This document shows, in pieces, positions 1-64,000 of a stretch of 64,000 nt of DNA. Position 1 is the first letter of the stretch; each line of letters begins with the position of its first letter. The notes beneath the pieces were generated by a model. That model was not told the origin of the DNA. It saw only the letters and a list, made by a program, of their open reading frames with translations, and did no database searches. This DNA comes from a virus, in the IMG/VR virus record IMGVR_UViG_3300032397_000006, positions 1 to 64,000 of that record. One strand, written 5' to 3'. Position numbers and translations under genes: made by a program.

Positions 1-1907
1 GTTGCGCTCGCCTTAGCTGAGCGCCCCATCGAAATCCCACCGATCGACGCCGCGGGTTTAGCCGCACGCCCCATCGCGATATCGCCTACTGCGGCGCTCG
101 GTCTGCCGATTTCTGCAGCGGGCTTTCCGTATTTTATCCCCATGCCTGGCAGCGCTGTAGGCTCGCCCGCCGTGACAGTAAGGCCCTCGGCCTCTCGTTG
201 TCCCACAATGCGAATACCCTCCCGCATCAGCACGTCAGGATTTACCTCTGGTGCAGGCCCCGAAGGCTCCGGCAGTACAGCACGCAATATATCTTTAGCC
301 GACTGCCCGAAGCCCTGATCCATGCCTTGCTGCCAGGCATCGCCGAGCGCTTCCAGCCCTAGCGCGTCCCCTACGGTGTTCAGGCCCTCGGCGACCGCTT
401 GCCGAGCCTTACCCTTGCCGCCTTTCGCCCGCATGATTGCTTCCGCCGCTTCCATCGCGGCTTTTACGCCTTTCGCAGTTTCAGGCGCGATGCGCACGGA
501 CAGGTCCAGCTCTTTATTCTGCAGGTCTTGCACGATCCCCGCGACCTGCCCGCCGCCCTTTGCCCTTCGCAGCGCAAGGCCAGCCTCATGTCGCGCCGTA
601 CCGCTGACTGCGCCAAACCCGGCGCGGCGCCCCTCGAGTGCGCCCAGCACGTCTTTCACAGGGGATCCGGTATCCTCGAATTCCCTGCTTACCAGGCGCT
701 GCACGTCTACTTGTTGGATGCCGGGCGCGAACACTTGCGCGAGCCCGCGCACTGCGTTGATGTCTCCGCCACCTCCGCGCACGATCAGATCCGTGATCGA
801 ACGAATGAAGGCGCTACTCCGGCTTTGCGCGATCTCGATCAGGCTCGAGATGTCCTCTGACAGCCCTTGCTCCCGCGCTACCACGCGAGCCGCTTCCATC
901 GCCATCGTGGCGCCTATGCCGCCCGCGCCTGGCCCCGTGACAGCCTGCGCGGCACCTTCCCCGATGGTTTGCGCCATCCGCAGCGCGTTTTCACCTCGGA
1001 AATTCATGGCGCTGAAACCGCGCGTGAGCTCGTTTACGGAATCGACTGAAAAGTCGATCCCCTGACTACGCACGTGCTCCACCCAGCTCGAAACGGTTTG
1101 TAGATGCTGATCGAGCCGTGTTTCTTGAATGCCTGCGGTAATACCCGCGCTAACGGATTCAAGCATGAGCTGCGCGGGATTTTCTACGCGCCCACCGCCT
1201 GTCATCTGCGCGCCCACCACAGAACCTGCGCCGCGCACACCGAGTATTTTCTCAAGCTCGAGCTGCGGCTTAAATGCCGCTCCCAGCGCTCCACCCTTAA
1301 GCCCACTGCGCGCAGCAAGCTCCGCCATCATGCCCGGCGCCTCGGAAGGATCTACGCCGTAGCCGGCAGCAAGGCCCGCCATTGAATCCGTGCGCCCCGT
1401 AGCACCGTAAGATCTCGACAGCGCCCCGCGCACCTGCGCAAACGATTGGTAGAGCGTCTGCAGCGCGCCCACCATGGGGCCTAGGGCAGGGCCTGCCACG
1501 GGGACCGCGCCTGCGAGGCTTTGTGCGAGTCCGCTCGGCTGTGAGGCTTGCCCGAGCGCGCCCACGCCTCGACTAAACGCGTTGCCTACGACGGTGCCGG
1601 AAAATGAGCCAACGGCGGTAGGCCAGAAACCGCCACCCTGCCCGCCTTGCTGTGCACCGCTACCTACGCGCCCGCCTTGCTGTCCACCGCCACTGCCGCC
1701 ACCTCCGTGCCCGCCCGCGCCACCCAGCTTCTGCACTTTCGCGGTCTGCGCGGCGAGCTGCGTAAGGGAGCGCGTCATTCGCTCGATCGACTTTTCGAAC
1801 GCGTCGATCGTCTTAGGATCGAACGCGCGTGAAATGTCCTCGCCCGCATTCTTGATATCCGCCGCGTCGACTTCGATCGATACGACTGTTCGGTGGCGCG
1901 TTTCCAT
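1..1907 (-). CDS. Tail tape measure protein, N-terminal part (runs off left edge)
   Basis: The frame is open from an ATG at 1907 to the window edge, 635 codons with no stop. It sits directly after the tail assembly chaperone frames, which is where tape measure genes lie. The first ~60 residues are charged and helical (FEKSIERMTRSLTQLAAQ). A Gly/Gln-rich linker follows, then Ala/Gly-rich stretches typical of tape measure proteins. Near the left edge there is a short repeated unit, IGxISMGRxAKxxA, seen at least twice. The start is supported by a purine-rich AGGTAGGATAGG just upstream and a 4-nt gap from the previous stop. By family the protein would set tail length and be ejected with the DNA. 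The position supports this strongly; the sequence alone supports it moderately. Confidence 0.75.
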   Translation of the reverse strand, partial: METRHRTVVSIEVDAADIKNAGEDISRAFDPKTIDAFEKSIERMTRSLTQLAAQTAKVQKLGGAGGHGGGGSGGGQQGGRVGSGAQQGGQGGGFWPTAVGSFSGTVVGNAFSRGVGALGQASQPSGLAQSLAGAVPVAGPALGPMVGALQTLYQSFAQVRGALSRSYGATGRTDSMAGLAAGYGVDPSEAPGMMAELAARSGLKGGALGAAFKPQLELEKILGVRGAGSVVGAQMTGGGRVENPAQLMLESVSAGITAGIQETRLDQHLQTVSSWVEHVRSQGIDFSVDSVNELTRGFSAMNFRGENALRMAQTIGEGAAQAVTGPGAGGIGATMAMEAARVVAREQGLSEDISSLIEIAQSRSSAFIRSITDLIVRGGGGDINAVRGLAQVFAPGIQQVDVQRLVSREFEDTGSPVKDVLGALEGRRAGFGAVSGTARHEAGLALRRAKGGGQVAGIVQDLQNKELDLSVRIAPETAKGVKAAMEAAEAIMRAKGGKGKARQAVAEGLNTVGDALGLEALGDAWQQGMDQGFGQSAKDILRAVLPEPSGPAPEVNPDVLMREGIRIVGQREAEGLTVTAGEPTALPGMGIKYGKPAAEIGRPSAAVGDIAMGRAAKPAASIGGISMGRSAKASA

Positions 1908-1911
1908 GGGC

Positions 1912-2253
1912 CTATCCTACCTGATTCGCGGGATCGTACTCGGCGAGCTCCATGGCATCCCAGATCGGATCTCCGGTCAGCGCGGGGCCTTCCTGCGGCA
2001 AGCGTGTGGCTTCACCGCCGCGCCGAAGATCCTCGAGCGCTTCCACCGCGAGCACTTGCTCAATCGCCTCTCGCAGATTCAGAGATAAGAACCTTTGATC
2101 GTTGGGCGGAAGCTGGAATGTCTTCGCCCATAGCCACGACACCCGCTGAATCGCTTCCGCGTTTGTTTTCGGCGTCTGAATCACCCGCGAGATCTGCAGG
2201 AGTGTTCTTGTCTGTGCGGTGAAATCGACGCTCGTATTTGATCGCCTCCGCAT
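1912..2253 (-). CDS. Tail assembly chaperone, frameshift extension (gpT-like)
   Basis: This frame opens just after an in-frame TAA near 2265 and ends at 1912, 4 nt before the tape measure start. An internal ATG at 2253 exists, but no Shine-Dalgarno sequence precedes it, so independent initiation looks unlikely. The encoded segment is well formed (AEAIQRVSWLWAKTFQLPP, then LNLREAIEQVLAVEALEDL), which argues that it is translated. I infer it is expressed as the C-terminal part of a G-T fusion made by programmed frameshifting from the 2060-2596 frame, as in many tailed phages. The exact slip site is not proven, so the start given here is only the first ATG. Confidence 0.6.
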   Translation of the reverse strand: MRRRSNTSVDFTAQTRTLLQISRVIQTPKTNAEAIQRVSWLWAKTFQLPPNDQRFLSLNLREAIEQVLAVEALEDLRRGGEATRLPQEGPALTGDPIWDAMELAEYDPANQVG

Positions 2254-2596
2254 ACAGCGCGCTTACAGGCGACGCGTCGTAAAGCTCAAATGGTCGAAAC
2301 CACGTAGGCATATTCTTTTTCTGAATCGTGACCTCGAGAAAGCAGCACTGCTCGACAAGCAGCGCGGCATTCGGATCAGCTGCCGATCCTTGCGGGAGGT
2401 ACGCCGACTTAAGCCTACCGATGTCGATCTGCTCTCCGATCGTAGGCACCTTGAATACGAACGATCCTTGGTAGCGCTTGCCGCGTGAGCCTACGACATC
2501 GATCGAAAGCGTCGTTATTGGAGGTAAATCCTCCACTTCTTTTTCGTCGGCAGCAGAGCTCCACTGTCTCCGCAGTTCATCCGGACTAGCTGGCAT
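2060..2596 (-). CDS. Tail assembly chaperone, upstream frame (gpG-like)
   Basis: This 178-aa acidic protein is encoded between the tail tube and the tape measure genes. It overlaps a second open frame (1912-2253) by almost 200 nt in the frame reached by a +1 or -2 shift. That arrangement is the hallmark of the G/GT tail assembly chaperones, which coat the tape measure protein during tail assembly and are absent from the virion. The ordered part (residues ~20-115) is followed by a polar tail (DKNTPADLAGDSDAENKR) where the overlap lies. No specific motif proves the family, so the call rests on synteny and the overlapping frames. The start ATG follows a GGGGA purine run and a terminator-like hairpin. 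Confidence 0.7.
   Translation of the reverse strand: MPASPDELRRQWSSAADEKEVEDLPPITTLSIDVVGSRGKRYQGSFVFKVPTIGEQIDIGRLKSAYLPQGSAADPNAALLVEQCCFLEVTIQKKNMPTWFRPFELYDASPVSALYAEAIKYERRFHRTDKNTPADLAGDSDAENKRGSDSAGVVAMGEDIPASAQRSKVLISESARGD
2124..2224 (-). other. Candidate recoding region for G-T frameshift
   Basis: The shift needed is +1 or -2. Two candidate slip sites lie in the overlap. One is TTT followed by C (codon at 2224-2222), where tRNA-Phe could slide +1 from UUU to UUC. The other is GGGCGA at 2129-2124, a hexamer I recall as the -2 site of phage Mu, although the flanking codons re-pair poorly here. An A-rich GAAAACAAAC at 2170-2161 is a third option. Confidence 0.35.
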
Positions 2597-2613
2597 TGCG
2601 TCCCCACAAATGC

Positions 2614-2640
2614 AAAAGGGCGCCCCCTCGTGAGGCGCCC
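2614..2640 (-). terminator. Rho-independent terminator-like hairpin after the tube gene
   Basis: The arms GGGCGCC (2618-2624) and GGCGCCC (2634-2640) form a 7-bp GC-rich stem, followed on the minus strand by TTTT. It lies between the tube stop (2662) and the chaperone start (2596). It probably reduces readthrough from the abundant tube message into the chaperone genes. Confidence 0.65.
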
Positions 2641-2661
2641 CTGCACAGTAGCAGAAACAGA

Positions 2662-3090
2662 TCAGCCCTTAGACTCGTCCTTGATCCGGATCGCCACGAA
2701 TTCGCACTGCGACATGACCACGCCCTTGGCCTGCACCTGCACGCGGTGACTCGTGCAACGCACGTTCTGAATATCCGCGAGGATCTTACCCGTCACGCGA
2801 TCCTCGATCGAGCCAGTCAGCTCCTCGTAACTGAGGATGTTCTCGAGCGAAGGCATGATCACTACGCCGTCGCGTCTCTTGATCGGACTCATGATCAACC
2901 GGACCATTTCCGCGCTCAGCGTCACGCGGTAGGCCACGGGCACATTTTCCGCGACCTCAAATTGATCGAGCACCTCTATCGGAGCGTGCTCGATCTCCTC
3001 ACCGTAAGACACGCCTGTTGCGTACATGACAGGCGTCGGCCCGAGCTTAAACAGCGCGCGCGCCCCTGTGAGAACCATCCCTCTAGCCAT
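2662..3090 (-). CDS. Tail tube protein
   Basis: This 142-aa protein lies directly downstream of the sheath gene and upstream of the tail chaperones. The length and predominantly beta pattern (alternating hydrophobics in VAYRVTLSAEMVRLI, ILADIQNVRCTSHRVQV, MSQCEFVAIRI) fit contractile-tail tube proteins, which stack as hexameric rings inside the sheath. There is no sequence motif I can name, so the assignment is by order and size. The gene ends in a terminator-like hairpin, consistent with high expression. Confidence 0.7.
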   Translation of the reverse strand: MARGMVLTGARALFKLGPTPVMYATGVSYGEEIEHAPIEVLDQFEVAENVPVAYRVTLSAEMVRLIMSPIKRRDGVVIMPSLENILSYEELTGSIEDRVTGKILADIQNVRCTSHRVQVQAKGVVMSQCEFVAIRIKDESKG

Positions 3091-3142
3091 CGGATAAACC
3101 CCTCAAGCGTGCGCGCAGTCAGCGGCCCGCCCCCTTTGCTGT

Positions 3143-5398
3143 TTAGGCGGACACGTTTGAAGCCGTCACGTGGATCGTGATAGGCACGAAGTTGATCGGA
3201 TTCACGGGCGCGACTTCCACGCTCACCGGGTAGACGTCGCCGATCGTCTCGACCGTCATATTGCGCCACGCGACAATGGTCTCGTCGCGCACTTGGTTGT
3301 CGAGCTCCGCGCCGCCCTTTACCTGCAGGCTTCCCGCCGCGCCAGAAAGGCCGCGCTTGCCCACGAACTTCTCGAGCGAGCTGCGAAGGTTGTACGCGCA
3401 GGTGTTAAGCGACTCGTTCGACGACATCTCGACGAACACCAAATTGTCGTCGGCGAGGTACGTCGTGATCGAGCGGATCCAACGAATGCCCACGCCGTCT
3501 ACGCGCTCGAGCATCATAAGGCCCGCGTCGATCAGTTCAGACGCGTTGTCCGCAACCGTCCACGACGAGTCGTTCCGGATGTTTGTCATCGTCGGGACCT
3601 TGTGAGTCAGCGGCTCGCCGATCGCACTGCCCGCCTGCATGCCGGCAGCAATGACAGCTGCCATCCATGGCGGGTAGAACGTCGCAAGCCCCGTGTCGGG
3701 ATCGAAGCGCTGCACCTCTTGCGAGATCGCGCAGAGGTGGCGACTTGAGATCGCAAGGATCTGCGATTTGATATTCGCCTTCGTTTCGCCCGCGCCGCCC
3801 GCGGTACCGATGCCGACGTAGCCGTTTGCTTCGCTTCGAAGCGCGCCCGCGCGAGCCACCAAGTGTTCAAGCAGTAGGACATGCACTGCCGGATTCTCCG
3901 TGCAGACCACAATAATGTTTACGCGCCGAGCTTTGAGCGCAGTGAATGCAGCTTGCCAGTGCGTGATGTTTGGTTCGCCCTCGCTGCCCCCTGACAGGAA
4001 CGTGGCTGCGATGTTCGCGGGCGGTAGCGGTGCGTTCGTGGCGCGCGTAGCCGTGACGTAGGCGCTGAGCGAATTGAGTGCGTCCACTGCATCCATGAGC
4101 CCGCGCAGAAAGTTGTACGTCGAGATCACGGTTTGACTCGTGACGTAATCGAGGTCTGCCACAAGGTCTGTGGTCCCTGACGACGTGAGCACCGAGGCAG
4201 TAAAGCCACTCAGTGCATTGAGTCGATCGGCGAGCTTCCGGATCGTCGGGTAGCTCGCATGGGTGTGATTTACCGCGTCCACCGTGACAGTGATTGTCCT
4301 GGCCGCAGCAACATCGCCTAGGGCGATGACCTGAAGTTGGCTAAACGCTGTTGCGCCCGCCTGCGAAGCGACGCTCGTGAAATTGAAGCGCTCGCCCACG
4401 GCAGCGCCCGTCGAGCTCCTACCGAACACGGCCACGTCGACCGCAGCAAGCGTGTCGATCGCGATCGTGGTCAGCGCGCCAGCAGCCCAGGCATTCGTGA
4501 GCTTCGAAATACCGCGCGTGGTCTGGCCCGTGGTGAGCGTGAATAGCGTGGTGGGCAGCACCTGATCGCTGACCGTGACCGTACCAAGCGCAGTCGCGCT
4601 CATTTCGGTACCGAGCACCTTACTGAACGACTGCGAACCGTTGACGTCCGAGGTGCCATTCAAGGTGAGCGTTTCCTGTACCGCGCTCGTACCGCTGAGG
4701 CCGTAGATCGTCACGCGCTGCGTGGTGTCCCCTGCGTTGCTCGACTTGATACGCACGGGCCCCGTTGCGGGAATGTTCGCCGTGCGCTCTGTCGTGAGCC
4801 CCGTAACTGCCTTGGTGGACACGATCTTGAACAGCGTCGCGTTCAAGGTAGCGAGCGCTGTCGAGTAGCCGTTCGAACCCGGAGCGAAGATCAGCGAAAG
4901 GCTCGAGCTCCCTCCGACGTCATCGAAAAGCTCGGTCTTGTCCTCGAAAACGACCGTGAGTTTCTTACCCTGATTTGTGCCGTTGGCGACGGCGACATTG
5001 ATCTGGTTGTTGAAAAGCCCGTAGTCGCGGCTCAGCAGATTCATGCTGTTGGCCGAATTGACGTCGAGCAGCACCGCGCTTGCCTGCGTGGCGGGATTCA
5101 CCTTGATCGGTACGATCCTCTGCGCGCCACCGGGGACCGCTTCGTCGGCGGACGGCTGAAAACAGAACTGCGATGCCGTGCGCAGCGTCCCCGAGCGGTA
5201 CCGTTGAAGTGCGGCATTCGGACTCGTCAGATCGTAAGTGTCAGAAGCGTCCAGGGGCTTTCCGCCCTCGGCCGTTCCGATCAGCGCCACGATTCCGACA
5301 GCTGCGGGACTGGTAGAGGCAAGGGCGCTCGCGTCGATCTTGCTGACCGCCTGCGGGATATTGATCCGCCGCCCGTTGAAAAAAATCGAAGTCGCCAT
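3143..5398 (-). CDS. Contractile tail sheath protein
   Basis: This 751-aa protein starts MATSIFFNGRRINIPQ and continues with a domain (SPAAVGIVALIGTAEGG) typical of sheath N-termini. The C-terminal ~200 residues carry the most conserved sheath pattern: SSRHLCAIS, a PPWMAAVIAAGMQAGS helix, the PLTHK(V) segment, then RWIRSITTYL and a terminal beta region (VEVAPVNPINFVPITI). Sheath subunits surround the tube and contract on infection. At 751 aa it is longer than many sheaths. The extra length lies in a Thr/Ala-rich central region (residues ~150-420), probably surface-exposed insertion domains. It is followed by the tube gene, as expected. Confidence 0.85.
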   Translation of the reverse strand: MATSIFFNGRRINIPQAVSKIDASALASTSPAAVGIVALIGTAEGGKPLDASDTYDLTSPNAALQRYRSGTLRTASQFCFQPSADEAVPGGAQRIVPIKVNPATQASAVLLDVNSANSMNLLSRDYGLFNNQINVAVANGTNQGKKLTVVFEDKTELFDDVGGSSSLSLIFAPGSNGYSTALATLNATLFKIVSTKAVTGLTTERTANIPATGPVRIKSSNAGDTTQRVTIYGLSGTSAVQETLTLNGTSDVNGSQSFSKVLGTEMSATALGTVTVSDQVLPTTLFTLTTGQTTRGISKLTNAWAAGALTTIAIDTLAAVDVAVFGRSSTGAAVGERFNFTSVASQAGATAFSQLQVIALGDVAAARTITVTVDAVNHTHASYPTIRKLADRLNALSGFTASVLTSSGTTDLVADLDYVTSQTVISTYNFLRGLMDAVDALNSLSAYVTATRATNAPLPPANIAATFLSGGSEGEPNITHWQAAFTALKARRVNIIVVCTENPAVHVLLLEHLVARAGALRSEANGYVGIGTAGGAGETKANIKSQILAISSRHLCAISQEVQRFDPDTGLATFYPPWMAAVIAAGMQAGSAIGEPLTHKVPTMTNIRNDSSWTVADNASELIDAGLMMLERVDGVGIRWIRSITTYLADDNLVFVEMSSNESLNTCAYNLRSSLEKFVGKRGLSGAAGSLQVKGGAELDNQVRDETIVAWRNMTVETIGDVYPVSVEVAPVNPINFVPITIHVTASNVSA

Positions 5399-5416
5399 TT
5401 TTCGTTACCTTCCGGA

Positions 5417-5692
5417 TCAACGCGGTGCAGACTTGAATTCCTGAAAGAGCTGCGCCCACTGCGCATCAGTAAGCTTGCGAGTCCCGTGGACGCGCTCCTC
5501 GCACGAAATGAAGGCCTTCGCGATCGGATCGTGCAGGCTTCCACTGCAGAAGGTTCTCACGGTGCTGTTCGGCTCGTCTACCACGAGCGCAGGAACAGGC
5601 GCGGGCAGCAATGTTTCAGCGTCCACCTGGAAGGTCTGATCAGCGGAGCTGTCCTCGACAGCCTCCGCATCGTCGCGTTTTGCTTTCGCCAT
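5417..5692 (-). CDS. Small conserved phage protein upstream of sheath
   Basis: This is a small acidic protein of 91 aa (MAKAKRDDAEAVEDSSADQ...). I chose the ATG at 5692; a TTG at 5698 in the same frame is less likely. The start lies 3 nt after the TGA of the preceding gene, suggesting translational coupling. The C-terminal half (PIAKAFISCEERVHGTRKL then WAQLFQEFKSAPR) looks helical. I do not recognise a family. The position, between a tail-completion gene and the sheath, suggests a minor tail or head-tail role. Confidence 0.65.
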   Translation of the reverse strand: MAKAKRDDAEAVEDSSADQTFQVDAETLLPAPVPALVVDEPNSTVRTFCSGSLHDPIAKAFISCEERVHGTRKLTDAQWAQLFQEFKSAPR

Positions 5693-5694
5693 GC

Positions 5695-6462
5695 TCAATC
5701 GCTCCCCTTCGCAGGATCGAATGTAGCTACGCCCCCGCGCAGTCCATCCACTACCACGTCGTTCACGAAGACTCTAGTTGTGAAGTTCGCGGGATCGCGC
5801 ACCCATTCAGGAACTGTCACGAGGGTTTTCCCGCTAATGCGCACGGTGCGCACGAACATATTTTCAGGCAGTAACTCCGGATTCGGTACGAGCTCTGTGC
5901 CTGAGAATGACGCATCCAGAAAACCATTCTGCACGAGTTCTCGTCGCGCACCGACAAGAATCATCTTCGCGATCTGATACAGGTGCGCGCAGACGTCCGG
6001 GTGCTCCGCGTAAATCCACACGCCATAGGTACAGTCGAAAAACACGCCTCGATACTCTGCGACATTCGCGACGTCGCCCTCGTCCTCAGTCGTGGCGCCG
6101 ATCAGATCCCCGATCATCGTTTCGGATTGCTGCTCGGCCTCGAGCACGATCGCAAGGCAGGGCATTTCGGCCCCTGTGCGGGGATAACCAAGAGTCACGC
6201 GCGGAGGATGCGCAACCAAGTAATCGAGGATGCGATCGCTTTCATCCTTGCCGATCGCGCCATGAAAGAAATGCGTAAAGTAGGCTTCTGCCCGTTCGCG
6301 ATTTGTCGAGAGCAACTCGAATTCTGCGCTGAGCAAATTCAGAATCATGCGCTCGATCAGAATCGAATTGGTGTGAGCCTCTGCTAGGCCTACGTAGTCC
6401 TGCGGCGTGCTGTTTAATAGCGCTTGCCCTATGCGGGTAAGGATCAGATTTTTACGGCTCAT
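5695..6462 (-). CDS. Putative tail terminator / neck protein
   Basis: This 255-aa protein starts MSRKNLILTRIGQALLN at an ATG that overlaps the end of the previous gene by 11 nt. It lies between the gp10-like gene and the sheath, where myovirus tail terminator (tail completion) proteins are usually encoded. It has a helical N-terminus and a mixed alpha/beta centre with a segment (YRGVFFDCTYGVWIYAEHP) that looks like a core strand pair. The C-terminal ~60 residues are beta-rich. No diagnostic motif is visible, so the function is inferred from order only. Confidence 0.5.
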   Translation of the reverse strand: MSRKNLILTRIGQALLNSTPQDYVGLAEAHTNSILIERMILNLLSAEFELLSTNRERAEAYFTHFFHGAIGKDESDRILDYLVAHPPRVTLGYPRTGAEMPCLAIVLEAEQQSETMIGDLIGATTEDEGDVANVAEYRGVFFDCTYGVWIYAEHPDVCAHLYQIAKMILVGARRELVQNGFLDASFSGTELVPNPELLPENMFVRTVRISGKTLVTVPEWVRDPANFTTRVFVNDVVVDGLRGGVATFDPAKGSD

Positions 6463-7252
6463 CGGTATTGATCGCTTTCCACACCGCACGACTCAGCAGC
6501 GACGATAACTCGACCTGCACCTTAGGCCCGAGATTGCGCGCCACAATTCCGCCGTGCATCCAGCTGCGCGGATCGTCAGGCGGCTTTGACGAGATCGTTC
6601 GAAATGTCTGGTACGTCGTCGAGCTTGCACCGCTCGGGTAGTGCGTGACGCGCTTAACCATGCTCGTGTAAATGCTCGTCTTGTGCCACGGCTGCAGCAG
6701 ACGGCTTAGCGTTTCCTTCGTGTCCTTACGCAATCCACGTTGGTGTGGCGAAAGTCTCCCGCCCCACGACGTGTGCCGTGTCATGCGTCCGGCCGAGTGT
6801 GTCGTCGCTACGGAAAGTGTGGGCGCGAGATTCTTGGCTACACGGTAGATCTCCGGAGGCATAGCGTTGCCTACGTTGCGCCCCCCTGTACCGGGTGTTC
6901 CATGTCGAAAAGGGACCGCTAGGTAGCGACTGCCGTCCGCTGCAGTTTTCGCCTTCGGACTCTTGAGCATCCAGCCGCGCATGTCGCCGCCTGGCCACCC
7001 GTTCTCAATCATGTTTGGCAGTAGCCCCGTGAGGACAACTTCCTCGCGTTTCGGGTAATGATCGAGCTGCAGTGCCCCGATATAGTCGCGCGACGTGCTG
7101 TGTAGCGTATTCTGCGCGAGCTTTACCCACGCCGCGTAAGCGGCTGCGCCGAGGCCGCGCAGGATCTGATCCGCTTCTTTCTGCGTAGGCACGCCGAGCG
7201 CTACTGCAGCGGCGACCGCTGAAATATCAATGCGCAGCGTGGTCACGATCAA
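6452..7252 (-). CDS. Putative minor head-tail joining protein (HK97 gp10-like)
   Basis: This 266-aa protein has an N-terminal helical section. A central segment (GTPGTGGRNVGNAMPPEIY) is followed by a basic stretch, and a WMHGGI motif lies near residues 228-233. That resembles the 'W.HpG' element seen in gp10-type neck proteins just before a C-terminal helix. The start overlaps the preceding stop by 4 nt. The role suggested is head-tail joining. This is a synteny-supported guess, not a firm family assignment. Confidence 0.45.
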   Translation of the reverse strand: MIVTTLRIDISAVAAAVALGVPTQKEADQILRGLGAAAYAAWVKLAQNTLHSTSRDYIGALQLDHYPKREEVVLTGLLPNMIENGWPGGDMRGWMLKSPKAKTAADGSRYLAVPFRHGTPGTGGRNVGNAMPPEIYRVAKNLAPTLSVATTHSAGRMTRHTSWGGRLSPHQRGLRKDTKETLSRLLQPWHKTSIYTSMVKRVTHYPSGASSTTYQTFRTISSKPPDDPRSWMHGGIVARNLGPKVQVELSSLLSRAVWKAINTDEP

Positions 7253-8139
7253 ACTTCCCAGGTGCTAGGCAGCGGCTTATTCACGTCGATCAAGTAGTCT
7301 AGCCGCATGATCGCGTGGAGCGGAAGGGCGATCGATTTATTCGCAGTCGTCTTTCGTCCGGACACGTCGTCACGCCAAGCGTGCGGAAAAGTCTCGACGA
7401 TATACACGGGTCGAAATTCGTACCTGATGCTGAGCACCGTGCCATTCGGCACGAGCGCTTGCCCGATCACCGTCCACTGCAGCCAACCATCCTTTGTTAG
7501 CTCGAAATGCGTGCCTTGAATAACGGGTACGAATTTGTCGATGCCATTTGAGAAAATAGCGTGCACCACATTCGCCACACGATAACGACAGGAGTCGTGT
7601 CCAGCCGGCAGCTTCGCGCGGATCCCTCGCCGATTGTTTTTCGTGATCAGCTCGTCGAACACCATCACGCTATCGCGGAGCTCGATCGAATCGCGATGCC
7701 CTAGCCGGTGCTGAGGCGCAACCGTGATCTGGGCCTGCCCGCTCATCCAAGATCCCGCTTTTTCGTAGAGGTTCATGCTCTTGTCAGACATGAGCACGAC
7801 ACCTTGGATCTGAATTGGATCGATGTAGTAAAAGCCGGATCCGTCGCACGTGTCGCACGCGAAATCGGTCTGTCCTGTGGCCTGCGCTTGGCAGGGACAG
7901 AGCAGCGCTTTACGCCAAACCACATACTTACCGTGCTGCCCGATCAGACGTGTGAATTCTTCGTCGCGGAAATCCGCGCGTGTCTTCTTGAGGTTTTGAC
8001 CAGGGCTCGGATCAAGGTGAGCCTCACCGTCTACGCTCGTAAGCGCGAGCGAAACCGGAGAATAAGCATTGCGCGTAGGGCTTTCCCGCGGCGTGTAGCT
8101 CTTACCGTTAGAGTCGATCTTCGGGCCTTTGATAGTCAT
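7249..8139 (-). CDS. Connector protein with CPC...CDTCDGSG zinc motif
   Basis: This 296-aa protein has a clear four-cysteine motif: CPC at residues ~81-83 and CDTCDGSG at ~96-103, followed by FYYIDP. The second half is the DnaJ-like CxxCxGxG knuckle. Similar cysteine pairs occur in phage connector proteins encoded near the neck. The rest is beta-rich (VVLMSDKSMNLYEKAG, MVFDELITKNN). It overlaps its downstream neighbour by 4 nt. I infer a zinc-stabilised head-tail connector or stopper component; the zinc motif is directly visible and the role is inferred. Confidence 0.6.
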   Translation of the reverse strand: MTIKGPKIDSNGKSYTPRESPTRNAYSPVSLALTSVDGEAHLDPSPGQNLKKTRADFRDEEFTRLIGQHGKYVVWRKALLCPCQAQATGQTDFACDTCDGSGFYYIDPIQIQGVVLMSDKSMNLYEKAGSWMSGQAQITVAPQHRLGHRDSIELRDSVMVFDELITKNNRRGIRAKLPAGHDSCRYRVANVVHAIFSNGIDKFVPVIQGTHFELTKDGWLQWTVIGQALVPNGTVLSIRYEFRPVYIVETFPHAWRDDVSGRKTTANKSIALPLHAIMRLDYLIDVNKPLPSTWEV

Positions 8140-8140
8140 A

Positions 8141-9226
8141 TTAGGCGACGGCCATGGCGCCAGTACGCTTGTAGAAGGCTCTCAAGCGAGGTACCTGCGC
8201 CTTTATCTGCTTTTCATATTGTAAAATTCTGCTGCCATAGCCAGCGTTCGTGGCGCTGCTCGTTGTGCCTATACTTTGTGAAAGCCCGTCCATGGACAGC
8301 GAGAAGTTCGCGATACCGGCGCCTGCGATCAAGTCACCGAAGATGTTGAACGGCCCGAGCGACGCGAGCATCCCGATAATCTCGAGGATATCGCGCGGCA
8401 CTTTACCTTCCTCAAATCCCGCCGTGTAGGTCAGCTCGTAAAGCTGCGGGAAAAAGGTGCGCCCGAGGTAGTAAGTGCTCAGGAACAGGTTGCCGCTCTG
8501 CCCGATCAGTACCTCGCTGAGGTTGCCGCTACCGGGCACAAGCTGCACGTGTCCGGCGTCGTTATCGACGCGCAGCCAGCTCGTTGGGTATTCCACCAAG
8601 CTCTGCGTGTTCTCGTATTTCACCGCGAATTTCTCGACGCTGATCACCGGGTAGTAATCAAGAGGGAAAAACGAATATGACGCCTGATCTTGACGGTAAT
8701 AGTCGTGACGCTCTGCGTAGCGCGTCGGCAAAATCGGCACGTCGATCCAGCGCTCGAGCATGCGGATCGCTGCAATGATGTAGTGCTGAAAAACACCGTC
8801 GCCTAGTGTCTCGCCTATGTCGTTCGTAAGGTTGACGCCGAAGAAATAGCGCGCCTTCAATTCGTCCACAGTCAGGATGCTGCGGATTGCGAGGCCTGCG
8901 CCCTCTACAGGGGGCCCTGCCTGCGAAACCGTATCAAGGGCCGAGTTGTAGTAGCGCGTCCGGTACAGGTACGATTCGGCGCCGTGCCCGTCCGCCCATT
9001 TATAAGAAAACACGTTGCGCTCGAGTGCGGGACGCTCGCTAGGCAGCGTGACCTCTGTGTACGTGAGACCTCCATCTGCGGAGCGCTCTACGCGCAGTCG
9101 ATCGAAGCCCGCAGCGAGCACATCGTTAATCGCGTCATCCGTAACCGAAATCTGAATGACGGTACCGAGCGCCTTCGAGCCAACAAAAGGCACCGCATTT
9201 TCGGCGAGGTCGATCGGGAATTGCAT
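8141..9226 (-). CDS. Putative head-tail adaptor protein with N-terminal beta domain
   Basis: This 361-aa protein has two parts. Residues 1-100 resemble a fibronectin/Ig-like beta domain (FDRLRVERSADGGLTYTEV). Residues ~115 onward (LTVDELKARYFFGVNLTND) look like the adaptor domain of head-completion proteins: helices followed by YPVISVEKFAVKYENTQSL and a conserved LYELTYTAGFEEGKVPRDI strand-helix unit. The latter pattern (tYTAGf...vPrdi) is typical of gp6-like adaptors, which bind under the portal. The gene sits at the head end of the tail module, which agrees. Confidence 0.55.
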   Translation of the reverse strand: MQFPIDLAENAVPFVGSKALGTVIQISVTDDAINDVLAAGFDRLRVERSADGGLTYTEVTLPSERPALERNVFSYKWADGHGAESYLYRTRYYNSALDTVSQAGPPVEGAGLAIRSILTVDELKARYFFGVNLTNDIGETLGDGVFQHYIIAAIRMLERWIDVPILPTRYAERHDYYRQDQASYSFFPLDYYPVISVEKFAVKYENTQSLVEYPTSWLRVDNDAGHVQLVPGSGNLSEVLIGQSGNLFLSTYYLGRTFFPQLYELTYTAGFEEGKVPRDILEIIGMLASLGPFNIFGDLIAGAGIANFSLSMDGLSQSIGTTSSATNAGYGSRILQYEKQIKAQVPRLRAFYKRTGAMAVA

Positions 9227-9236
9227 AGCTCTGAGC

Positions 9237-10604
9237 TTACCCTACGAGTGCCCCTGTGTTAACCGCGATCGTTTTGAACGTCACGCCGACCGGCCAGCCG
9301 TCCACGCGTACGCACTCGAAATGCAGCGCGTTCGTGATAGGCGTCACCGTGGAGCCTTCGTATTGATAGCCGAACACCGCGCCGTCGTAGACCACCTCAT
9401 AGCGCGTGATTTCCGGCAGCTTCGCGAGCACCACGCAAGCAACGAGCCCAGCTGCATCGAATACGTCGAAGCTCACGACCTCGCCGACTGTGATCGTGCC
9501 ATCTGAGGGCAGCAAATTCACGACCGCTGGCGCGACGATAATAGGCACGGGAATCAGCGGTAGTGTTGCTGCGATATCCCGATTTGTAGGATCGACCAGC
9601 GTGTAGCTAATAGCAGGCGTACTGAATTCTAGCAGACTGTCAGCGCTGCGATCGGAGGGGGCGTTATCGGTGAATCCCGCTGCTGCGGCAGGCAGAGCTG
9701 TTGCACCTGAAATGAATTGCTGTACTGGGCTATCGACAAATGCCGTCGAAGTCAGATCGCCGACTGTAAGCGGTGAAAGGAACGTGTCTCCGAGCAGGTT
9801 TGTGCTTTGATCTGCGACTCGGTTTGCCAAATCGTAGCTGATGCTTGGTGTAGCAAACTCTAGCAACGCGTCTGCACTCTGTGTGCTGGGCGCATTATCG
9901 ATTGGCCCCGCAGCAGTTTCCGGTGTGCTCGTGCTGCCAGCCGGATCGGCCTGTAAGTCGTCGAGTTTGTCATTTAGGACGAGGTTCTGTGAAAACTCGA
10001 TCCACGGCGCGAGCGTTGTATCTGTGCTGGTTTCGTCCTCAGGTAGATCACCCGTTGCGGGATCGTCGTGCCAGCGCAGCGTGACGTTGTAGCTCGTCGC
10101 GCTCGCTACGTGCGTGCGGTGTCCGATCTCGACAACGAGGTAATCGCCCGCCTGCGCACTCACGGATGTCAGCGTGTTCGTGGCTGCTAAGAGCGGTATG
10201 CGCCTGTTCGTGGCAGTCGTAACGAACTCACTTGAGAGCGCTCCTGCATCCGACGCGAGCAGCGTACCGCGCACGGTACCGTCCTCGCTTATTACCCGGA
10301 TCTCACACTGCACGCGGCAGTCTTGTGCGGTGTCGCTTTCGCTGAATAGTGCATAGCCTTTGATCGTGCCCGTGATCGTTTGCGCTGCGCCGAGACGCGC
10401 AATGAATTGTGCGTTGAGCTTATTGAGAATCGACGCTGTCGTCTCGCTCGACGTGTTGACGAAAGGCGCTGTGCTTAGGGCAGCCTGATGCTTCACCGTG
10501 CGCATGCGTGCGCGCTGCGGCGTCGAACCTGCAGCGCTCCACGTCGCGCTAAACGCGAGCGCTGGCGTAGTAATGAGCTGCCCGAAGTAAAAGCGCGTTG
10601 CCAT
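9237..10604 (-). CDS. Structural protein with an internal repeat
   Basis: This 455-aa beta-rich protein contains two copies of a ~25-residue repeat. They have the pattern DNAPSxxSADxLLEFxTP followed by ISYxL, and are separated by ~75 residues. The N-terminal ~190 residues form a region of alternating beta strands, with a carbohydrate- or lectin-like character (GDYLVVEIGHRTH). The C-terminus looks like a compact Ig-like domain. It lies next to the triplet of paralogous structural genes. A baseplate, decoration or fibre role is likely, but I do not recognise a family. Confidence 0.55.
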   Translation of the reverse strand: MATRFYFGQLITTPALAFSATWSAAGSTPQRARMRTVKHQAALSTAPFVNTSSETTASILNKLNAQFIARLGAAQTITGTIKGYALFSESDTAQDCRVQCEIRVISEDGTVRGTLLASDAGALSSEFVTTATNRRIPLLAATNTLTSVSAQAGDYLVVEIGHRTHVASATSYNVTLRWHDDPATGDLPEDETSTDTTLAPWIEFSQNLVLNDKLDDLQADPAGSTSTPETAAGPIDNAPSTQSADALLEFATPSISYDLANRVADQSTNLLGDTFLSPLTVGDLTSTAFVDSPVQQFISGATALPAAAAGFTDNAPSDRSADSLLEFSTPAISYTLVDPTNRDIAATLPLIPVPIIVAPAVVNLLPSDGTITVGEVVSFDVFDAAGLVACVVLAKLPEITRYEVVYDGAVFGYQYEGSTVTPITNALHFECVRVDGWPVGVTFKTIAVNTGALVG

Positions 10605-10607
10605 TGC

Positions 10608-12329
10608 TTAGAGTACAGGCTGGATCGAGACAGGCGATCCGTCGTGAGGCCCGAGTACCATAGCGCCACCTCCCCAGTTATTAGGCGTGTCCTGTCCAGG
10701 GTAGGCTATTTGCACCCAGCCGGGATCGCCTCCGTACACGTCGAATAGAAATCCTCCATTTACCCAATAGAGCCAGCGAAGGGATCCTTTGTACATACGC
10801 GCATTGCCGTAGGAAGTGAGCCATATTTTCTCACGAGGTCGAATAAGCGGGTTTGCGCTAGCGAGCATAACCTGTGCCCATACCGCTGCATCTCGTTGCG
10901 GATAAAAAGAGGACTGTGAAAGTTTCGCCGCAAGCACCATAAATTCTGTAAAGGCCTCGCCCGAAAGAGAACGCCCCCGCCAGCCTGCAAACGGCCCTGC
11001 GTAATTGCTACCCGGCGCTAGAGCGTCCATGAAGTAGAAAGACAGCATATTCATCGTAGTTATATTTAGAGCAGTACCGCTACTGAGTCGGTTAGGCGTG
11101 TTTAGGGCTTTCGTTCCAAATTGCGCGCAAGACACGTAAAGAGAAATTTCCCCATCTTCGGTGTCGTTCAGACGTTGCAGCCCGTACAGAGGGCCGCCTG
11201 ACTGCTGATTGCTGGCGACGTTATTGTAGTAAGCTGAGAAATTCAGCGCGATAGATCCGTCCGCCGAGTAGTTCTGTTCGGGGATCGCATCTACGCAAAC
11301 AATAAGCCCAGTTACCGCAATATTGCCCGTAACGTTGATAATATTCACAGCGGTGCCCGGCGTTGAATTCGTTCCGTAGGCAACCCAGGCGTGTGTGGGG
11401 AACGCATTTCCTGTACCGCCGCCGCCAGGATGTACGGTCGCCGTACATCCCGCTGCTGTGGCAAGCGTAGAAAACAGCTCAGCTGACTCCGCTGCCTTAT
11501 CTACCTGTATGAAAAAGATCTGGATCTGCGTTTGATTCGCGGGTTTGATTATGCAGATCTCGTGTACGTAGTCGATCGCAGTACCTACCTGCGTCACGGT
11601 TGCGCCAGATTTCGAACCCGTGATCAGATTGCCTGTATCCCAGCCGTGGGCGCCTGTTCCAGTGCCGCGCAGACGCGGAGCCACCACGAGCCAGCCGACC
11701 GCGTTGTAATACGTGTATCCTACTAACTCGCCCTCGGCTCCTGTGCTGGCCTGCACGATGTTTTCGCCACGCTTAAAGGCGCCTGTACTGGCTGCCGTGA
11801 TCGGGATCTTGAGTACAGAAGGCCCCTGTCCTACCCACCAACCTATGGCGTTGGGCGCCGTGTACGCCGAAAACTGCTCCCCTAGAGGGTCGTAGATGCT
11901 CCACGTGAGAGATCCGTTACTCGCGTCAGCTGCGACTGCGAAATTGCGCGCGTCGATTCGAACTGACGTGGAGCTGATGATTTCTTCGATCTGATGAAAG
12001 TGATTATTCGCCGCAGTGGCACCTCCCGTAATAACCAGGAAGCGCCCTTTATCTGCTGCAACTATTCCAGTCAGGCCTGTAACGGTAGCGCGCCCTCGCG
12101 TAGGCGTCGCAATGCTCGCTGCTGCAGCGCCAGCGTTTGTCGTGGCCTGCCCCGTCGCTCCCCACTTGTCTAGCGCAGGATCGCCTGTTGTCTCTTTTGC
12201 AGTACCGTCACTAGAAGCTTTGTACTTCCAGCCCGCTTTGCGCATCGTTTTCGTGAATTCCCAGAATCCCCGAAACCCGGTAGTGTTCCCTATGTAAAGG
12301 GTCCGACGAACGTGATTTACTGTGGGCAT
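10608..12329 (-). CDS. Structural protein, paralog 1 of 3
   Basis: This 573-aa protein begins MPTVNHVRRTLYIGN. It shares long conserved blocks with the two genes upstream: GWKYKASSDGT, NAGAAAASIATPTRGRAT, IVAADKGRFL, SSTSVRIDAR, EGELVGYTYY, PRLRGTGTG, TVHPGGGGTGN, CVDAIPEQNYSADGS and a C-terminal KGSLRWLYW. Spacers between these blocks differ strongly. It is the most diverged of the three, with a longer C-terminus. The protein is beta-rich and low in Lys. I infer a virion surface or fibre-like protein that has expanded by tandem duplication; no known domain is recognised. Confidence 0.6.
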   Translation of the reverse strand: MPTVNHVRRTLYIGNTTGFRGFWEFTKTMRKAGWKYKASSDGTAKETTGDPALDKWGATGQATTNAGAAAASIATPTRGRATVTGLTGIVAADKGRFLVITGGATAANNHFHQIEEIISSTSVRIDARNFAVAADASNGSLTWSIYDPLGEQFSAYTAPNAIGWWVGQGPSVLKIPITAASTGAFKRGENIVQASTGAEGELVGYTYYNAVGWLVVAPRLRGTGTGAHGWDTGNLITGSKSGATVTQVGTAIDYVHEICIIKPANQTQIQIFFIQVDKAAESAELFSTLATAAGCTATVHPGGGGTGNAFPTHAWVAYGTNSTPGTAVNIINVTGNIAVTGLIVCVDAIPEQNYSADGSIALNFSAYYNNVASNQQSGGPLYGLQRLNDTEDGEISLYVSCAQFGTKALNTPNRLSSGTALNITTMNMLSFYFMDALAPGSNYAGPFAGWRGRSLSGEAFTEFMVLAAKLSQSSFYPQRDAAVWAQVMLASANPLIRPREKIWLTSYGNARMYKGSLRWLYWVNGGFLFDVYGGDPGWVQIAYPGQDTPNNWGGGAMVLGPHDGSPVSIQPVL

Positions 12330-12344
12330 TTTGCGCTTTCCTTT

Positions 12345-14084
12345 TTACTGACTCAAGGCCCAGGCGGCACCGTCGCTCGGGCCCACCACCATCGCGCCAA
12401 GATTGTAGGACGAGAGCTGTGTCCACGCGGGATCTGTCCCGTAGACATCTGTCACTTGATCTCCGCTTACCCAGTAAAGCCAGCGGAGGGATCCTTTTGC
12501 GACGTGCGACGTTCCTGATACGGCTGCGCGCGCAGAGTACAGCGTAATCAGCTCGCGCGTTTTTGCGTAGGGACTAGCACTAGAAGCCATGCGGATTGCC
12601 GGCGTTTGACTACGCGCGAGCTCGAAAGCAGGGTTGTTGCCTACAAAAATAGAATCAAGTGCGCCCAACTCAAAATCTGTAAAATGCTCTGGTACTGAGC
12701 CATTTACGAGCGTGCCTATTCCGCGTGCACGCCAACCGTTGAAAAACACACGTGTAGTTCCGACTAAGGCACTCAGCGGCAAACGGCATATGTCGGTTTG
12801 CCCGGCTACGGTGGTCAGCGTGCCAGCGGTTGTGCGCGAGTTTCCGTAAAGTGTCTTCGTGCCGCCAGGATTGATCGTTACGTAAGGGGACAGCTCCCCT
12901 TCCTCGATATTATCAAGGCGATTAAACCCGTAGAGAATCCCGCCAACCGGCGCAGTAGTCGTCGCCTGCGTCGTGAGAATGAATAGATTCCACGAACCAT
13001 CCGCCGAGTAGTTCTGCTCGGGGATCGCATCCACGCAGACGTACTGGCTGTTGAGAAACAGGAATGTGGAAGTATTCGCCGCGACAAGCGAGCCGTTACC
13101 CGCCGTCGTGTTCGTTCCCCACATCACCCAGGCGTGCGCGCCAAACGTGTTGCCTGTACCGCCGCCGCCAGGGTGCACTGTCGCGGTGCACCCTGATTGC
13201 GTCGCGTTGAAGCTGAAAAGCTCAGTTGCCTCCGTGCCCACCGTCGCGGCCTGCGTGACCAGGATCTGCATGGTCGTGTTCGCAGTAGGCTTGATAAATA
13301 CGACCTCGTAGACGTAATCGATCGCCGTGCCGTTCTGAGTCACGGTCGCCGCCGAGTCTCCGCCCGTCACTACGTTGCCGGTATCCCAGCCCCACACGCC
13401 CGTGCCCGTCCCGCGCAGCCTGGGAGCCACCACAAGCCAGCCCGTGTCGCGGTAGTACGTGTAACCGAGCAATTCTCCCTCGGCCCCTGTAGAGGCCTGC
13501 ACGAGGTTTTCGCCGACCTGGAAAGTGCCAGACGCTGCGACCGTGACCGGGATCTTGAGCACGCTCGGTCCCTGCGCGCACCACCAGGCGATGCTAGCGT
13601 CGAGCGTGGCAGTCACAGTCGAGTAAAGGTCGCCTAACGGATCGAGGATGCTCCACGTCAAAGCACCGTTGCTCGCGTCGCTGGCGACCGCAAACTGCCT
13701 CGCGTCGATCCGGACTGAAGTAGAGCTCAGCACTTCTTCGATCTGGTGCTGATTGTTGTTTGCGCTTGTCGTAGCGCCACTGATCAAAAGGAAACGCCCT
13801 TTGTCTGCGGCGACAATGCCCGTGAGCCCTGTGACCGTCGCTCGACCTCGAGTAGGGGCAGCAATACTCGCCGCTGCAGCGCCCGCGTTCGACGTGACGC
13901 CGCCGCCCCACTGATCCGCTGCGGGATCTCCGTTCGACACCTTCGTTGTGCCGTTGCTGGACGCTTTGAACTTCCAGCCTGTTTTCTTGAGCGCGCGCGT
14001 AAGCTTCCAGAAGCATTCGAATCCCTTGGTCTGCACGAGACCCAAAGGGTAATTATTGACGCGTACGTGATTAACTGTCGCCAT
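12345..14084 (-). CDS. Structural protein, paralog 2 of 3
   Basis: This 579-aa protein starts MATVNHVRVNN at an ATG 8 nt after a GGAG, rather than the upstream TTG. It matches paralog 3 nearly word for word over residues ~25-130 (KFKASSNGTTKVSNGDP, QHQIEEVLSSTSVRIDAR). It then diverges in the central loops and C-terminus. The conserved SADGS block after CVDAIPEQNY and the final KGSLRWLYW/GTDPAW units are shared by all three. The pattern of conserved frame and variable loops is what one expects of proteins whose surface parts are under diversifying pressure. Confidence 0.6.
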   Translation of the reverse strand: MATVNHVRVNNYPLGLVQTKGFECFWKLTRALKKTGWKFKASSNGTTKVSNGDPAADQWGGGVTSNAGAAAASIAAPTRGRATVTGLTGIVAADKGRFLLISGATTSANNNQHQIEEVLSSTSVRIDARQFAVASDASNGALTWSILDPLGDLYSTVTATLDASIAWWCAQGPSVLKIPVTVAASGTFQVGENLVQASTGAEGELLGYTYYRDTGWLVVAPRLRGTGTGVWGWDTGNVVTGGDSAATVTQNGTAIDYVYEVVFIKPTANTTMQILVTQAATVGTEATELFSFNATQSGCTATVHPGGGGTGNTFGAHAWVMWGTNTTAGNGSLVAANTSTFLFLNSQYVCVDAIPEQNYSADGSWNLFILTTQATTTAPVGGILYGFNRLDNIEEGELSPYVTINPGGTKTLYGNSRTTAGTLTTVAGQTDICRLPLSALVGTTRVFFNGWRARGIGTLVNGSVPEHFTDFELGALDSIFVGNNPAFELARSQTPAIRMASSASPYAKTRELITLYSARAAVSGTSHVAKGSLRWLYWVSGDQVTDVYGTDPAWTQLSSYNLGAMVVGPSDGAAWALSQ

Positions 14085-14099
14085 GCGCAATGCTCCGAA

Positions 14100-15752
14100 T
14101 CAGAGATTTAGAACCCATGCGGTCCCATCGTGAGGGCCTATAATCGTACCTGGCATAATGTTCCCGGTTTGAACCCATGCCGGGTCAGTGCCGAATACGT
14201 CTGTCGCCTGCTCGCCTGCGAACAAGTAGATCCACTTGAAAGTGCCTTTGAATACCTTACCGCCAAGGCGGGCACTGATTACCCAAATCGGTTCGCGCAC
14301 ACGAGACGTGGAGTCGGGACTTGTCGCGATACGCGTTACGTCGATCGTATTCAGGTTCTGTATAAAAGAGGCACTCTGTATGCCTTGCAGAATGCACGGC
14401 TCGAATTCTTCGAAACTTTCCGAAGTGAGCGCTCGCCTGCGCCAGCCGTTTAGGCAAGTGCGGGTAGTGCCTACCTGCAGCATTTGCAGCCCGCCTTGGG
14501 AAAGGGTGATCGTAGGCACCGCGCCTGCGCTCGTACGATTCTGACCGTATAAGGTTTTCACTCCACCGTGATTGATCGAAACGTACGGCGAGAAATCGGC
14601 ATCCTCGATATCGTTCAGGCGCTGCAAACCGAGCAAGCTAAATCCATCAGGATTGCCGCTCGCAACGAACGAGTAAATCAGCGCCCACGATCCATCAGCT
14701 GAGTAGTTCTGCTCAGGGATCGCGTCTACGCAGATCACGTGCCCACGTACCGCAGTATTTGCTTGAATCGGGACTCCTGAACCTGGAGCCGTACCCGCCC
14801 CCCATGCCACCCAGGCATGCGCTCCGAATGCGTTTCCCGTACCTCCCCCGCCAGGGTGCACCGTTGCTGTGCACCCCGCTTGCGTTGCGCAGAAAGAGAA
14901 CATCTCGGCAGAGTCCGCAACGGTTTCAAAATGACCAATGAGCAGCTGCGCTATTTCGGTTGCTGCCGTGGGCTTTGCGAACACCAGCTCATGTACGTAC
15001 TCGAGCGCTGTTCCGTTTTGCGTAAGGGTAGCGCCGGAATTGGCACCGCTTACGGCATTCCCGGTATCCCACCCGTAAACACCGGAGCCCGTGCCGCGTA
15101 AACGAGGCGCTACGTTCAAATAGCCGACGCCTGCGCTAAATGTGTACCCTAGTAATTCACCTTCCGCACCTGTCGAGGTCTGCGTGATATTCTCGCCTCG
15201 AATAAAGTTGCCCGTAGCTGCGACCGTGAACGGAATACGAAGAATGCTCGGCCCCTGCCCGCACCACCAAAGCACGGCGGCTGACGTAGCTGCGGCAGTC
15301 GTCGTCGGATCGAGAATGCTCCACGTCAGGGCACCGTTGCTTGCGTCGCTTGCTACCGCGAATTGCCGTGCGTCGATCCGGACTGAGGTAGAGCTCAGCA
15401 CTTCTTCGATCTGGTGCTGGTTATTGTTGGCTCCTGTAGAGGCCCCGCTGATCAGGAGAAAGCGCCCTTTATCCGCCGCAACGATCCCAGTCAGTCCTGT
15501 GATCGTTGCTCGACCTCGAGTAGGGGCAGCGATACTCGCTGCTGCAGCGCCCGCGTTCGTAGTCGTGCCCGCGCCTGCAACTTGATCTAGAGCAGGATTT
15601 CCGTTCGACACCTTCGTTGTACCGTCGCCGGACGCCTTGAATTTCCACCCTGATTTTTTCAAGGCGCGTACAAGTGAGATCATCCACGTCGGCCAGCCTT
15701 GCAATGCGGATGGCGCAAGGTTGTTCAGACGTACGTTATTCGTGGTGCTCAT
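14100..15752 (-). CDS. Structural protein, paralog 3 of 3
   Basis: This 550-aa protein is the first of the three tandem copies to be transcribed. Its N-terminal ~20 residues (MSTTNNVRLNNLAPSALQGW) and several central loops are unique, while the framework blocks match the other two. Only 9 to 15 nt separate each copy from the next, so the three form one operon segment just downstream of the patatin-like gene. The function is unknown. A trimeric or multi-subunit virion protein is possible, because three similar but non-identical subunits are encoded together. Confidence 0.6.
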   Translation of the reverse strand: MSTTNNVRLNNLAPSALQGWPTWMISLVRALKKSGWKFKASGDGTTKVSNGNPALDQVAGAGTTTNAGAAAASIAAPTRGRATITGLTGIVAADKGRFLLISGASTGANNNQHQIEEVLSSTSVRIDARQFAVASDASNGALTWSILDPTTTAAATSAAVLWWCGQGPSILRIPFTVAATGNFIRGENITQTSTGAEGELLGYTFSAGVGYLNVAPRLRGTGSGVYGWDTGNAVSGANSGATLTQNGTALEYVHELVFAKPTAATEIAQLLIGHFETVADSAEMFSFCATQAGCTATVHPGGGGTGNAFGAHAWVAWGAGTAPGSGVPIQANTAVRGHVICVDAIPEQNYSADGSWALIYSFVASGNPDGFSLLGLQRLNDIEDADFSPYVSINHGGVKTLYGQNRTSAGAVPTITLSQGGLQMLQVGTTRTCLNGWRRRALTSESFEEFEPCILQGIQSASFIQNLNTIDVTRIATSPDSTSRVREPIWVISARLGGKVFKGTFKWIYLFAGEQATDVFGTDPAWVQTGNIMPGTIIGPHDGTAWVLNL

Positions 15753-15758
15753 TGCGGC

Positions 15759-16616
15759 CTACCCTACCGCGACAAAGGCATCTTGATAACCGCGTTGCTG
15801 CATGCGGGAGGCCTGCGCGGGATCAAACTCGAGCGAATCTTGACCTTCACTGAGCAGCTCAGTTTTAGGGCGGATAATCGTTATCGAGATCGGGCGCTTT
15901 TCTGTCAGTCTCGCCATAGCCAACTCCGTGTACAGCTGAGCTCCCGCGAGGTCCCCTTCCAGGATCTCAGTCCCCGCGATGTCTGCCGCGCGGACAATAG
16001 CAGAGAACGCATTCGTCACGGGTGTTGCGTACTCGCGCTTTTCTGGAGTCAGGAGCACAGCGATTATCTCAGTCGCGCCCGCTCGGATCGCAGCTCGGAT
16101 TGGCGCCACGTCTCGTACGGCGCCGTCGCACCACAATCCGCCGTCGAGCTCCACAGGACAGAATATCCCGGGCACTGCCGCGGACGCGATTACCGCGGGG
16201 ATAATGAACGGCGATTGCTCAGTGAAAATCTTCGCGTAGCCGGTGTGCACGCTCGTTGCGCCCACGCGCAAGAGCTTCCCGCTATTCCGGAGTTTCGCTT
16301 CTCTGAGCCTCCTGTGTACGAGCTCGTGAAAAGGCGTAGCGTCCACCATCCCTAGTTTCCACAGTCCGCTCACGCGCCCGAGCGGCCACCAGGAGCGCCA
16401 AACATCAGCGGTGCGCATGCCCAGAATCGAGCGGAGGGCTGCGGCAGCGCTGACCTCGTAGCCCGTGGCGTACTGAGCGAGAATCGCGGCAACCAGGGCG
16501 CCTGCACTATTCCCTGCGTAGATGTCGAATTGCAGCCCAGCATTGAGTAAGCGCTGCGCCGCTCCAACGAGGTACGCGATTCGTGCGCCACCACTTCCCA
16601 GCACAAGCGCTTTCAC
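15759..16616 (-). CDS. Patatin-like phospholipase
   Basis: This 285-aa protein has the patatin signature. The oxyanion loop GSGGAR lies at residues 8-13, the nucleophile elbow GNSAG at ~35-39 (Ser ~37), and the catalytic-dyad Asp in the CDGAV motif at ~164-168, just after ELDGG. Patatins hydrolyse acyl esters of phospholipids with a Ser-Asp dyad. The start is a GTG preceded by AGAGGTG, and a 43-aa membrane peptide is encoded just upstream. In a phage virion-gene cluster it could act on host membranes during entry or release, or serve as an effector. No signal peptide is visible. Confidence 0.85.
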   Translation of the reverse strand: MKALVLGSGGARIAYLVGAAQRLLNAGLQFDIYAGNSAGALVAAILAQYATGYEVSAAAALRSILGMRTADVWRSWWPLGRVSGLWKLGMVDATPFHELVHRRLREAKLRNSGKLLRVGATSVHTGYAKIFTEQSPFIIPAVIASAAVPGIFCPVELDGGLWCDGAVRDVAPIRAAIRAGATEIIAVLLTPEKREYATPVTNAFSAIVRAADIAGTEILEGDLAGAQLYTELAMARLTEKRPISITIIRPKTELLSEGQDSLEFDPAQASRMQQRGYQDAFVAVG

Positions 16617-16625
16617 AGCACACCT

Positions 16626-16757
16626 CTATTTGAAAAAGTCAATTACGGGCGATATATCCTGAGTCGCTAAAAACCATAACAGCAGAGGGAGCCCTAACCC
16701 GAAAAGCACCAATCCGAGCACGTCTATCAGCATCTGTTTCAGCTCGGATTTACGCAT
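16626..16757 (-). CDS. 43-aa single-pass membrane protein
   Basis: Starting at ATG 16757 this frame encodes 43 residues. There is a charged N-terminus (MRKSELKQM), a hydrophobic core (LGLVLFGLGLPLLLWFL) and a short polar C-terminus ending DFFK. An AAGGAC sequence precedes the start. It ends 10 nt before the patatin start, so the two are likely co-translated. A still smaller frame (16739-16804, 21 codons) with a good AGGAG overlaps its start and could act as a leader. The protein could be holin-like or a membrane partner of the phospholipase; size and topology are all I can see. Confidence 0.55.
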   Translation of the reverse strand: MRKSELKQMLIDVLGLVLFGLGLPLLLWFLATQDISPVIDFFK

Positions 16758-16815
16758 GTCCTTACTGTGTTCGTGCTGGCGACCAGCAATCTCTCAACTT
16801 TCATGGCTTACTCTC

Positions 16816-17778
16816 CTAAACTGTTGTCCAGTAGCGCGACACGAGCACACGCCACACTACGTCGATCGTATGTCCGCCGCCTTCGTTGTGCAGCACGCAT
16901 TCAAAGCGCCACTCAGGCAGGCACAACGAGGCGTTGATGTTCTGCGGCTCGTACTTCGCCTTGCCAGAGCCGAGCAGCAGCTCTTTAGCCACGAACCGAG
17001 TCAGGTCGAACCGTTGCGAGATCAGATGGAACTTGGCCGTACCTTGGCCGTATTCGTTCGGAGGGCTCGTGCTGACAGTAGTAGTACCGCCGAACTGCAT
17101 GTTGGCTGGCAGCGCGTAATCCCAGTAGCCGTCTTCTGCCGGAGCAGGCACAGGGTGAGCTTCGTCGAGGTCCACGTTGTACGCGCCGTTGCCTGCCGCA
17201 GGAACGATCACGCCATAGTAGACGTTGCAGTTGCCGGTGTTTCCACCTGACGATGCGGTGACGGGCGTGGCAGGCGCGTACACGCAGAACGAAACGTGGT
17301 CCCCTATCGTGGCGCCTTGGAACATTAGTTCACCGCCTGCCATCCAAACAGGATCGCGGTACTGCCACGACGTGTCAGTGTCGCCGTCTACTGATTTCGA
17401 GAGCTTGAACTGACCGCCAGCGCGTAACGCCCCAGCCGTATCGCCGATCGAATGCCAGTAGTGCCACTGGTTTGCATCCAACGTAACGGGCTGAGTGACA
17501 AGGCGTCCTTCGCGGTTCCGCTGTTCTATGGCGTTATTGAACGAGTCCGCAGCAAGCATCTCGTCATAGGCATCGAGATCGGCATCGTTCTGCGCCTGAG
17601 AGTATGTGGCTTCGATCGCGTACGGCACTACGCCGCGCCACATCGTGCAGCTGTGCTTCTCTCCGCCATCCTCGAACCAACAGTTTACCTGCGTGCCAAG
17701 CTCCGAGCTTTGTACGCTCGCTTTTCGCAGCACACTCGCGGCTAGCCATTCTTGCCAAACATATGAACGCTGCGTCAT
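16816..17778 (-). CDS. Putative virion structural protein
   Basis: This 320-aa protein starts MTQRSYVWQEWLAAS and has many Trp and Tyr residues and alternating beta patterns (HDFxL-like strands around FHLISQRFDL). Five cysteines are scattered and do not form an obvious metal site. It lies in a run of fibre-like or decoration genes. I do not recognise a family. The short intergenic distance (8 nt) ties it to the upstream fibre-like gene. Confidence 0.5.
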   Translation of the reverse strand: MTQRSYVWQEWLAASVLRKASVQSSELGTQVNCWFEDGGEKHSCTMWRGVVPYAIEATYSQAQNDADLDAYDEMLAADSFNNAIEQRNREGRLVTQPVTLDANQWHYWHSIGDTAGALRAGGQFKLSKSVDGDTDTSWQYRDPVWMAGGELMFQGATIGDHVSFCVYAPATPVTASSGGNTGNCNVYYGVIVPAAGNGAYNVDLDEAHPVPAPAEDGYWDYALPANMQFGGTTTVSTSPPNEYGQGTAKFHLISQRFDLTRFVAKELLLGSGKAKYEPQNINASLCLPEWRFECVLHNEGGGHTIDVVWRVLVSRYWTTV

Positions 17779-17786
17779 CGTGTCCC

Positions 17787-19496
17787 TCAGGCGTCGTATG
17801 AGTCAAAGCTGCCGCGATAGTTGAATGCAGAGCCCGTGGCCGTGGTGACGTACAACGTGATGCGCGCCGGCCCGGCTACTTGGATCTGCGAACCGTAAGA
17901 TCTGAAGACTGAGCTATCCAAGCCAGCAACCGTGATGCCGTCTGAGACCTGCTTTTCGACTGCGTTTGCAGCACCGATGACTTTGGCGCGCAGGAAGCCA
18001 ATACAAGAACCTGCCGTGTTCGTGACGTTGGAGCCGATCAACACGCCTGTGACGTTGGCCGTCTTGCCCGTCACTACGTAGTGATGCGCGAGGAAAGTGC
18101 GGTTGTCGGTTGCGCCGATCGTGGCCACTGTAGCGCCTGCGCCCGCTAGGCCAGCCTTTAGAGTAAGAATGCCGACGTTGGAACCTGTGGAACCAACAGT
18201 GAGCACTTCGATCTTCTCGATGAAGCACTTTGTGGCGGTCACCAGGTTGACGAACGTAACACCGTTCAACGTGACATCTTCGGTACCCGCAGTCGCGCCA
18301 GTCGCATCGACGTAGAAAATGCGGACTGTGCGCGCACCCGTGCCCGCTGCCGCATCGCTCGCACTGCTCGATGCGATCGAGCCGGTGAAGTTCGCGGACT
18401 GCTCCGTATAGGCAGTGCGATACAGGGCCGCTGTAGTGATCGCAGCAAGCGCTATGTCGCCGAATGCTAGCGACGGCGCAGCAGCCGATGGAGTAGTCGT
18501 AACTGCAAGCACCTGATCGCTTGGGAATACGATCGGGATCGAGTTGGCCATTGTTTTCTGGCCGATAGTCGGTGCTGTTGATCCGAGCCACGCACCGTTG
18601 TTGATATCGAGCCTTCCACTGATCAGCGCAGCAGGTAGCCGTGTGAGCAGTTGCTTCAACCGGCCGATCACTGTGAGCGCGGTGTCAGCGTCGCCCGTCG
18701 CGCCCGTTGCGGTATTGATCGCCGCGACGGTACTCTCTGTCGCCCGCGTGCTCAACAGCACGTCTAGGTTGTCAGTCTTGGCCTTGATCAACGCAGCCGT
18801 CGCCTGCGTGGCCAGCGTCGCTACCGTCGCCTCCGTTGCGGCGCCAGCAGGCAAGGCACTGCTCGCTACGTCGACATCGCCGATATTGTTGGTGCCCGCC
18901 GGCAACGGGTCGGTGATTTTCTTGACGCCTGTTGTGTCGCGAATCCCCGTAAGGATTGTCTCGATATCCGCTGCGTTCGTATTGAGCGCAGACAGCGTGC
19001 TCTCTGTTGCCCTCGTGCTCAGCGCTACGTCGAGGCTCGACGCGCTAATGGGCTGCACCGTGCTGCCCGTGGGATCTACGCGTAGCGGATGCGCGGCGTC
19101 GCCGAGAAAGTCTACATTGTTCGGGCTGAGGATCTTACCGTTGGAATCGATCGTACCGCTCGTCACCGACACCGAGCCGCCCGTCACATTCACGTTCTGC
19201 GGATCATCAGGTAGTGCCAAACCGGAATGCGCGTAGAGCAAGCTCCCCGAAATAGGAGGATGCTCCGCGGGTGCAGAAGCTCCGCCGTCAAATGTGACTT
19301 TCTCGCCCGCGGAGAGCGGATCTTTAAACCAGATCGTTACAGTGTCATTTCCGGGCGCAACGATGCCGCCTGCTACGAAATCGATCATTGTGACGATCGA
19401 GCTAAGTTCGATCTCTTGGCGCAGACGCGCAACGCTCACCAGCCCTGACGGGATTTCAGTGCTGATCGTGTAGACGTAGCTGGTAGGCGTCGGCAT
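17787..19496 (-). CDS. Fibre-like structural protein with STRATEST repeats
   Basis: This 569-aa protein is rich in Ala/Thr. It has two copies of a unit LDVxLSTRATESTxxAxNT (residues ~155-175 and ~245-265), a heptad-like repeat common in phage fibre and baseplate proteins. It also contains PLPAGTNNIGDVDV, another element often found with these repeats. The C-terminal ~230 residues are a beta-rich domain (TFVNLVTATKCFIEKIEVL, NYRGSFDSYDA). This suggests a trimeric shaft followed by a receptor-facing or decoration domain. Neighbours are also virion-type genes. Confidence 0.6.
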   Translation of the reverse strand: MPTPTSYVYTISTEIPSGLVSVARLRQEIELSSIVTMIDFVAGGIVAPGNDTVTIWFKDPLSAGEKVTFDGGASAPAEHPPISGSLLYAHSGLALPDDPQNVNVTGGSVSVTSGTIDSNGKILSPNNVDFLGDAAHPLRVDPTGSTVQPISASSLDVALSTRATESTLSALNTNAADIETILTGIRDTTGVKKITDPLPAGTNNIGDVDVASSALPAGAATEATVATLATQATAALIKAKTDNLDVLLSTRATESTVAAINTATGATGDADTALTVIGRLKQLLTRLPAALISGRLDINNGAWLGSTAPTIGQKTMANSIPIVFPSDQVLAVTTTPSAAAPSLAFGDIALAAITTAALYRTAYTEQSANFTGSIASSSASDAAAGTGARTVRIFYVDATGATAGTEDVTLNGVTFVNLVTATKCFIEKIEVLTVGSTGSNVGILTLKAGLAGAGATVATIGATDNRTFLAHHYVVTGKTANVTGVLIGSNVTNTAGSCIGFLRAKVIGAANAVEKQVSDGITVAGLDSSVFRSYGSQIQVAGPARITLYVTTATGSAFNYRGSFDSYDA

Positions 19497-19502
19497 GAAT
19501 CC

Positions 19503-20153
19503 TCAGTTATCGATCAGCCACAAAGTCAGCAGTACGTCTCGAATACCTGCACTGCCTGCACCTGCTGCGCGCCAGTAATCAACGTCGAACGTGTGCACGC
19601 CGGACAATGCGAGCTGCACGTTATGACCTGCGTTGCCAAATTCAGATCCTGCTACGCTCGCTTTACTCGTGATCGTAAACAGGTCCGTGGTGCCGTCCTT
19701 ACGCACGCGCGAGGACACCTGCGTATTGTTGTTTGATCCGATAGTCGTGTACGACCAGAACAGGACGTAATCGCCCGCTGGCAGGCTCGTGGTGGTCAGC
19801 GTGAGCTTGGTGACCGGCGTAGTGCCCACGGTCGTAGCAAGCACTGCGTCGGCTGCGCGATTCAGCTCCGCAGCGACACCTGCGACCACTGACACGAGAT
19901 TCCACAACCCCGCGCCGTTGGCCTGCATGACCTGCCCTGCAGTCGCGGCGCCAGAGCTGAGATTCTGCGCCGTAATAGCCTGCAGGCCTCCCGCAGAGTG
20001 CTCCGCTTGGTGTGCGAGGATCGAACGGACCACGCTGTTAACGTAGATCTTGAGCGCGTTCGCGGTCGTGAGACGCAGCTGCCCTTCCTCGCTTGGATCG
20101 CCCGCAAGCGCCTCGAGCATGAGATTCGCAACGCGTTCGTCGCGTGTGCTCAT
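19503..20153 (-). CDS. Putative short fibre / decoration protein
   Basis: This 216-aa protein starts MSTRDERVANLMLEALAG at an ATG overlapping the previous stop (ATGA); a longer upstream frame exists but is Arg-rich and unlike a real protein. The middle (AGLWNLVSVVAGVAAELNRAADAVL) looks like a linker or shaft. The C-terminal ~110 residues form a jelly-roll-like beta pattern: PAGDYVLFWSYTTIG, GVHTFDVDYWRAAG and a final LLTLWLIDN. Such C-terminal beta sandwiches are common in fibre tips. The function is inferred from style and context. Confidence 0.5.
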   Translation of the reverse strand: MSTRDERVANLMLEALAGDPSEEGQLRLTTANALKIYVNSVVRSILAHQAEHSAGGLQAITAQNLSSGAATAGQVMQANGAGLWNLVSVVAGVAAELNRAADAVLATTVGTTPVTKLTLTTTSLPAGDYVLFWSYTTIGSNNNTQVSSRVRKDGTTDLFTITSKASVAGSEFGNAGHNVQLALSGVHTFDVDYWRAAGAGSAGIRDVLLTLWLIDN

Positions 20154-20233
20154 TCGTCGCGCTCCTCTGCCTCTGCCAGAGCTGCGCCAGCCGCAATCTG
20201 TATTTGCCTCTCGTGCGTGCAGCCTTGGCTCAC
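20150..20233 (-). CDS. Possible 27-aa coupled micro-ORF
   Basis: A GTG at 20233 overlaps the previous stop as GTGA, and its own stop overlaps the next start as ATGA. It encodes 27 residues with a helical acidic end (AAGAALAEAEERDE). The chained overlaps suggest it may be translated, but the size makes this uncertain. Confidence 0.35.
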   Translation of the reverse strand: MSQGCTHERQIQIAAGAALAEAEERDE

Positions 20234-20469
20234 GGCGCAACTCCCACGACACGAGGCTCCGCCTTTGCCCCCGGGCAGCGCGCTCGCACCTCGCCTAGGC
20301 TGTCTAGACGGCATGGCCATGGCTCGGCCCACCCGTCCACGAACAGCGCTAGGCTAAGCCCGCGCAGGAGCAATCCTCGCGCTGCGAACATGGACAGTGA
20401 GCGCTCCTGCACGCCTGTTGGGTACGTGACGCGATACCGCTCAACTTCACCGTGAGTCACGTCAGCCAC
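20230..20469 (-). CDS. Small hypothetical protein (79 aa)
   Basis: It begins at a GTG (20469) one nucleotide after the stop of the upstream gene and ends in a GTGA overlap with the micro-ORF downstream. The sequence begins MADVTHGEVERYRVTYPTGV and later has LLLRGLSLALFVDGWAEPW. It is compact and beta-rich in its first half. I do not recognise a family. A longer upstream extension of the same frame is Arg-rich and antisense-like, so it was not used. Confidence 0.45.
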   Translation of the reverse strand: MADVTHGEVERYRVTYPTGVQERSLSMFAARGLLLRGLSLALFVDGWAEPWPCRLDSLGEVRARCPGAKAEPRVVGVAP

Positions 20470-20470
20470 A

Positions 20471-21064
20471 CTATTTGCCCTTGCTCGGGGGGCGCCCCTT
20501 CCGCTTTGCCGGAGGTAGGATCGTGACTGCTGCGGGCGGATCAGGCTCAGGCGGATTGCTCGCAGGCTTTGGCACTTGCTCGAGCCTTTCCTCCGCCAGC
20601 CTGCGCTCTTTAATCGACATGCTCGGAAATCTTGCAGCGTGCACTCCCGTTTCACCCGACTGCGGTGCTTCTGGAACTGCTACGCGAGCTTGCGCGATCT
20701 TAAGCTGCTCGACCTGTCGGTACTTGGCGATCAGCGCGATAGCTCCCTCGAGCGCTGCGACTTTTCCGCTAGCAGACATGCCTACATTTTCGGCATTGCG
20801 CGCGAGATTCCGTTGCGCATTAGCTGCACGCGTAAGCCAAAGCTTAATCGCTTCTGCTAATTCCATGGAGGCTACGCGCCCCTCGTCTAGATCCTTATTG
20901 ACGACTTCGCAGAGCATTTCACACGCCTTTGCGGCCTGGCCGAAAGACGTGACAGCGCCCTCCTGCCGATACATGTCCTTTTTCGCAGCTTCTAACGAGT
21001 CCTCGATCGAGGCTCCGATATCGGTAGCGATTAGGATTTTCAGCTCTGCTTTTTCGATGCTCAT
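20471..21064 (-). CDS. Hypothetical protein with basic AT-hook-like tail
   Basis: This 197-aa protein is mostly helical (AKKDMYRQEGAVTSFGQAAK, ELAEAIKLWLTRAANAQRN). It ends in a Pro-rich linker and a basic tail KRKGRPPSKGK, whose GRP core resembles an AT-hook. It is preceded by a strong inverted repeat at 21083-21124. Possible roles are DNA contact in the virion or regulation. No family is recognised. Confidence 0.5.
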   Translation of the reverse strand: MSIEKAELKILIATDIGASIEDSLEAAKKDMYRQEGAVTSFGQAAKACEMLCEVVNKDLDEGRVASMELAEAIKLWLTRAANAQRNLARNAENVGMSASGKVAALEGAIALIAKYRQVEQLKIAQARVAVPEAPQSGETGVHAARFPSMSIKERRLAEERLEQVPKPASNPPEPDPPAAVTILPPAKRKGRPPSKGK

Positions 21065-21082
21065 GCAAAGGTCTCCGCGCTT

Positions 21083-21124
21083 AGCCTGCGTTTATAGAAC
21101 AGTCCTACTCTATAAACGCAGGCT
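21083..21124. repeat. Perfect 15-bp inverted repeat
   Basis: The arms AGCCTGCGTTTATAG (21083-21097) and CTATAAACGCAGGCT (21110-21124) are perfect complements around a 12-nt loop. It lies 5 nt after the stop of the 653-aa structural gene. No T-run follows on either strand, so it is not a standard terminator. It could be an RNA processing or stability hairpin, or a protein binding site. Confidence 0.8.
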
Positions 21125-21129
21125 CAAGA

Positions 21130-23091
21130 TCACTTGTACGGAATGACGCAGAGCTGGTCAGGCACAGCGCCCGTGCTCTTGAGCGTAAACTCAAACTTGA
21201 GCTGTCCATTCGCGAGCGAGGTGCCCGGGTAGTAATCGTGGTTCGCCGCAGAGTTAGCTCCGGGACGCAGCAGCTCTCCGCCGAGGAACACGTCGTAATC
21301 CGTGAGGAAGTTGCCGAGCGACATGTCCGGCAGCTGCGCGTCGAGGTTCGCGCCGCCCGCCACGCCACCGACGTTCGTATCTGCTGCAACGTTGGCTGTG
21401 AGAACCGCGTAGACCTTGGCCTTACGATCTGACGACTTCGCCTGCACGATCGCATTGAGTAGCGAAACCTCGCCGCCGAACGTCGTCTCGAATAGATCCC
21501 ATTCTGCCGTGGTGTCCGACAGCTTGATGCCGTTCGTTTGCGCCCAGGTGGAGCCCGTCTGATTCGCGTCGTCGAGGAACAACTCTCGCGAGCCGAACAG
21601 GCGCAGATCATTCGAAGCGCCCACGGACTCAATCGTCGCGGTGTTCGCGATGATCGTTTTCGCGATGTCGATCTCGACACCGCCCGTCGCAAATGCCGCG
21701 CCCGTGGCGAAGTCGTTCACGATGGCGTTGTTGTCGAACGTGTCCACGTCCGTGCCGAATTGCAGCGTGGTCGTGCCGCCCGTGCTGCCTTCGGTGATCG
21801 TGAATAGATCGGCATTTGCGAGGTCCCGGATTTTCCAGAACGAACCGGCATTGTTGATGTCGAGCGTGCTGTTAGTCGTGACTTCGACCGGCGTCGTGCC
21901 TTGGTTGTTGTAGACGACCTGCCTGGTGACCGAAGCTGCCGCTGCGATATCCGTATTTGCTCCACGCAGGAAATCCTGCTCAGTCAGATCTTCGAGCGCC
22001 TTACGTTCAGCGACTGAGTAATGGATCGTGAACCCGCCGATGTCTGCAGTCGGCACCGCTTCCAGCACAGTACCTGCGGAATTCAGGCGCACGAACGAGA
22101 TCTGCGCCCTATTAGGCGTGACTCCCGTGAGCACCTGCGCGTCGGTGTTCGTCTCGACCTGAAACAAGCCGTAAATCACGCGCCCGCTGGACAGAATCGG
22201 GTCGTGCGTTACCGAGTCGATAACGGTGCAGATATTTTTCGGCGTGACAGCAGACGAGCCCGACACAAGGTCAAGCGCGTGCGTGCCGAAGGTGCCCGTG
22301 TGAAACGCAGCGACGGTGCCCCGCGTCGTCACGGCGCCGACAGCCACTGTGGTGTTGTTCGGATTCTGCGTGCTCGACAGCACCACGAAGTTTGCCGTGT
22401 TCGATCCGCCCGCAAGCGTGGCAGCTCCCCACGAAGCGTTCGCGCCCGTCTCCGTGGTGGCGATGGAGTTGCCGCCCGTGCCCGCCGTGCGTGCAGTGGC
22501 AACCAACGTGTCGCCCGCGCCTGCGGCTGCACTCACGAAGGTGTTGGCGGTGGTCGCCGCTGCGTACAGCGTGCCGGAGCCCGCGCCGAGATTGATGGCA
22601 GCGATCAAGTTGTCGAGCGAATCGCTTGCCGACGCGCCGATCAGGACGTTGCCGTCTACGTTCGTAAGCACGGTCTGAAACTGATAGGTCTTCGATCCCG
22701 TCGTGACGGTCTCAGTGTCCGCGAAGTTTGCCGTAGCAGTCAGTGTCCCGATTGCAGCGACACCAACCACGATGTCCGTAAGGAACTTGTCGCTGGCGAC
22801 GAGCACACGCTTACGCTCGAGCTCGTGTAGCTCGAGATTAAGCTTATCGACGCCGCGCTTAATTCCACCCTCGAAAGTGCCGGGCGCGGTCAGATCTGAA
22901 TACCAATCGCCAGCTGGGAACGAGGCTCCGTTACGATTGATAATGTTTTGCAGCTGCGATCGGACGTTTGTCAGATCCTCCTGCAGGTTCGTCGGATTTG
23001 TCTCGTACGCAGCGAGGCTCGGTGTGACGGTATCGTCATACGCGTCGCTATTTCGAACCTGAGTCTCTTGCCTGATAAATGTCCTGCTCAC
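21130..23091 (-). CDS. Large virion structural protein (653 aa)
   Basis: The N-terminal ~100 residues are helical and polar (NLQEDLTNVRSQLQNIINR), and the rest is beta-rich with many Thr, Asn and Ala residues. Residues ~125-215 carry a widespread phage tail/fibre domain: ADTETVTTGSKTYQF, then LTNVDGNVLIGASASDSL, DNLIAAINLGAGSGT and YAAATTANT. The C-terminal part includes FLTDYDVFLGGELLRPG and ends in a beta strand (LKFEFTLKSTGAVPDQL). A decoration or fibre role is likely. It is followed by the perfect inverted repeat described separately. Confidence 0.6.
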   Translation of the reverse strand: MSRTFIRQETQVRNSDAYDDTVTPSLAAYETNPTNLQEDLTNVRSQLQNIINRNGASFPAGDWYSDLTAPGTFEGGIKRGVDKLNLELHELERKRVLVASDKFLTDIVVGVAAIGTLTATANFADTETVTTGSKTYQFQTVLTNVDGNVLIGASASDSLDNLIAAINLGAGSGTLYAAATTANTFVSAAAGAGDTLVATARTAGTGGNSIATTETGANASWGAATLAGGSNTANFVVLSSTQNPNNTTVAVGAVTTRGTVAAFHTGTFGTHALDLVSGSSAVTPKNICTVIDSVTHDPILSSGRVIYGLFQVETNTDAQVLTGVTPNRAQISFVRLNSAGTVLEAVPTADIGGFTIHYSVAERKALEDLTEQDFLRGANTDIAAAASVTRQVVYNNQGTTPVEVTTNSTLDINNAGSFWKIRDLANADLFTITEGSTGGTTTLQFGTDVDTFDNNAIVNDFATGAAFATGGVEIDIAKTIIANTATIESVGASNDLRLFGSRELFLDDANQTGSTWAQTNGIKLSDTTAEWDLFETTFGGEVSLLNAIVQAKSSDRKAKVYAVLTANVAADTNVGGVAGGANLDAQLPDMSLGNFLTDYDVFLGGELLRPGANSAANHDYYPGTSLANGQLKFEFTLKSTGAVPDQLCVIPYK

Positions 23092-23103
23092 AGCAACCCC
23101 CTT

Positions 23104-23397
23104 CTAAACAACCCCGTAATCCAACAAGACGACATCGCCAGCACGCGGTGCAAGCGTGAAGATCACCTGATCAAAACCCGCAGCAGGAACAGACTCTGCG
23201 CGCGTGTAATCGTTGCTCCCGCCGAATCGCTGCCGCACCCCATTAAGGAACAGCGCCTCACTTCCGGGCGTGAATTTCTGCGTGGCAAGAAAAACGACGT
23301 TCGCACCGTTGATAGCTCCCGCGGGCTCCTCGCCGAAAACGCGCGTGCCTGCGCTAGTACCTGTGCTCTGTGATCCTACGTAACCGCGAGTCAGCAC
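23104..23397 (-). CDS. Small phage beta-domain protein (97 aa)
   Basis: The sequence follows a very common phage structural pattern: ETP/EEPAGAINGANVVF, then TPGSEALFLNGVRQRFG, DYTRAES, and VIFTLAPRAGDVVLLDY. This domain recurs in tail and decoration proteins as a compact beta sandwich. Here it stands alone, with a short N-terminal arm. The gene is the first of three small beta proteins between the scaffold/capsid block and the fibre genes. A decoration role is inferred. Confidence 0.6.
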   Translation of the reverse strand: MLTRGYVGSQSTGTSAGTRVFGEEPAGAINGANVVFLATQKFTPGSEALFLNGVRQRFGGSNDYTRAESVPAAGFDQVIFTLAPRAGDVVLLDYGVV

Positions 23398-23422
23398 GAT
23401 CCGCCTCCCCGCTCGTTACATA

Positions 23423-23803
23423 CTACGCGTCTCGGGAGATACGCGTCGCGTAAAGAGTTGCCGCGCCGGAGGTCACGATTGCACTCAGGCGATCGCTGTA
23501 CCCTTTCAGCGCATGCGTTTCGATGGCAATTACGGCAGTCTGTAAAAGCGGAATGCGCTGAGGTCCCTCTCCTATTGGGCTTGGAATATTGGGAGGCGTG
23601 TCTTGGAATTTGTCGAAGTGCACCCACGCTATGGCCCCCGCACTCAGCCCGCCTACCTGGATCAGGTAGCGCCCGGGAACGAGCGCGCCGAGCGCGGCAG
23701 GGAGCGTGGTTAATCCTGTCGACAGCGACAGCACGTAGGTGTGCCCGATGTCTGCTGCGAAAAAGGCGATGTCATCCTCGCCGTTATGCGCAGAACCGCT
23801 CAC
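23423..23803 (-). CDS. Small beta-rich structural protein, paralog of next upstream gene
   Basis: This 126-aa protein shares a framework with its upstream neighbour (23807-24145): LVPGRYLIQVGGLSAGAIAWV in one against LAPGRYAIRYRSIAGAATIWV in the other, and a common ending ATRISR versus VTRISR. It is slightly longer because of a Pro-rich insert (QDTPPNIPSPIGEG). The spacing is 3 nt. Both are probably small virion proteins. Confidence 0.5.
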   Translation of the reverse strand: MSGSAHNGEDDIAFFAADIGHTYVLSLSTGLTTLPAALGALVPGRYLIQVGGLSAGAIAWVHFDKFQDTPPNIPSPIGEGPQRIPLLQTAVIAIETHALKGYSDRLSAIVTSGAATLYATRISRDA

Positions 23804-23806
23804 AGC

Positions 23807-24145
23807 TCACCTCGAGATTCGGGTGACTATGATTTGCGCGGTGCCTGCGTCGAGAATGAACGAGAGCACCTGCTTTGCGCCGGAGCCCCGCACATTCGTT
23901 GCGAACAAATAGCCGCTTGCCGCATTGAATAATGCGACGTCGTAGGGAGTGCTAGGAGCAGCAGCTGTTGCCGTCGCCCCTTGCCGCACCCAAATGGTCG
24001 CCGCACCCGCGATACTCCGGTAGCGGATAGCATAGCGCCCGGGTGCGAGTGAGACCTGTGCCGCAGCTACTGAGGCAGCTACCGCGACGCTATCTCCTAG
24101 GTCAGTCGCGTAAAAATCCCGTAGATCGTCTGCATTCGCAGCCAT
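23807..24145 (-). CDS. Small beta-rich structural protein
   Basis: This 112-aa protein is the shorter member of the duplicate pair. It begins MAANADDLRDFYATDLG, carries the PGRYAIRY core and ends IIVTRISR. No cysteines or charged motifs suggest catalysis. The tandem arrangement with a paralog and the 6-nt gap from the preceding gene place it in the late operon. The role is unknown; a head decoration or fibre-attachment protein would fit. Confidence 0.5.
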   Translation of the reverse strand: MAANADDLRDFYATDLGDSVAVAASVAAAQVSLAPGRYAIRYRSIAGAATIWVRQGATATAAAPSTPYDVALFNAASGYLFATNVRGSGAKQVLSFILDAGTAQIIVTRISR

Positions 24146-24151
24146 GAGTTT

Positions 24152-24703
24152 TCAGCCTTTCGTTTCCTCGTCGAACAGTGCGGCGTGCAGTGTCTCCCGA
24201 ATACGCTGATCACTCCAGCGACGGTCAATCCCCACGCCGTAGCCCTCAGCAGTAGTGATCAGCGCCGCTCGATCCATCGCCTCGAGGTTAGGCTCCCCCG
24301 CAGCAAGACTCGCTGCAGGGGAAGGTACTTCGGGCGCAGGGGGCGCGAGCTCGAGAGCTTTCGCGGCCTCGTAAGCGAGCTTGGCGGCTTTCTCGTCTGC
24401 CACCACGACAGTGGCTGCCGCTGCAGCTGCAGTCTCTTGCGCAATCTGTGCAACGCGCTGCGCCTGCAGCGTTGCCTCATGCACACGCGAGGCCTCGTGC
24501 GCGGCCTCGTGCTGCCGCGTCACCGCGTCCGCTTGCGCTTGCCGAGCTGGATCGAACAGACGCCAGCCCGACGTGCCGAGTAGAAATTGCGCGTCCTCGT
24601 CCGGCATGTCGAACGTACCAAACGAGTCGCCTGTCGCGATCTGACCAGGATGGAATCGCAGCGCCAGTGCCACGCCAGCCAGAGCTTGATTCTGAATTTT
24701 CAT
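24152..24703 (-). CDS. Structural protein with Ala/Gln coiled coil
   Basis: This 183-aa protein starts MKIQNQALAGVALALRFHPG, a short beta domain. A long helical region from ~60 to 115 (TRQHEAAHEASRVHEATLQ, then AQETAAAAAATVVVADEKA) looks like a coiled coil. The C-terminal ~35 residues (MDRAALITTAEGYGVGIDRR then WSDQRIRETL) resemble the short HeH/LEM-type helical domain found at the end of some phage proteins. The gene follows a double hairpin after the capsid gene. The function is unknown; a capsid accessory role is plausible. Confidence 0.5.
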   Translation of the reverse strand: MKIQNQALAGVALALRFHPGQIATGDSFGTFDMPDEDAQFLLGTSGWRLFDPARQAQADAVTRQHEAAHEASRVHEATLQAQRVAQIAQETAAAAAATVVVADEKAAKLAYEAAKALELAPPAPEVPSPAASLAAGEPNLEAMDRAALITTAEGYGVGIDRRWSDQRIRETLHAALFDEETKG

Positions 24704-24721
24704 GTCTCTGTCCCCTATGCG

Positions 24722-24751
24722 AAAAGGGCGGGAGCTCGCCGCCGCCCGCCC
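24722..24751 (-). terminator. Rho-independent terminator after capsid gene
   Basis: The arms GGGCGGG (24726-24732) and CCCGCCC (24745-24751) form a strong stem followed on the minus strand by TTTTC. It lies ~20 nt upstream of the next start codon, so it probably acts as a partial terminator. Confidence 0.7.
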
Positions 24752-24779
24752 ACTCTAGCCCAGTGCAGATCTAGGCGAT

Positions 24780-24843
24780 GCACATTTATCGCTCACACGG
24801 GTAACAAATTTGCCCTTGTATCACCCGTGAAGCGATAATGTGC
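24780..24843. repeat. Long imperfect palindrome downstream of capsid gene
   Basis: The arms at 24780-24802 and 24823-24843 pair almost completely (GCACAT, TATCGCT, ACGGGT against their complements), with about 20 nt of loop. It starts 19 nt after the capsid stop and precedes the terminator at 24722-24751. As RNA it would form a long hairpin at the 3' end of the capsid message. It also contains TTTATCGC and GCGATAA halves like those of the promoter repeats. Confidence 0.7.
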
Positions 24844-24861
24844 CACGTAACACGCTGAGAC

Positions 24862-26262
24862 TTACAGCGAGCCCGCAGCGCGGCCGATGTTCTTGAGCAC
24901 CACGTTTTTCGCGGGCGCGTACATCTTGATTGCGCCGTACAGCACCTGCGCCCAGCGAATGGAGGTGTCGATGGTAGCAAGAGGGATACGGGTCATCGGA
25001 AGTAGCTGAGACCACGAAAAGCTCTGCTGATTCTGCATGACGACGAAACCCTTGGTCGTGCCCGGAATGTCGCCGTTCAAATCGGTCACAACTTGCGTTG
25101 CGCCCGTGCGCGCAACGCGCGTCGCCATCTTCGCGGTGGCTGCTGCGCCGTTCTTGTCCGAGCGATAGATCTCGTAGGCCGTGGGCGCCTGCCCGCCGTC
25201 CTGAATCGTGAAGGTCACGGCATCGCCAGCGACCACCGCGACCGCTGCGCTCGTGACAGGGACCGACATGCCGTAGCGATTGATCGCGACGACCTTGTAG
25301 ATGTACGTGCCCGCGTCGCCCGCGACGAACTTCGAGGCCGCGTTCGCACCCGCTGCCGGTGCCACCGTGATGGTGGGCGCGAGCGGGCGACGATCGGTGC
25401 GGCCGAGACCTGCGTCGAGGCCCAGCTGACCAGCCTGAATGAACACGTGGTCGTGCAGGTTGATCCGGCCATTCTGACCTTGAAACGCCGTCACCGTGGC
25501 GCCGAGCACGCCGGGTGCAGGCGCATAGGCGAACCGCTGCCGGTCGTAGACCTGCTTCGCAAGGTCGCTGAATGCACCCGTGGCGAAATAGCCATCGGTC
25601 GCGACACCGAAGTTGTCGCGGATCAGCAGCAGCACATCGTTCAGATTTTCTTCGGTCAGCGAAGCGCCGCGAAGATCGATCACGTTCTGCGGAGCGCCGT
25701 CGAGAATGAGTTTCTCGAGCCCGTCGATCTGCTCGGGAATCATGGAGCTGTCGCCGAAAAAGAGGGCGTTCTCAAGCATCTTGAGAAGCTCCATCGTCTT
25801 GTTCATCGTTTCCATGGCGATCACGTTGCCGTGAGCGGCCCGGATCACGTTGGCCACATGCGTCACGCGGCCCGTGATGCCAAGGAACTTCACGAGCACG
25901 GGAACGCGCTGGTAAGTCGAATCTTCTTCTTCGGGCAGATCACCCTCAGGCATCCACCCGAGGTTGAATCGACGCGTGCCCGCTTTGCCGTAGCTCAGCA
26001 GTCGGTTGAATTCCTCGACCGTGTTGGTGGCCTGCACCTTCGGAATCGTCTTGAACAGCTTGATCTCGTCCATCTCGAAAGTGAGATTCTTGAGCGTCGA
26101 CTCAAGACTCTGCGGACGCAGCGGAAAGCCTTCACCGGGAGCGACGCCCGGATCCGTTACCGCGTTGCCGGCGTAGAGCGCTTTTCTGAGCTCTGCGATC
26201 TCGTCAGGACTGGACGCGCCGAATCCGTTGTAGTCGCGCGCGGAAACCATAGGTGCCAACAT
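24862..26262 (-). CDS. Major capsid protein
   Basis: This 466-aa protein is encoded after protease and scaffold genes and carries features of a capsid protein: EELxKxL-type N-terminus, FNLGWMPEGDLPEEEDSTY, RVPVLVKFLGITGRVTHV, and a long helical backbone (NKTMELLKMLENALFFGD). Residues ~300-390 look like an inserted Ig/fibronectin-like domain (GTYIYKVVAINRYGMSVPV, PTAYEIYRSDKNG). Residues 34-54 nearly match a segment of the prohead protease (AVTDPGVAPGEGFPLR), which suggests a maturation site, with cleavage at or near it. GGGAGA precedes the start. By family it assembles into the icosahedral shell. Confidence 0.85.
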   Translation of the reverse strand: MLAPMVSARDYNGFGASSPDEIAELRKALYAGNAVTDPGVAPGEGFPLRPQSLESTLKNLTFEMDEIKLFKTIPKVQATNTVEEFNRLLSYGKAGTRRFNLGWMPEGDLPEEEDSTYQRVPVLVKFLGITGRVTHVANVIRAAHGNVIAMETMNKTMELLKMLENALFFGDSSMIPEQIDGLEKLILDGAPQNVIDLRGASLTEENLNDVLLLIRDNFGVATDGYFATGAFSDLAKQVYDRQRFAYAPAPGVLGATVTAFQGQNGRINLHDHVFIQAGQLGLDAGLGRTDRRPLAPTITVAPAAGANAASKFVAGDAGTYIYKVVAINRYGMSVPVTSAAVAVVAGDAVTFTIQDGGQAPTAYEIYRSDKNGAAATAKMATRVARTGATQVVTDLNGDIPGTTKGFVVMQNQQSFSWSQLLPMTRIPLATIDTSIRWAQVLYGAIKMYAPAKNVVLKNIGRAAGSL

Positions 26263-26327
26263 GTCAAATCTCCCTGGTAATTAATCTTTGTTCGGTCGCG
26301 TGCGCGACTGGAAATTGGAAGGTGCGA

Positions 26328-27221
26328 TCAGGCGTAGCGGCGTGCGGCGTCTGCCTCGTTGGGATTCTGCGCAAGGAAGCTGCGCGCTGCGTGAATGACG
26401 CCATCGTCGATCACGTCGCCCGCTTCGAAGCGACCGATGATTTCCGACGTGCGCACGCCGTTGATGTCGCGAATTCCCTTTTCGAGATTCATGTAGCTGA
26501 GCGTCGAGAGCAGTTCGCTCTTACGCAGCTGACCTGCCTCGCCTGCCTCGTTGGGCATGCCCTTACTGAGGGCCTTCGCGCCCGAGAGCTGCGTGCGGCC
26601 CTTCGGCTGTGCCACCGGAGCGCGCTCGACGATTCCGAGACGGCTGCGGAGCTCGTCGATCACGCCGGCCTGAGACTTGAGCAGCTGCCCGCTCTGGTAA
26701 ATCGCAGCGGCCATCGCGCGATTGACCTTCGCCTGCTCGCCGCGGTGTGCGCCCAGGCTTTTCTCGAGCGAGCCGAGCGCATCGGTCGTGCGCGCGACGA
26801 GCGCGTCGAGGAAGGGAGAAACGTCAATCGCTTCTGCGACCGTGGGATCCGAGGCAATGCCCTTGATCAGATCACCCTGTGCCGAAGATTTCGACGTGAA
26901 CGGGGGCTGAGGGACCTTGCCCTCGTCGTCCTCGTCACCGTCGTCCTCGTCTTCGTCGTCGTCGTCCGCCATGAAGGCGGCGAAGTTCGCGATCGTGCCC
27001 GCGTCGATTCCTGCCGCGGTCATTTTCGCGATCATGAGCGCGTCGAGCCCGCCCGCGTCGCTCATCGAACCTTGCCCGCCACCGGAGGGCTTGCCATCGG
27101 ACATAGTGCCGGAGTTTGCGATCTGCACGCCGTCGCCCTTCGCAAGCTTCGTTGCGTCCGCGACTTTGATCAGATCGGCGAGGCTCTTTTCAAGCTGAAT
27201 TGTGTCGACTCTATCGGCCAT
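26328..27221 (-). CDS. Capsid scaffolding protein
   Basis: This 297-aa protein lies between the protease and the capsid gene, where scaffolds are expected. It has an extremely acidic stretch near residues 84-101 (DDDDEDEDDGDEDDEGK), helical segments (DALVARTTDALGSLEKSLG, QLLKSQAGVIDELRSRLG) and a basic C-terminal third with KSELLSTLSYMNLEKGIR. Scaffolds guide capsid assembly and are removed by the protease. No sequence family is obvious, so the call rests on order and composition. Confidence 0.65.
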   Translation of the reverse strand: MADRVDTIQLEKSLADLIKVADATKLAKGDGVQIANSGTMSDGKPSGGGQGSMSDAGGLDALMIAKMTAAGIDAGTIANFAAFMADDDDEDEDDGDEDDEGKVPQPPFTSKSSAQGDLIKGIASDPTVAEAIDVSPFLDALVARTTDALGSLEKSLGAHRGEQAKVNRAMAAAIYQSGQLLKSQAGVIDELRSRLGIVERAPVAQPKGRTQLSGAKALSKGMPNEAGEAGQLRKSELLSTLSYMNLEKGIRDINGVRTSEIIGRFEAGDVIDDGVIHAARSFLAQNPNEADAARRYA

Positions 27222-27226
27222 TTTCC

Positions 27227-27943
27227 CTAGTCCTCCGCGCGATGATTTCGCATCGCAAACTCCACGATTTTCACCGCAGCCTCTGCGCTTAACGCAGGCT
27301 GCAAACTCTTAAGCAGCGCGACCGCTTCGGCCTTACGCATGCGTCTGCGCTTCTTCTTTCGCAGCGGCTCCCCGCCCTCGAGCGACTGCCGGCGCAAAGG
27401 GAAGCCCTCGCCCGGGGCAACGCCTGGATCCGTTACCGCGCTGCCTGCAGAGAGCGACTTCGCAAGCACCTGTAATGCCGTCGCCTCGTTCACGGGGCAG
27501 CGTGTGATCGCCACCTCGCGCACGACGGCCTTACGCACGATCTTGGGATTGCTCGGGTCGCGCTCGACGACGGTACCTTCGACCGAGAAGCCAAGGCGTC
27601 GATCGCTCTTTTGCAGAGAGCGAGCGAGATCCCAAATTCGATCCGCGCGAGCCGTCCCTTTCAGGAGATAGCCCTCGACATACCACCCACGGTGCCCGCC
27701 CGAGAGCTCGCGGAGCTCGACCTTTGCCGGATACCCGAGCACCGCGTCCGTGTCCGCGCTGTGGTTGTCGTTAAACCAGCCAGACTTGAGAAAAGGCCCG
27801 AAATCTAGGCCTTCCTGCAGCAATACCTCAGACTGCCTGTCGAGGTTGTCTGTCGACACGATCCCCGCGATGCGTCGATCCCGATCGCCCTCGCCGGCTT
27901 TCTCGAAAAACTCTGCATCCAGATCGAATGAAAAGTGCTGCAC
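27227..27943 (-). CDS. Prohead maturation protease (HK97-type)
   Basis: I place the start at GTG 27943, which follows AGAGGGG; a TTG eight codons upstream lies close to a hairpin and is less likely. The 238-aa protein has the protease fold signs: IAGIVSTDNLDRQSEVL, a candidate catalytic His in FNDNHS (~residue 60), a Ser in LGFSVEG (~123), and VREVAITRCPVNEAT. The C-terminal part holds a 21-residue block nearly identical to the capsid N-terminus, then a very basic stretch (RKKKRRRMRK). By family it processes the scaffold and the capsid N-terminus; the shared block is likely a cleavage or docking site. Confidence 0.8.
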   Translation of the reverse strand: MQHFSFDLDAEFFEKAGEGDRDRRIAGIVSTDNLDRQSEVLLQEGLDFGPFLKSGWFNDNHSADTDAVLGYPAKVELRELSGGHRGWYVEGYLLKGTARADRIWDLARSLQKSDRRLGFSVEGTVVERDPSNPKIVRKAVVREVAITRCPVNEATALQVLAKSLSAGSAVTDPGVAPGEGFPLRRQSLEGGEPLRKKKRRRMRKAEAVALLKSLQPALSAEAAVKIVEFAMRNHRAED

Positions 27944-27972
27944 TGAACCCCTCTGGTAGGGGCCCAAAACGG

Positions 27973-28005
27973 AAAAGGCGCCGCCACCGTTAGGTGACAG
28001 CGCCT
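27973..28005 (-). terminator. Terminator-like hairpin upstream of protease gene
   Basis: The arms AGGCGC (27976-27981) and GCGCCT (28000-28005), extended inward by CACC/GGTG, form a hairpin followed on the minus strand by TTTT. It lies 30 nt before the chosen protease start and may limit transcription into the protease gene. Confidence 0.6.
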
Positions 28006-28030
28006 CTAAACGAATCAGGCCCCTGAGGGC

Positions 28031-28294
28031 TCATTCTTGCCGCACAGCCTCCGTGCTTGTCAACCCTACGACGTAGCGAGGTTCCGCTTTGCGCAACACG
28101 AACGCGCCTGACGCGAGCGTGAGCGGCAGCAGCACGCCGTGTTTACAACGTCTGCAGTTAATCTCGACCTCCCCCGATTTGTGCAACACGAGCATGGAGG
28201 TGGGCGCCTTTAATCGCTCGCCCGCTGCAGCACTTCGAAAAATCAGCTCACCGCAGTAAGGGCAGCAAAATGGATCACGCACGTCAGCAGCCAT
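28031..28294 (-). CDS. Zn-ribbon protein (87 aa)
   Basis: Two cysteine pairs, CPYC (residues 11-14) and CRRC (~47-50), are separated by ~33 residues and frame a short beta hairpin (SMLVLHKSGEVEIN), which indicates a zinc ribbon. It resembles Com-type phage zinc proteins in layout (CxxCG..IF...C.RCK), although the spacing differs. The C-terminus has a hydrophobic strand (VLLPLTLASGAFVL). A nucleic-acid binding or regulatory role is possible. Confidence 0.6.
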   Translation of the reverse strand: MAADVRDPFCCPYCGELIFRSAAAGERLKAPTSMLVLHKSGEVEINCRRCKHGVLLPLTLASGAFVLRKAEPRYVVGLTSTEAVRQE

Positions 28295-28316
28295 TGCGGC
28301 GCCAGACTACCACGGA

Positions 28317-28838
28317 TCAGGAGGCCACCCTTTTGCGCCGCTGCGTAGCGGCGAGCCCGGGCACTTCGCGGTCAATCAAGAAAGCCCGCGCGGCATCCGG
28401 CGCGAACAGGTAGCCGCTCGAATCCTGGCTCGAGCTCAAGAGCTTTTTCGCGCGCACGAAATTGCCGATCTGAATATGTGAAATGCCTGCGAGCAGCGCG
28501 AGCTGTGCAGTCGAAACGCACTCGCCATCGTCCAGCGATTTGCGCGCCTCGACTGCGCGGATCACGGCGATCATACGATCGTCCCATGCGGGAGGCGCGT
28601 CGCGCAGTAGCGCAGGCGTTTCCTTGTGCCCGGTCTGCGCGTACTCCACCCAGGTAAATACGCGCTGCCAGAGACGCGTCTCGCGCACCTGCGCTGCTGC
28701 GTGTTTCGTCACGCGCGCGTACGGGTGCAAATCCTTGATCAGCGCCTCAGCTTGCGCGAGTAGTGCCGAGCACGTCTCGTTCGCGAACGTGTGCGGCGAG
28801 ATGTCCCTCAATCGAAATCTGGCGATTCTTTCGTCCAC
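28317..28838 (-). CDS. HTH (winged-helix-like) protein
   Basis: The start is taken as GTG 28838, preceded by AAAGGCAGGG; upstream codons of the same frame overlap the promoter. The 173-aa protein is helical. Residues ~110-165 fit a helix-turn-helix followed by a wing: VSTAQLALLAGISHIQIGN then FVRAKKLLSSSQDSSGYLF. It ends in a basic tail (TQRRKRVAS). Placed just after a strong promoter-like element and before virion genes, it could regulate late transcription. Confidence 0.55.
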   Translation of the reverse strand: MDERIARFRLRDISPHTFANETCSALLAQAEALIKDLHPYARVTKHAAAQVRETRLWQRVFTWVEYAQTGHKETPALLRDAPPAWDDRMIAVIRAVEARKSLDDGECVSTAQLALLAGISHIQIGNFVRAKKLLSSSQDSSGYLFAPDAARAFLIDREVPGLAATQRRKRVAS

Positions 28839-28859
28839 GGTGCCCTGCCTTTCGCCTAG

Positions 28860-28886
28860 CTTATCACGCGACGGGATAACGAGCAA
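28860..28886 (-). promoter_or_regulatory. Promoter/operator repeat
   Basis: The minus strand reads TTGCTC directly followed by GTTATC-N9-GATAAG. The palindrome halves (GTTATC 28880-28875, GATAAG 28865-28860) match the same layout upstream of several accessory genes. The element sits 20 nt before the start region of the HTH gene. Confidence 0.6.
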
Positions 28887-28934
28887 CCTCGTTGACGCCT
28901 CTTATCCTGCGTGCGCGAAGGGCCGCAGTCGCCG

Positions 28935-29132
28935 CTAAGCGGCCTCCGGAGGTGCAGGCGGAGGGCTAACCGGCGCGAGCAGCGCCGTAACCTCGCGCTG
29001 CCACTGGTGCGCCGCAACCAGGTCTGCCGTGACCACCCAGTGCGCCGGACGTGCTGCCGCGAGCAGCTTGCGCCCTCGTTCTAGGTGTTCGATCAATTCC
29101 GAGCGGCCCATGCGGCTGTAATTCGAGGTCAC
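28935..29132 (-). CDS. Small hypothetical protein (65 aa)
   Basis: Starting from GTG 29132, which follows GGGAGA, this frame encodes 65 residues with a central helix (SELIEHLERGRKLLAAARP), a His/Trp-containing strand (HWVVTADLVAAHQWQ) and a Pro-rich end. It lies just downstream of the MuF-zincin gene, separated by 14 nt. I do not recognise it. A partner or immunity role for the metallopeptidase is a speculative possibility based on position only. Confidence 0.5.
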   Translation of the reverse strand: MTSNYSRMGRSELIEHLERGRKLLAAARPAHWVVTADLVAAHQWQREVTALLAPVSPPPAPPEAA

Positions 29133-29146
29133 TGGCGGTCTCCCGA

Positions 29147-30889
29147 TCAATCTCGCAACGCGTCTGCATACGAGCGATGCACAAATCCGAACGTGCGCGG
29201 AAAATTGGCGCGCAAGAACGGTCGCGCGTACAGGTACAGGCGCGAGCACTCGGCCGCGTTTTCGATCGGCTCGCGCCTCGCGTAATTCGATACGTAGCCT
29301 TCGGCGCGGCTGAGCTCCCATAGTTCCCGGTGCCAAGCATGCACGCGATCGATGTCTCGATCGAATTTCTCCCACAGCCACACGTTCAGGGAGTGCCCGA
29401 TCTCGTGCTCGAGCACGCGCCGCACCTTTTTCAACGGTAAGGTCTGCATGAGTCGTATTTCGTTCCCGCTCCAATACGCGAGATCGTTCGACTTGAGCGG
29501 CGTCGTTTCGCGATCGGTGTCTGTCGTGATCAGCGTGACGCCTCGACCTCGCCGAAATACGGCTGCAGGCGTTGCAGCAACCACAGCGTCTACGATCTCT
29601 CGAGTTGCCGGATCCGCGACGCGGATAGCCACTCCATCCTCCGGTACGCTCGCGCTCATGCTCGCTGGCTTTTCGTACCAGGTTTGCGCTTTACGCAAAT
29701 TCCGATCGAGCAGCTCTGATCGCGTGAGGCTTTCGGGTACGAGATTTCCGAATTCGTCGAAGCCCCACCCCTCAGGCACGCGCACTAATGCGCACGCGCA
29801 CCAAGGATGCACGGGCTGCACTGTTGCTAGCCAGTCGCGCGCTTTTTTGCCAACGTTTGATCCGTTGCCAATGAGCTCTGCAAGCTTGAAAATGCGAGGG
29901 GGCGAGCCTTGCCCCGCCGTAAGATGTAGTCGAACGCAGTGGTCGCACGCGGTTGGTGACGGAATCTTCGCGACCGAAATAGTTTCCGGATCACCATGCC
30001 TTTTTACCATTTCTCGCGCCTGACCTTCCTGCATGGCGCGTTGTTTTTCCGTAGCTGCGATTCGACCTAGATCACGACTCCAATCGCCGGAGGCGTCGCC
30101 GAGCTCTGAAATGATCGTACGCCACGCGGTGCGCTGCCGTAGCGAGCGATCAACAGCGTCGGTCACGTCCTCGTGCGTGAGCGACGACACCGTGTCTGTG
30201 ATCGTGCTCGTGAGATCCGCCTGCATGCGTTGACTCAGCCCGCGCACGTATTCTGCTGCATGCTCCTCGTTGAAGGAAAGCGCCTCGCGCTCGGCCTGCG
30301 TGAGCGGCAGATCGCGCCCTGTCCATGCAAAGGTCTGCAGACTGAGCGCATGCTGCTTTTCTTGCTCCCCCATAGGCGCGGCAGCCTGAGCCTTACCGTA
30401 TTGATACGCCGTCGTGATCATGCGCTGAGCTGTTGGCGGAAGCTCTCCGGGTTTCGGCTGCAGCACGTAGGCCAGATCCTCAGGCAGGATTCCGAGATCG
30501 ATCAGTCGCGCGAGCTCTCCGTGGTGGAGCAAGCGCGGATCGATCATTCCCGCGATGAAGGCCTCGTGATAGTCGCCGATAATTTTCTTGATCTCTTTCA
30601 TCTGCGCGGGCGAGACGAGCACGAAGTCACCGACTGAAAATGGGCGCTCTGCTTTCTCGAGCGGCCCGTGGGTAATGTGCTGCTCAACCCACGTACGAAT
30701 CGCGGCAATCATGCGCGCGTAAATCGCCGCGTACGCACTGATCGCGTGCAGGTGCAGGTCGCGCATAACGCGGTGCGAGTGCCACGTTTTCGAGTCGCGC
30801 TCGTACTCTGCTTTCAGTAGCTGCCCCGGGATAATGGCTTGCGCGATCTCGATCGGCATGAGGTTTGCGGGAGCTGTTACGCGGATCAC
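29147..30889 (-). CDS. MuF-like head protein fused to zincin metallopeptidase
   Basis: This 580-aa protein has three parts. The N-terminal ~300 residues are helical. Residues ~305-385 carry the MuF signature: CDHCVRLHLT and, about 60 residues later, HPWCACALVRVPEGW. Residues ~455-580 form a metallopeptidase-like domain with HEIGHSLN (HExxH, ~490-497), then SNYARREPIENAAECSRLY, resembling the conserved end of lethal-factor-like zincins. MuF proteins bind near the portal and may be injected; C-terminal enzyme domains are known in toxin-type MuF proteins. The GTG start overlaps the upstream methyltransferase stop. The HExxH and MuF cysteines are visible; peptidase activity is inferred. Confidence 0.75.
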   Translation of the reverse strand: MIRVTAPANLMPIEIAQAIIPGQLLKAEYERDSKTWHSHRVMRDLHLHAISAYAAIYARMIAAIRTWVEQHITHGPLEKAERPFSVGDFVLVSPAQMKEIKKIIGDYHEAFIAGMIDPRLLHHGELARLIDLGILPEDLAYVLQPKPGELPPTAQRMITTAYQYGKAQAAAPMGEQEKQHALSLQTFAWTGRDLPLTQAEREALSFNEEHAAEYVRGLSQRMQADLTSTITDTVSSLTHEDVTDAVDRSLRQRTAWRTIISELGDASGDWSRDLGRIAATEKQRAMQEGQAREMVKRHGDPETISVAKIPSPTACDHCVRLHLTAGQGSPPRIFKLAELIGNGSNVGKKARDWLATVQPVHPWCACALVRVPEGWGFDEFGNLVPESLTRSELLDRNLRKAQTWYEKPASMSASVPEDGVAIRVADPATREIVDAVVAATPAAVFRRGRGVTLITTDTDRETTPLKSNDLAYWSGNEIRLMQTLPLKKVRRVLEHEIGHSLNVWLWEKFDRDIDRVHAWHRELWELSRAEGYVSNYARREPIENAAECSRLYLYARPFLRANFPRTFGFVHRSYADALRD

Positions 30890-31812
30890 CGGGCACTCGC
30901 AATTCTGCGCTCTGCTATTTCGGCAAATTCTGCCTGCTGCTCAATGCCGACGAAGTAATAGCCCTCGAGCGCTGCTGCTTTTCCTGTGCTGCCACTACCT
31001 GCGAACGGATCAAGCACAATGCCTCCCTGCGGCGTCACGAGGCGCACTAGGTAGCGCATTAGTGCCGTAGGCTTGACGGTAGGGTGGCTATTGCCGGCGC
31101 CGCGATCAGAGCTACTCGCGCGAGCACAATAAAAAAATCGAGCTGCGCTTCCTACGTCTTTTCGCGCGACGCAGGGTGCGTTTTTCGCAAAGGTACCAAA
31201 CGTGTTTTTAGTTTTACGCCCGTTGTCTGATCGATTCGCTAACTGCCCAGGAGCATCAGGGAACGCAGCGAGCACTTCAAGACTACCATCGTGCAGCACG
31301 TTCGTAGGCCAGCGACATCGCGTGCTGTCTTCTACAGGCACGCGCGCAGTTTCTATATTCAGTCCGCCCGTACCGTACCGCGCCTTGTTATTCTTGCGTG
31401 TCCCGCGCGCCGGCTTTCGCGCCAAAACAATCGGCTCATATGCGGGTTTCAAGGCCTCTACTGATTTCGGGAATCCAGACCCGTAAATCCACATCAAGCA
31501 ATCTCGGATCTCCCATCCAGCAGCTTCGATCGAGGTCATCATTTTGTGGTGCGTGCGCGTGCCGCCGAACGCGAGCAAATGAGCGCCTGGCTTGGCAACA
31601 CGTAACACCGCGCGCCACGTGTCCACGTCAAACGCAATGCCCGTGCTATCCCATTTCGCGCCCATAAAGCCGCCCGTGCCGATACGCGCACGACCTGCGG
31701 GCGAATTGAGATTCCCCGACGTCAGGTCGTAAGGCGGATCGGTCACAACAGCATCGAAACTGTTTTCGTCGAGTAGCGGCAGCTGCTCTCGCATGTCCCC
31801 GTGAATCAGCAT
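30886..31812 (-). CDS. DNA methyltransferase (DPPY class)
   Basis: This 308-aa protein has the two hallmark motifs. The catalytic TDPPYD (~residues 24-29) comes first and the AdoMet-binding DPFAGSGST (~266-274) follows near the C-terminus. This order marks a beta-class amino-methyltransferase acting on adenine N6 or cytosine N4. The middle holds the target recognition region. No restriction enzyme is next to it. By family it methylates phage or host DNA and could protect against restriction. It overlaps the MuF gene by 4 nt. Confidence 0.85.
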   Translation of the reverse strand: MLIHGDMREQLPLLDENSFDAVVTDPPYDLTSGNLNSPAGRARIGTGGFMGAKWDSTGIAFDVDTWRAVLRVAKPGAHLLAFGGTRTHHKMMTSIEAAGWEIRDCLMWIYGSGFPKSVEALKPAYEPIVLARKPARGTRKNNKARYGTGGLNIETARVPVEDSTRCRWPTNVLHDGSLEVLAAFPDAPGQLANRSDNGRKTKNTFGTFAKNAPCVARKDVGSAARFFYCARASSSDRGAGNSHPTVKPTALMRYLVRLVTPQGGIVLDPFAGSGSTGKAAALEGYYFVGIEQQAEFAEIAERRIASAR

Positions 31813-31827
31813 GCCGCGCAGCCTACC

Positions 31828-32307
31828 TCAGCCCGGGACGTGCGAGTTGTCGATCCAGCCGCGCGCGTGAGAGGCTGCCACGTCGAATCCCGGGTCACCT
31901 GCTACCAGCACTCGGCCCGAGCGGTGCCTGACCGCCACACGCCCAGGGACGCGCTCCCAATCGTCGTCAGGGAGCTCGGGAGGCATCACGCTTTTCGGCG
32001 CCTGCGTAACAGGTTCGGCTCGTAGCCCGTCGCGCCAGTCGAACCACGCGATAAACAGCACGTTGCAGGTCGCGTGTGCGAGGTGCGGCAGTCCGGTCTC
32101 CGGATCTAGGAGCTCGCCCCTACGCCACGCAACGAGGTGCCTCTCTACTGCGCCGAAATACTGCTCGCGCGCGTTCGGCACTTTCTGCCAATTCCAAGGC
32201 TCGTATTTGTTGGCCCCGTACCACAGTACACGCACGACGTCGCGAACCTGTTCCCACGGTAGAAGCTGCCACGGCTCTTTATCTCGAAATTCTTTAAAGC
32301 CTTGCAT
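31828..32307 (-). CDS. DUF5664-like (dATP/dGTP diphosphohydrolase-like) protein
   Basis: This 159-aa protein has the typical pattern: LLPWEQVRDVVRVLWYGANK, then YEPWNWQKVP, AVERHLVAWRRGELLDPETG and LPHLAHATCNVLFIAWF. These repeated Glu/His/Asp positions fit an all-helical nucleotide-pyrophosphatase-type fold. The C-terminal ~45 residues are an extra beta-like tail. I recall the family as dATP/dGTP diphosphohydrolase; activity is not shown by the sequence alone. It lies next to an HD hydrolase, suggesting a nucleotide-metabolism pair. Confidence 0.65.
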   Translation of the reverse strand: MQGFKEFRDKEPWQLLPWEQVRDVVRVLWYGANKYEPWNWQKVPNAREQYFGAVERHLVAWRRGELLDPETGLPHLAHATCNVLFIAWFDWRDGLRAEPVTQAPKSVMPPELPDDDWERVPGRVAVRHRSGRVLVAGDPGFDVAASHARGWIDNSHVPG

Positions 32308-32312
32308 CCCGT

Positions 32313-32873
32313 CTATCTATCACTGAACGCGGCGTGTGCCTCGATCAAGCTCGCGTAAAGGCCCTCGACATTGGATCGATTGCGAGCTCGCTCGAGTGCT
32401 GCGCTGCCGACCAACAAACTGCGCGCCTTGAATCGAGCGATCCGATCCTCCGGCCAATCGGGAGCGTAACGTTTCAGATCGCGGAGATTCGCGATCTTGT
32501 CCGCGAGCTTTACGCAGCGCACGAGATCCGAGGTCTCTGCGCGCAACATCACGCCGATCTGGTGATCGGTTTTCGCGGTGCCCTTCACGTGCGGATCGGT
32601 AGTGAGCAGCTGGACGTCGCGCGCGATGTCCTCGCTAAACTCGCGTGCGATTTCTCGATAGCCGTAGGGAGTGTCCTCGATCACGTCGTGCAGAAACGCG
32701 ACGACGTAGACCTCGTTGCCGAGCATGCGTGGCGCGAAACTCCCGCGCAGGATCGAAACTACGTCGCACGGGTGCTGTAGGAACGGCACGCCCTCAGCGC
32801 CGTCGCGCACCTGCCCGCGGTGCGCCATCGCGGCAAATTCCAGAGCCTTTAGAACGTCCTCAGTTCTGTGCAC
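32313..32873 (-). CDS. SpoT-like HD hydrolase (possible alarmone hydrolase)
   Basis: The start is taken as GTG 32873, preceded by GGAAGG at good spacing; an ATG at 32954 would overlap the previous gene by 95 nt. The 186-aa product shows the RelA/SpoT-HD pattern: AAMAHRGQ, PFLQHPCDV, a FLHDVIEDT motif (HD plus ED) and RCVKLADKIANLRDL. These match the metal-binding and catalytic residues of small alarmone hydrolases (MESH1-type). By family it would remove pyrophosphate from ppGpp-like nucleotides. It is the last gene before the DUF5664-like gene, 5 nt away. Confidence 0.75.
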   Translation of the reverse strand: MHRTEDVLKALEFAAMAHRGQVRDGAEGVPFLQHPCDVVSILRGSFAPRMLGNEVYVVAFLHDVIEDTPYGYREIAREFSEDIARDVQLLTTDPHVKGTAKTDHQIGVMLRAETSDLVRCVKLADKIANLRDLKRYAPDWPEDRIARFKARSLLVGSAALERARNRSNVEGLYASLIEAHAAFSDR

Positions 32874-33042
32874 GGCTACCTTCCATTCCGCTTCCACCAC
32901 CCGCACCGCCTTTGGCCTTTGCTCGGAGACACGCCCTCCCGTCCGGGCGATCATGATCTCGCATGAACGCAGCCCAGTTCTTACTCCAAGTTCGAACCTT
33001 GCAATGTGGACATTGCAGCCTGCTGTCTTTCTTTTCCATCGA
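32860..33042 (-). CDS. Small zinc-knuckle protein (60 aa)
   Basis: Starts MEKKDSRLQCPHCKVRTWSK at ATG 33042, with GAAGGGAAGG upstream, the same ribosome site seen before other accessory genes. One CPHC pair and a distal Cys (RACLRAK) are visible, with His and Asp (RDHDRP) between, so a C2HC-like zinc site is possible. The C-terminus is Gly-rich. A nearby promoter repeat (33065-33091) probably drives it. Confidence 0.55.
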   Translation of the reverse strand, partial: SMEKKDSRLQCPHCKVRTWSKNWAAFMRDHDRPDGRACLRAKAKGGAGGGSGMEGSRAQN

Positions 33043-33064
33043 ACACCTTCCCTTCACTCCAGAG

Positions 33065-33091
33065 CTTATCGCGTCCTGCGATAACCTGCAA
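33065..33091 (-). promoter_or_regulatory. Promoter/operator repeat
   Basis: The minus strand reads TTGCAG, then GTTATC-N9-GATAAG. It overlaps the 3' end of the preceding gene and lies ~22 nt before the start of the zinc-knuckle gene. A TAAGCT at 17-bp spacing could serve as the -10. Confidence 0.6.
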
Positions 33092-33236
33092 GCGCTTTCA
33101 AAGGCACGAGGAGAATCACCCGCTCCCACGCCTCGAGTGCGGCCCGGTACTCGGCTGAGCTCAGCCCGTGGCGCTCGCGTGCCGCGCGTACGCACTCGGC
33201 CGCGGCCTCTACGCGGAGCTCTCGCTCAGTGCTCAC
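33066..33236 (-). CDS. Small helical protein (56 aa)
   Basis: The GTG at 33236 overlaps the preceding stop (GTGA). The frame encodes a helical protein (STERELRVEAAAECVRAARE, then YRAALEAWERVILLV). An ATG four codons earlier is an alternative start. No family is recognised. Its stop lies inside the promoter repeat for the next gene. Confidence 0.5.
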   Translation of the reverse strand: MSTERELRVEAAAECVRAARERHGLSSAEYRAALEAWERVILLVPLKALAGYRRTR

Positions 33237-33472
33237 AGCTTCGGGCATCGCGCAATCGCCTCCGGAGTGAAATGCCACGCCTGCAGGCGCTTGGTGCACA
33301 CGGGACAAGTGAGCTCGTCTTCGTGCACGTCGCACAGGTTACCCGCCTTCACGCGCCCGCACAGTGCGGTTTTCCCGCCATCCTGAGACGCGTGCGTCAA
33401 GAGCGTGCCTGCAAGCGAGCTGTCCGCGTACGCGCCAGCGAGCACGCCGTGGAATGTGACGGGCGCGCTCAC
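33233..33472 (-). CDS. Small zinc-binding protein (79 aa)
   Basis: This 79-aa protein contains LCGRVKAGNLCDVHEDE followed by TCPVCTKRLQAW, two cysteine pairs in a layout common in phage accessory proteins that resemble short zinc ribbons. A C-terminal helix (TPEAIARCPKL) follows. It starts at GTG with a GTGA overlap to the preceding gene. Function is unknown. Confidence 0.6.
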   Translation of the reverse strand: MSAPVTFHGVLAGAYADSSLAGTLLTHASQDGGKTALCGRVKAGNLCDVHEDELTCPVCTKRLQAWHFTPEAIARCPKL

Positions 33473-33852
33473 GACTCACACTCGAATTGCTGGCGCTGCT
33501 TGCGAAAGCCGTCGTAGCCGTGCAGAGCAATACAGCGGTATGTACGAAAACCGCACGCCTCGATCCGTGTGAGTGCTTCGGCAGCAAGTGCTTCGTCCGC
33601 GTTGTGGCTAAGCAACGAGATAGCCGACAGTGTGTCGTCGATGAATTCGACGGTAAGTGCGTGAGCGCGCAAAGGCTTTACAGCGCTAGCTATTTCGGCG
33701 CGTGATACAAGCGCGGCAGTATGCCGCCCTGCGTACTCCCTGTTAAACTCATACACGTTCGCAACGTGCGCGAGGTACAGGTCTCGTATTTCGGCACCTG
33801 TTAGATAGGCGATAGCCGCCAACTCTTGCACCGGCATGATCCGAACACTCAC
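33469..33852 (-). CDS. Hypothetical protein (127 aa)
   Basis: This helical protein starts MSVRIMPVQELAAIAYLTG and contains AEIRDLYLAHVANVYEFNR followed by IDDTLSAISLLSHNADEAL. The C-terminus has single cysteines (IEACGF, YRCIAL, QFECES) but no clear metal motif. It is translationally coupled at both ends (GTGA). No family is recognised. Confidence 0.55.
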   Translation of the reverse strand: MSVRIMPVQELAAIAYLTGAEIRDLYLAHVANVYEFNREYAGRHTAALVSRAEIASAVKPLRAHALTVEFIDDTLSAISLLSHNADEALAAEALTRIEACGFRTYRCIALHGYDGFRKQRQQFECES

Positions 33853-34253
33853 GATGCCACCTCCCGCACCTGCGAAGCCACGCCAACACCGCGCACGTAC
33901 CAGTACGGCTCCACCTCGAGGGGCAAGGCCAAGCTATGCCCCGGGCTGAAATCCACCGGGCCTGCGCTTGCTGCATACTGCCGCGCTTCCCCGTAGGTCC
34001 GCCAGCCCCCGTGATGCACGGTCGCGCCGAACACGCGGTCACCGTTCGCAGTCACAATCATCACCACGAAGTGACACAGCAACGCACGTGCCTCGCTGGT
34101 TTTGCCCTCGTGCGCGTGCTCGAGATCAGTCAGCCAGCCCATTTTATCAACGCCCATGGTTGCCACGGCCTCACGACGTTCCGGCGCAAACCGCCAGCTC
34201 TGCGCATCGCCTACCCGCCGCCACTCACGATCCATTTCCCGCTCATTTTCCAT
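33849..34253 (-). CDS. Hypothetical protein (134 aa)
   Basis: It starts MENEREMDREWRRVGD at ATG 34253, with GAAGGGAAGG upstream. The middle holds ARALLCHFVVMIVTANGDR, then a beta-rich region (VFGATVHHGGWRTY) and an Asp/Pro-rich end (EVEPYWYVRGVGVASQV). A promoter repeat lies at 34279-34305. I do not recognise a family. Confidence 0.55.
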   Translation of the reverse strand: MENEREMDREWRRVGDAQSWRFAPERREAVATMGVDKMGWLTDLEHAHEGKTSEARALLCHFVVMIVTANGDRVFGATVHHGGWRTYGEARQYAASAGPVDFSPGHSLALPLEVEPYWYVRGVGVASQVREVAS

Positions 34254-34278
34254 CGAACACCTTCCCTTCACTCCAGAG

Positions 34279-34305
34279 TTTATCGCACGCTGCGATAAAC
34301 AGCAA
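34279..34305 (-). promoter_or_regulatory. Promoter/operator repeat
   Basis: Minus strand: TTGCTG followed by TTTATC-N9-GATAAA, and TAAACT at a 17-bp distance from TTGCTG. The palindrome halves are 34284-34279 (GATAAA on minus) and 34299-34294 (TTTATC on minus). It lies 26 nt upstream of the 34253 start. Confidence 0.65.
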
Positions 34306-34313
34306 GCCTCGAA

Positions 34314-34952
34314 TCAGCCGTCGTCGTCCTGCAAGAGATTTTGCAGTCGTTCCCGCAGCTTCGCGTCGCGCTCGTCGTCGTCTGCATCGTCGTCGTGTTT
34401 CTCGAGCCACTTTGCTGCGGCGCCGAGCAGCCACTTGCGCACGTCGTCTGCGTCGAGGGCCGCATCAGCGTTCGCGTTCGCGACCTCGTTAGCAACGAGC
34501 TCGCCGAGCTCAAGATCCGAGGTCACGACATCGTACAGAGTGACCGGCGCGAACCAGTCGGAGGCCTCCCAGTAGGTTCGCGCGCTTCCTACGGCCTCTC
34601 CGATTTTCTCGCACAGCCGATCCATGCGGTCGCGATCGGCCTCGCCGCCCCACGAACCCACGTGATTATTTCCATTCCACTTGGCGCCGCGATAGAAGCC
34701 CGCGAGCTCCACCAATTCAGCCTCGTGCGCCCGCAGCACGGCCTCAACCTCGTCAGGCACTGCGGTGGCCGACACGCGGCACACGCACAGCCAGCGGTGG
34801 TGCCAGGCGGGCTCTGGGCAGCCCGCGCCAACGGTGCCCCACACGAACACCTCAGGCGCTGGCCCGTCCGCAGGGATCAGGTACACGCTGTTGTTTGCAC
34901 CCGAGGTCTGCACGAGATCCATGTTTCCGTAACGCATCTTTTCCACGATCAC
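34314..34952 (-). CDS. Hypothetical protein with acidic C-terminus (212 aa)
   Basis: This protein starts at GTG 34952 with a GGGTAGG upstream. The first half is beta-rich with Trp residues (APEVFVWGTVGAG, HHRWLCVCRVSATAV). The second half is helical and very acidic near the end (WLEKHDDDADDDERDAKLRE). A centre region (DRMDRLCEKIGEAVGSART) looks helical. No family is recognised. Confidence 0.55.
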   Translation of the reverse strand: MIVEKMRYGNMDLVQTSGANNSVYLIPADGPAPEVFVWGTVGAGCPEPAWHHRWLCVCRVSATAVPDEVEAVLRAHEAELVELAGFYRGAKWNGNNHVGSWGGEADRDRMDRLCEKIGEAVGSARTYWEASDWFAPVTLYDVVTSDLELGELVANEVANANADAALDADDVRKWLLGAAAKWLEKHDDDADDDERDAKLRERLQNLLQDDDG

Positions 34953-34970
34953 CTACCCTTCACCCTTGAA

Positions 34971-34997
34971 GTTATCGCGCTTTGTGATAACTGTCAA
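34971..34997 (-). promoter_or_regulatory. Promoter/operator repeat with consensus -35
   Basis: The minus strand carries a perfect TTGACA (34997-34992) followed at once by GTTATC-N9-GATAAC. TAACTT is at a 17-bp spacing. It precedes the 212-aa gene. Confidence 0.7.
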
Positions 34998-35215
34998 GGG
35001 AGTACCTCCGTTATTCCACGCAGCTCGGCGAGGGCCGATCGAAGTGCTTTGATGGCGGCTTCTGCGTCCTGCAGGGGAAGGGCGCCTCGTATTTGAGGGC
35101 GCACTCGCTCAAGCGCGCAAACTGCCTCGAGTAGTAGCGCGTGCAAATCCGCGGCTGTGATTTGCACAACTTCGGGAGTGCCCCGAGTCGGCAAATGGTA
35201 GCGCGAGATAATCAC
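34994..35215 (-). CDS. Small helical protein (73 aa)
   Basis: It starts at GTG 35215, overlapping the preceding TGA. The product has a short beta N-terminus (MIISRYHLPTRG) and long helices (DLHALLLEAVCALERV, DAEAAIKALRSALAEL). No recognisable family. Its stop overlaps the -35 of the next promoter repeat. Confidence 0.5.
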   Translation of the reverse strand: MIISRYHLPTRGTPEVVQITAADLHALLLEAVCALERVRPQIRGALPLQDAEAAIKALRSALAELRGITEVLP

Positions 35216-35409
35216 AGCTCACTACTCAGCACGCCGTTACGCAGCCAACCACAAGCCTGCACCGGGCGCTTTCCGTTCCTCTGCACAACAAACTTTTCCT
35301 CGGAAGCAAGATGCACGTAAACGGCGTCACCTTCCTTGCAACCAACTGCGAGCACCTTCCAGCGAGCTCCAGCAATCAGCAACGCGGTGCCTTGTTTAAT
35401 TTCGTCCAT
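35212..35409 (-). CDS. Small beta-barrel-like protein (65 aa)
   Basis: This 65-aa protein (MDEIKQGTALLIAGARWKV..., with GDAVYVHLASEEKFVVQRN) has a short alternating-strand pattern that suggests a KOW or SH3-like fold. It starts at ATG 35409, just below a promoter repeat. Function is unknown. Confidence 0.5.
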   Translation of the reverse strand: MDEIKQGTALLIAGARWKVLAVGCKEGDAVYVHLASEEKFVVQRNGKRPVQACGWLRNGVLSSEL

Positions 35410-35415
35410 GCTTCA

Positions 35416-35445
35416 TTTATCGCACGCTTGGATAACAGCGGTCAA
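35416..35445 (-). promoter_or_regulatory. Promoter/operator repeat
   Basis: Minus strand: TTGACC (35445-35440), spacer of 18 bp, GATAAA (35421-35416), with GTTATC-N9-GATAAA forming the palindrome. It sits 6 nt upstream of the ATG at 35409, so any transcript would have a very short leader. Confidence 0.65.
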
Positions 35446-35447
35446 CC

Positions 35448-36119
35448 CTAAAGCTCGATCTCGCACGAGCGCTCGACCGCGCCCTGCGCTTGCGCGTAAG
35501 ACTCGGCCTTGCCCTCAGTCGCCCGCGTACAGTAGCGCCAGCCCGCAGAGAGCGGCGCAAGGTCGTAGTAGACCAGGCCTAGCGGGAGCTCGTCGAAAAC
35601 ACCGGGTAGCGCCCAGCCGCTGCGATGGAGCTCCGTGGGAGCCTTACGCAGTCTGGCGATGGCCGCTGCGGGCACTCGGCCTACGTGCGTCCGACACTCC
35701 GGAGACAGCCCTGTCAGTGTCACGCAGCCAAGCCGTGGCACAATGGCCACGGCCGCAGGAAAGCTCGACGTGAGCTGCGACGCCTCGTAAAGCACGATCA
35801 GCCCTGGCACGCAGTTTTTCTCGGTCACGGTATCGTTGCAGCGCTCGCCTGCCTGCAGCGGCTGAAACGCGCTAGACAGGAGCTCACCCTCGAGTTGATA
35901 GCGCCACTTCGCGGAGTCCGAACCTCCGATCTCGACCTCGCGAGCAGGCGACGATTTCGCAGTTTCTGAAAACAGCAGATCGGATGCGAAAGTCATCACG
36001 CACACACGGTAAGGCCTCAGCACGCCTGGCACCGCAACGCGAACGGGCCACACGCCAAACCGAGCGTGCAGCCATTGCACCGAGCGTTGCAGACTGCGCG
36101 GATCAACGGGCTGCGTCAT
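35448..36119 (-). CDS. Hypothetical protein (223 aa)
   Basis: This protein starts MTQPVDPRSLQRSVQWLHARFG and has many Trp, Tyr and Pro residues in a mostly beta-type pattern (VRVAVPGVLRPYRVCVMTF, WALPGVFDELPLGLVYYDL). Several cysteines are dispersed and suggest possible disulfides rather than a zinc site. It is coupled to the next upstream gene (stop-start overlap). I do not recognise a family. Confidence 0.5.
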   Translation of the reverse strand: MTQPVDPRSLQRSVQWLHARFGVWPVRVAVPGVLRPYRVCVMTFASDLLFSETAKSSPAREVEIGGSDSAKWRYQLEGELLSSAFQPLQAGERCNDTVTEKNCVPGLIVLYEASQLTSSFPAAVAIVPRLGCVTLTGLSPECRTHVGRVPAAAIARLRKAPTELHRSGWALPGVFDELPLGLVYYDLAPLSAGWRYCTRATEGKAESYAQAQGAVERSCEIEL

Positions 36120-36358
36120 TTACGAGCGCCCGCGTCCGCAGCAATCCGGGCGATCACGCGCTCGAGGCACTGCGGACAACCGAGCAACCTTCCTTTCTGC
36201 ACACTGTTGTAAAACCAGTGATCTGTGTCGACGAAAACAAACTCAGTAGCCCGTAGCTCGCCGTCGACATTACTGCCTATGCGGCGCCCGCACAAAGATC
36301 TGCCTATCCTGTCGGCGTGCGTAGCAGCAATGCACTTAACGTATCCAGGTCTGTCCAT
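36116..36358 (-). CDS. Small Cys-containing protein (80 aa)
   Basis: MDRPGYVKCIAATHADRIG..., with a CGRR and a terminal CPQCLERV element, suggests a zinc site built from four cysteines and a His (residues ~9, 23, 61, 64). Beta strands lie between. Many small phage accessory proteins have this layout. Function is unknown. Confidence 0.5.
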   Translation of the reverse strand: MDRPGYVKCIAATHADRIGRSLCGRRIGSNVDGELRATEFVFVDTDHWFYNSVQKGRLLGCPQCLERVIARIAADAGARK

Positions 36359-36361
36359 TGT

Positions 36362-36580
36362 CTAGATCCACGTTTCGATGATCTTCGGATCGTCTTGCTC
36401 GCAACGCTCCAAACGAGAGAGCCCCTTCTGCGAAAGGAAAGCGCGCAACGCTTCTAGCGTTTCGAATAGGTAGCACTCTTTCGGCGCAGTCAATTCCCAA
36501 CGCCTCGTCACGTAATGCTCCGGGTAGTCGCCTGGATGATCATAGACCGTCCAGATATCGAGAAGGTTCTGATCACTCAC
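36362..36580 (-). CDS. Small conserved phage protein (72 aa)
   Basis: Starting from GTG 36580 (GTGA overlap), this protein has the pattern WTVYDHPGDYPEHYVTRRW, LRAFLSQKGLSRLER and a DDPKIIETWI end, which I recognise from many phage genomes as a small conserved family without a known role. The preceding gene ends in the overlap. Confidence 0.6.
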   Translation of the reverse strand: MSDQNLLDIWTVYDHPGDYPEHYVTRRWELTAPKECYLFETLEALRAFLSQKGLSRLERCEQDDPKIIETWI

Positions 36581-36798
36581 GACGGATCCCACCACACGTC
36601 GCCGGGCTCGATATCGAACGCAGCTGTCGCGTGAATCGCTACGTTACTATTCGTGCCGTGCTTTTCGATAATCGTAGGCAACGTATTACGCAGCGCCGTT
36701 ACGACTGCCGTTGCTTCCTCCGCCGCAAGCACAGGATCGCTGTGCTCTTTAATGCTGCGCACATAAACCATGGACCAGATAACGATCGCACTTTCCAC
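36577..36798 (-). CDS. Small hypothetical protein (73 aa)
   Basis: The start is taken as GTG 36798 because AGAGGTG lies just upstream; a longer frame from 36840 is less plausible. The protein has a helical core (DPVLAAEEATAVVTALRN, TLPTIIEKHG) and ends with Trp-Trp (DVWWDPS). No family is recognised. Confidence 0.45.
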   Translation of the reverse strand: MESAIVIWSMVYVRSIKEHSDPVLAAEEATAVVTALRNTLPTIIEKHGTNSNVAIHATAAFDIEPGDVWWDPS

Positions 36799-36808
36799 AG
36801 AGCACCTC

Positions 36809-37321
36809 TTACTGTTCCAAAGGGGGGTATTCGTGATCATATGCGTCGAGGTTCAAATCCTCGTCATCGATCTCGGCCTTTTCGTGGAAAACCTCCAAGA
36901 TCGCAGCCCGCACAATAGCGTCGTGCTCTTTATCGGAAAGCATGCCCTTGGATTTTTTCAGCGCCGCCCGTATGCGCGCAGTTAACATGGAAGCATCCGC
37001 TTCCATTAGAGCGATCGTTGCAAACACGTTTGCGCACCCCTCATAGTGTTCGAATACCTCTTGCAGATCGTGGAAAAACTCCTCACTTAGCTTTGACATA
37101 AGAGGGTGCAGCAACTCCTCCGCAATTTCACGCGCGAGTTGTACCGGCGGAGAATAGGGAGGTCTGCTCGCCAAGCCTCTACTCTGATCAGCAAGCTCTC
37201 TGTAAAATACAGACGCATCCTCGTGCGAATGAATTGACGCTTTGCGAACTTTATCGATCGCGTCCAGCACGTTATCGTGTAGCGCTTCTTCTTTATCGCG
37301 ATCTCGTTTTGTGTGCTTCAT
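36809..37321 (-). CDS. Helical hypothetical protein (170 aa)
   Basis: The ATG at 37321 starts a charged, helical protein (MKHTKRDRDKEEALHDNVLD, AREIAEELLHPLMSKLSEE, SDKEHDAIVRAAILEVFHE). It may form coiled coils. The acidic end (DDEDLNLDAYDHEYPPLEQ) is unusual. It lies below a degenerate promoter repeat. No family recognised. Confidence 0.5.
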   Translation of the reverse strand: MKHTKRDRDKEEALHDNVLDAIDKVRKASIHSHEDASVFYRELADQSRGLASRPPYSPPVQLAREIAEELLHPLMSKLSEEFFHDLQEVFEHYEGCANVFATIALMEADASMLTARIRAALKKSKGMLSDKEHDAIVRAAILEVFHEKAEIDDEDLNLDAYDHEYPPLEQ

Positions 37322-37323
37322 AG

Positions 37324-37359
37324 TTTTCGCTCTGTACGATAAGCGCTCAGTGCGAGCAA
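37324..37359 (-). promoter_or_regulatory. Degenerate promoter/operator repeat
   Basis: The minus strand has TTGCTC (37359-37354) and TACAGA 17 bp further. A TTATC-N9-GAAAA palindrome (one mismatch from GATAA) overlaps. It precedes the 170-aa gene. Confidence 0.4.
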
Positions 37360-37384
37360 GGCAACGCGAAAGCACCGCCACAAC

Positions 37385-38125
37385 TCACGTCAAAACGTCG
37401 CCCGCGATGGCCACGCGCACCGTCGTCACCTTCGCAGTCTCGAGACTGCTCAGCGTGATCGAGCTCGTGACCGCCGTAAGCAACGCGTACACGTACACGC
37501 CATCCGCACTCGACGCCGCGGCGTCGATCGGCTTGCGCAGCTGGATCGGCGCCGAGCCGATCAGCGGATCGGTCCCGAGGTCACTCGTCAACGCAGCGAA
37601 ACCAAGCACCGCATTGATGGTCAGCACCTCGACCTTGCCGGATAGCGAGGCGTTCGCGCCGCTCACTCGGATCTGCCCACCGTCGACCGTGAACGGTAGG
37701 AAGGCCAGCCCCGCCAGCACCGCGGCAGAATTGAGCCGCTGCGCGCACTGCGCGGCAGACTGATCGCCCGACAAGAACGTGCCCGAAACCGTCACGCCGT
37801 CAACCTTGAAACTGAACGCCTGTCCGCCCGTAAACGCAGTGGGGAACGTGCCCCCCACACCGAGCAGCGTGGCCACGGTGCCAACCGTCCCGCCCAACGT
37901 GACCTCGAGCGCCCCGTCCGCGTCGATCCAGATCAGGCGCGCTTGCGCGACGTCGCCAAAGTCGACCACCACGTTCTGCTCGCCCGCGTTCAGGGAGTAC
38001 GTCCCCGACTCCGCGCGTGCGAGCGAATCAAGTGCCTGCGACACACTGCCCGCAAACAAAGCAGGCGTGAGGGTCGCGCCGAGGCCCACGTCGAGAGTCA
38101 TTTCTACGCTATGCCGGACGCCCAT
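37385..38125 (-). CDS. Putative structural protein downstream of portal (246 aa)
   Basis: This beta-rich protein (VDFGDVAQARLIWIDADG, QLRKPIDAAASSADGVYVY, ITLSSLETAKVTTVRVAI) starts MGVRHSVEMTLDVGLG. Composition (Ala, Gly, Thr and Val rich, few Lys) matches virion surface or decoration proteins. It follows the portal with a 3-nt gap. The role is unknown. Confidence 0.5.
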   Translation of the reverse strand: MGVRHSVEMTLDVGLGATLTPALFAGSVSQALDSLARAESGTYSLNAGEQNVVVDFGDVAQARLIWIDADGALEVTLGGTVGTVATLLGVGGTFPTAFTGGQAFSFKVDGVTVSGTFLSGDQSAAQCAQRLNSAAVLAGLAFLPFTVDGGQIRVSGANASLSGKVEVLTINAVLGFAALTSDLGTDPLIGSAPIQLRKPIDAAASSADGVYVYALLTAVTSSITLSSLETAKVTTVRVAIAGDVLT

Positions 38126-38128
38126 TTT

Positions 38129-39877
38129 TCAATCCTCCGTGATCTCGATCGTCTGCTCAGCGCCACGCACTACTCGAGTCACGCGCGCCTTACGTAGCTC
38201 GTTCGTCGCAAACTGCGCGATCGCCCTCGCCGATTTCCGCGCTTGCTGCGAAATCAGCTTGTCGTCGCCCTCGTCGTCGTCGCCCTGTGCGGCCCACGGC
38301 GGCGTCTGCCCGTCCTGGTGGAGCAAGTTATCGTCGGGCTCCTCGTCGGGCTGCGCTGGCCCCGCCGCGCCTGCGCCCGGGGGCTGCCCGGGCTCCCCTT
38401 GCCCAGGCTCCCCGCCTTGCTGCTGTTGCTGCGCGGCTGCGTCCTTTTGAAGCGCCCACTGGATCCAGGTGGAATTCAGAATCGCCTTACCCTGTTCGCC
38501 GGGCAGTGGCTTCATGTCCTCTTGAGCTCGGATCTCGTTGACCGTCTTGTAGGTAGAGCCGTCCTTCGACAACGCTTCGCGATCCGCTTCCTCACCCGAG
38601 CCGAACATACCGCCGAAAATGAATTCGAAGTCGGGCGCGAGATCCCAAATCAGGTGGCTGTTGATCACGTCCGTAAAGTGATCGGATAGCGGACGCAGGC
38701 CCTTGTCTTTCGACTCCGCGAGTTTCGATTCTTGATCGCCCGTGTTGAGCGAACTCGACTGCCCAGTGTTGCCGAACTGGAAATTGATCTCGAGCGGATC
38801 GACGCCGTACACCGCGCAGATCAGCTTAGTCACCCAATCCATCCACGCCGAGAATTCCATTTCTCGGTTGTTGGAGTGCATCGACACCCATTGAATGTCT
38901 TCGCTGTTTAGGATCGGCGTACGCCACGCATTCTCGACGCCGGAGATCATCGAATACCACTGGCGCCGGAAGGCACGCATTTGCTTATCCGGGATCGTAC
39001 CCTTGATATTAAGCAGCCCCTTTACCGCGCTGCCTTGCTGGAAAAAGGCCTGGTTATACTGGAATCCGAAAAGCCACGCAGTCACGAGGCGAATGATCTG
39101 CTCGATCGGCGAAAACCCAAACCCGTTCGTACGCAGGTCAGAGCGGGGATTCATGATGCACCACGCGAGCTCATCGTATGCGAACTCAGCGATCACCGTG
39201 TTTTCGTAGACCTGGACGTAGCTCACGCGCTGCCGCATTTCCGCCATGCCTGCATGCTCAACGTCGAGCACCGCGGGACGGATCGTTTCGCTTGGTAACG
39301 CAATGAAACGCGACACGCGCCCTTCTCGATCGGAGAGCTTTTCAAAGGCCCACTGATCGTAGGTCAGGGTGTCGCGCAGCCCCTTTTTCAAGAACGAGCG
39401 GAAGCTATCCCGGTCTCGAGCTCGCTCGCCGGTCTGCAGCACGCCGGTAGTCTCGAGCATGCGCTCAATTTCCATCGCGCGTTTACGCTCGACCGGAGTC
39501 ATGCTCCGATTTCGATCACGCCGATCTCGCAAGATCACGCGATAGCCCTTGTCATACTTCCCTTGTTGCGGGCGAGCGAACTGCGCCATTTGATTCGTGC
39601 GCAGCTGAATGATCGCAGCGAGGGGGGCGCACGTCATGGACATGTGCCGCAAAGCCTCGTAGGTCAGCATGGACGGACGCTGGCGCCACCCTCCCCAATC
39701 GTTGATCGCGTAGGGATCGAAGAACATCGCCTTAGGCTTTTCTTGCGTAGGCTCCGCGAGCCCACGCGCCTGCAGCGCCTTCACCATTTCATCGGCGGAG
39801 ATATCCTCGTTGCTCCCATTTGCCCACGCGCTGAGCGCGTTAACAGACCGTCGCCGGATATCGTCAATGATCCCCAT
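38129..39877 (-). CDS. Portal protein
   Basis: This 582-aa protein has the portal pattern: TCAPLAAIIQLRTNQMAQF, a wing with RVSYVQVYENTVIAEF, YDELAWCIMNPRSDLRTNG, FGFSPIEQIIRLVTAWLFG, the FQQGSAVKGLLNIKG segment, and VYGVDPLEINFQFGNTG. Those are typical of phage portal proteins of the HK97/SPP1 class. A Gln/Pro/Gly-rich region then follows (residues ~480-535), then a basic C-terminal helix. The portal forms a dodecameric vertex for DNA entry and exit. The upstream multidomain genes end 10 nt before it. Confidence 0.85.
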   Translation of the reverse strand: MGIIDDIRRRSVNALSAWANGSNEDISADEMVKALQARGLAEPTQEKPKAMFFDPYAINDWGGWRQRPSMLTYEALRHMSMTCAPLAAIIQLRTNQMAQFARPQQGKYDKGYRVILRDRRDRNRSMTPVERKRAMEIERMLETTGVLQTGERARDRDSFRSFLKKGLRDTLTYDQWAFEKLSDREGRVSRFIALPSETIRPAVLDVEHAGMAEMRQRVSYVQVYENTVIAEFAYDELAWCIMNPRSDLRTNGFGFSPIEQIIRLVTAWLFGFQYNQAFFQQGSAVKGLLNIKGTIPDKQMRAFRRQWYSMISGVENAWRTPILNSEDIQWVSMHSNNREMEFSAWMDWVTKLICAVYGVDPLEINFQFGNTGQSSSLNTGDQESKLAESKDKGLRPLSDHFTDVINSHLIWDLAPDFEFIFGGMFGSGEEADREALSKDGSTYKTVNEIRAQEDMKPLPGEQGKAILNSTWIQWALQKDAAAQQQQQGGEPGQGEPGQPPGAGAAGPAQPDEEPDDNLLHQDGQTPPWAAQGDDDEGDDKLISQQARKSARAIAQFATNELRKARVTRVVRGAEQTIEITED

Positions 39878-39886
39878 TTGCCTGCC

Positions 39887-41860
39887 TTAGCCGTGAGGGC
39901 AGGAACATGCCCCGAATGCGTGCGTGAGCATATCCGTTTGCTGCACCGCACGGTAACCGTGGATCACGCAGTCGCCCGCGATCGAAGCTTTTGCTACACG
40001 GTCGCGCTCGCTGTAGTCGAGCGCCACGTTTGCGGCGCGCCCGAAAGTCGGCACCTGCCGATCGTCTGCGAATCGCACCAACTTGAGATGCGAGGGGGCG
40101 ACAGAGAGCCGCGTCGAGGAACTGTGCGCGTGCTGGTTTGCGTCGAGCGCTTTGAACCAATCGTTTCCCTGACTGAGCTGAAACACCGCACCGCCGATGC
40201 CCGCCGATCCTGTCGCCGTGTGGCTGTCCTCGTCGGTGGGTAGCGTGCTTTTCGCCGCCAGCGCTTCGGTCACACCGATGATTTGTCGCTCGCGCAAGAT
40301 CTTGGCTACCGCGTCCTGCGTGACCTTGTAGCGCGACGCGGCTGCTCGCAAATTCTTACTCGTGCCCAGCGACTGCACGAGCTGCCCCATAATGGCTTGA
40401 GCCATTGCTTGCTCGTTGTACATTTGCTGCGGCGATTCTTGCGACACCACGCCGTAGCTCGTCTCGATAAAGCTCACGAGATACGGCATGAGAAACCGCT
40501 CCGGAATCGCGACGTCGGTACCGTCGTCTGCAAAGCCGTCGAGTCCCTTGCGCAGCACGTTGCGCTGCAACGCGTGGAAAAGTGATTTCCCAAGAGCACG
40601 CGCGCTTTTCTTGACCCTGAACGGATTCTGCTTTTCTTGCTCAGCTGCGTACTCGCGATCGAGGCGCTCTGCATACTCGCGCGCTTCCGCTTGCGGTTCG
40701 TACGTGTCCAGGTGTTCCTTGGCTGCGGCCTCGTGCTTCTCCGCTTCAGAATGAAAGCCGTACTTCCTGTGATCCTCTGCGACGATCAAATGCGCTTCTG
40801 CTGCGCGTTTGTGTAGCACTTTCTTGTTTTTTGCGCGCTTATTCGACGCTTCCATATCCGCAATCTCTGCGTCTGCTTTCTTAGCGCGCAGCAGACGGTG
40901 GATTTTCTCGTCGACCGCAACGGGCGCGGGAGGCGCAGAGCCCTCGATATACGCGTATTGCCAGCCTCCCTTACCGTCTGGCTTGCGCGTAATGTACTTG
41001 TGCCCAGGTCGCTCCGAATTCCAGCTCGATCCCTCCGCCTTAAACATGGAGGATTTTCCGAACGGCTTCTTTCCGCCGAACGCGGGAGGCTTCTTTTTCG
41101 GCTTGGCCTGATCGCCACCGAACGGCTTAGCCTTTGGCTTCGCGCCGAACTGCTGCGCGGGCTTTCCTGTACCGCCGTCTGCATCCTGATCGTCAGGTAC
41201 GCCGTCGTCGTCGGCATCCACGTCCTGATCGTCGGGCACGCCGTCCCCGTCCTGATCAGCATCCTGATCGTCAGGCACACCGTCCCCGTCCTGATCGGGC
41301 GCGTCCTGATCGGGCTGCTCGTCGCCGGGACCACCGCCGCCAGCCTCGAGCCCTTGCCCGCCCTGCACCGCACGCACGAGCTTGCGCACAAGCTTGTGGT
41401 ACGTGTCGAGCAGCGCCATGGAGTTATGGTGCTGCGCGCCGTGAAATCCCTTCGCGGCGTAGTAGTCGCGCTCTGCATCGGCGATTTGCTGCACGAGTGC
41501 CTGAGGGTCTTCGCTCGCGTCGCCACCTGCGTCCGCGCCGTCGTCGCCCTCCGGCAGATCCTCCCCATCGCCCTCGTCGTCGAAGCCCTCGTCGTCGCCT
41601 TCCTCGCCCGCGCCGTCGTCGAGCTCGTCACCGTCACCATCACCAGGCCCGGGCTCGCCCTCGTCGCCATCGGGCTCCTCGCCCTGATCGTCGCCCTGCC
41701 CGTCGTCGGGTGCCGTGTCAGACGCGTCCGGAGCTCCGCTGTTCGGATCCTGATCGTCGGGCACACCGTCCCCGTCCTGATCATTCTCCTCGTCAGCGCC
41801 CGCCTTTTTCTTGGCGAACGGCGGCACGGCTTTCAGCAAAAGATCGATCGCGTCTAGCAT
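39887..41860 (-). CDS. 657-aa polyvalent-type protein with Ca-binding-like repeats and one GHKY motif
   Basis: The N-terminal ~240 residues are extremely acidic. They carry DQDGDGVPDDQD-type repeats (one near 27-38 and three at ~189-226) resembling thrombospondin type-3 calcium-binding repeats. The GHKY motif follows at residues 283-304. After it come a Lys/Glu-rich helical stretch (~310-420) and a C-terminal ~230-residue domain (PERFLMPYLVSFIETSYGVV, QDAVAKILRERQIIGVTE), which I do not recognise. It ends CSCPHG. The gene is directly upstream of the portal gene. The Ca motif is visible; its function is inferred. Confidence 0.7.
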   Translation of the reverse strand: MLDAIDLLLKAVPPFAKKKAGADEENDQDGDGVPDDQDPNSGAPDASDTAPDDGQGDDQGEEPDGDEGEPGPGDGDGDELDDGAGEEGDDEGFDDEGDGEDLPEGDDGADAGGDASEDPQALVQQIADAERDYYAAKGFHGAQHHNSMALLDTYHKLVRKLVRAVQGGQGLEAGGGGPGDEQPDQDAPDQDGDGVPDDQDADQDGDGVPDDQDVDADDDGVPDDQDADGGTGKPAQQFGAKPKAKPFGGDQAKPKKKPPAFGGKKPFGKSSMFKAEGSSWNSERPGHKYITRKPDGKGGWQYAYIEGSAPPAPVAVDEKIHRLLRAKKADAEIADMEASNKRAKNKKVLHKRAAEAHLIVAEDHRKYGFHSEAEKHEAAAKEHLDTYEPQAEAREYAERLDREYAAEQEKQNPFRVKKSARALGKSLFHALQRNVLRKGLDGFADDGTDVAIPERFLMPYLVSFIETSYGVVSQESPQQMYNEQAMAQAIMGQLVQSLGTSKNLRAAASRYKVTQDAVAKILRERQIIGVTEALAAKSTLPTDEDSHTATGSAGIGGAVFQLSQGNDWFKALDANQHAHSSSTRLSVAPSHLKLVRFADDRQVPTFGRAANVALDYSERDRVAKASIAGDCVIHGYRAVQQTDMLTHAFGACSCPHG

Positions 41861-41921
41861 AGGTCTCCCCTCGGATTCTCGCCGAGAGTACCCTAGCGCC
41901 TACGCGAGCGCGAGCGTTGAC

Positions 41922-42092
41922 CTACTTCGCCGCGGACTCGCGTGCAACGCACGCACGGAATCGGACAACATCCTCGCTATCCTCGAGACTTGAATCCGCC
42001 CTGTCGTCGCTGTCGTCGCGCACGTAGTTTTTCAAGCGTTCAAGCATATCCTCGCGACTGAACGAGGCCTTTCTTGGTTTCTGATCCTCCAT
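41922..42092 (-). CDS. Small acidic protein (56 aa)
   Basis: The ATG at 42092 overlaps the preceding TGA by one nucleotide. The protein (MEDQKPRKASFSREDMLERL, then KNYVRDDSDDRADSSLEDSE) is charged and largely disordered, with a possible short helix. It lies between two polyvalent-type genes and could be an accessory or chaperone-like peptide. No family is recognised. Confidence 0.5.
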   Translation of the reverse strand: MEDQKPRKASFSREDMLERLKNYVRDDSDDRADSSLEDSEDVVRFRACVARESAAK

Positions 42093-43387
42093 CACACCCT
42101 CCGGAGCACGAGCTTTACAGCTCGCATAGACTTCATCCAACCACGGGCGCGCGCGATCAAATGTCGGCGTAATCCCGTCTGTTTGAATTTTCGCACATAG
42201 TTCGGATCAATAACAACGTCGGGCTGATTTTCTCCGCCCGCCCACACTAGGCGCGGTTTCGGGCCTGCGTTGTCAAATAGCGAGAATTCATGAGCTCTAC
42301 GCGCTATCTGCTCGAAATTCCCAGGAATGACGTGGTGCGCTTCCCGCACGAAATTGTCAGGCACGTAACGCCCGGTATTCCGCGCTCGGGAGCCCACGCG
42401 GGAGACAGCCTCAGCGAGCGGAATGTGTGGCATCACGAGGTGCACGTGGTAGCCCGCGGCTTTCAGTGCCTCGATTCGCCCAATGAATTTCTCCGTGTTT
42501 TTCCCCGTGCCGTCGAGAATCAAATTCTTGCGCTCTGCCACAGCGCGAGCTCGGACCTTTTCGCCGAGGTCGCTGGACTCCTCGTGTGCCATGGCCGCGG
42601 CATCTTTCGCCGTCACCGTCGATCCGTCCGCTGTGAGTCCGTACGCGAGAGCTCGCTGATACTCAGGTAGCTTTTCCTTACACGCGTCTGGATCGGACAC
42701 GACGAAATCATTGTGGTCGCCCACTAGCGTGGCGAGGATCGAGCCCTTGCCGACGCCGGAGCCTCCCATGGTGACGATCGCCGTGGGCGTGCGATCGAGC
42801 GGCACGGGCTTCACGTGCTTGGTAAATGAATCCACGATCGCCGCGTGGAGCGCTTTACGCTCAGGCGTGTAATCCTTGAAGCGCACCGGGCGAATACGAC
42901 CGACCTCGATTGTGTGCGCGGTTTTCGTTTCCGCAGGAAGCCCGATCGAAGTCGCGGATTCGAGCCAAGCGCGATCGCGCTTGGTTGCGTGCGTTGCGCG
43001 CTCCGCGTCTGAAAATACGTGCACCACTTCGGCCGGGCTCACGATCGGGAAACTGCTGGGCGCCTCGCGACGCTGCACCGGCTTTGTGCCCGTGTGTCCG
43101 TAGTCGTAGTTCCAGCCGCCCTTACCATCTGGCGTGCGACGAATGTATTTATGCCCGGGCCGCTCCTCGCCCTTTTCCGACTTGAGCAAATCGAGCGGGA
43201 TCACGTGCGCCTTTTGTGTCGGCTGCTGCTGCGCTTGCTGTCGAGGAAAGCGAGCTCGAAATCCGCGCTCCCTCGAGCGTCGGATGTCCGAATATTTCTT
43301 AGGCTGCGCGAGCCCTTGTGCGAGGCCTCCGCGCAGCATATCGGCGAGGCGTGCCGTCTCGCGTGGATCCTTCGGCGGTAGGCTCAC
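42092..43387 (-). CDS. Zeta-toxin-like P-loop kinase with GHKY motif (431 aa)
   Basis: The GTG at 43387 overlaps the previous stop (GTGA); a TTG four codons earlier is a less likely start. The GHKY motif lies at residues ~75-96. The C-terminal half has a clear kinase: Walker A GGSGVGKGS (~208-216), VVSDPDACKEKLPEYQ with the Asp pair (~230-245), and LILDGTGKNTEK (~289-300). This layout matches zeta-type UDP-sugar kinases. By family such enzymes phosphorylate UDP-N-acetyl sugars and stop cell wall synthesis; here it may be an injected effector. No antitoxin (epsilon) gene is visible. Confidence 0.75.
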   Translation of the reverse strand: MSLPPKDPRETARLADMLRGGLAQGLAQPKKYSDIRRSRERGFRARFPRQQAQQQPTQKAHVIPLDLLKSEKGEERPGHKYIRRTPDGKGGWNYDYGHTGTKPVQRREAPSSFPIVSPAEVVHVFSDAERATHATKRDRAWLESATSIGLPAETKTAHTIEVGRIRPVRFKDYTPERKALHAAIVDSFTKHVKPVPLDRTPTAIVTMGGSGVGKGSILATLVGDHNDFVVSDPDACKEKLPEYQRALAYGLTADGSTVTAKDAAAMAHEESSDLGEKVRARAVAERKNLILDGTGKNTEKFIGRIEALKAAGYHVHLVMPHIPLAEAVSRVGSRARNTGRYVPDNFVREAHHVIPGNFEQIARRAHEFSLFDNAGPKPRLVWAGGENQPDVVIDPNYVRKFKQTGLRRHLIARARGWMKSMRAVKLVLRRV

Positions 43388-46300
43388 GTGTCCCCCCAAA
43401 TGCGCTTTCCTGCGGTCGCGCCCTGATAAATGTGCGAGGCGATTTTGCCTGCACGGTGCTGATCTTCAATGTAACTCATGGAGTCTCGATAAATCGAGTC
43501 TGCATTTATTGCGCGCGCACTGTCTGGCATGCTGTCGCCCAACGCTACGTTCGGTTTGCCCCCTGGAAATGTCACCTCAGCGAATACGAAATCCGCGTGA
43601 TCCTTGTGCGCTTCGTGGAATTTCGAGAAGTTTTTCGCGCCCTCTGCGTAGCTGTCGGCGAATACGCGTGCGTCGACCATACGCCCCGCGCCCACCGCAC
43701 GTGCGACAGCGCCTGGCCAAGCGCGCTTTGGATCCGAGTGCACAAACATGAACGTGGGCTTTATCCCACGTTTCGCGCACTCAGAAATCAACCACTCGTT
43801 CTCCGTTGCGTTCTGCTCGCCTGCCGCGTCCCAGGTAGCAGCTACTGACTTCGGCAGATCAGGACGCGCGGCAAGGCCTACGCCTTTGCCCGCCGCACAG
43901 CCGCCGCTCGTGACCAAGATCTTACGGTCTCCCGGTGCCATTTTCGCGATCTCGTCAAGGCGCGTGATAAAGGCACGCTTCGCGATCGCGTTCGCAGTCT
44001 GATGCAGCGCAGTGTTGTACAAGCTCCGCGCCTTGGCACGCTCGAGATTCATCGGCTCGCCTGGCTTATCCGGAGGCAAGTCGTCGCGCTTCCAGTCGGC
44101 GAGCAATGCCTTCGCGCCATCTGTTTCGAACACGTAATTGTTCTTTTTCGCGATCTCGCCGAAAGCCTGAGCTGTACCGTTCGGGTCGCGCTCGAATGCG
44201 TCCGCGAAACGCGTCTCGATCGCACGCTCCTCGTGCGTGAGGTTAGGCAGCTTCGGCACACCAGGCGGGGGCAGCACAGCATCGCCCGGAATGCCGACGC
44301 GTGCGGCTTTCTCGTTCGGCTTCTGCGGCGTGGCGCTCCTCGAGAGCGGCTTACGCTTGACGGCTTGGCCTTGCGCAGATCGCGCCGTGCGTGGTGGCGC
44401 GTTCGTGTAGAAATACTGCCAGCCGCCCTTACCATCTGGCTTGCGCCGCATGTACTTGTGGCCGGCGCGTTCTTGCCCCGGTACAAATGCCTTTTTCATC
44501 GCACGACGGCGCACGCAAAACGTCGTCTGCGATTCCTTCGCACCGGCTTCTACACTGCGCAGTTTCTTGTAGTAGTCCGGACGCTCGCACAGGTGATCGA
44601 GGGCGATATCCGCGGCTTTCTCGAGATCCTTTGTGTGCTCGAGCTCGACCTGCATTCCTGCCTGTAGATCGGTCGCTGTCCAGCGCGCATGCTCCCACTC
44701 CACACCGAGGCGCTTCGCAGCGCTCATAGCTGCATCGTGCGAAACACGAAGTGCTTTCGACTTCCGCGTAGTGTCAGTGGCGCAGCTCGCGCAAGGCACA
44801 ACGGGATCGCAGCCAGAGCAGCTCTTTTTCAGCCCCTTTTTCGCCTTCGCGCGAGCTCGGGCCTTACGCCCCTTTGCGCGGTGCGACCACTCGAGCGCCT
44901 TACCTTCTGGCAGCTTGCCCTCAGCTTCTGCAGCGAAAGCCCAACGGCGCTGCTTTTCGCTAAACGGGTGCTGCATCTTGCCCTTCGCGAAAGCTTCAAG
45001 CTCGTCGAGCGGATCGAGTGATTTCTTTTTCTCAGCTGCCGCCAGCTGCTTTGCTACGCCGTGCGCATAGCTTTCAGCCAGCAGAGAAGCTCCGCCAAAT
45101 TCGACATCCTTTGGTGCCACGTGCGACATCTCGCGCACAAAGTGCTCGGCCTCCGCTTTGCTCGTGAGTGCTCCGCCCGCGTTGATGGAGTATCCGCTCG
45201 GAATATGCGTGACGTGGTAAATGCCGTACTGCCCGCGCGTGATTCCGTAATCGCCGATCGCCGGCATGGACGTGACCTCAGGATCGCGGATTTCCTTACC
45301 GTCTTTATCGCGGATCGCCAAGTGCACGTCGACCGTGCGCAGCTTCTCAGGCTTGATGCCCGCGACCTTTTCAGCTGCGCGCATAGCGTCGCGGTGCTTC
45401 GCGACCTTTTCGAATGCAGATTCCATCGCCTCGTTCAGACCAGGCGCCGCTTTGCGTGAAAACACGTAGGGGTGGCTGTTCTCCCAAGACTCGCGCCGCG
45501 CCTTTGAAGCGACGTCGAGATCCTTACGCGCTTCGGAGAGCTGCTGACTGTGGGAGGCAGCCTCGCGCGCGTGCTCGTGTGGCGTATCGCCCGCGACGAC
45601 GTGTGAATAGACGTAGTGCCAGCCCCCGCGACCATCGGGCTTGCGAGTCAGGTATTTGTGCCCTGCAACCTCGTCGCCCTTCGCGGCCTTGCTGAGCTCG
45701 CCGAGATTGTCTAGCGCATCGCCACTCTTGAGAGCCAGCATTCCCCATTTTTGCGACTCGGCGAGGCCTGCGCGCATGCCTGAGAACGCACCCTCAGACA
45801 TACCTGCCCGCTCGAGAGCAGCATCTAAACGCTCGCGTGTGACCTTCGCATGCGCCTTGGCCTCAGCGTGCCGCGTCGAACCCGGAGTGTGCGCGTATTG
45901 GCTGGCGACACGCTCTGCGCTCGCGCGCTCGTGCTCGCGCGACGCTGCCACCACAGCGCGCTGTGCAAGTGGCGCCTTACGCTTCGCATGCGCGTCTGCG
46001 TAGTCGTAGCGCCAGCCGCCGTGCCCGTTCGGCTCGCGCTTGAGATACTTGTGGCTGGTTGCCTCGTCGCCCTTGGAGGCCTTGATCAAAGGCAAGAGTG
46101 CATCGATCGCGTCGGCTGATTTATACGCGAGCGAAGTCGTCTTGAGGGCAACCCTACGCACGGTGCTAGGACTCGCGCGCAAACGGGACACGGTTTGCTT
46201 GTTCCAGAAATGCTCGATCTTACGTTTCGCTTTGCGCTTGGCTTTACGCGCAGCGAGCGCGCCCTTGATCTTTGCGTAGACGTAACTCCAACCGCCCTTA

Positions 46301-47586
46301 CCGTCAGGCTTGCGCTCCGTGTACTGATGCCCTGCCTGCTCCCCGCCGCGTACAGCATCAGCCTTCGCTGCTTTAATAAACAGCACAGGTGCCGATTTCT
46401 CGACTTTTGCCGGACGCCACGCATCGGGCTTCGTGTCAGGCTTTACGCCGTCTGCATTCTTGTCGTAGGAGCTGTCTTTTATGTAGCCACGCGGCACGAC
46501 GTCGAACGTGCAGTAGATGCCCATAATACCGATCGTGCTCCCCCAATTTTCGGTTGTGATCGGCGACGCTTTGTAGACGCTGTGCCGCTCAGTAAGGATC
46601 TTTTTTCGCATCTCTTTCACAGCACCCCACAGAGCATCTTTCTCGCCCTTGTTCGCGTAGGTGCTGTGGAACTTGATCGTCGCCTTAGCAGTCGGGCGAA
46701 ATGTCTTCGGGTGCGTTTCGCGTATCACGCTAACGGTCCCTTTTTCGCCGAACGTCTTCGGTCCTTTCTCGATATCAGAGAGCAGCTTGTCTATTTCCGG
46801 TGGCGGCAGCTCGCCCTCTTTTTTAGAGGCCGCATGCTCCGCGCTACCCTCTGCGGGATATTCATAATCCCAGCCGCCCTTACCGTCTGGCTTGCGCGTA
46901 AGGTATTTGTGCCCCGGGCGCTCCTCGCCCTTGGCTAGAGATTTCTCGTATTTGAATTCCGCGGTCTCCCGCTCGTATTTCGGCACTTGATAAGGATCTA
47001 CGTGTTTCCACCGCCCCTCGTGCCATACGGGCTCGAGATTCTTTTTCTTGCGCGCAGCTGGTAAAGGCGCCGTAAATAGCGGCGTAGCCGGCTTGTGCTC
47101 ATCGATTCGCGCTTCGGAATAGCCGCCAGGCAAGCGCCGCGTGCGCACATACGAAGGGTAATTGCCGAGACTGCGCGGCATGTCGAAATCAACGTTGTCG
47201 GAAGTCGCGCCGTCTCCCTCCAATAGGTGCCCGAAAACCTTAATCTCTTTCGAGTGCCAGCTCCCGCCCGCCGTGGCCAGGTACACCTTACCGTTATGCG
47301 GCAGCAGAAAAGGCGCGCTGTGCCCCTCGGTCGCGGCTTGCTCGATCGCTTGCTTGAGCACGCTCGGATCAAAGGCGCCCACTTGTTTCTTGTGATCGGC
47401 GGGAGGCTTGTAGCTGTATTTCCATCCGCCTTTACCATCTGGCGAGCGCAGCAGATATTTGTGCCCCTCGACCTCTACGCCCTTCGCCGCTTTCTCGAGT
47501 AGCGCTAGGGGATCGAGCTCAGGCTGAGCTCTCACAAGGCTCAAGCCGATTGCGTGCTTTCGAAGTGCTGAGATCGCATCAGTCAT
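43384..47586 (-). CDS. 1400-aa polyvalent protein with six GHKY motifs and a C-terminal P-loop kinase
   Basis: The start is the ATG at 47586, which overlaps the upstream stop. GHKY motifs are at residues 38-59, 222-243, 416-437, 508-529, 639-660 and 1039-1060. Unique segments lie between: one with FLLPHNGKVYLATAGGSW, one ending GIYCTFDVVPRGYI, a helical one, one with YGIYHVTHIPSGYSINAGG, and one like DUF5661 (LGVEWEHARWT, GMQVELEHTKDLE, LCERPDYYKKL). After the last motif, a P-loop (SGGCAAGKG, ~1224-1232) with FVHSDPKRAW marks a zeta-like kinase. The modular plan is visible; most functions are unknown. Confidence 0.75.
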   Translation of the reverse strand: MTDAISALRKHAIGLSLVRAQPELDPLALLEKAAKGVEVEGHKYLLRSPDGKGGWKYSYKPPADHKKQVGAFDPSVLKQAIEQAATEGHSAPFLLPHNGKVYLATAGGSWHSKEIKVFGHLLEGDGATSDNVDFDMPRSLGNYPSYVRTRRLPGGYSEARIDEHKPATPLFTAPLPAARKKKNLEPVWHEGRWKHVDPYQVPKYERETAEFKYEKSLAKGEERPGHKYLTRKPDGKGGWDYEYPAEGSAEHAASKKEGELPPPEIDKLLSDIEKGPKTFGEKGTVSVIRETHPKTFRPTAKATIKFHSTYANKGEKDALWGAVKEMRKKILTERHSVYKASPITTENWGSTIGIMGIYCTFDVVPRGYIKDSSYDKNADGVKPDTKPDAWRPAKVEKSAPVLFIKAAKADAVRGGEQAGHQYTERKPDGKGGWSYVYAKIKGALAARKAKRKAKRKIEHFWNKQTVSRLRASPSTVRRVALKTTSLAYKSADAIDALLPLIKASKGDEATSHKYLKREPNGHGGWRYDYADAHAKRKAPLAQRAVVAASREHERASAERVASQYAHTPGSTRHAEAKAHAKVTRERLDAALERAGMSEGAFSGMRAGLAESQKWGMLALKSGDALDNLGELSKAAKGDEVAGHKYLTRKPDGRGGWHYVYSHVVAGDTPHEHAREAASHSQQLSEARKDLDVASKARRESWENSHPYVFSRKAAPGLNEAMESAFEKVAKHRDAMRAAEKVAGIKPEKLRTVDVHLAIRDKDGKEIRDPEVTSMPAIGDYGITRGQYGIYHVTHIPSGYSINAGGALTSKAEAEHFVREMSHVAPKDVEFGGASLLAESYAHGVAKQLAAAEKKKSLDPLDELEAFAKGKMQHPFSEKQRRWAFAAEAEGKLPEGKALEWSHRAKGRKARARAKAKKGLKKSCSGCDPVVPCASCATDTTRKSKALRVSHDAAMSAAKRLGVEWEHARWTATDLQAGMQVELEHTKDLEKAADIALDHLCERPDYYKKLRSVEAGAKESQTTFCVRRRAMKKAFVPGQERAGHKYMRRKPDGKGGWQYFYTNAPPRTARSAQGQAVKRKPLSRSATPQKPNEKAARVGIPGDAVLPPPGVPKLPNLTHEERAIETRFADAFERDPNGTAQAFGEIAKKNNYVFETDGAKALLADWKRDDLPPDKPGEPMNLERAKARSLYNTALHQTANAIAKRAFITRLDEIAKMAPGDRKILVTSGGCAAGKGVGLAARPDLPKSVAATWDAAGEQNATENEWLISECAKRGIKPTFMFVHSDPKRAWPGAVARAVGAGRMVDARVFADSYAEGAKNFSKFHEAHKDHADFVFAEVTFPGGKPNVALGDSMPDSARAINADSIYRDSMSYIEDQHRAGKIASHIYQGATAGKRIWGDT

Positions 47587-50500
47587 CGCTTCCCCGTTTC
47601 CACAGCGTCCCGGATCGTAGCCCATTCTCGCACGTTGAAGCGTATCGAAGGCTTCTGCGGCGCCGCCCCATGGAAAGCGTATTTACCACTGTTCCGGCGT
47701 GCGAGGGCCTTCCTTCGGCGCCTGGAGGCCTTCACTTCCTTTTCGGTCTGCACGGTCCCGTAGATGCCCTCGAAATCGGGGGACTCCTGCGAAGGGCTGT
47801 AGCGCTGCACGACGTAGGATTTCACGAGAGCTCCGTGGTTGCTCGGGTCGGTCACGAACGCGGCGAAATCTTCGAACGCGACCGCGCGCACTTGCCCCAA
47901 GAATCGAGGATCGTCGTAGTGCGCTTGGTAAGCCTGCACCGCGGCACCGAGATTCGAAAACCCGAGCATGCACTTCTGTTCGTCTACGTGCACGAAGTCG
48001 GGCGACTTGAGCTGATCGATCACGAACACGTAAGGCGCCATCTTGTCGGGCCCGACGTAGACGTCCACGTGATCGCCATCCGTGCCTTGCGTGCGCCGCA
48101 CATAGCCGTAGTCGTGCACCATCTTTGTTTTGCCTGCGCGCTTCGCGTGTGCGTCGTACCAGTGCCGGTAAGATCCTGCCTGGTTTTCGACGCTCACCTT
48201 TAGCCCGCGGAAATCCCGACGCCTGTGCAGCTTGCGCGACTTCTCGAGCGGAGCTTTCAAGCTGTCGATCACTTCTGTAATCGCATCGTCGCTGTCCTCA
48301 ATATGCGCGCCGAAACGCGCGAAAGCCTGCCTGATCGCAGGTTCAATCATGCGCCGCCCCCCGGGCTCGCTCGCGAGCTCTGCGTACTCCTCTCGATATT
48401 CAGCCAGCGCATTGATCGCGTGCGACACTGCTTGCTTTCTGCCCTCAGGCGAAGCAATAGGCTGCAGCTCGTAGGAGCGTTGATCCTCTTTTGATAGAGG
48501 CGCGTCGTAGGTCACGGTGCCGTGCCGAAAAGCAGGATGCTTTCCAATCGAGGAAAATCCTTTAGGCGCTGTGAACGTACCGATCGGCCTATTCTGCATA
48601 CCGTACACGTAGTGCCAGCCTCCCTTACCATCAGGGTGACGCTCCGCGTAAAGGTGCCCCGCTTGCTCCTCGCCCTTTGCCGCTTTACGCAACACGAGCA
48701 GCGCCTTCAATACAGCATCCTGAAACGCGTGGCGCTTATCCCAATCGAAATCGAGCGCGAATTTCGACGGTCTGCCGGGTGTCTCGACGCGCGTATAGAA
48801 ATCCTCAGCTGCGGGCTTATATTCGTAGCCCTTGCCTTTATGGTGCTCGCCCGCGTGTCCGCCCGTCGTGAAATGCATCTCATGCGCTCCGCGGTGCGAA
48901 TGAATTACTGAGTCTTGATTAAACTGCTTTCCGAGCGCGCGCATAACACCAAACTCGCTAGGCGAATCGTGGTGCACCATGAAGGCATTACTTTTCTGCG
49001 GCTTCGCGCTCTCGTGATGCACGATAAAGCTCGCCTCACGCGAACCATAATGCCCCTCGACCTCGGTATAGCGGAGCTTGCGCTTTTTCAGCTCGCCTCG
49101 CAGGCGTTCGTGTCGCGCTTTGAATTCCGCGTGATCCTCAGACATGTCCTTTTCGCGCGCGTCGTTTCCGTTGCGACCTGCGCTGATAATCGAATAGGTG
49201 CCGTGCTCGAGCAGATCGTCCAGCTGCGGACGCGTGAGACGCACCTCGCCCGCGGGTTTGCGTGGAGGTCTGTCGCTCGGGTGCCCGGGCAGATCATAGC
49301 CGTAGCGCCAGCCTCCCTTACCGTCTGGCGTGCGGCGCACGTACTTGTGCCCCGGACGCTCGCCTTCGCTGCCCTCGCGCGCTTTACGGATCGCTTCGCC
49401 CCACGGAATGATATGCATACTTTTCTCCGTACCCTCTGCGCGGGCTTTGACGGCTGCGTAAGTGTCAGGGTGCACCGCAGGCGCATCGCCATCGTCGCGC
49501 GTCGCGTTGCCCTTCATGTCCACGCCCAGCCACATTCGCCAGTGTCGATCAAGCTGCCCGATCGAGGAAATCACTCCGGGCTTAGCGAGCAGTTCCTTTG
49601 CCATCTTTTCGCGCTCGGCCTTCGGCAGCTTGCTCGCGTGATACTGCTCGACCTCGAGTTTCTGTTGCTGCTCTGCGGCAACCTTGTCCTGCGCTGCGCG
49701 CTTCGCTTGCGCCGCTTCGCGTTCGGCCTGCGCGGCTGCCTCGCGTGCTGGAGCGCCCGCTTCCCACTCCGCTTGCTTTTGCTTCTCTGCAGCCTTCGCG
49801 GATTTCTTTTCAGCCTCTCGCCGCGCTTCGCGTTCGGCCTCGACCTTCTCTGTCTCGTGCGGCAACGAAATACGATGGCGCTTGAAAGCATCCGGATCCG
49901 GATCGCCGAGCTCCCCTTGTGCTTCCTGAATCGCTGCTGCGGGGACCTGCAAATCATCGCGTGCCATCACGAGCGTTTCTTCTTCGCCCTCGTACGCACC
50001 TAGATCAGCCTCGTGCTCCGCGTGAAACAAGACGGCTTCAACAGGCACGTCGAGCGTGACCACGGCGCCGCGCGTTGCGTACTGCGTGCCGAAGTCGTGC
50101 GCGCTTTCGTGGTCGCTGGTCCAGCTCGACAAGCTGCGCACTGCAACGGGAACGGTGCCGCCCTGCGCTTGCTTCGCTTGCTCGACAAGGGCCTTACCCT
50201 GGTCGTGCGCAATGCCGCGATGAATGCGCACTGTGCGCTCGCCCTTGGCAGCGAATAGCGCCTGCGTCGCTGCGTACTGCCTGATCGCCATCGCTTCGCA
50301 GTCGTCGATTTCCTTTTTCGAGATACGGGACGCACGCGTAACCGCTTCTGCAAACGTACGCTTTTCGTCTGCGCTTGCGCGACCTCGAGCGATCTTGCCG
50401 ATCAACGCGAGTTGTGGCGTGGTTTTCGTCATCCATTCATTTCGCCAAGCGTTACGCACGTGTGACTCGTCGGAATGATCGGCGAAAGCATCATCCGTGT

Positions 50501-52835
50501 GGGAAATGCCTTTCATGGACGCGGCGAGCGCTGCGATTTTCTTTTTATGCGCAGGCGACATGCCGAGATCAGGAGATACCGCGTAAGTGTTCTGCGCTGC
50601 CGGCGTGCGCACGCCCTTACTGTCCTCGTAGAAGTAGTTATGCCCGCCCTTACCATCGGGCTCACGGCGAATGTATTTGTGTCCCGGGCGCTCGCTGCCT
50701 TCGCTCTTTTTCAGTTTGAATCTGGCGAGCACTTCTGGCTTGCGCATTACGCGCTCGATCGGACGCCCAAAACGGTCAGTATCTTCTCCCTCCTCGGATG
50801 ATTGCGAGCCCAGCAGGAGGGCGTACTTTCCTTGATAGGCTTTTGCGTGATCTAATGCCCGCGAGACGTCGCTACCGTCTCGGCTACCTAGATCAATTGC
50901 GCTAGTCCCGTCGAGAACATCATCCGTAGGTTCACCATCCTCCCAGCGGCGGGACTCTGCTAAAATAGAACCGACCTCAGGTGGATCTGCGTCGTCAACA
51001 ATGCGCAAGCCGATCGTATGAAATTCAGGCGCATATTCTTTCAGTATCGACTTCACGGCGTCTATGTGCAACGGCGAGATGTCAGTTCTCTCGCGCTGCT
51101 TGAGTCTATCTTCGAATTGGAGGTCGGAGAATTGCCGCGTAGGCGCGAGCTCGCGCACTTTCGCAACATGCTCGCGCAGCTGATCGAGCGACATCGCGCC
51201 TTCATCGAAAGTCGCGAATAAATCGAGGCTCAAGTCGAGCGCGAGGTGCGGCTCAATCTGAAAATCAATTGCGCGTAGCCCTTTGATCTTGGTGTTGAGC
51301 TCTGCTGCTGCACGCTTACCGATCGGCTGCACGTAGCCGATATCGATCATCTTCGGTTTATCGCCCTCGATCACGAATGAGTTTTCCTTGAATTCAGGCG
51401 CTGTGAATTCGTGCTCGCGCAGCACCTTCGCAATCGTCTGGTGCGCCTCCCACAAGCCTTTCGAACCCCACCCCCCGGGTCTGCCCTCGACCTCAGCGCG
51501 CACGAGCGTGTCAGTGTCCGCGTCGTATTTTTCGAACGAGGGCACGAGGTCTTTCGTGCGCGGATCCTTGCTCAGCACCTCGAGAGCGTGCGCTTCATTC
51601 TTGCGCGAGCTCACGCCGCGGCGACCGACCTTGTACGCGGAGGCTCCATCCGTGAACACGATGCCCTCAGCGCCCGCCCCTAGCAGGCTCAGGGTGCCCG
51701 CTCTCGCGCCAGCCTTCACGGCACGTGCCGCAGCCTGCGGGAGCTCCGCGTGGACGGCGGCAGGCGCGTCCTCGAGTAACTTTGCGACGTCGACCTGTTC
51801 CGGGCGCTCCAACTTTTTCAGCGCTTCGGCCAGATCCTGATCAATGACCAGCTTACCGAAGGCGTCGGCATCCTTGCGGAGCGCGTGCGACATATCGATC
51901 AACTCGAGTGCGAATTTGTCCCGTTGCGCGTCTTGCTTCGGCGGGAACTTCAACACGTGTCGTAGCTGCGCTTCCCACTCATATTCGAGATTCGCGCCGC
52001 GAGGCGTGTAACGCTGTCCATTGCGTGCGTACAGACTCTCAAGTCCGTCGAGATCACTCTGCTGCGGAGACAGATGCCGGTAGCCGTCGTAGGGCTCCGC
52101 CTTGCCCGCCTTGCCTACGTCGAACATGAAGGCCTTACCGTCGTCATCGACACCGATCTGCGGCGTGTCGCCGAGCACGTAGCCGGCTTTGTGCATCGCG
52201 AGCACCGTATCGTGGGCCGCGTCGAGCTGCTCTAGCGTGAGCTTGTCGGGAATGCCGAGATAGCGCTTGATCGTGTAGCCGCGCCCGTCGTGCTCCACGA
52301 AGCGCTCAGGCAGTAGCCCGGGCACTCCGGCATCGCGGAGAGCTTGCTGTGTCTCGTGCTGCTCGCGTGCGACCTCGACAGCTTTCTGCGCTGTCTTGTA
52401 CCAGGGGTTTGACGGCTGATAGGGGACAACCGTGCTGACTTTGACAACGTTGTCCCCTGACTTGAAAACAAGACCGTCGTCGCCCTTACCAAGAAACTCG
52501 GCAGTACCTCCGGTCACGGCGTCGATATCCGGATCTCCGCTTTTCTTATCGCTGACTACGCGGCCTTCTAAATCATCCTTGTACATAGCAAGCGCGTCGT
52601 GCGAAATCTTGTGCCCGTAGCCAGGCACCGTCGCGTGAAAGCCGACGCTCGCGTGCGTGTCGTCGGAATCAAATACTTTCCATTTGAGCGTGCCGCGCAT
52701 TCCGAGCTTTTCGTGCGGCGTAATGTCGATCTCATGCCCCGCTAAATAGCGATAGAGCCAGCCGCCCTTACCATCAGGATGGCGCTCGAGATACTTGTGC
52801 CCCTCTACGGTTTCGCCCTTGGCTGCCTTCTGCAT
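47583..52835 (-). CDS. 1750-aa polyvalent protein: kinase-like x2, ART, DUF3293-like, pyrophosphatase-like
   Basis: Four GHKY motifs (9-30, 715-736, 1159-1180, 1390-1411) divide it. Segment 31-714 has two protein-kinase-like domains: GKGDDGLVF (~116-124) with K132, D223 and D239 (FMFDVG), then GAGAEGIVF (~386-394) with K402 and D498 (KMIDIG), the second lacking a clear catalytic Asp. Segment 737-1158 is an ADP-ribosyltransferase of R-S-E type (R873, SSWTS ~903-907, EEE ~951-953) and a long coiled coil. Segment 1181-1389 resembles DUF3293. Segment 1412-1750 includes GTDGDHVDVYVGPD and DEQKCMLGFSN, the phage pyrophosphatase-like domain. By family these parts modify host proteins and nucleotides. 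Confidence 0.8.
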   Translation of the reverse strand: MQKAAKGETVEGHKYLERHPDGKGGWLYRYLAGHEIDITPHEKLGMRGTLKWKVFDSDDTHASVGFHATVPGYGHKISHDALAMYKDDLEGRVVSDKKSGDPDIDAVTGGTAEFLGKGDDGLVFKSGDNVVKVSTVVPYQPSNPWYKTAQKAVEVAREQHETQQALRDAGVPGLLPERFVEHDGRGYTIKRYLGIPDKLTLEQLDAAHDTVLAMHKAGYVLGDTPQIGVDDDGKAFMFDVGKAGKAEPYDGYRHLSPQQSDLDGLESLYARNGQRYTPRGANLEYEWEAQLRHVLKFPPKQDAQRDKFALELIDMSHALRKDADAFGKLVIDQDLAEALKKLERPEQVDVAKLLEDAPAAVHAELPQAAARAVKAGARAGTLSLLGAGAEGIVFTDGASAYKVGRRGVSSRKNEAHALEVLSKDPRTKDLVPSFEKYDADTDTLVRAEVEGRPGGWGSKGLWEAHQTIAKVLREHEFTAPEFKENSFVIEGDKPKMIDIGYVQPIGKRAAAELNTKIKGLRAIDFQIEPHLALDLSLDLFATFDEGAMSLDQLREHVAKVRELAPTRQFSDLQFEDRLKQRERTDISPLHIDAVKSILKEYAPEFHTIGLRIVDDADPPEVGSILAESRRWEDGEPTDDVLDGTSAIDLGSRDGSDVSRALDHAKAYQGKYALLLGSQSSEEGEDTDRFGRPIERVMRKPEVLARFKLKKSEGSERPGHKYIRREPDGKGGHNYFYEDSKGVRTPAAQNTYAVSPDLGMSPAHKKKIAALAASMKGISHTDDAFADHSDESHVRNAWRNEWMTKTTPQLALIGKIARGRASADEKRTFAEAVTRASRISKKEIDDCEAMAIRQYAATQALFAAKGERTVRIHRGIAHDQGKALVEQAKQAQGGTVPVAVRSLSSWTSDHESAHDFGTQYATRGAVVTLDVPVEAVLFHAEHEADLGAYEGEEETLVMARDDLQVPAAAIQEAQGELGDPDPDAFKRHRISLPHETEKVEAEREARREAEKKSAKAAEKQKQAEWEAGAPAREAAAQAEREAAQAKRAAQDKVAAEQQQKLEVEQYHASKLPKAEREKMAKELLAKPGVISSIGQLDRHWRMWLGVDMKGNATRDDGDAPAVHPDTYAAVKARAEGTEKSMHIIPWGEAIRKAREGSEGERPGHKYVRRTPDGKGGWRYGYDLPGHPSDRPPRKPAGEVRLTRPQLDDLLEHGTYSIISAGRNGNDAREKDMSEDHAEFKARHERLRGELKKRKLRYTEVEGHYGSREASFIVHHESAKPQKSNAFMVHHDSPSEFGVMRALGKQFNQDSVIHSHRGAHEMHFTTGGHAGEHHKGKGYEYKPAAEDFYTRVETPGRPSKFALDFDWDKRHAFQDAVLKALLVLRKAAKGEEQAGHLYAERHPDGKGGWHYVYGMQNRPIGTFTAPKGFSSIGKHPAFRHGTVTYDAPLSKEDQRSYELQPIASPEGRKQAVSHAINALAEYREEYAELASEPGGRRMIEPAIRQAFARFGAHIEDSDDAITEVIDSLKAPLEKSRKLHRRRDFRGLKVSVENQAGSYRHWYDAHAKRAGKTKMVHDYGYVRRTQGTDGDHVDVYVGPDKMAPYVFVIDQLKSPDFVHVDEQKCMLGFSNLGAAVQAYQAHYDDPRFLGQVRAVAFEDFAAFVTDPSNHGALVKSYVVQRYSPSQESPDFEGIYGTVQTEKEVKASRRRRKALARRNSGKYAFHGAAPQKPSIRFNVREWATIRDAVETGKR

Positions 52836-52850
52836 GGGCGAGAGCGTAGC

Positions 52851-52887
52851 AAAAGGCCTGACACGCGTGCGGTTTGAATGTCAGGCC
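52851..52887 (-). terminator. Terminator-like hairpin just upstream of the 1750-aa gene
   Basis: GGCCTGACA (52855-52863) and TGTCAGGCC (52879-52887) form a 9-bp stem followed on the minus strand by TTTT, only 16 nt before the ATG at 52835. It may act as a partial terminator or attenuator. Confidence 0.65.
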
Positions 52888-53299
52888 CGGGGGAAGCTGT
52901 TATGTAACCTCAACTGCCCGGCAATTAAAACAGCACACCGAGAACACCTGAGGGGCGGGCGCAACCCGCGCGCATAAACCCGGAGTAGGTTTTGCCCTAA
53001 TGGCACAGCGCTTATATTGCCTGGTGTGTATGGATGCGGCAAACCGCGTTTCAGCGCGCGGGCGCAAGTGGCAAGTGACGTGGCGCGGCTGTGGGCTGAT
53101 CTCGCAGTGCTGCGGCGTAGCTCGGTCTATTTTCGAAGGTGGCGGCAAAGCTCCCGCGAAAACGAGAAAGCAAATCAGCAGTGCGAAGATCAGCGCCACG
53201 CGTTGATCCGTACACGAAGGGAGGCTGCGCTGTCTAGTCGATCAGTACGGGCCGATTATCCCCGTGCGGTCTGTGTTAATTGCAGAGGCGTTTTTGCGT
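52888..53299. other. Intergenic region between early block and polyvalent cassette
   Basis: About 410 nt without a clear minus-strand gene. It holds one plausible plus-strand ORF (53000-53206), an antisense minus frame with weak support (52900-53199), and a TTGCCC-N17-TATTGC element on the plus strand (near 52991-53019). Apart from this possible element I saw no strong promoter for the cassette. Confidence 0.5.
53000..53206 (+). CDS. Possible plus-strand zinc protein (68 aa)
   Basis: This would be the only plus-strand gene. Starting at ATG 53000 it has CLVC (~residues 8-11), CGLISQCCG (~31-39) and a basic C-terminus. The cysteine pattern looks like a zinc ribbon and codon use looks normal. 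A GGAG lies 16-20 nt before the start, which is rather far. The antisense minus frame has a hydrophobic N-terminus (LIFALLICFLVFAG), so the strand is uncertain. Confidence 0.4.
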   Translation: MAQRLYCLVCMDAANRVSARGRKWQVTWRGCGLISQCCGVARSIFEGGGKAPAKTRKQISSAKISATR

Positions 53300-54040
53300 T
53301 CAGAGCTCGTCGAGCGCGATATGAGCCGCTTCGTGATCGGGCAGCCCTTGCGAGACGAGGCGGTAAAAATCACTCAGCAGTTTCGGCGCCAGTATGCGCG
53401 ACGAGTAAGAAATCATGTAATCAGCCCACGTATCGTAATCGCTAGGCACCGTCGCAAATCCTGTCCATTCCATATGGCAGCCGCGGCAGTGGAAGCGCCC
53501 TACCGCACACGCGCTCGAGAGCGAGATATGAAGGCAGCGCTCGTAAAGCTCCTCGTGCAGATGCCGGTACTCGACTTCGCGCCCTTCGCTCAGCGCAGCC
53601 TTTATGGCCATTTGCATACCAGGAGAAACACCTCGATCCCTGTAAACAACGTGTGCCGCAGAGGCCGCACGAGCCCAGGCAAAGCCCGCATTCATACCCT
53701 GTGCACGCTCGCCCGGATCGAGATCGTCGAGCGCCTCTGTGTACATCTGGTGCGACGCGAAAGGGGCCTCGCCACGCAGGATGCTGTCTCGAATACAGCG
53801 CTGCAGATATTCCCTATTCGCTGCGACGTCTACAGCTTTATTCTCTGTCGCACCGCTCGCGTAGGGACTCTCGATCACTACGAGCCTAGGCACGCGCGGC
53901 ACAACGAGCGTTTCGCTCGGCAGCGGTTCACCCAGACAGTTAACAGCGTGCGTCTGCTCCATCCGAGACAAGCGATAGTCAGGATCGACGATGGAGTAGT
54001 AAATAGAGTTGCGACATTTTTTGCAGATGAAGTGAGCCAT
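53300..54040 (-). CDS. Deoxyribosyltransferase-like protein with zinc knuckles
   Basis: Starts MAHFICKKCRNSIYYSIV at ATG 54040 (TAATG overlap). Residues ~55-165 fit the nucleoside 2-deoxyribosyltransferase/DUF4406 pattern: VVIESPYASG, AANREYLQRCIRDSILRGE, APFASHQMYTEALDD, ERAQGMNAGFAWARAASAA, HVVYRDRGVSPGMQMAI. An N-terminal zinc ribbon (CKKC ... NC) and a later CRGCH motif flank it. By family it handles nucleosides or nucleobases, or a nucleotide-related substrate. Activity is inferred. Confidence 0.6.
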   Translation of the reverse strand: MAHFICKKCRNSIYYSIVDPDYRLSRMEQTHAVNCLGEPLPSETLVVPRVPRLVVIESPYASGATENKAVDVAANREYLQRCIRDSILRGEAPFASHQMYTEALDDLDPGERAQGMNAGFAWARAASAAHVVYRDRGVSPGMQMAIKAALSEGREVEYRHLHEELYERCLHISLSSACAVGRFHCRGCHMEWTGFATVPSDYDTWADYMISYSSRILAPKLLSDFYRLVSQGLPDHEAAHIALDEL

Positions 54041-54453
54041 TACGCCTCTTTTGATAACCAATATTTTCGCACCACGCGAGGCGACACACCGAGCTCACGC
54101 CCCGCAGCGCGTGCCGAACCTGAGTGCACTCGGATCCTGCGAATAAGCGACGAGGGCAGTTTCTTGCACGCGCGCTTGTCCTCTTTCGATCGTGTGTTCT
54201 GGAATGACGCGGGTACCTTACGCGGCTGATCTGTACGCCCGTGCTCGAGCAGCCACGATGCCAAAGGCATGCACGCGAAACCCTCGTTGATCACCCAGCG
54301 TGTCTCGAAATCATCCTCGCTGATTAGCGCGGCGACCGGACGCACGACTACTTCGACACTTCCGCGTGTACCTTGGTAATGCCAGCCGAAACCATTTCGC
54401 ACCGCGCACCATTCCCAGTCCGGAGCTCGCTCGCGAAGGTAGGCCGCGTTCAC
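54040..54453 (-). CDS. Hypothetical protein with C-terminal HTH (137 aa)
   Basis: A GTG at 54453 overlaps the previous stop (GTGA); an ATG seven codons earlier is an alternative. The N-terminal part has Trp-rich strands (DWEWCAVRNGFGWHYQ). The C-terminal ~35 residues (RRIRVHSGSARAAGRELGVS then PRVVRKYW) fit a helix-turn-helix. It overlaps the deoxyribosyltransferase-like gene start. Role unknown; DNA binding is likely. Confidence 0.5.
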   Translation of the reverse strand: MNAAYLRERAPDWEWCAVRNGFGWHYQGTRGSVEVVVRPVAALISEDDFETRWVINEGFACMPLASWLLEHGRTDQPRKVPASFQNTRSKEDKRACKKLPSSLIRRIRVHSGSARAAGRELGVSPRVVRKYWLSKEA

Positions 54454-54725
54454 GGTATCGACTCCGCGTCCCATATAGGTTCGAACGAAGTAATTCCTAC
54501 CCTGAAACGATAAAGCTCGCCGCTAGCAGCACGCACTGATATCGGCTGTCCTTGCCCTTGCCCTGTGGCGATCTCCCTTCCGTGGTCAGCGCAATACAAC
54601 TCCTCGCGCAGGCCCTCAGTATCCTGTTTTGCGTACGCGATCGCCGCGTCGTAGGGCTCCTCAACAAAAAACTCTTTCGCGTCCGACTCGTCCGCATTTA
54701 GCTCATCCCACACTCGATAAATCAT
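54450..54725 (-). CDS. Hypothetical protein (91 aa)
   Basis: It starts at ATG 54725, coupled by ATGA to the upstream gene. It begins MIYRVWDELNADESDAKEF and includes VEEPYDAAIAYAKQDTEGL, then a beta-rich end (GELYRFRVGITSFEPIWD). The compact alpha/beta pattern resembles small phage proteins of unknown role. A longer upstream frame is not convincing. Confidence 0.5.
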   Translation of the reverse strand: MIYRVWDELNADESDAKEFFVEEPYDAAIAYAKQDTEGLREELYCADHGREIATGQGQGQPISVRAASGELYRFRVGITSFEPIWDAESIP

Positions 54726-55039
54726 ACGCTCTGATTCCCTTCGCTCGGCATAAATGACAGATCGATAGCGCAATCGCCGTGCCCCACTGAAAGCGTCCAC
54801 GCAACGCGCCCGTGATTCTTTTTCTCAGAAGCACCCACGACAATAATCGCGAACGTGCGCGTGATAGCGGCGACGACAAGAGACGGATCGGCAACACGCT
54901 CAGCCCAGGGGACACAAATCAGATCCATGTCGCGCCCGAGTGTCCCGTGTATCGCTAACGCGTAACCATAGGAACGCGCGATCACAGCGAGCTCCGGATA
55001 AAGCGCGCAGTACACGGGCGCGTAGGTCGGATCTTTCAC
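54722..55039 (-). CDS. Nucleotidyltransferase-like protein (105 aa)
   Basis: This protein begins MKDPTYAPVYCALYPELAVI and has HGTLGRDMDLICVPWAE, matching the GS-x-R-D-x-D motif of nucleotidyltransferase folds (here GTLGRDMD). A second Asp motif (CAIDLSFMP) follows near the end. The short length suggests a minimal NTase fold. The GTG start overlaps the preceding stop. The target is unknown. Confidence 0.5.
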   Translation of the reverse strand: MKDPTYAPVYCALYPELAVIARSYGYALAIHGTLGRDMDLICVPWAERVADPSLVVAAITRTFAIIVVGASEKKNHGRVAWTLSVGHGDCAIDLSFMPSEGNQSV

Positions 55040-55275
55040 GGCTCGTCTCCCTGCTCCTCCGCTAGCTCGGCCTCGACTTGCGCGAGAATCCGATCGAGCA
55101 AGAGTTTCGTTTCCAGCAGCGCATTACGCTGCATGCTCGAACCCCACACTCCCTCAAGCGACGTCTGCGAAATGTAGTGCTGCATTAATTCTTTCACTGA
55201 TCCGAACACGTCAACCTTTACGGTGCTCGGACTGTGAATAATCAGAGTCACGTGACCTTGCTTGATCATTCCCAC
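55036..55275 (-). CDS. Hypothetical protein (79 aa)
   Basis: This protein starts at GTG 55275 with GGGAG upstream; a second start at 55269 is possible. It has a beta-rich N-terminus (GHVTLIIHSPSTVKVDVFG) and a helical C-terminus (LLETKLLLDRILAQVEAEL). No family is recognised. Confidence 0.45.
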   Translation of the reverse strand: MGMIKQGHVTLIIHSPSTVKVDVFGSVKELMQHYISQTSLEGVWGSSMQRNALLETKLLLDRILAQVEAELAEEQGDEP

Positions 55276-55279
55276 GGTA

Positions 55280-55480
55280 TTACTCCCATCCGATCGGCGC
55301 GCAGACGCACACCTGTTCGTACTGAGTCACAACAAATTCCGGACGCAGGCCTAGCGGGCATTTCGTACGCGCGCATTCGCGATGCTTATACGTCAAGCCC
55401 GCCACAGCACCGATTATCGCGACGATTAGGACGATCCAGATCGCGACGAAATACTTTTTAGTCGCTTGTACGCTGTCCAT
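55280..55480 (-). CDS. Small membrane protein (66 aa)
   Basis: Residues ~10-30 form a single transmembrane helix (FVAIWIVLIVAIIGAVAGL). The N-terminus is short and charged. After the helix there are several cysteines (RECARTKC and VCVCAPIGW) that could form disulfides outside the cytoplasm. Topology suggests an inner-membrane protein; function is unknown. Confidence 0.6.
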   Translation of the reverse strand: MDSVQATKKYFVAIWIVLIVAIIGAVAGLTYKHRECARTKCPLGLRPEFVVTQYEQVCVCAPIGWE

Positions 55481-55492
55481 ACGGCGGAGCTC

Positions 55493-56125
55493 CTACTCGT
55501 TATCTAGTATCGCGAGCGCTGACAGTAACTGCACAGGCGCGTACGCAAATGAAACGACGTCAGCGTGAGACATAATGCGCCCTCGCAACGCGTGCCCCAC
55601 ACCGAGATCGAGCACGTCTACTTTGGTGCCTGATGGAGCTCCGCAAAGCGCGGGATCGGAGGTCACGAAATACGTGCGGCATGCGACGGGACGCACCGCG
55701 TACACGCTGCACGTATTGTCCGGCCGCAAGAACACGCAGGCTTCGTTTTCCTCCCACCACAACGTGCACAGTGCGTCGTTCTTTTTCGTGTAGTCGTCGA
55801 GGTCTTCGGTGCTCGCCAATTCCGTGTCAGGATTATCGCCGAACGTCTTCGCGTAATGCGGCTTGAGCTTTTCGACTTGAGCTAGCAGCTGCTTTCGCTT
55901 CGCGCGTAGCTTGTGCGGATAGGCCGCTGCGATGGCGAGAGCTTCCTCCGCGCTGATCAGAATCAGCATCTTGCAACAGTGCGCGCAGCCTTTTGTACAC
56001 GAGGGCTCGGCCTGCGCGAGCACCGCATCCATCGCAAGATCGGCGCGTAAGTATTCGTGCGTCAGCTGCTGTCCGATTATCGCCAACGAGCGCTTTCTTG
56101 ATTCAGGGACACCAGGAGCTTTCAT
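55493..56125 (-). CDS. YkgJ-like cysteine-cluster protein
   Basis: I take ATG 56125 because of an AGGGG at good spacing, although ATG 56137 overlaps the previous stop. The ~210-aa protein has CTKGCAHCC near residue ~44, then CVFLRPDNTCSVYAVRPVAC, the typical C-terminal cluster of YkgJ (zinc/iron-chelating) proteins. The family is found in bacteria and phages with no clear role; metal binding is well supported by the cysteines. Confidence 0.7.
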   Translation of the reverse strand: MKAPGVPESRKRSLAIIGQQLTHEYLRADLAMDAVLAQAEPSCTKGCAHCCKMLILISAEEALAIAAAYPHKLRAKRKQLLAQVEKLKPHYAKTFGDNPDTELASTEDLDDYTKKNDALCTLWWEENEACVFLRPDNTCSVYAVRPVACRTYFVTSDPALCGAPSGTKVDVLDLGVGHALRGRIMSHADVVSFAYAPVQLLSALAILDNE

Positions 56126-56133
56126 GTGTCCCC

Positions 56134-56805
56134 TCATAGCGCGTCGAGCTGCTTACTCTTGAATTGGCCAGGGTTGCTCCGCGGTGAGTTGCGGTATTTC
56201 TTGATCGTACTCTCTGCAACGCCGAGCTCTTTCGCCGCGGCCTTCACGGTGCCTTCGTGTTGTTTGATTTGCGTGATTAGCTCCGCAGACAGCACCTTGC
56301 GCGTGGACGCAGGTAGCTTGTGCCCCGTGACGGCACCGTGGCTCACGCCACGCTTAATGCAACCTACGTGCGCGGGAGACAGATCGTATTTCTGCCCGAT
56401 CTCCTGCAGCGTCCCCTTTGCAGCGTAGATCTCGAGCACCTGTTTCTTGGTCAGCTTTTCCGGCATCTTTTCCCCCAATGTGGCCGCGAACGTCTTGTGC
56501 TGCTCTCCTACTGTCACCATTTTACCGAAGCGCCCACCGAGAGCAGCAAAGCGCAGCGCTATATTGTTGCCCGGGCCTGCCTGATTTACGAACCAACCGA
56601 CGCACACTTGCTCGGCACCCGCCTCTGTTTCGTGGCACGCCATTAAGCGTAAGGCGCCGTCGCTGTTATAACCGCGATTCTCTGGCGTCGCGATCGTGCG
56701 CACGAGCGCAGCGTGTTTCGTTGCGCAATAGTTACCCGGGATATCGCGCTCGGGAACAGTGCTCGTTTTCCACGGGCACGCTTTACACTGCACGCGCGTT
56801 TTCAT
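56134..56805 (-). CDS. DUF6283-like protein with HTH domains
   Basis: The N-terminal part has CKACPWKTS (~residues 8-16), IPGNYCATKHAAL, MACHETEAG and CVGWFVNQAG, a pattern of the DUF6283 family. The rest includes KKQVLEIYAAKGTLQEIGQ then KYDLSPAHVGCIKRG, and a second unit (GTVKAAAKELGVAESTIKKY), both like HTH repeats. It probably binds DNA; the N-terminal cysteine domain may be metal-binding. It lies just downstream of the Acb2-like gene. Confidence 0.65.
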   Translation of the reverse strand: MKTRVQCKACPWKTSTVPERDIPGNYCATKHAALVRTIATPENRGYNSDGALRLMACHETEAGAEQVCVGWFVNQAGPGNNIALRFAALGGRFGKMVTVGEQHKTFAATLGEKMPEKLTKKQVLEIYAAKGTLQEIGQKYDLSPAHVGCIKRGVSHGAVTGHKLPASTRKVLSAELITQIKQHEGTVKAAAKELGVAESTIKKYRNSPRSNPGQFKSKQLDAL

Positions 56806-56817
56806 TCGATCACCTCA

Positions 56818-57081
56818 CTAGGGACTCAAAACGCTGCGTACCGCGCAGTCCTTCGACTCCAGCAGCTTGCGCAACGCTACCGTCGCCTCAGCGTTGGCAG
56901 GCATTGTATCCGCCATCTCGTACGCGAGCTCGCAGTAAGGCCTACTCACTTCCTGCAGGTTCTTCGGCAAGTGCTCGTACTTAAAGAAGCTCAAAAGCTT
57001 CCGTACGACGGGGTTATCGGACGCACAACCATTCACCTTGTACAAATCCTCAACGCTTTGCTTTACATCATCGTTACTCAT
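56818..57081 (-). CDS. Acb2/Tad1-hairpin-like protein (possible anti-CBASS sponge)
   Basis: This 87-aa helical protein has FFKYEHLPKNLQEVSRPYCE followed by LAYEMADTMPANAEATVALR and KLLESKDCAVRS. The two-helix arrangement with an F-x-Y/P start and a conserved ALRKLLExKDxAvR end resembles the hairpin domain I associate with Acb2 and Tad1, proteins that sequester cyclic nucleotides. Family identity is not proved here. A paralog with two such units lies at 60128-60553. If real, it would soak up host signalling nucleotides in CBASS or Thoeris. Confidence 0.55.
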   Translation of the reverse strand: MSNDDVKQSVEDLYKVNGCASDNPVVRKLLSFFKYEHLPKNLQEVSRPYCELAYEMADTMPANAEATVALRKLLESKDCAVRSVLSP

Positions 57082-57127
57082 TCTGTCACCTTTCTACACT
57101 GCACGTCCTCATCGCTAAGCGTGCGCG

Positions 57128-57499
57128 TCATATAACGTTCGTGCCTTCCACACCGCGTGCCACGCGCGCCCTCGTTCGTTCCTGCAGCCAGCGCATTGCA
57201 TTAAGCAAGCACGCGAGCACTTCGCGGTTATCCTCGCAAGCAAACGCTCCGGACTGAAATCCATCCATGCGATCAATAAGGATCGCTAAAAGCGCTTCGT
57301 TCGTAACGCCGTTGACGCCGACTTCCTTGATCGGGCCTCGCTGGAACTCGATGTCGCAGCCCTGAGGGTCGCCGTGCTTAGGCTGAAACCGAACCTTGTA
57401 GACGTGGCTCGCGTTGCCGTACTGCTCATCGCGCGCGTCCGCAATGATCGTGATCGCCTCGTTGCAGGCGTTGCTTTTATGTGACGTTACTTCGTGCAT
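57128..57499 (-). CDS. Conserved phage protein of GVNGVTNEALLAI type
   Basis: This 123-aa protein has YKVRFQPKHGDPQGCDIEFQ, GPIKEVGVNGVTNEALLAI, LIDRMDGFQSGAFACEDN and WLQERTRARVARGVEGTNV. I recognise the conserved GVNGxTNEALLAI block from many phage genomes, with no solid function. It is 46 nt upstream of the Acb2-like gene and is paralogous to 59416-59937. I infer a linked pair of anti-defence or regulatory genes. Confidence 0.55.
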   Translation of the reverse strand: MHEVTSHKSNACNEAITIIADARDEQYGNASHVYKVRFQPKHGDPQGCDIEFQRGPIKEVGVNGVTNEALLAILIDRMDGFQSGAFACEDNREVLACLLNAMRWLQERTRARVARGVEGTNVI

Positions 57500-57524
57500 T
57501 ACTCGAGTACCCTTTCGCTATGGC

Positions 57525-57761
57525 TTACGGCATCACTCCCACAGACACGATCTCCGCGTAGCCCTGTGAGCGGATCGCGTGCTCTGCGAATTTCGCTCCG
57601 TGGAATACGCGCACGACATAGCAGCCGTCGCGACGCTCGGGCCCCTCAGGCGTCCCGCAACCCACGACGCGCGCCATACATACAGGCAGCATGGTTAGCG
57701 TCGCGTCGAGCGCATCAGGATTCGCCACGCGCACCAAGATCTCTACAATTTCATCCGCCAT
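57525..57761 (-). CDS. Small hypothetical protein (78 aa)
   Basis: The ATG at 57761 follows GGGGTG and lies below a strong promoter (57783-57811). The product (MADEIVEILVRVANPDALDA, VARVVGC-like core, YVVRVFHGAKFAEHAIRSQ) is an alpha/beta protein with a few cysteines. A longer upstream frame is Arg-rich and unlikely. No family is recognised. Confidence 0.55.
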   Translation of the reverse strand: MADEIVEILVRVANPDALDATLTMLPVCMARVVGCGTPEGPERRDGCYVVRVFHGAKFAEHAIRSQGYAEIVSVGVMP

Positions 57762-57782
57762 ACGCACCCCGCAATTTCGGCG

Positions 57783-57811
57783 GTTATCGCGCGCAAGGGT
57801 AAGCTTGTCAA
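57783..57811 (-). promoter_or_regulatory. Consensus-like promoter
   Basis: On the minus strand: TTGACA (57811-57806), 17-bp spacer, GATAAC (57788-57783). This is the best sigma-70-type promoter in the window. The start codon at 57761 is ~22 nt below. The GATAAC is shared with the operator repeats, and only a degenerate second half is visible. Confidence 0.75.
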
Positions 57812-57862
57812 GCTGCGTGATTGCGTAGCAGGGCAAGCGCCTACGCATTCGCTACGCAATCT

Positions 57863-58003
57863 TTACGGGCCGCGCCTGCGCTGCGTGTACGCCTCATAGA
57901 GGCGCAGCGCGACCTTGAACAGGGCAGCACTCGCCCGCGAGCCTAGGGCGCCTGCAAGGAACAGCGCGAGGGCAAGCAACGCGTACAAAAGCCAGTCGTG
58001 CAC
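57863..58003 (-). CDS. 46-aa membrane protein
   Basis: A GTG at 58003 lies 2 nt after the stop of the zincin-like gene. The product has one hydrophobic helix (WLLYALLALALFLAGALG) and a basic C-terminal tail ending TQRRRGP. It is too short for a typical holin, but the topology fits small phage membrane proteins. It is probably co-expressed with the membrane-anchored gene just upstream. Confidence 0.5.
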   Translation of the reverse strand: MHDWLLYALLALALFLAGALGSRASAALFKVALRLYEAYTQRRRGP

Positions 58004-58005
58004 TG

Positions 58006-58647
58006 TCAGAGATTCCACGCTCGTGCCTCCGCGCTATCGCGCCCTCCGGACATCTCCCACACAAAAGCGTTCGCGTGCAGCACGTCGCCGTCTGCGGCCA
58101 GCCCCGTGCACATTAATAGCACGTGCAAAGTCTCGTGCCGGATCGACGAAAGCACGTGCGTATTGTCTGGCGCGAGGTGCGCCGTGTAAACGACCGCTTG
58201 CCACGGTGCGTGGCTGAAAACCGAAGTTATGCAGCTCGTTGCACGCAGCGGATCGTCGTGCCTCAGCGCAGCAGCACACGTCTCTGCAAATGCCATGGAG
58301 TTGAGCTCACGCACAACGCGCAAATCGTCAATGCAGCTCGACCTTGGCATCGGGAGGCCTACGGCAAGCCACGCGTTACGCGCCGAAATGATCGCTGCTG
58401 TGTCCTGAATATCGCGCTCCGGTGTACAGCTCTCGAGCAGCACGATCACGCACACGAGAAACACGAACGCAGCGAAGGCCCACACCAGGCGGCGCACACG
58501 TTGAATGCGTTCACGCTCGCGCTCACGAAGTTGAGGGTGTTCGAACAGCACGCGATTACGGGCAGCGTTTCGAGCTCGGCGCCGTTCGAATTCATTCGTC
58601 GACAGTCGAATCGCGCGCAGTGCTCGCTCTCGTTCCGGACGGCTCAT
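58006..58647 (-). CDS. Membrane-anchored HExxH protein (213 aa)
   Basis: Residues 1-52 are basic and helical, residues ~53-72 form a transmembrane segment (LVWAFAAFVFLVCVIVLLES), and the rest would lie outside the cytoplasm. That part holds RHETLHVLLMC with an HExxH zinc motif (~169-173) and a further His in DVLHANAF. It directly follows an ECF sigma factor gene by 9 nt, where anti-sigma factors are usually found; the membrane topology fits that role, but the basic N-terminus and HExxH do not match a known class. A zincin-like peptidase is the best sequence-based reading. Confidence 0.55.
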   Translation of the reverse strand: MSRPERERALRAIRLSTNEFERRRARNAARNRVLFEHPQLRERERERIQRVRRLVWAFAAFVFLVCVIVLLESCTPERDIQDTAAIISARNAWLAVGLPMPRSSCIDDLRVVRELNSMAFAETCAAALRHDDPLRATSCITSVFSHAPWQAVVYTAHLAPDNTHVLSSIRHETLHVLLMCTGLAADGDVLHANAFVWEMSGGRDSAEARAWNL

Positions 58648-58656
58648 GATTCCCCC

Positions 58657-59154
58657 TCAGTCGTCATAGGCAGCACGCAGTAGTTTACGCGCAGTGTGGA
58701 GCCTCGAGTACACGGTGCCTACCGGGATATCGAGCTCTGCCGCGATATCCTCGCACGTGTAGCCCATGGCAAACGACAGCAGCGCGTCTCGGTAGTGTGC
58801 GGGTATCGCGTCGAGCTCCGCACGTAGGCGCGCTACGGCTTGCTCTTGTCCTAGCTGCGCGTCCTGTGATGGCGTGCTGGCGACACGGTAGCGTGCGTAG
58901 CTCATTTCGCTGAATATCTTACGCTGTCTTGCTCGCCGCATATTCGCCGCGATTCGAATTGCGATAGCGCCAAGCCACGTGCGCGGTGCTGCAGCGCCTG
59001 GGCGATATCCGCCGTAGTGATTCGCCACAATAAACACGGACTGCACGCCGTCGTCGACCGCGGACGGGTGCACGCCTGAACGCAACAGTAAGGCCGCAAC
59101 GTAGTGCGAGTGCTGCCGGAATAACTGCCCCGCGTCTGCGGCTGCGTGTTCCAC
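58657..59154 (-). CDS. ECF-family RNA polymerase sigma factor
   Basis: The GTG-started, 165-aa protein has a region 2-like helix set (LFRQHSHYVAALLLRSGV, AVDDGVQSVFIVANHY, PRTWLGAIAIRIAANMRRAR) and region 4 (IPAHYRDALLSFAMGYTCED, AAELDIPVGTVYSRLHTARK). This matches ECF sigma factors with only regions 2 and 4. It would direct host RNA polymerase to specific promoters. A phage-encoded ECF sigma is unusual. The next gene is a membrane protein, as in many sigma/anti-sigma pairs. Confidence 0.8.
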   Translation of the reverse strand: MEHAAADAGQLFRQHSHYVAALLLRSGVHPSAVDDGVQSVFIVANHYGGYRPGAAAPRTWLGAIAIRIAANMRRARQRKIFSEMSYARYRVASTPSQDAQLGQEQAVARLRAELDAIPAHYRDALLSFAMGYTCEDIAAELDIPVGTVYSRLHTARKLLRAAYDD

Positions 59155-59170
59155 AGCTGCAAGAGTAACA

Positions 59171-59419
59171 CTACGGCAACTTTCGGATCTCGCGCTGAAT
59201 CTCTAGCAGGAAGTTCTGCACTTCCTTGGCTAAGCCTGAGAATTTCGGCTGCAACGAAACGAGACGCAAGTCTTGATCAAATTCGAGCATTTCCCCGCAC
59301 GCTACACAGAACGTAGCGTCCCCCGCTTCAGGCGCACTCTCGCCGGCAACGCGCATTGCGCCTACTGCCGCAAGCGGTGCGCTGCACGTCGGGCACAGGT
59401 CTCTGTCAGGCACTTTCAT
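59171..59419 (-). CDS. Small Zn-ribbon protein (82 aa)
   Basis: CPTC (residues 9-12) and CVAC (~38-41) frame a Gly/Ala-rich loop, typical of a zinc ribbon. The C-terminal helix (GLAKEVQNFLLEIQREIRK) could bind a partner. The start overlaps the stop of the paralog of the GVNG family (ATGA). It lies just upstream of the sigma gene, so a role in transcription control is conceivable. Confidence 0.6.
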   Translation of the reverse strand: MKVPDRDLCPTCSAPLAAVGAMRVAGESAPEAGDATFCVACGEMLEFDQDLRLVSLQPKFSGLAKEVQNFLLEIQREIRKLP

Positions 59420-59937
59420 TTCGTAGCTCTCATGCGATTCTCGAGTCCAGCGATGTCCCTATCGCGCAGGTGCACTTGCTCTGTGAGCGCGTCGACCGTG
59501 GCGTGCAGTCGGATAAATTCGCGGTCCCTCTGCGCGAGCACCGTTTGCAGCCTGACGATCTCTTTATCCTGTGCCTCGACCACCAAGCGCGTCACCTGCA
59601 GACGTAACGTGTCAGCGAGCGAAACAGGATCGGAAGGCTCCGCTGCAGTAATTCCGCGCATTACGTTACGTGCGAGCACAAGGTAGTGGAGCGCATCCTG
59701 TTTATGCAGCACCTCAACCATGCGTAGCCGATCGATCAGGATAGCGAGCAGTACGTCCTCAGTGATTCCATTGACGCTGCCGTTCGGCATTTCGCCTTCG
59801 TGAAACTCAAGTACGAAGCCGCAGCACTTGTTATCCGGGCCGCGCCACGTCACGGCATAGACGCGACTGGCGGTCACATCATCACCGTTACCCGTGATTG
59901 CGATCGCTGAATTGCTCGCGTGTTTTACGTCGCGCAT
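59416..59937 (-). CDS. Coiled-coil protein with GVNG-type N-terminus
   Basis: The N-terminal ~80 residues are paralogous to 57128-57499: VYAVTWRGPDNKCCGFVLEF and GSVNGITEDVLLAILIDRL. The C-terminal ~90 residues form a long coiled coil (ADTLRLQVTRLVVEAQDKE, LQTVLAQRDREFIRLHATVD). The fusion of this conserved block to a coiled coil is not something I have seen. It lies close to the tandem Acb2-like gene. Confidence 0.55.
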   Translation of the reverse strand: MRDVKHASNSAIAITGNGDDVTASRVYAVTWRGPDNKCCGFVLEFHEGEMPNGSVNGITEDVLLAILIDRLRMVEVLHKQDALHYLVLARNVMRGITAAEPSDPVSLADTLRLQVTRLVVEAQDKEIVRLQTVLAQRDREFIRLHATVDALTEQVHLRDRDIAGLENRMRATK

Positions 59938-59942
59938 TAGCG

Positions 59943-60131
59943 CTAGCCTTTCCGCTTGCCCGGAGCTCGGATCACGAGGCGTGAACCATCCGTGAATTCG
60001 ATTGTCGTTCCTACGCCCGGATTAAGCCTGCGGTAGGCCTGCACGAGCTGCGCGGCTGCAGTGACCATATTATCCGCGCGAATGTTGTACGCCCACGCGT
60101 GCTCTGGCGCTTCGTCCTCAGTCGACATCAC
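59943..60131 (-). CDS. Small hypothetical protein (62 aa)
   Basis: GTG 60131 or ATG 60128 can start it; both overlap the previous stop. The protein has a helical first half (DNMVTAAAQLVQAYRRLNPG) and a short beta end (GTTIEFTDGSRLVIRAPGKR) with a basic tail. No family is recognised. Confidence 0.45.
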   Translation of the reverse strand: MMSTEDEAPEHAWAYNIRADNMVTAAAQLVQAYRRLNPGVGTTIEFTDGSRLVIRAPGKRKG

Positions 60132-60553
60132 GTCACCCTCAGTGCGCGTAGTGCGCAGTCCCGGGCCTCGAGCAGTCTGCGCACTGCAACCACTGACTCA
60201 GCGTTCACGGTCAGGTATTGCGCGAGCATTTGCGCAAACTCGAAAAAGTCGCGAGTTACGTTCGGAGATTCAGGGCTGTACTCGAAAAAGCTCAAGATGG
60301 TTTGCACTGAGCTGTGCTCGCTTGCTGCACGTAGGCCGTGCTGCACGGCGCTGCGATCCAGGCGCTGCGAACGTAGCGCACAGTCCTGTGACTCAAGTAG
60401 CTTGCGCACCATCGTTGTTGCCTCTGCATTTGCCGGCAGCTGTGCGGCGATTACGCGTGCGAATACTCCAAACAGTGTTTCCTCGAAAAGCTGTAGCAAG
60501 CTCTGCACTGAGGGGTGCTGTGCCGCCGTTACCTTGTTATCGTCAGGTGTCAT
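60128..60553 (-). CDS. Tandem Acb2/Tad1-hairpin-like protein (141 aa)
   Basis: Two units of ~60 residues each carry the hairpin pattern of 56818-57081: LLQLFEETLFGVFARVIAA then PANAEATTMVRKLLESQDCA LRS, and later ILSFFEYSPESPNV then VNAESVVAVRRLLEARDCALRA. A short linker separates them. Each ends in the same RKLLExxDCALR block as the single-domain protein. A covalent dimer of a protein that normally forms oligomers could change ligand binding. It is translated from an ATGA overlap. Confidence 0.55.
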   Translation of the reverse strand: MTPDDNKVTAAQHPSVQSLLQLFEETLFGVFARVIAAQLPANAEATTMVRKLLESQDCALRSQRLDRSAVQHGLRAASEHSSVQTILSFFEYSPESPNVTRDFFEFAQMLAQYLTVNAESVVAVRRLLEARDCALRALRVT

Positions 60554-60819
60554 TCGCTCCCTTTACTCGCGGGTTGCGGCATCGCGTCTTTCAAGAGTTG
60601 CAACATGCGTTCTTGTACAGGCGCCACTTCTCCTACGTGCGACGCCACTTCCTTTTCTTTTCGTCCTACGACCAGAATGCGCGCCGTAATCGCTTCCGGC
60701 TGCACACTCACTCGCGGGAACTGCACGTGCAACAGGCTACCTGTGATCCTGACGATCTCGCCTGTATGCTGCTCACCTGCATATTCGAAGTCGACGATAT
60801 CTCCCACTGAGAAACTCAC
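60550..60819 (-). CDS. KOW/Tudor-like small protein (89 aa)
   Basis: The GTG-started protein begins MSFSVGDIVDFEYAGEQHTG and continues with EIVRITGSLLHVQFPRVSV, a beta-barrel pattern like KOW or SH3-type domains that often bind nucleic acids. The C-terminal helix (VQERMLQLLKDAMPQPA) follows. It is coupled to both neighbours (GTGA/ATGA). Confidence 0.5.
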   Translation of the reverse strand: MSFSVGDIVDFEYAGEQHTGEIVRITGSLLHVQFPRVSVQPEAITARILVVGRKEKEVASHVGEVAPVQERMLQLLKDAMPQPASKGSE

Positions 60820-61043
60820 GGCTTATACCTTTCTAACGCGTCGACTAGGACATCGGTCAACGCGTCGGGCTCGTCCCTTACGTGTATGTGATTCGTTAGA
60901 ATGCCAGCAAGCTCGAGTAGCGTTTTACGCATAGCGGCATTCTCTTTTCGTAGCCGCTCCACCGTACCAGGCTCCTCGACATCCGCCAACTTTCCGAATG
61001 CTGCGTGTAGGGCTCTTACTATTCCGCGCTCGGTTTCGTCCAT
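60816..61043 (-). CDS. Helical small protein (75 aa)
   Basis: This product (MDETERGIVRALHAAFGKLA, then RLRKENAAMRKTLLELAGIL) is helical with a leucine-zipper-like section. It ends in a GTGA overlap with the KOW-like gene. No family is recognised. Confidence 0.5.
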   Translation of the reverse strand: MDETERGIVRALHAAFGKLADVEEPGTVERLRKENAAMRKTLLELAGILTNHIHVRDEPDALTDVLVDALERYKP

Positions 61044-61064
61044 TTTATACCTCTACGCTGGCGC

Positions 61065-61083
61065 CTTATCGCACGGTATTATA
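61065..61083 (-). promoter_or_regulatory. Possible -10 with operator half
   Basis: The minus strand contains TATAAT (61083-61078) and a GATAAG half (61070-61065). A good -35 is not visible. This may be a weak promoter for the gene at 60816-61043. Confidence 0.35.
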
Positions 61084-61124
61084 AGTGTGCATTGATCGAC
61101 TGCGCGGGATTTCCGAGTCTTGGT

Positions 61125-61172
61125 TTATGCGCTCCACTCGAGAGCCTTATCGCAGCGAGGACAAGCAATCAT
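61125..61172 (-). CDS. Possible 15-aa zinc-knuckle micro-ORF
   Basis: ATG 61172 overlaps the stop of the micro-ORF upstream. It encodes MIACPRCDKALEWSA, with one CPRC pair. It may be real because of the coupling, or accidental. Confidence 0.3.
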   Translation of the reverse strand: MIACPRCDKALEWSA

Positions 61173-61261
61173 CGCCCGTTATCGAAATGCGCCCACGTCC
61201 ACACCAACCAGCACAGCAGCAGCGCTAACGAAAAAACAATTAGCGCATCGTAGCGTGTCAT
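61169..61261 (-). CDS. 30-aa membrane micro-protein
   Basis: The ATG overlaps the preceding TGA (ATGA). The encoded peptide is a single hydrophobic helix (ALIVFSLALLLCWLVWTW) with short polar ends. Such tiny single-pass proteins are common in phages and easily missed. The coupling to the 127-aa gene supports translation. Confidence 0.45.
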   Translation of the reverse strand: MTRYDALIVFSLALLLCWLVWTWAHFDNGR

Positions 61262-61641
61262 TTGTAGCGATCACTCAGCGTGCGGGCTGCGTCTAACCAC
61301 TCGTCGAGATCGCGTGCGAGACGCGCTGCGCTTTCATCCTGCAACGTGTACGTACCTATTCCGAACGCGAGCGAAGTCGAGTATCCGATCAGCCGGCCTT
61401 CGCCATCATGTAGTGGGAAATGATGCTGTCCGGATACGTGCTGAATCGCATCTTGCTCGTAGAGCTCGCACGCTCGCTTATGCGCCTCCATTTGTTCCGG
61501 TGCGCAGCTCTCTGGATCAGGGAAAAAGTCGCGCGGATCTCCGCCTGGAAAAAAGCCGTAGCTTACTATGCCGCTCTCCTCGCGGATCTTGTCTGCGATA
61601 GCGCGGAGCATGGTGATTTCGTCCTCGGGCAGTTCGTACAC
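61258..61641 (-). CDS. Hypothetical protein (127 aa)
   Basis: Starts MYELPEDEITMLRAIADKIR. It has an acidic alpha/beta pattern: YGFFPGGDPRDFFPDPESC, then HHFPLHDGEGRLIGYSTSL. No family is recognised. A Cys-His-rich centre (CAPEQMEAHKRACELYEQD) could bind metal. It is followed by the tiny membrane ORF. Confidence 0.5.
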   Translation of the reverse strand: MYELPEDEITMLRAIADKIREESGIVSYGFFPGGDPRDFFPDPESCAPEQMEAHKRACELYEQDAIQHVSGQHHFPLHDGEGRLIGYSTSLAFGIGTYTLQDESAARLARDLDEWLDAARTLSDRYK

Positions 61642-61651
61642 CGCGCGCCTT

Positions 61652-61948
61652 TCAGTGCGTTGCCGAATCCACGCGCTCCGAGATAGCCGCGAGCGCGATC
61701 TTTGCCGTGTCTGCTACGAACGTCTTTTCGTCGGCTAATTTAGCGCTCGCTCCCGTTAGCAGGAACAGCACGGCATTATGTCTACGGTGCCAGCGCTCGT
61801 GATCGAGCTTCGCCGTGCACTCGCTATCGTTGTCCGCATTCAGCACGCCCTCGTGTGCGTCCTGCCACTCCGTATCGAGCAGCATTAACGCCACTGCTAG
61901 CGTCACGACTCCGGTAAATAGACCCGTTGCATCCTCGTCAGTTTCCAT
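61652..61948 (-). CDS. Hypothetical protein (98 aa)
   Basis: The start is ATG 61948 (METDEDATGLFTG...). The first ~30 residues include a hydrophobic helix (GVVTLAVALMLLD). Residues ~55-75 (RWHRRHNAVLFLLTGASAKL) form another helix. It could be membrane-associated. A longer upstream frame overlaps the methyltransferase gene and was not used. Confidence 0.45.
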   Translation of the reverse strand: METDEDATGLFTGVVTLAVALMLLDTEWQDAHEGVLNADNDSECTAKLDHERWHRRHNAVLFLLTGASAKLADEKTFVADTAKIALAAISERVDSATH

Positions 61949-61949
61949 T

Positions 61950-62513
61950 TTAGCTAGTCTCCATTCCCCACGCGTCCCAGCCGCTGACACGCGCACGCGC
62001 AAACAATTCAATTCGCGGCCTGTCGCCGTACAGACTCACGATCTTGTCGCGAATCACCGGAGGCTTCTCCGAGTGCCTTCCGCGACCGTGCAGCACGACC
62101 TGCCCCATTGCACAGTCCAGCAACGGAAAAGGTCGCCCGCGAGGCCTCAGCGTCGCCAGCAGGCATAATTCAGTCGTGGGCTTGGTGCACGTCGGAGGCA
62201 CGCCTTGCCCGTTGATTATCGCGCCTGATTTATTCGTTTTCACCCACACGAACGCGACACCTCGATAGTGCAAGCCCCACGATGCGATCGCGCGAAATGC
62301 GAGGTCCGCACGAGGACACGTGCACCACAGAAACAACGCACCTTCGCGCCCTCGAAACAGCGCGCGGATCGGCATGTCGCAAATCTCGTCGATCGACATC
62401 AGATCGTAGTGCTTACCCGCAGCTCCATCCTTTGTCGCCGAGCCGTACATAGGCCAGGGCGGATCGGCGTAGATCAGATCGTAGCCGGCTGCGTGCTCAC
62501 TGAGCGCGATCAT
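61950..62513 (-). CDS. MT-A70-type adenine methyltransferase
   Basis: Start ATG 62513 (ATGA overlap with the previous gene) gives 187 aa. The catalytic motif YADPPWPMY lies near residues 14-22, followed by LFLWCTCP, FVWVKTNKSG and a KPPVIRDKIVSLYGD region with RPRIELFAR, typical of MT-A70 (N6-adenine) enzymes. By family it transfers methyl groups to adenine N6 in DNA or RNA. The longer frame upstream is Arg-rich and antisense-like. Confidence 0.8.
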   Translation of the reverse strand: MIALSEHAAGYDLIYADPPWPMYGSATKDGAAGKHYDLMSIDEICDMPIRALFRGREGALFLWCTCPRADLAFRAIASWGLHYRGVAFVWVKTNKSGAIINGQGVPPTCTKPTTELCLLATLRPRGRPFPLLDCAMGQVVLHGRGRHSEKPPVIRDKIVSLYGDRPRIELFARARVSGWDAWGMETS

Positions 62514-62803
62514 TTGCGACACCGCGGCATCCTGCGCGCTAGCGGCACGGTGCGAAGTGCTGCCGTGTGCTCGCGTAGAAAATCGAGCACGTACCGCGTG
62601 GCCTCGGCCTTCGCGTCCTCGATTCCCTTGTGCTCTAACGGCACGCGCGAGATCCCTAGTCGGGGGCAGCTCAACAGCCACTGCGTAGCGGCAAAATCAA
62701 TATGCCGGTGCACGCACAGCTCGCACTGCCCGAATTTCACGCGATGCGCGTACGCGATCGTCGTGCCTGCCCTCGTGTCCTCGATCCAATCGCCCACGCT
62801 CAC
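62510..62803 (-). CDS. Hypothetical protein (97 aa)
   Basis: The GTG start lies below a promoter-like element. The protein starts MSVGDWIEDTRAGTTIAYAH and has CELCVHRHIDF with a CxxC and His, suggesting a possible zinc site, then a helical C-terminus (KAEATRYVLDFLREHTAAL). No family is recognised. It is coupled to the methyltransferase. Confidence 0.5.
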   Translation of the reverse strand: MSVGDWIEDTRAGTTIAYAHRVKFGQCELCVHRHIDFAATQWLLSCPRLGISRVPLEHKGIEDAKAEATRYVLDFLREHTAALRTVPLARRMPRCRK

Positions 62804-62814
62804 CCCTGCGCGCG

Positions 62815-62843
62815 GCTTTACTACGGCGTACGATAACCGTCAA
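62815..62843 (-). promoter_or_regulatory. Promoter with operator half
   Basis: The minus strand has TTGACG (62843-62838) followed by GTTATC and, at 17-bp spacing, TAAAGC (62820-62815). A degenerate second half (AGTAAA) follows after N9. It precedes the 97-aa gene. Confidence 0.55.
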
Positions 62844-62851
62844 GCTGCAGA

Positions 62852-63433
62852 TCAACGCTCGATAAACGCGAGCAAACGATCTATTGCTTCGACCTCCGGA
62901 TCGGGCGCTTGCGCGGGCACTAGGCGGAGCACCGCGGCTTGCCTAGGCGCGTGCAGCAGTCGCACCGGAGGTGCTGCTACAGGCGCTTCGAACGAGGCCA
63001 AGGTGCGCGCCTTATCGTCGCGCTCAAGCTCCCAATCAAACGAGACCGAACCGTAAAAGTTCACGTCGAAATAGTCGGTCATCCTGTCCGATCGGTCATA
63101 GTTGTAAGCGTCTCGAATGCCCTCTAGCGCGTCCAGCAAAGCCCGCGCTGCGTCGGTGTAGCGGCCTCCCGGGTGCGAGGTCGAGTGCGGGTAATCCCGT
63201 TCGTACAGCACGCGTTCAGGGCTGCAAATCACGAAACCCTCAGGCGCCGCAGTGACCTCCACGTCGAGACTGCGCCCTCCGCTATATTTTCGTACGCGCA
63301 CCGAGATTTTGCAGTCCGGCATCGCGCCCGACTTGATCGAGGCCTTGATCTCCGCGCGCACACGCTTTGCGATGGCCACGATCGACAAGTCGCGATCGTA
63401 TTTCGAACCTGAGCTATTGCAGTTTTCCATCAC
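62852..63433 (-). CDS. LPD29-like protein (193 aa)
   Basis: This protein has SIVAIAKRVRAEIKASIKSG, KISVRVRKYSGGRSLDVEVT, then YTDAARALLDALEGIRDAYN and YDRSDRMTDYFDVNFYGSVS. The order and spacing resemble the LPD29 domain (large polyvalent protein-associated domain 29). The C-terminal ~70 residues form a separate helical region (EVEAIDRLLAFIER). GTG 63433 and ATG 63430 are both possible starts; an AAGGGAAGG lies upstream. The finding of an LPD-type domain is consistent with the polyvalent cassette further downstream. Confidence 0.5.
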   Translation of the reverse strand: MMENCNSSGSKYDRDLSIVAIAKRVRAEIKASIKSGAMPDCKISVRVRKYSGGRSLDVEVTAAPEGFVICSPERVLYERDYPHSTSHPGGRYTDAARALLDALEGIRDAYNYDRSDRMTDYFDVNFYGSVSFDWELERDDKARTLASFEAPVAAPPVRLLHAPRQAAVLRLVPAQAPDPEVEAIDRLLAFIER

Positions 63434-63452
63434 GGTACCCTTCCCTTTTTAT

Positions 63453-63710
63453 TCACACGCGCTTGTACGAACTGCTCAGTGCGTACTCAGCGGCAACGCG
63501 CCGGCACGCGGATTTCAGAAAGCTTTTCGAGTACCCGCGCAGCACCTTCAACTCGTGCGCCCAGCATCCAAGAATACTCCCGCCAAGCACCTTCACTTCG
63601 ACGCGAACATCGTCCGCCCAAACCACTTCGCCCTCGAGACCAGCCCAGCTCGGACACTGCACACCGACGTACCGAACGATCGCGCCTTTTTTGACTTCCT
63701 TGTTTCCCAC
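63453..63710 (-). CDS. Small SH3/KOW-like protein (85 aa)
   Basis: Start GTG 63710, preceded by GAAGGGAAGG. The product begins MGNKEVKKGAIVRYVGVQCP and has WAGLEGEVVWADDVRVEVKV, a beta-barrel pattern, then a basic helical end. It lies below a promoter repeat. No family is recognised. Confidence 0.5.
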   Translation of the reverse strand: MGNKEVKKGAIVRYVGVQCPSWAGLEGEVVWADDVRVEVKVLGGSILGCWAHELKVLRGYSKSFLKSACRRVAAEYALSSSYKRV

Positions 63711-63732
63711 AAAGCACCTTCCCTTCAATCTA

Positions 63733-63761
63733 GTTATCTCACGACGCGATAACTCGCGCAA
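63733..63761 (-). promoter_or_regulatory. Promoter/operator repeat
   Basis: On the minus strand: TTGCGC (63761-63756), 17-bp spacer, GATAAC (63738-63733), with the full palindrome GTTATC-N9-GATAAC. Confidence 0.7.
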
Positions 63762-63777
63762 GCGGAAACGCCCGCGG

Positions 63778-63996
63778 TCAGGAGACCGAGCGCGCCAGAT
63801 CTTCGACCGCTCGCCGCAAGTCAAACCGATTCAAGTCTTCGTCCAGACTTTCGCGCCCGAGTACGCGCTCAGCGAGAGCTCGCACTTTCAAGATGTCGTC
63901 ACTGAATTCCTCGTTCACACACTCGAGTTTTTCCACCTGATCTTCGAGCTCGCTGATCTCGCCGCGCAAGCGCTCGATCACGTTGCGTTCACTCAC
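63778..63996 (-). CDS. Coiled-coil small protein (72 aa)
   Basis: MSERNVIERLRGEISELEDQ, then VEKLECVNEEFSDDILKVR, is a strong coiled coil, followed by a helical C-terminus (RRAVEDLARSVS). It lies at the right edge of the window. The first gene of the block may lie upstream. Confidence 0.5.
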   Translation of the reverse strand: MSERNVIERLRGEISELEDQVEKLECVNEEFSDDILKVRALAERVLGRESLDEDLNRFDLRRAVEDLARSVS

Positions 63997-64000
63997 GAGC

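Follow-up and report, generated by a model that had tools for sequence, protein, structure and literature searches.

The major capsid protein and the prohead protease encoded in the window, i.e., the whole stretch of 64,000 nucleotides analysed here (positions 1 to 64,000 of IMG/VR virus record IMGVR_UViG_3300032397_000006), share a sequence block that on balance probably combines a cleavage site with a docking peptide downstream of it, by which the protease would pose as the N-terminal arm of the capsid protein, enter the procapsid, and free itself by cutting. To our knowledge, the entry of the prohead protease into the procapsid and its release after assembly are poorly understood in most phages. 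For a large group of them, including SPO1 and relatives of K and P100, sequence alone suggests an answer, namely a tag that copies the capsid arm together with a releasing cut. The analysis also yields a predicted cleavage rule, [LVIM]-x-K↓[S/A] (the arrow marking the cut), for capsid, scaffold, and protease, and offers, in the block, a natural peptide that might serve to load enzymes into heads of this kind. Within the literature searched, no published description of the shared capsid/protease block was found; a protease tag that copies the capsid protein itself is new within that literature, and a capsid-targeting protease tail was already known.

The head genes lie on the minus strand in the order protease (27967-27227), scaffold (27221-26328), and capsid (26262-24862). 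The features referred to below are as follows.

27227 to 27967, minus strand: prohead (head maturation) protease gene, 246 aa, SPO1 gp3.2 / phrog_1028 family
27464 to 27898, minus strand: protease catalytic domain, residues 24-168, confidently modelled by AF2, H69 and S128 invariant
27458/27457, minus strand: predicted protease self-cut K170↓S171, with a hydrophobic-x-K-[SA] site in nearly every relative
27377 to 27466, minus strand: extended shared block, protease residues 168-197, 25/30 identity, containing the predicted self-cleavage site
27377 to 27439, minus strand: 21-residue shared block, protease residues 177-197, pLDDT mostly below 50, an exposed flexible segment in the model
27341 to 27361, minus strand: polybasic stretch RKKKRRR past the block, residues 203-209, read from the sequence and recurring in close relatives
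27245 to 27334, minus strand: C-terminal helical hairpin of the protease, residues 212-241, AF2 pLDDT about 95, with a similar tail in relatives
26328 to 27221, minus strand: scaffold gene, 297 aa, between protease and capsid (phrog_15087, E = 1e-4), with candidate K-S sites and no block
24862 to 26262, minus strand: major capsid protein gene, 466 aa, SPO1 gp6.1 / phrog_752 family, HK97 fold
26101 to 26190, minus strand: extended shared block, capsid residues 25-54, 25/30 identity, the predicted mature N-arm running from A28
26182/26181, minus strand: predicted capsid cut K27↓A28, homologous to the phi812 chain start, K27 being present in every capsid arm aligned
26101 to 26163, minus strand: 21-residue shared block, capsid residues 34-54, 20/21 identical to the protease copy

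The capsid protein matched phrog_752 at E = 5.6e-91 over residues 13-460, and its AF2 model was closest to the SPO1 capsid 9vel (E = 4e-38, TM 0.75-0.79), i.e., it has the HK97 fold. Since the best capsid matches among phage records are only about 35% identical, the phage of the window falls outside known genera. The protease was assigned through phrog_1028 (E = 7e-44); against Pfam Peptidase_S78 it scored 16.5 bits, under the cut-off of 21, and no sequence relatives were found among PDB structures. Its model resembles herpesvirus proteases (1o6e and 4v07, E = 6.7e-4) at a low TM of 0.36-0.39, and the invariant H69 and S128 are predicted from the alignment to be catalytic. Residues 24-168 of the model are folded, residues 171-201 have a pLDDT mostly below 50, and residues 212-241 form a confident helical hairpin; residues 27-60 of the capsid model are likewise below 50. 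Both copies of the block are thus probably exposed linear segments that order only on a partner, low pLDDT being weak evidence for this. The hairpin that follows the polybasic stretch may contact DNA or scaffold.

Several neighbouring genes, all on the minus strand, were recorded alongside. A MuF-like minor head protein (29147-30889) ends in a C-terminal HExxH (zincin-like) domain, which had a weak, sub-threshold match to Pfam ATLF (E = 0.06); the relative SBSphiC has a similar head protein, whose listed frame is without such an end. A DNA N6/N4 methyltransferase (30886-31812; PF01555, E = 7e-32) adjoins the head genes, and a protein with a dATP/dGTP diphosphohydrolase N-terminal domain (PF18909, E = 2e-29) adjoins an HD-domain protein (HD_4, E = 8e-11) at 31828-32307 and 32313-32954. 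No PurZ-type adenylosuccinate synthetase was found in the record.

The near-identity of 21 residues between capsid and protease, noticed by eye in the original prediction, proved exact in extent and coordinates, with 20 of 21 residues identical and capsid P50 against protease R193 as the single mismatch. The likeness extends upstream to L25 of the capsid and L168 of the protease. When the two proteins alone were compared by BLASTP, capsid residues 25-54 and protease residues 168-197 agreed in 25 of 30 positions (E = 2e-12), which is far beyond chance, and nothing of note was found in the remainder of the two otherwise unrelated proteins. Across the 104-kb record, the block is present in these two genes only.

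A comparison of related phages, which had been proposed as a check, found the block to recur widely, in Herelleviridae and in many Gram-negative relatives. In Herelleviridae (SPO1, P100, G1, EFLK1) as in the Gram-negative relatives, the protease carries a copy of its own capsid's N-terminal arm just past the catalytic domain; the SPO1 block reads KSLEAGYEVDPEKMEGGDVFRKESLD in the protease and KALEAGHTVNPLDLEGGGAFRVESLE in the capsid. Both proteins also carry the block in SEP1, Eldridge, Goe3, Iacchus, LysYB1, Exiguobacterium phage 132, Pseudomonas phages Jeremy and Touem01, and Bordetella phage PHB04. An HMM of the capsid arm searched against 9,317 ORFs of the fetched loci returned only capsids and proteases below E = 3, and it hit 56 of 118 protease rows, many of them near-duplicates, at E < 1e-5 and 67 at E < 0.1. 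Exactly two copies, in capsid and protease, were present in 18 of 22 whole phage records and the capsid copy only in three; apart from a third, weak 10-residue match in the remaining record (G005, E = 0.04), no other tagged head proteins were found in these 22. The block is not essential in every lineage, since it is degenerate (z < 5) in about one third of unfused relatives (those with separate protease and scaffold genes) and absent from two of them, Bacteroides phage DAC19 (L037) and L157.

The start of the extended block coincides in both proteins with a site of the form [hydrophobic]-x-K↓[S/A]. In the window, this motif reads LRK27↓A28 for the capsid and LAK170↓S171 for the protease, both cuts being predicted from sequence. 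For phi812, S25 is the first residue of the deposited capsid chain (9row) and directly follows VVK24. For SPO1, the longest chain in 9vel has 445 resolved residues out of 468, a length compatible with A24 as first residue behind LNK23, by arithmetic on chain length rather than by the deposited numbering. In the scaffolds, the dipeptide K-S occurs 219 times against 66 expected, a 3.3-fold enrichment whose z-score of 21.7 is inflated because the scaffolds are related, whereas S-K is not enriched; L, V, I, or M stands at P3 in 168 of the 219 sites. The proteases contain 66 K-S against 26 expected. The cleavage rule is accordingly based on dipeptide enrichment among related scaffolds and on the chain starts given by the depositors. 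The enrichment of K-S with a hydrophobic residue two positions before K was seen in the window's scaffold (26328-27221, minus strand) and in those of loci L031-L049, where such sites are probable maturation sites. In nearly every protease, a hydrophobic-x-K-[SA] site follows soon past the catalytic domain, and the block lies 0 to about 45 residues further on.

The mature capsid thus probably starts, by the sequence motif, at A28, six residues before the 21-residue block. The original prediction had read the block as a cleavage or docking signal and had named a mature capsid starting before it as counter-evidence. Such a start is probable, and it argues only against the block being the scissile site: the likely cleavage site lies just outside the 21 residues, which correspond to P7'-P27'. 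The docking half of that reading is the better supported one, because in 18 divergent capsid/protease pairs the coupling between the two copies amounts to 2.35 over P1-P4' and to 25.0 from P5' on, about tenfold more, and because scaffolds have many K-S sites without a block. The coupling lies mainly at P5' to P30', which is too far for a cleavage signal alone and further than the active site of a protease usually reaches.

One old duplication alone would have left each protease block no nearer to the capsid of its own genome than to others; the blocks are nearer, so the copies track each other. In the 18 divergent pairs, which were included irrespective of their own score, the own-genome excess was 30.7 (permutation sd 3.8, p = 1e-5), compared with 1.1 for shuffled arms. 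Own-genome likeness exceeded cross-genome likeness over 82 pairs (p = 5e-5), and tracking persisted within groups linked at a capsid identity of at least 65% (2.8 per pair, p = 2e-4). At the position of capsid Q51, which is Q or E, a capsid Q pairs with a protease Q (counts 7, 1, 2, and 34; Fisher p = 7e-6, uncorrected for phylogeny). The per-column coupling table was built from pairs with an own score of at least 55 only and is biased towards coupling, and the unfiltered tests were relied on instead. As far as co-evolution goes, the partner may be the capsid, the scaffold, or the protease itself.

A functionless origin of the likeness, by recent duplication or by gene conversion from one neighbouring gene to the other, is very improbable. 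In its favour, a distance of about 1.2 kb separates the two blocks within a single gene cluster, the capsid block of the window differs from those of its closest relatives in the direction of the protease copy, and codon agreement is in excess in two relatives (L092 and L097), but codon agreement at identical residues is at chance both overall (387 agreements seen, 368 predicted by codon usage) and in the window (10 agreements at 24 residues, against a prediction of 10.2), on which grounds recent DNA duplication was largely refuted and rejected; moreover, the block spans very distant phages and is tracked at all depths. Together with the within-genome tracking, the chance-level codon agreement indicates that the likeness is kept by selection on the protein rather than by recent DNA copying. 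Selection might act on a tag for a chaperonin or another host factor common to both proteins, a notion that has in its favour only the T4 precedent, a role proposed for the gp23 N terminus with GroEL in a title cited by PMC10052503. We give it hardly any credence, as the block varies strongly between phages while being matched within a genome, unlike a tag for a conserved host factor, and as it lies in the arm that the mature capsid retains. The block could instead be recognised as a whole by the protease, through active site and exosite, since this enzyme would cut both the capsid and itself; the cleavage motif at the block's edge in both proteins, the K-S enrichment in scaffolds and proteases, and the phi812 chain start at the site all agree with such an extended signal. 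We consider it rather unlikely, because the many K-S sites of the scaffolds come without the block, the coupling lies mainly beyond P4', and several relatives, among them L094, L100, and L101, have R at the block's own P1 and keep a K↓S site upstream, so that cleavage site and block are separable.

An unlikely but more serious candidate is a scaffold-binding element, i.e., capsid and protease would bind the scaffold by the same peptide and be carried into the procapsid by it. The scaffold gene sits between the other two, and a shared scaffold site explains the coupling equally well. It also accounts for the phages in which protease and scaffold are fused. Such fusions were found in 43 of 48 scored loci of a clade that we call Bacteroidota-type, after Chryseobacterium phage MA9V-3 and Bacteroides phage DAC19; in most of L133-L212 and in MA9V-3 itself (L035), the protease-scaffold is one ORF directly upstream of the capsid gene. 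A search with the fused MA9V-3 protease sequence itself found no relatives, and these were gathered via the capsid instead. Fused proteases mostly have a reduced block (median z 0.8, n = 43, against 12.4 in the 80 unfused proteases of the main set), a comparison that is confounded with phylogeny, DAC19 and L157 being unfused yet blockless. L158, an unfused member of the clade, has a near-perfect copy, KAMVAGDITGKDTTDKVLTQEPLKEESVD against the capsid's KAMQAGQITGRDTTNQLLTQEPLKMESLD (z = 20). Reduction of the block in fusions and a full copy in L158 also speak for docking as such, being the pattern to expect where the block brings in a protease that lacks a scaffold of its own to ride on. Against scaffold binding, the fused clade keeps the capsid arm while the protease copy shrinks, the arm remains in the mature capsid once the scaffold is gone, and 8 of the 39 capsid columns that are invariant lie in it, as contacts within the shell would lead one to expect. 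A third copy of the arm, suspected by eye in the window's scaffold (KALSKGM...LRKSELL), was dropped, as no capsid arm was found in the scaffolds (median z −0.06; window scaffold 2.5).

As the arm persists in the mature capsid and ranks among its most conserved parts, we favour the capsid shell over the scaffold as the docking partner, and with it the reading in which the protease mimics the capsid N-arm. The flexible tail directly behind the catalytic domain would imitate the arm, which would form the start of the mature capsid protein after the cut at K27↓A28 and pack in the shell. The protease copy would take an equivalent site in the growing procapsid, making the enzyme a kind of minor subunit of the shell. 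After closure of the shell, it would cleave the scaffold, the capsid propeptide, and its own tail (at K170↓S171), each at hydrophobic-x-K↓[S/A] sites. The last of these cuts would release the catalytic domain from its tether; we infer both this self-cut and the order of events. Proteomics of virions has detected some of the protease in particles of this phage family (PMC5618024, PMC12282133, PMC3601020).

Among known systems, the SPO1/Twort/P100-type head module of Herelleviridae has the same gene order, capsid and protease families, and shared block, and the phage of the window differs from it in lying outside the known genera. In encapsulins, a short peptide on the enzyme docks inside an HK97-fold shell, Family 1 being without the extended N-arm (PMC8346489). 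The arm core does not significantly match the encapsulin targeting peptide consensus SDGSLGIGSLKRS: GALGIQSL of phage Jeremy against GSLGIGSL of the consensus is a weak likeness (shuffle test, p = 0.11). A wider reading, that imitation of the N-arm serves generally to load enzymes into HK97-fold shells and that encapsulin targeting peptides descend from such a protease tag, appears improbable as a whole; its first half fits all data here, and a descent of the encapsulin peptides could be argued from this weak likeness only.

In T4, a short capsid targeting sequence near a protease site brings proteins into the prohead (PMC5694885). This N-terminal propeptide of 10-20 residues is cleaved off, whereas the tag in the window is C-terminal to the catalytic domain (residues 168-197) and copies a retained arm, the capsid copy starting at the predicted mature N terminus. 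C-terminal autocleavage of giant-phage proteases (SPN3US gp245, phiKZ) recalls the putatively removable C-terminal part of the window protease, and the C-terminal region of gp245 has been inferred to target the enzyme to the prohead (PMC5694885); the cleavage motif there is A-x-E, unlike K↓[S/A], and within the passages covered no likeness to a capsid arm is reported. In herpesviruses, a cut in the C-terminal extension of the protease/scaffold (UL26-UL26.5, UL80) severs the connection with the major capsid protein (PMC10145422). The fused protease-scaffold of the Bacteroidota-type clade recalls this arrangement; the window encodes the two in separate genes, and no capsid arm was found in its scaffold. 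The herpesvirus protease and the modelled window protease have the same fold, and the extension is shared with the scaffold in the former and with the capsid protein in the latter.
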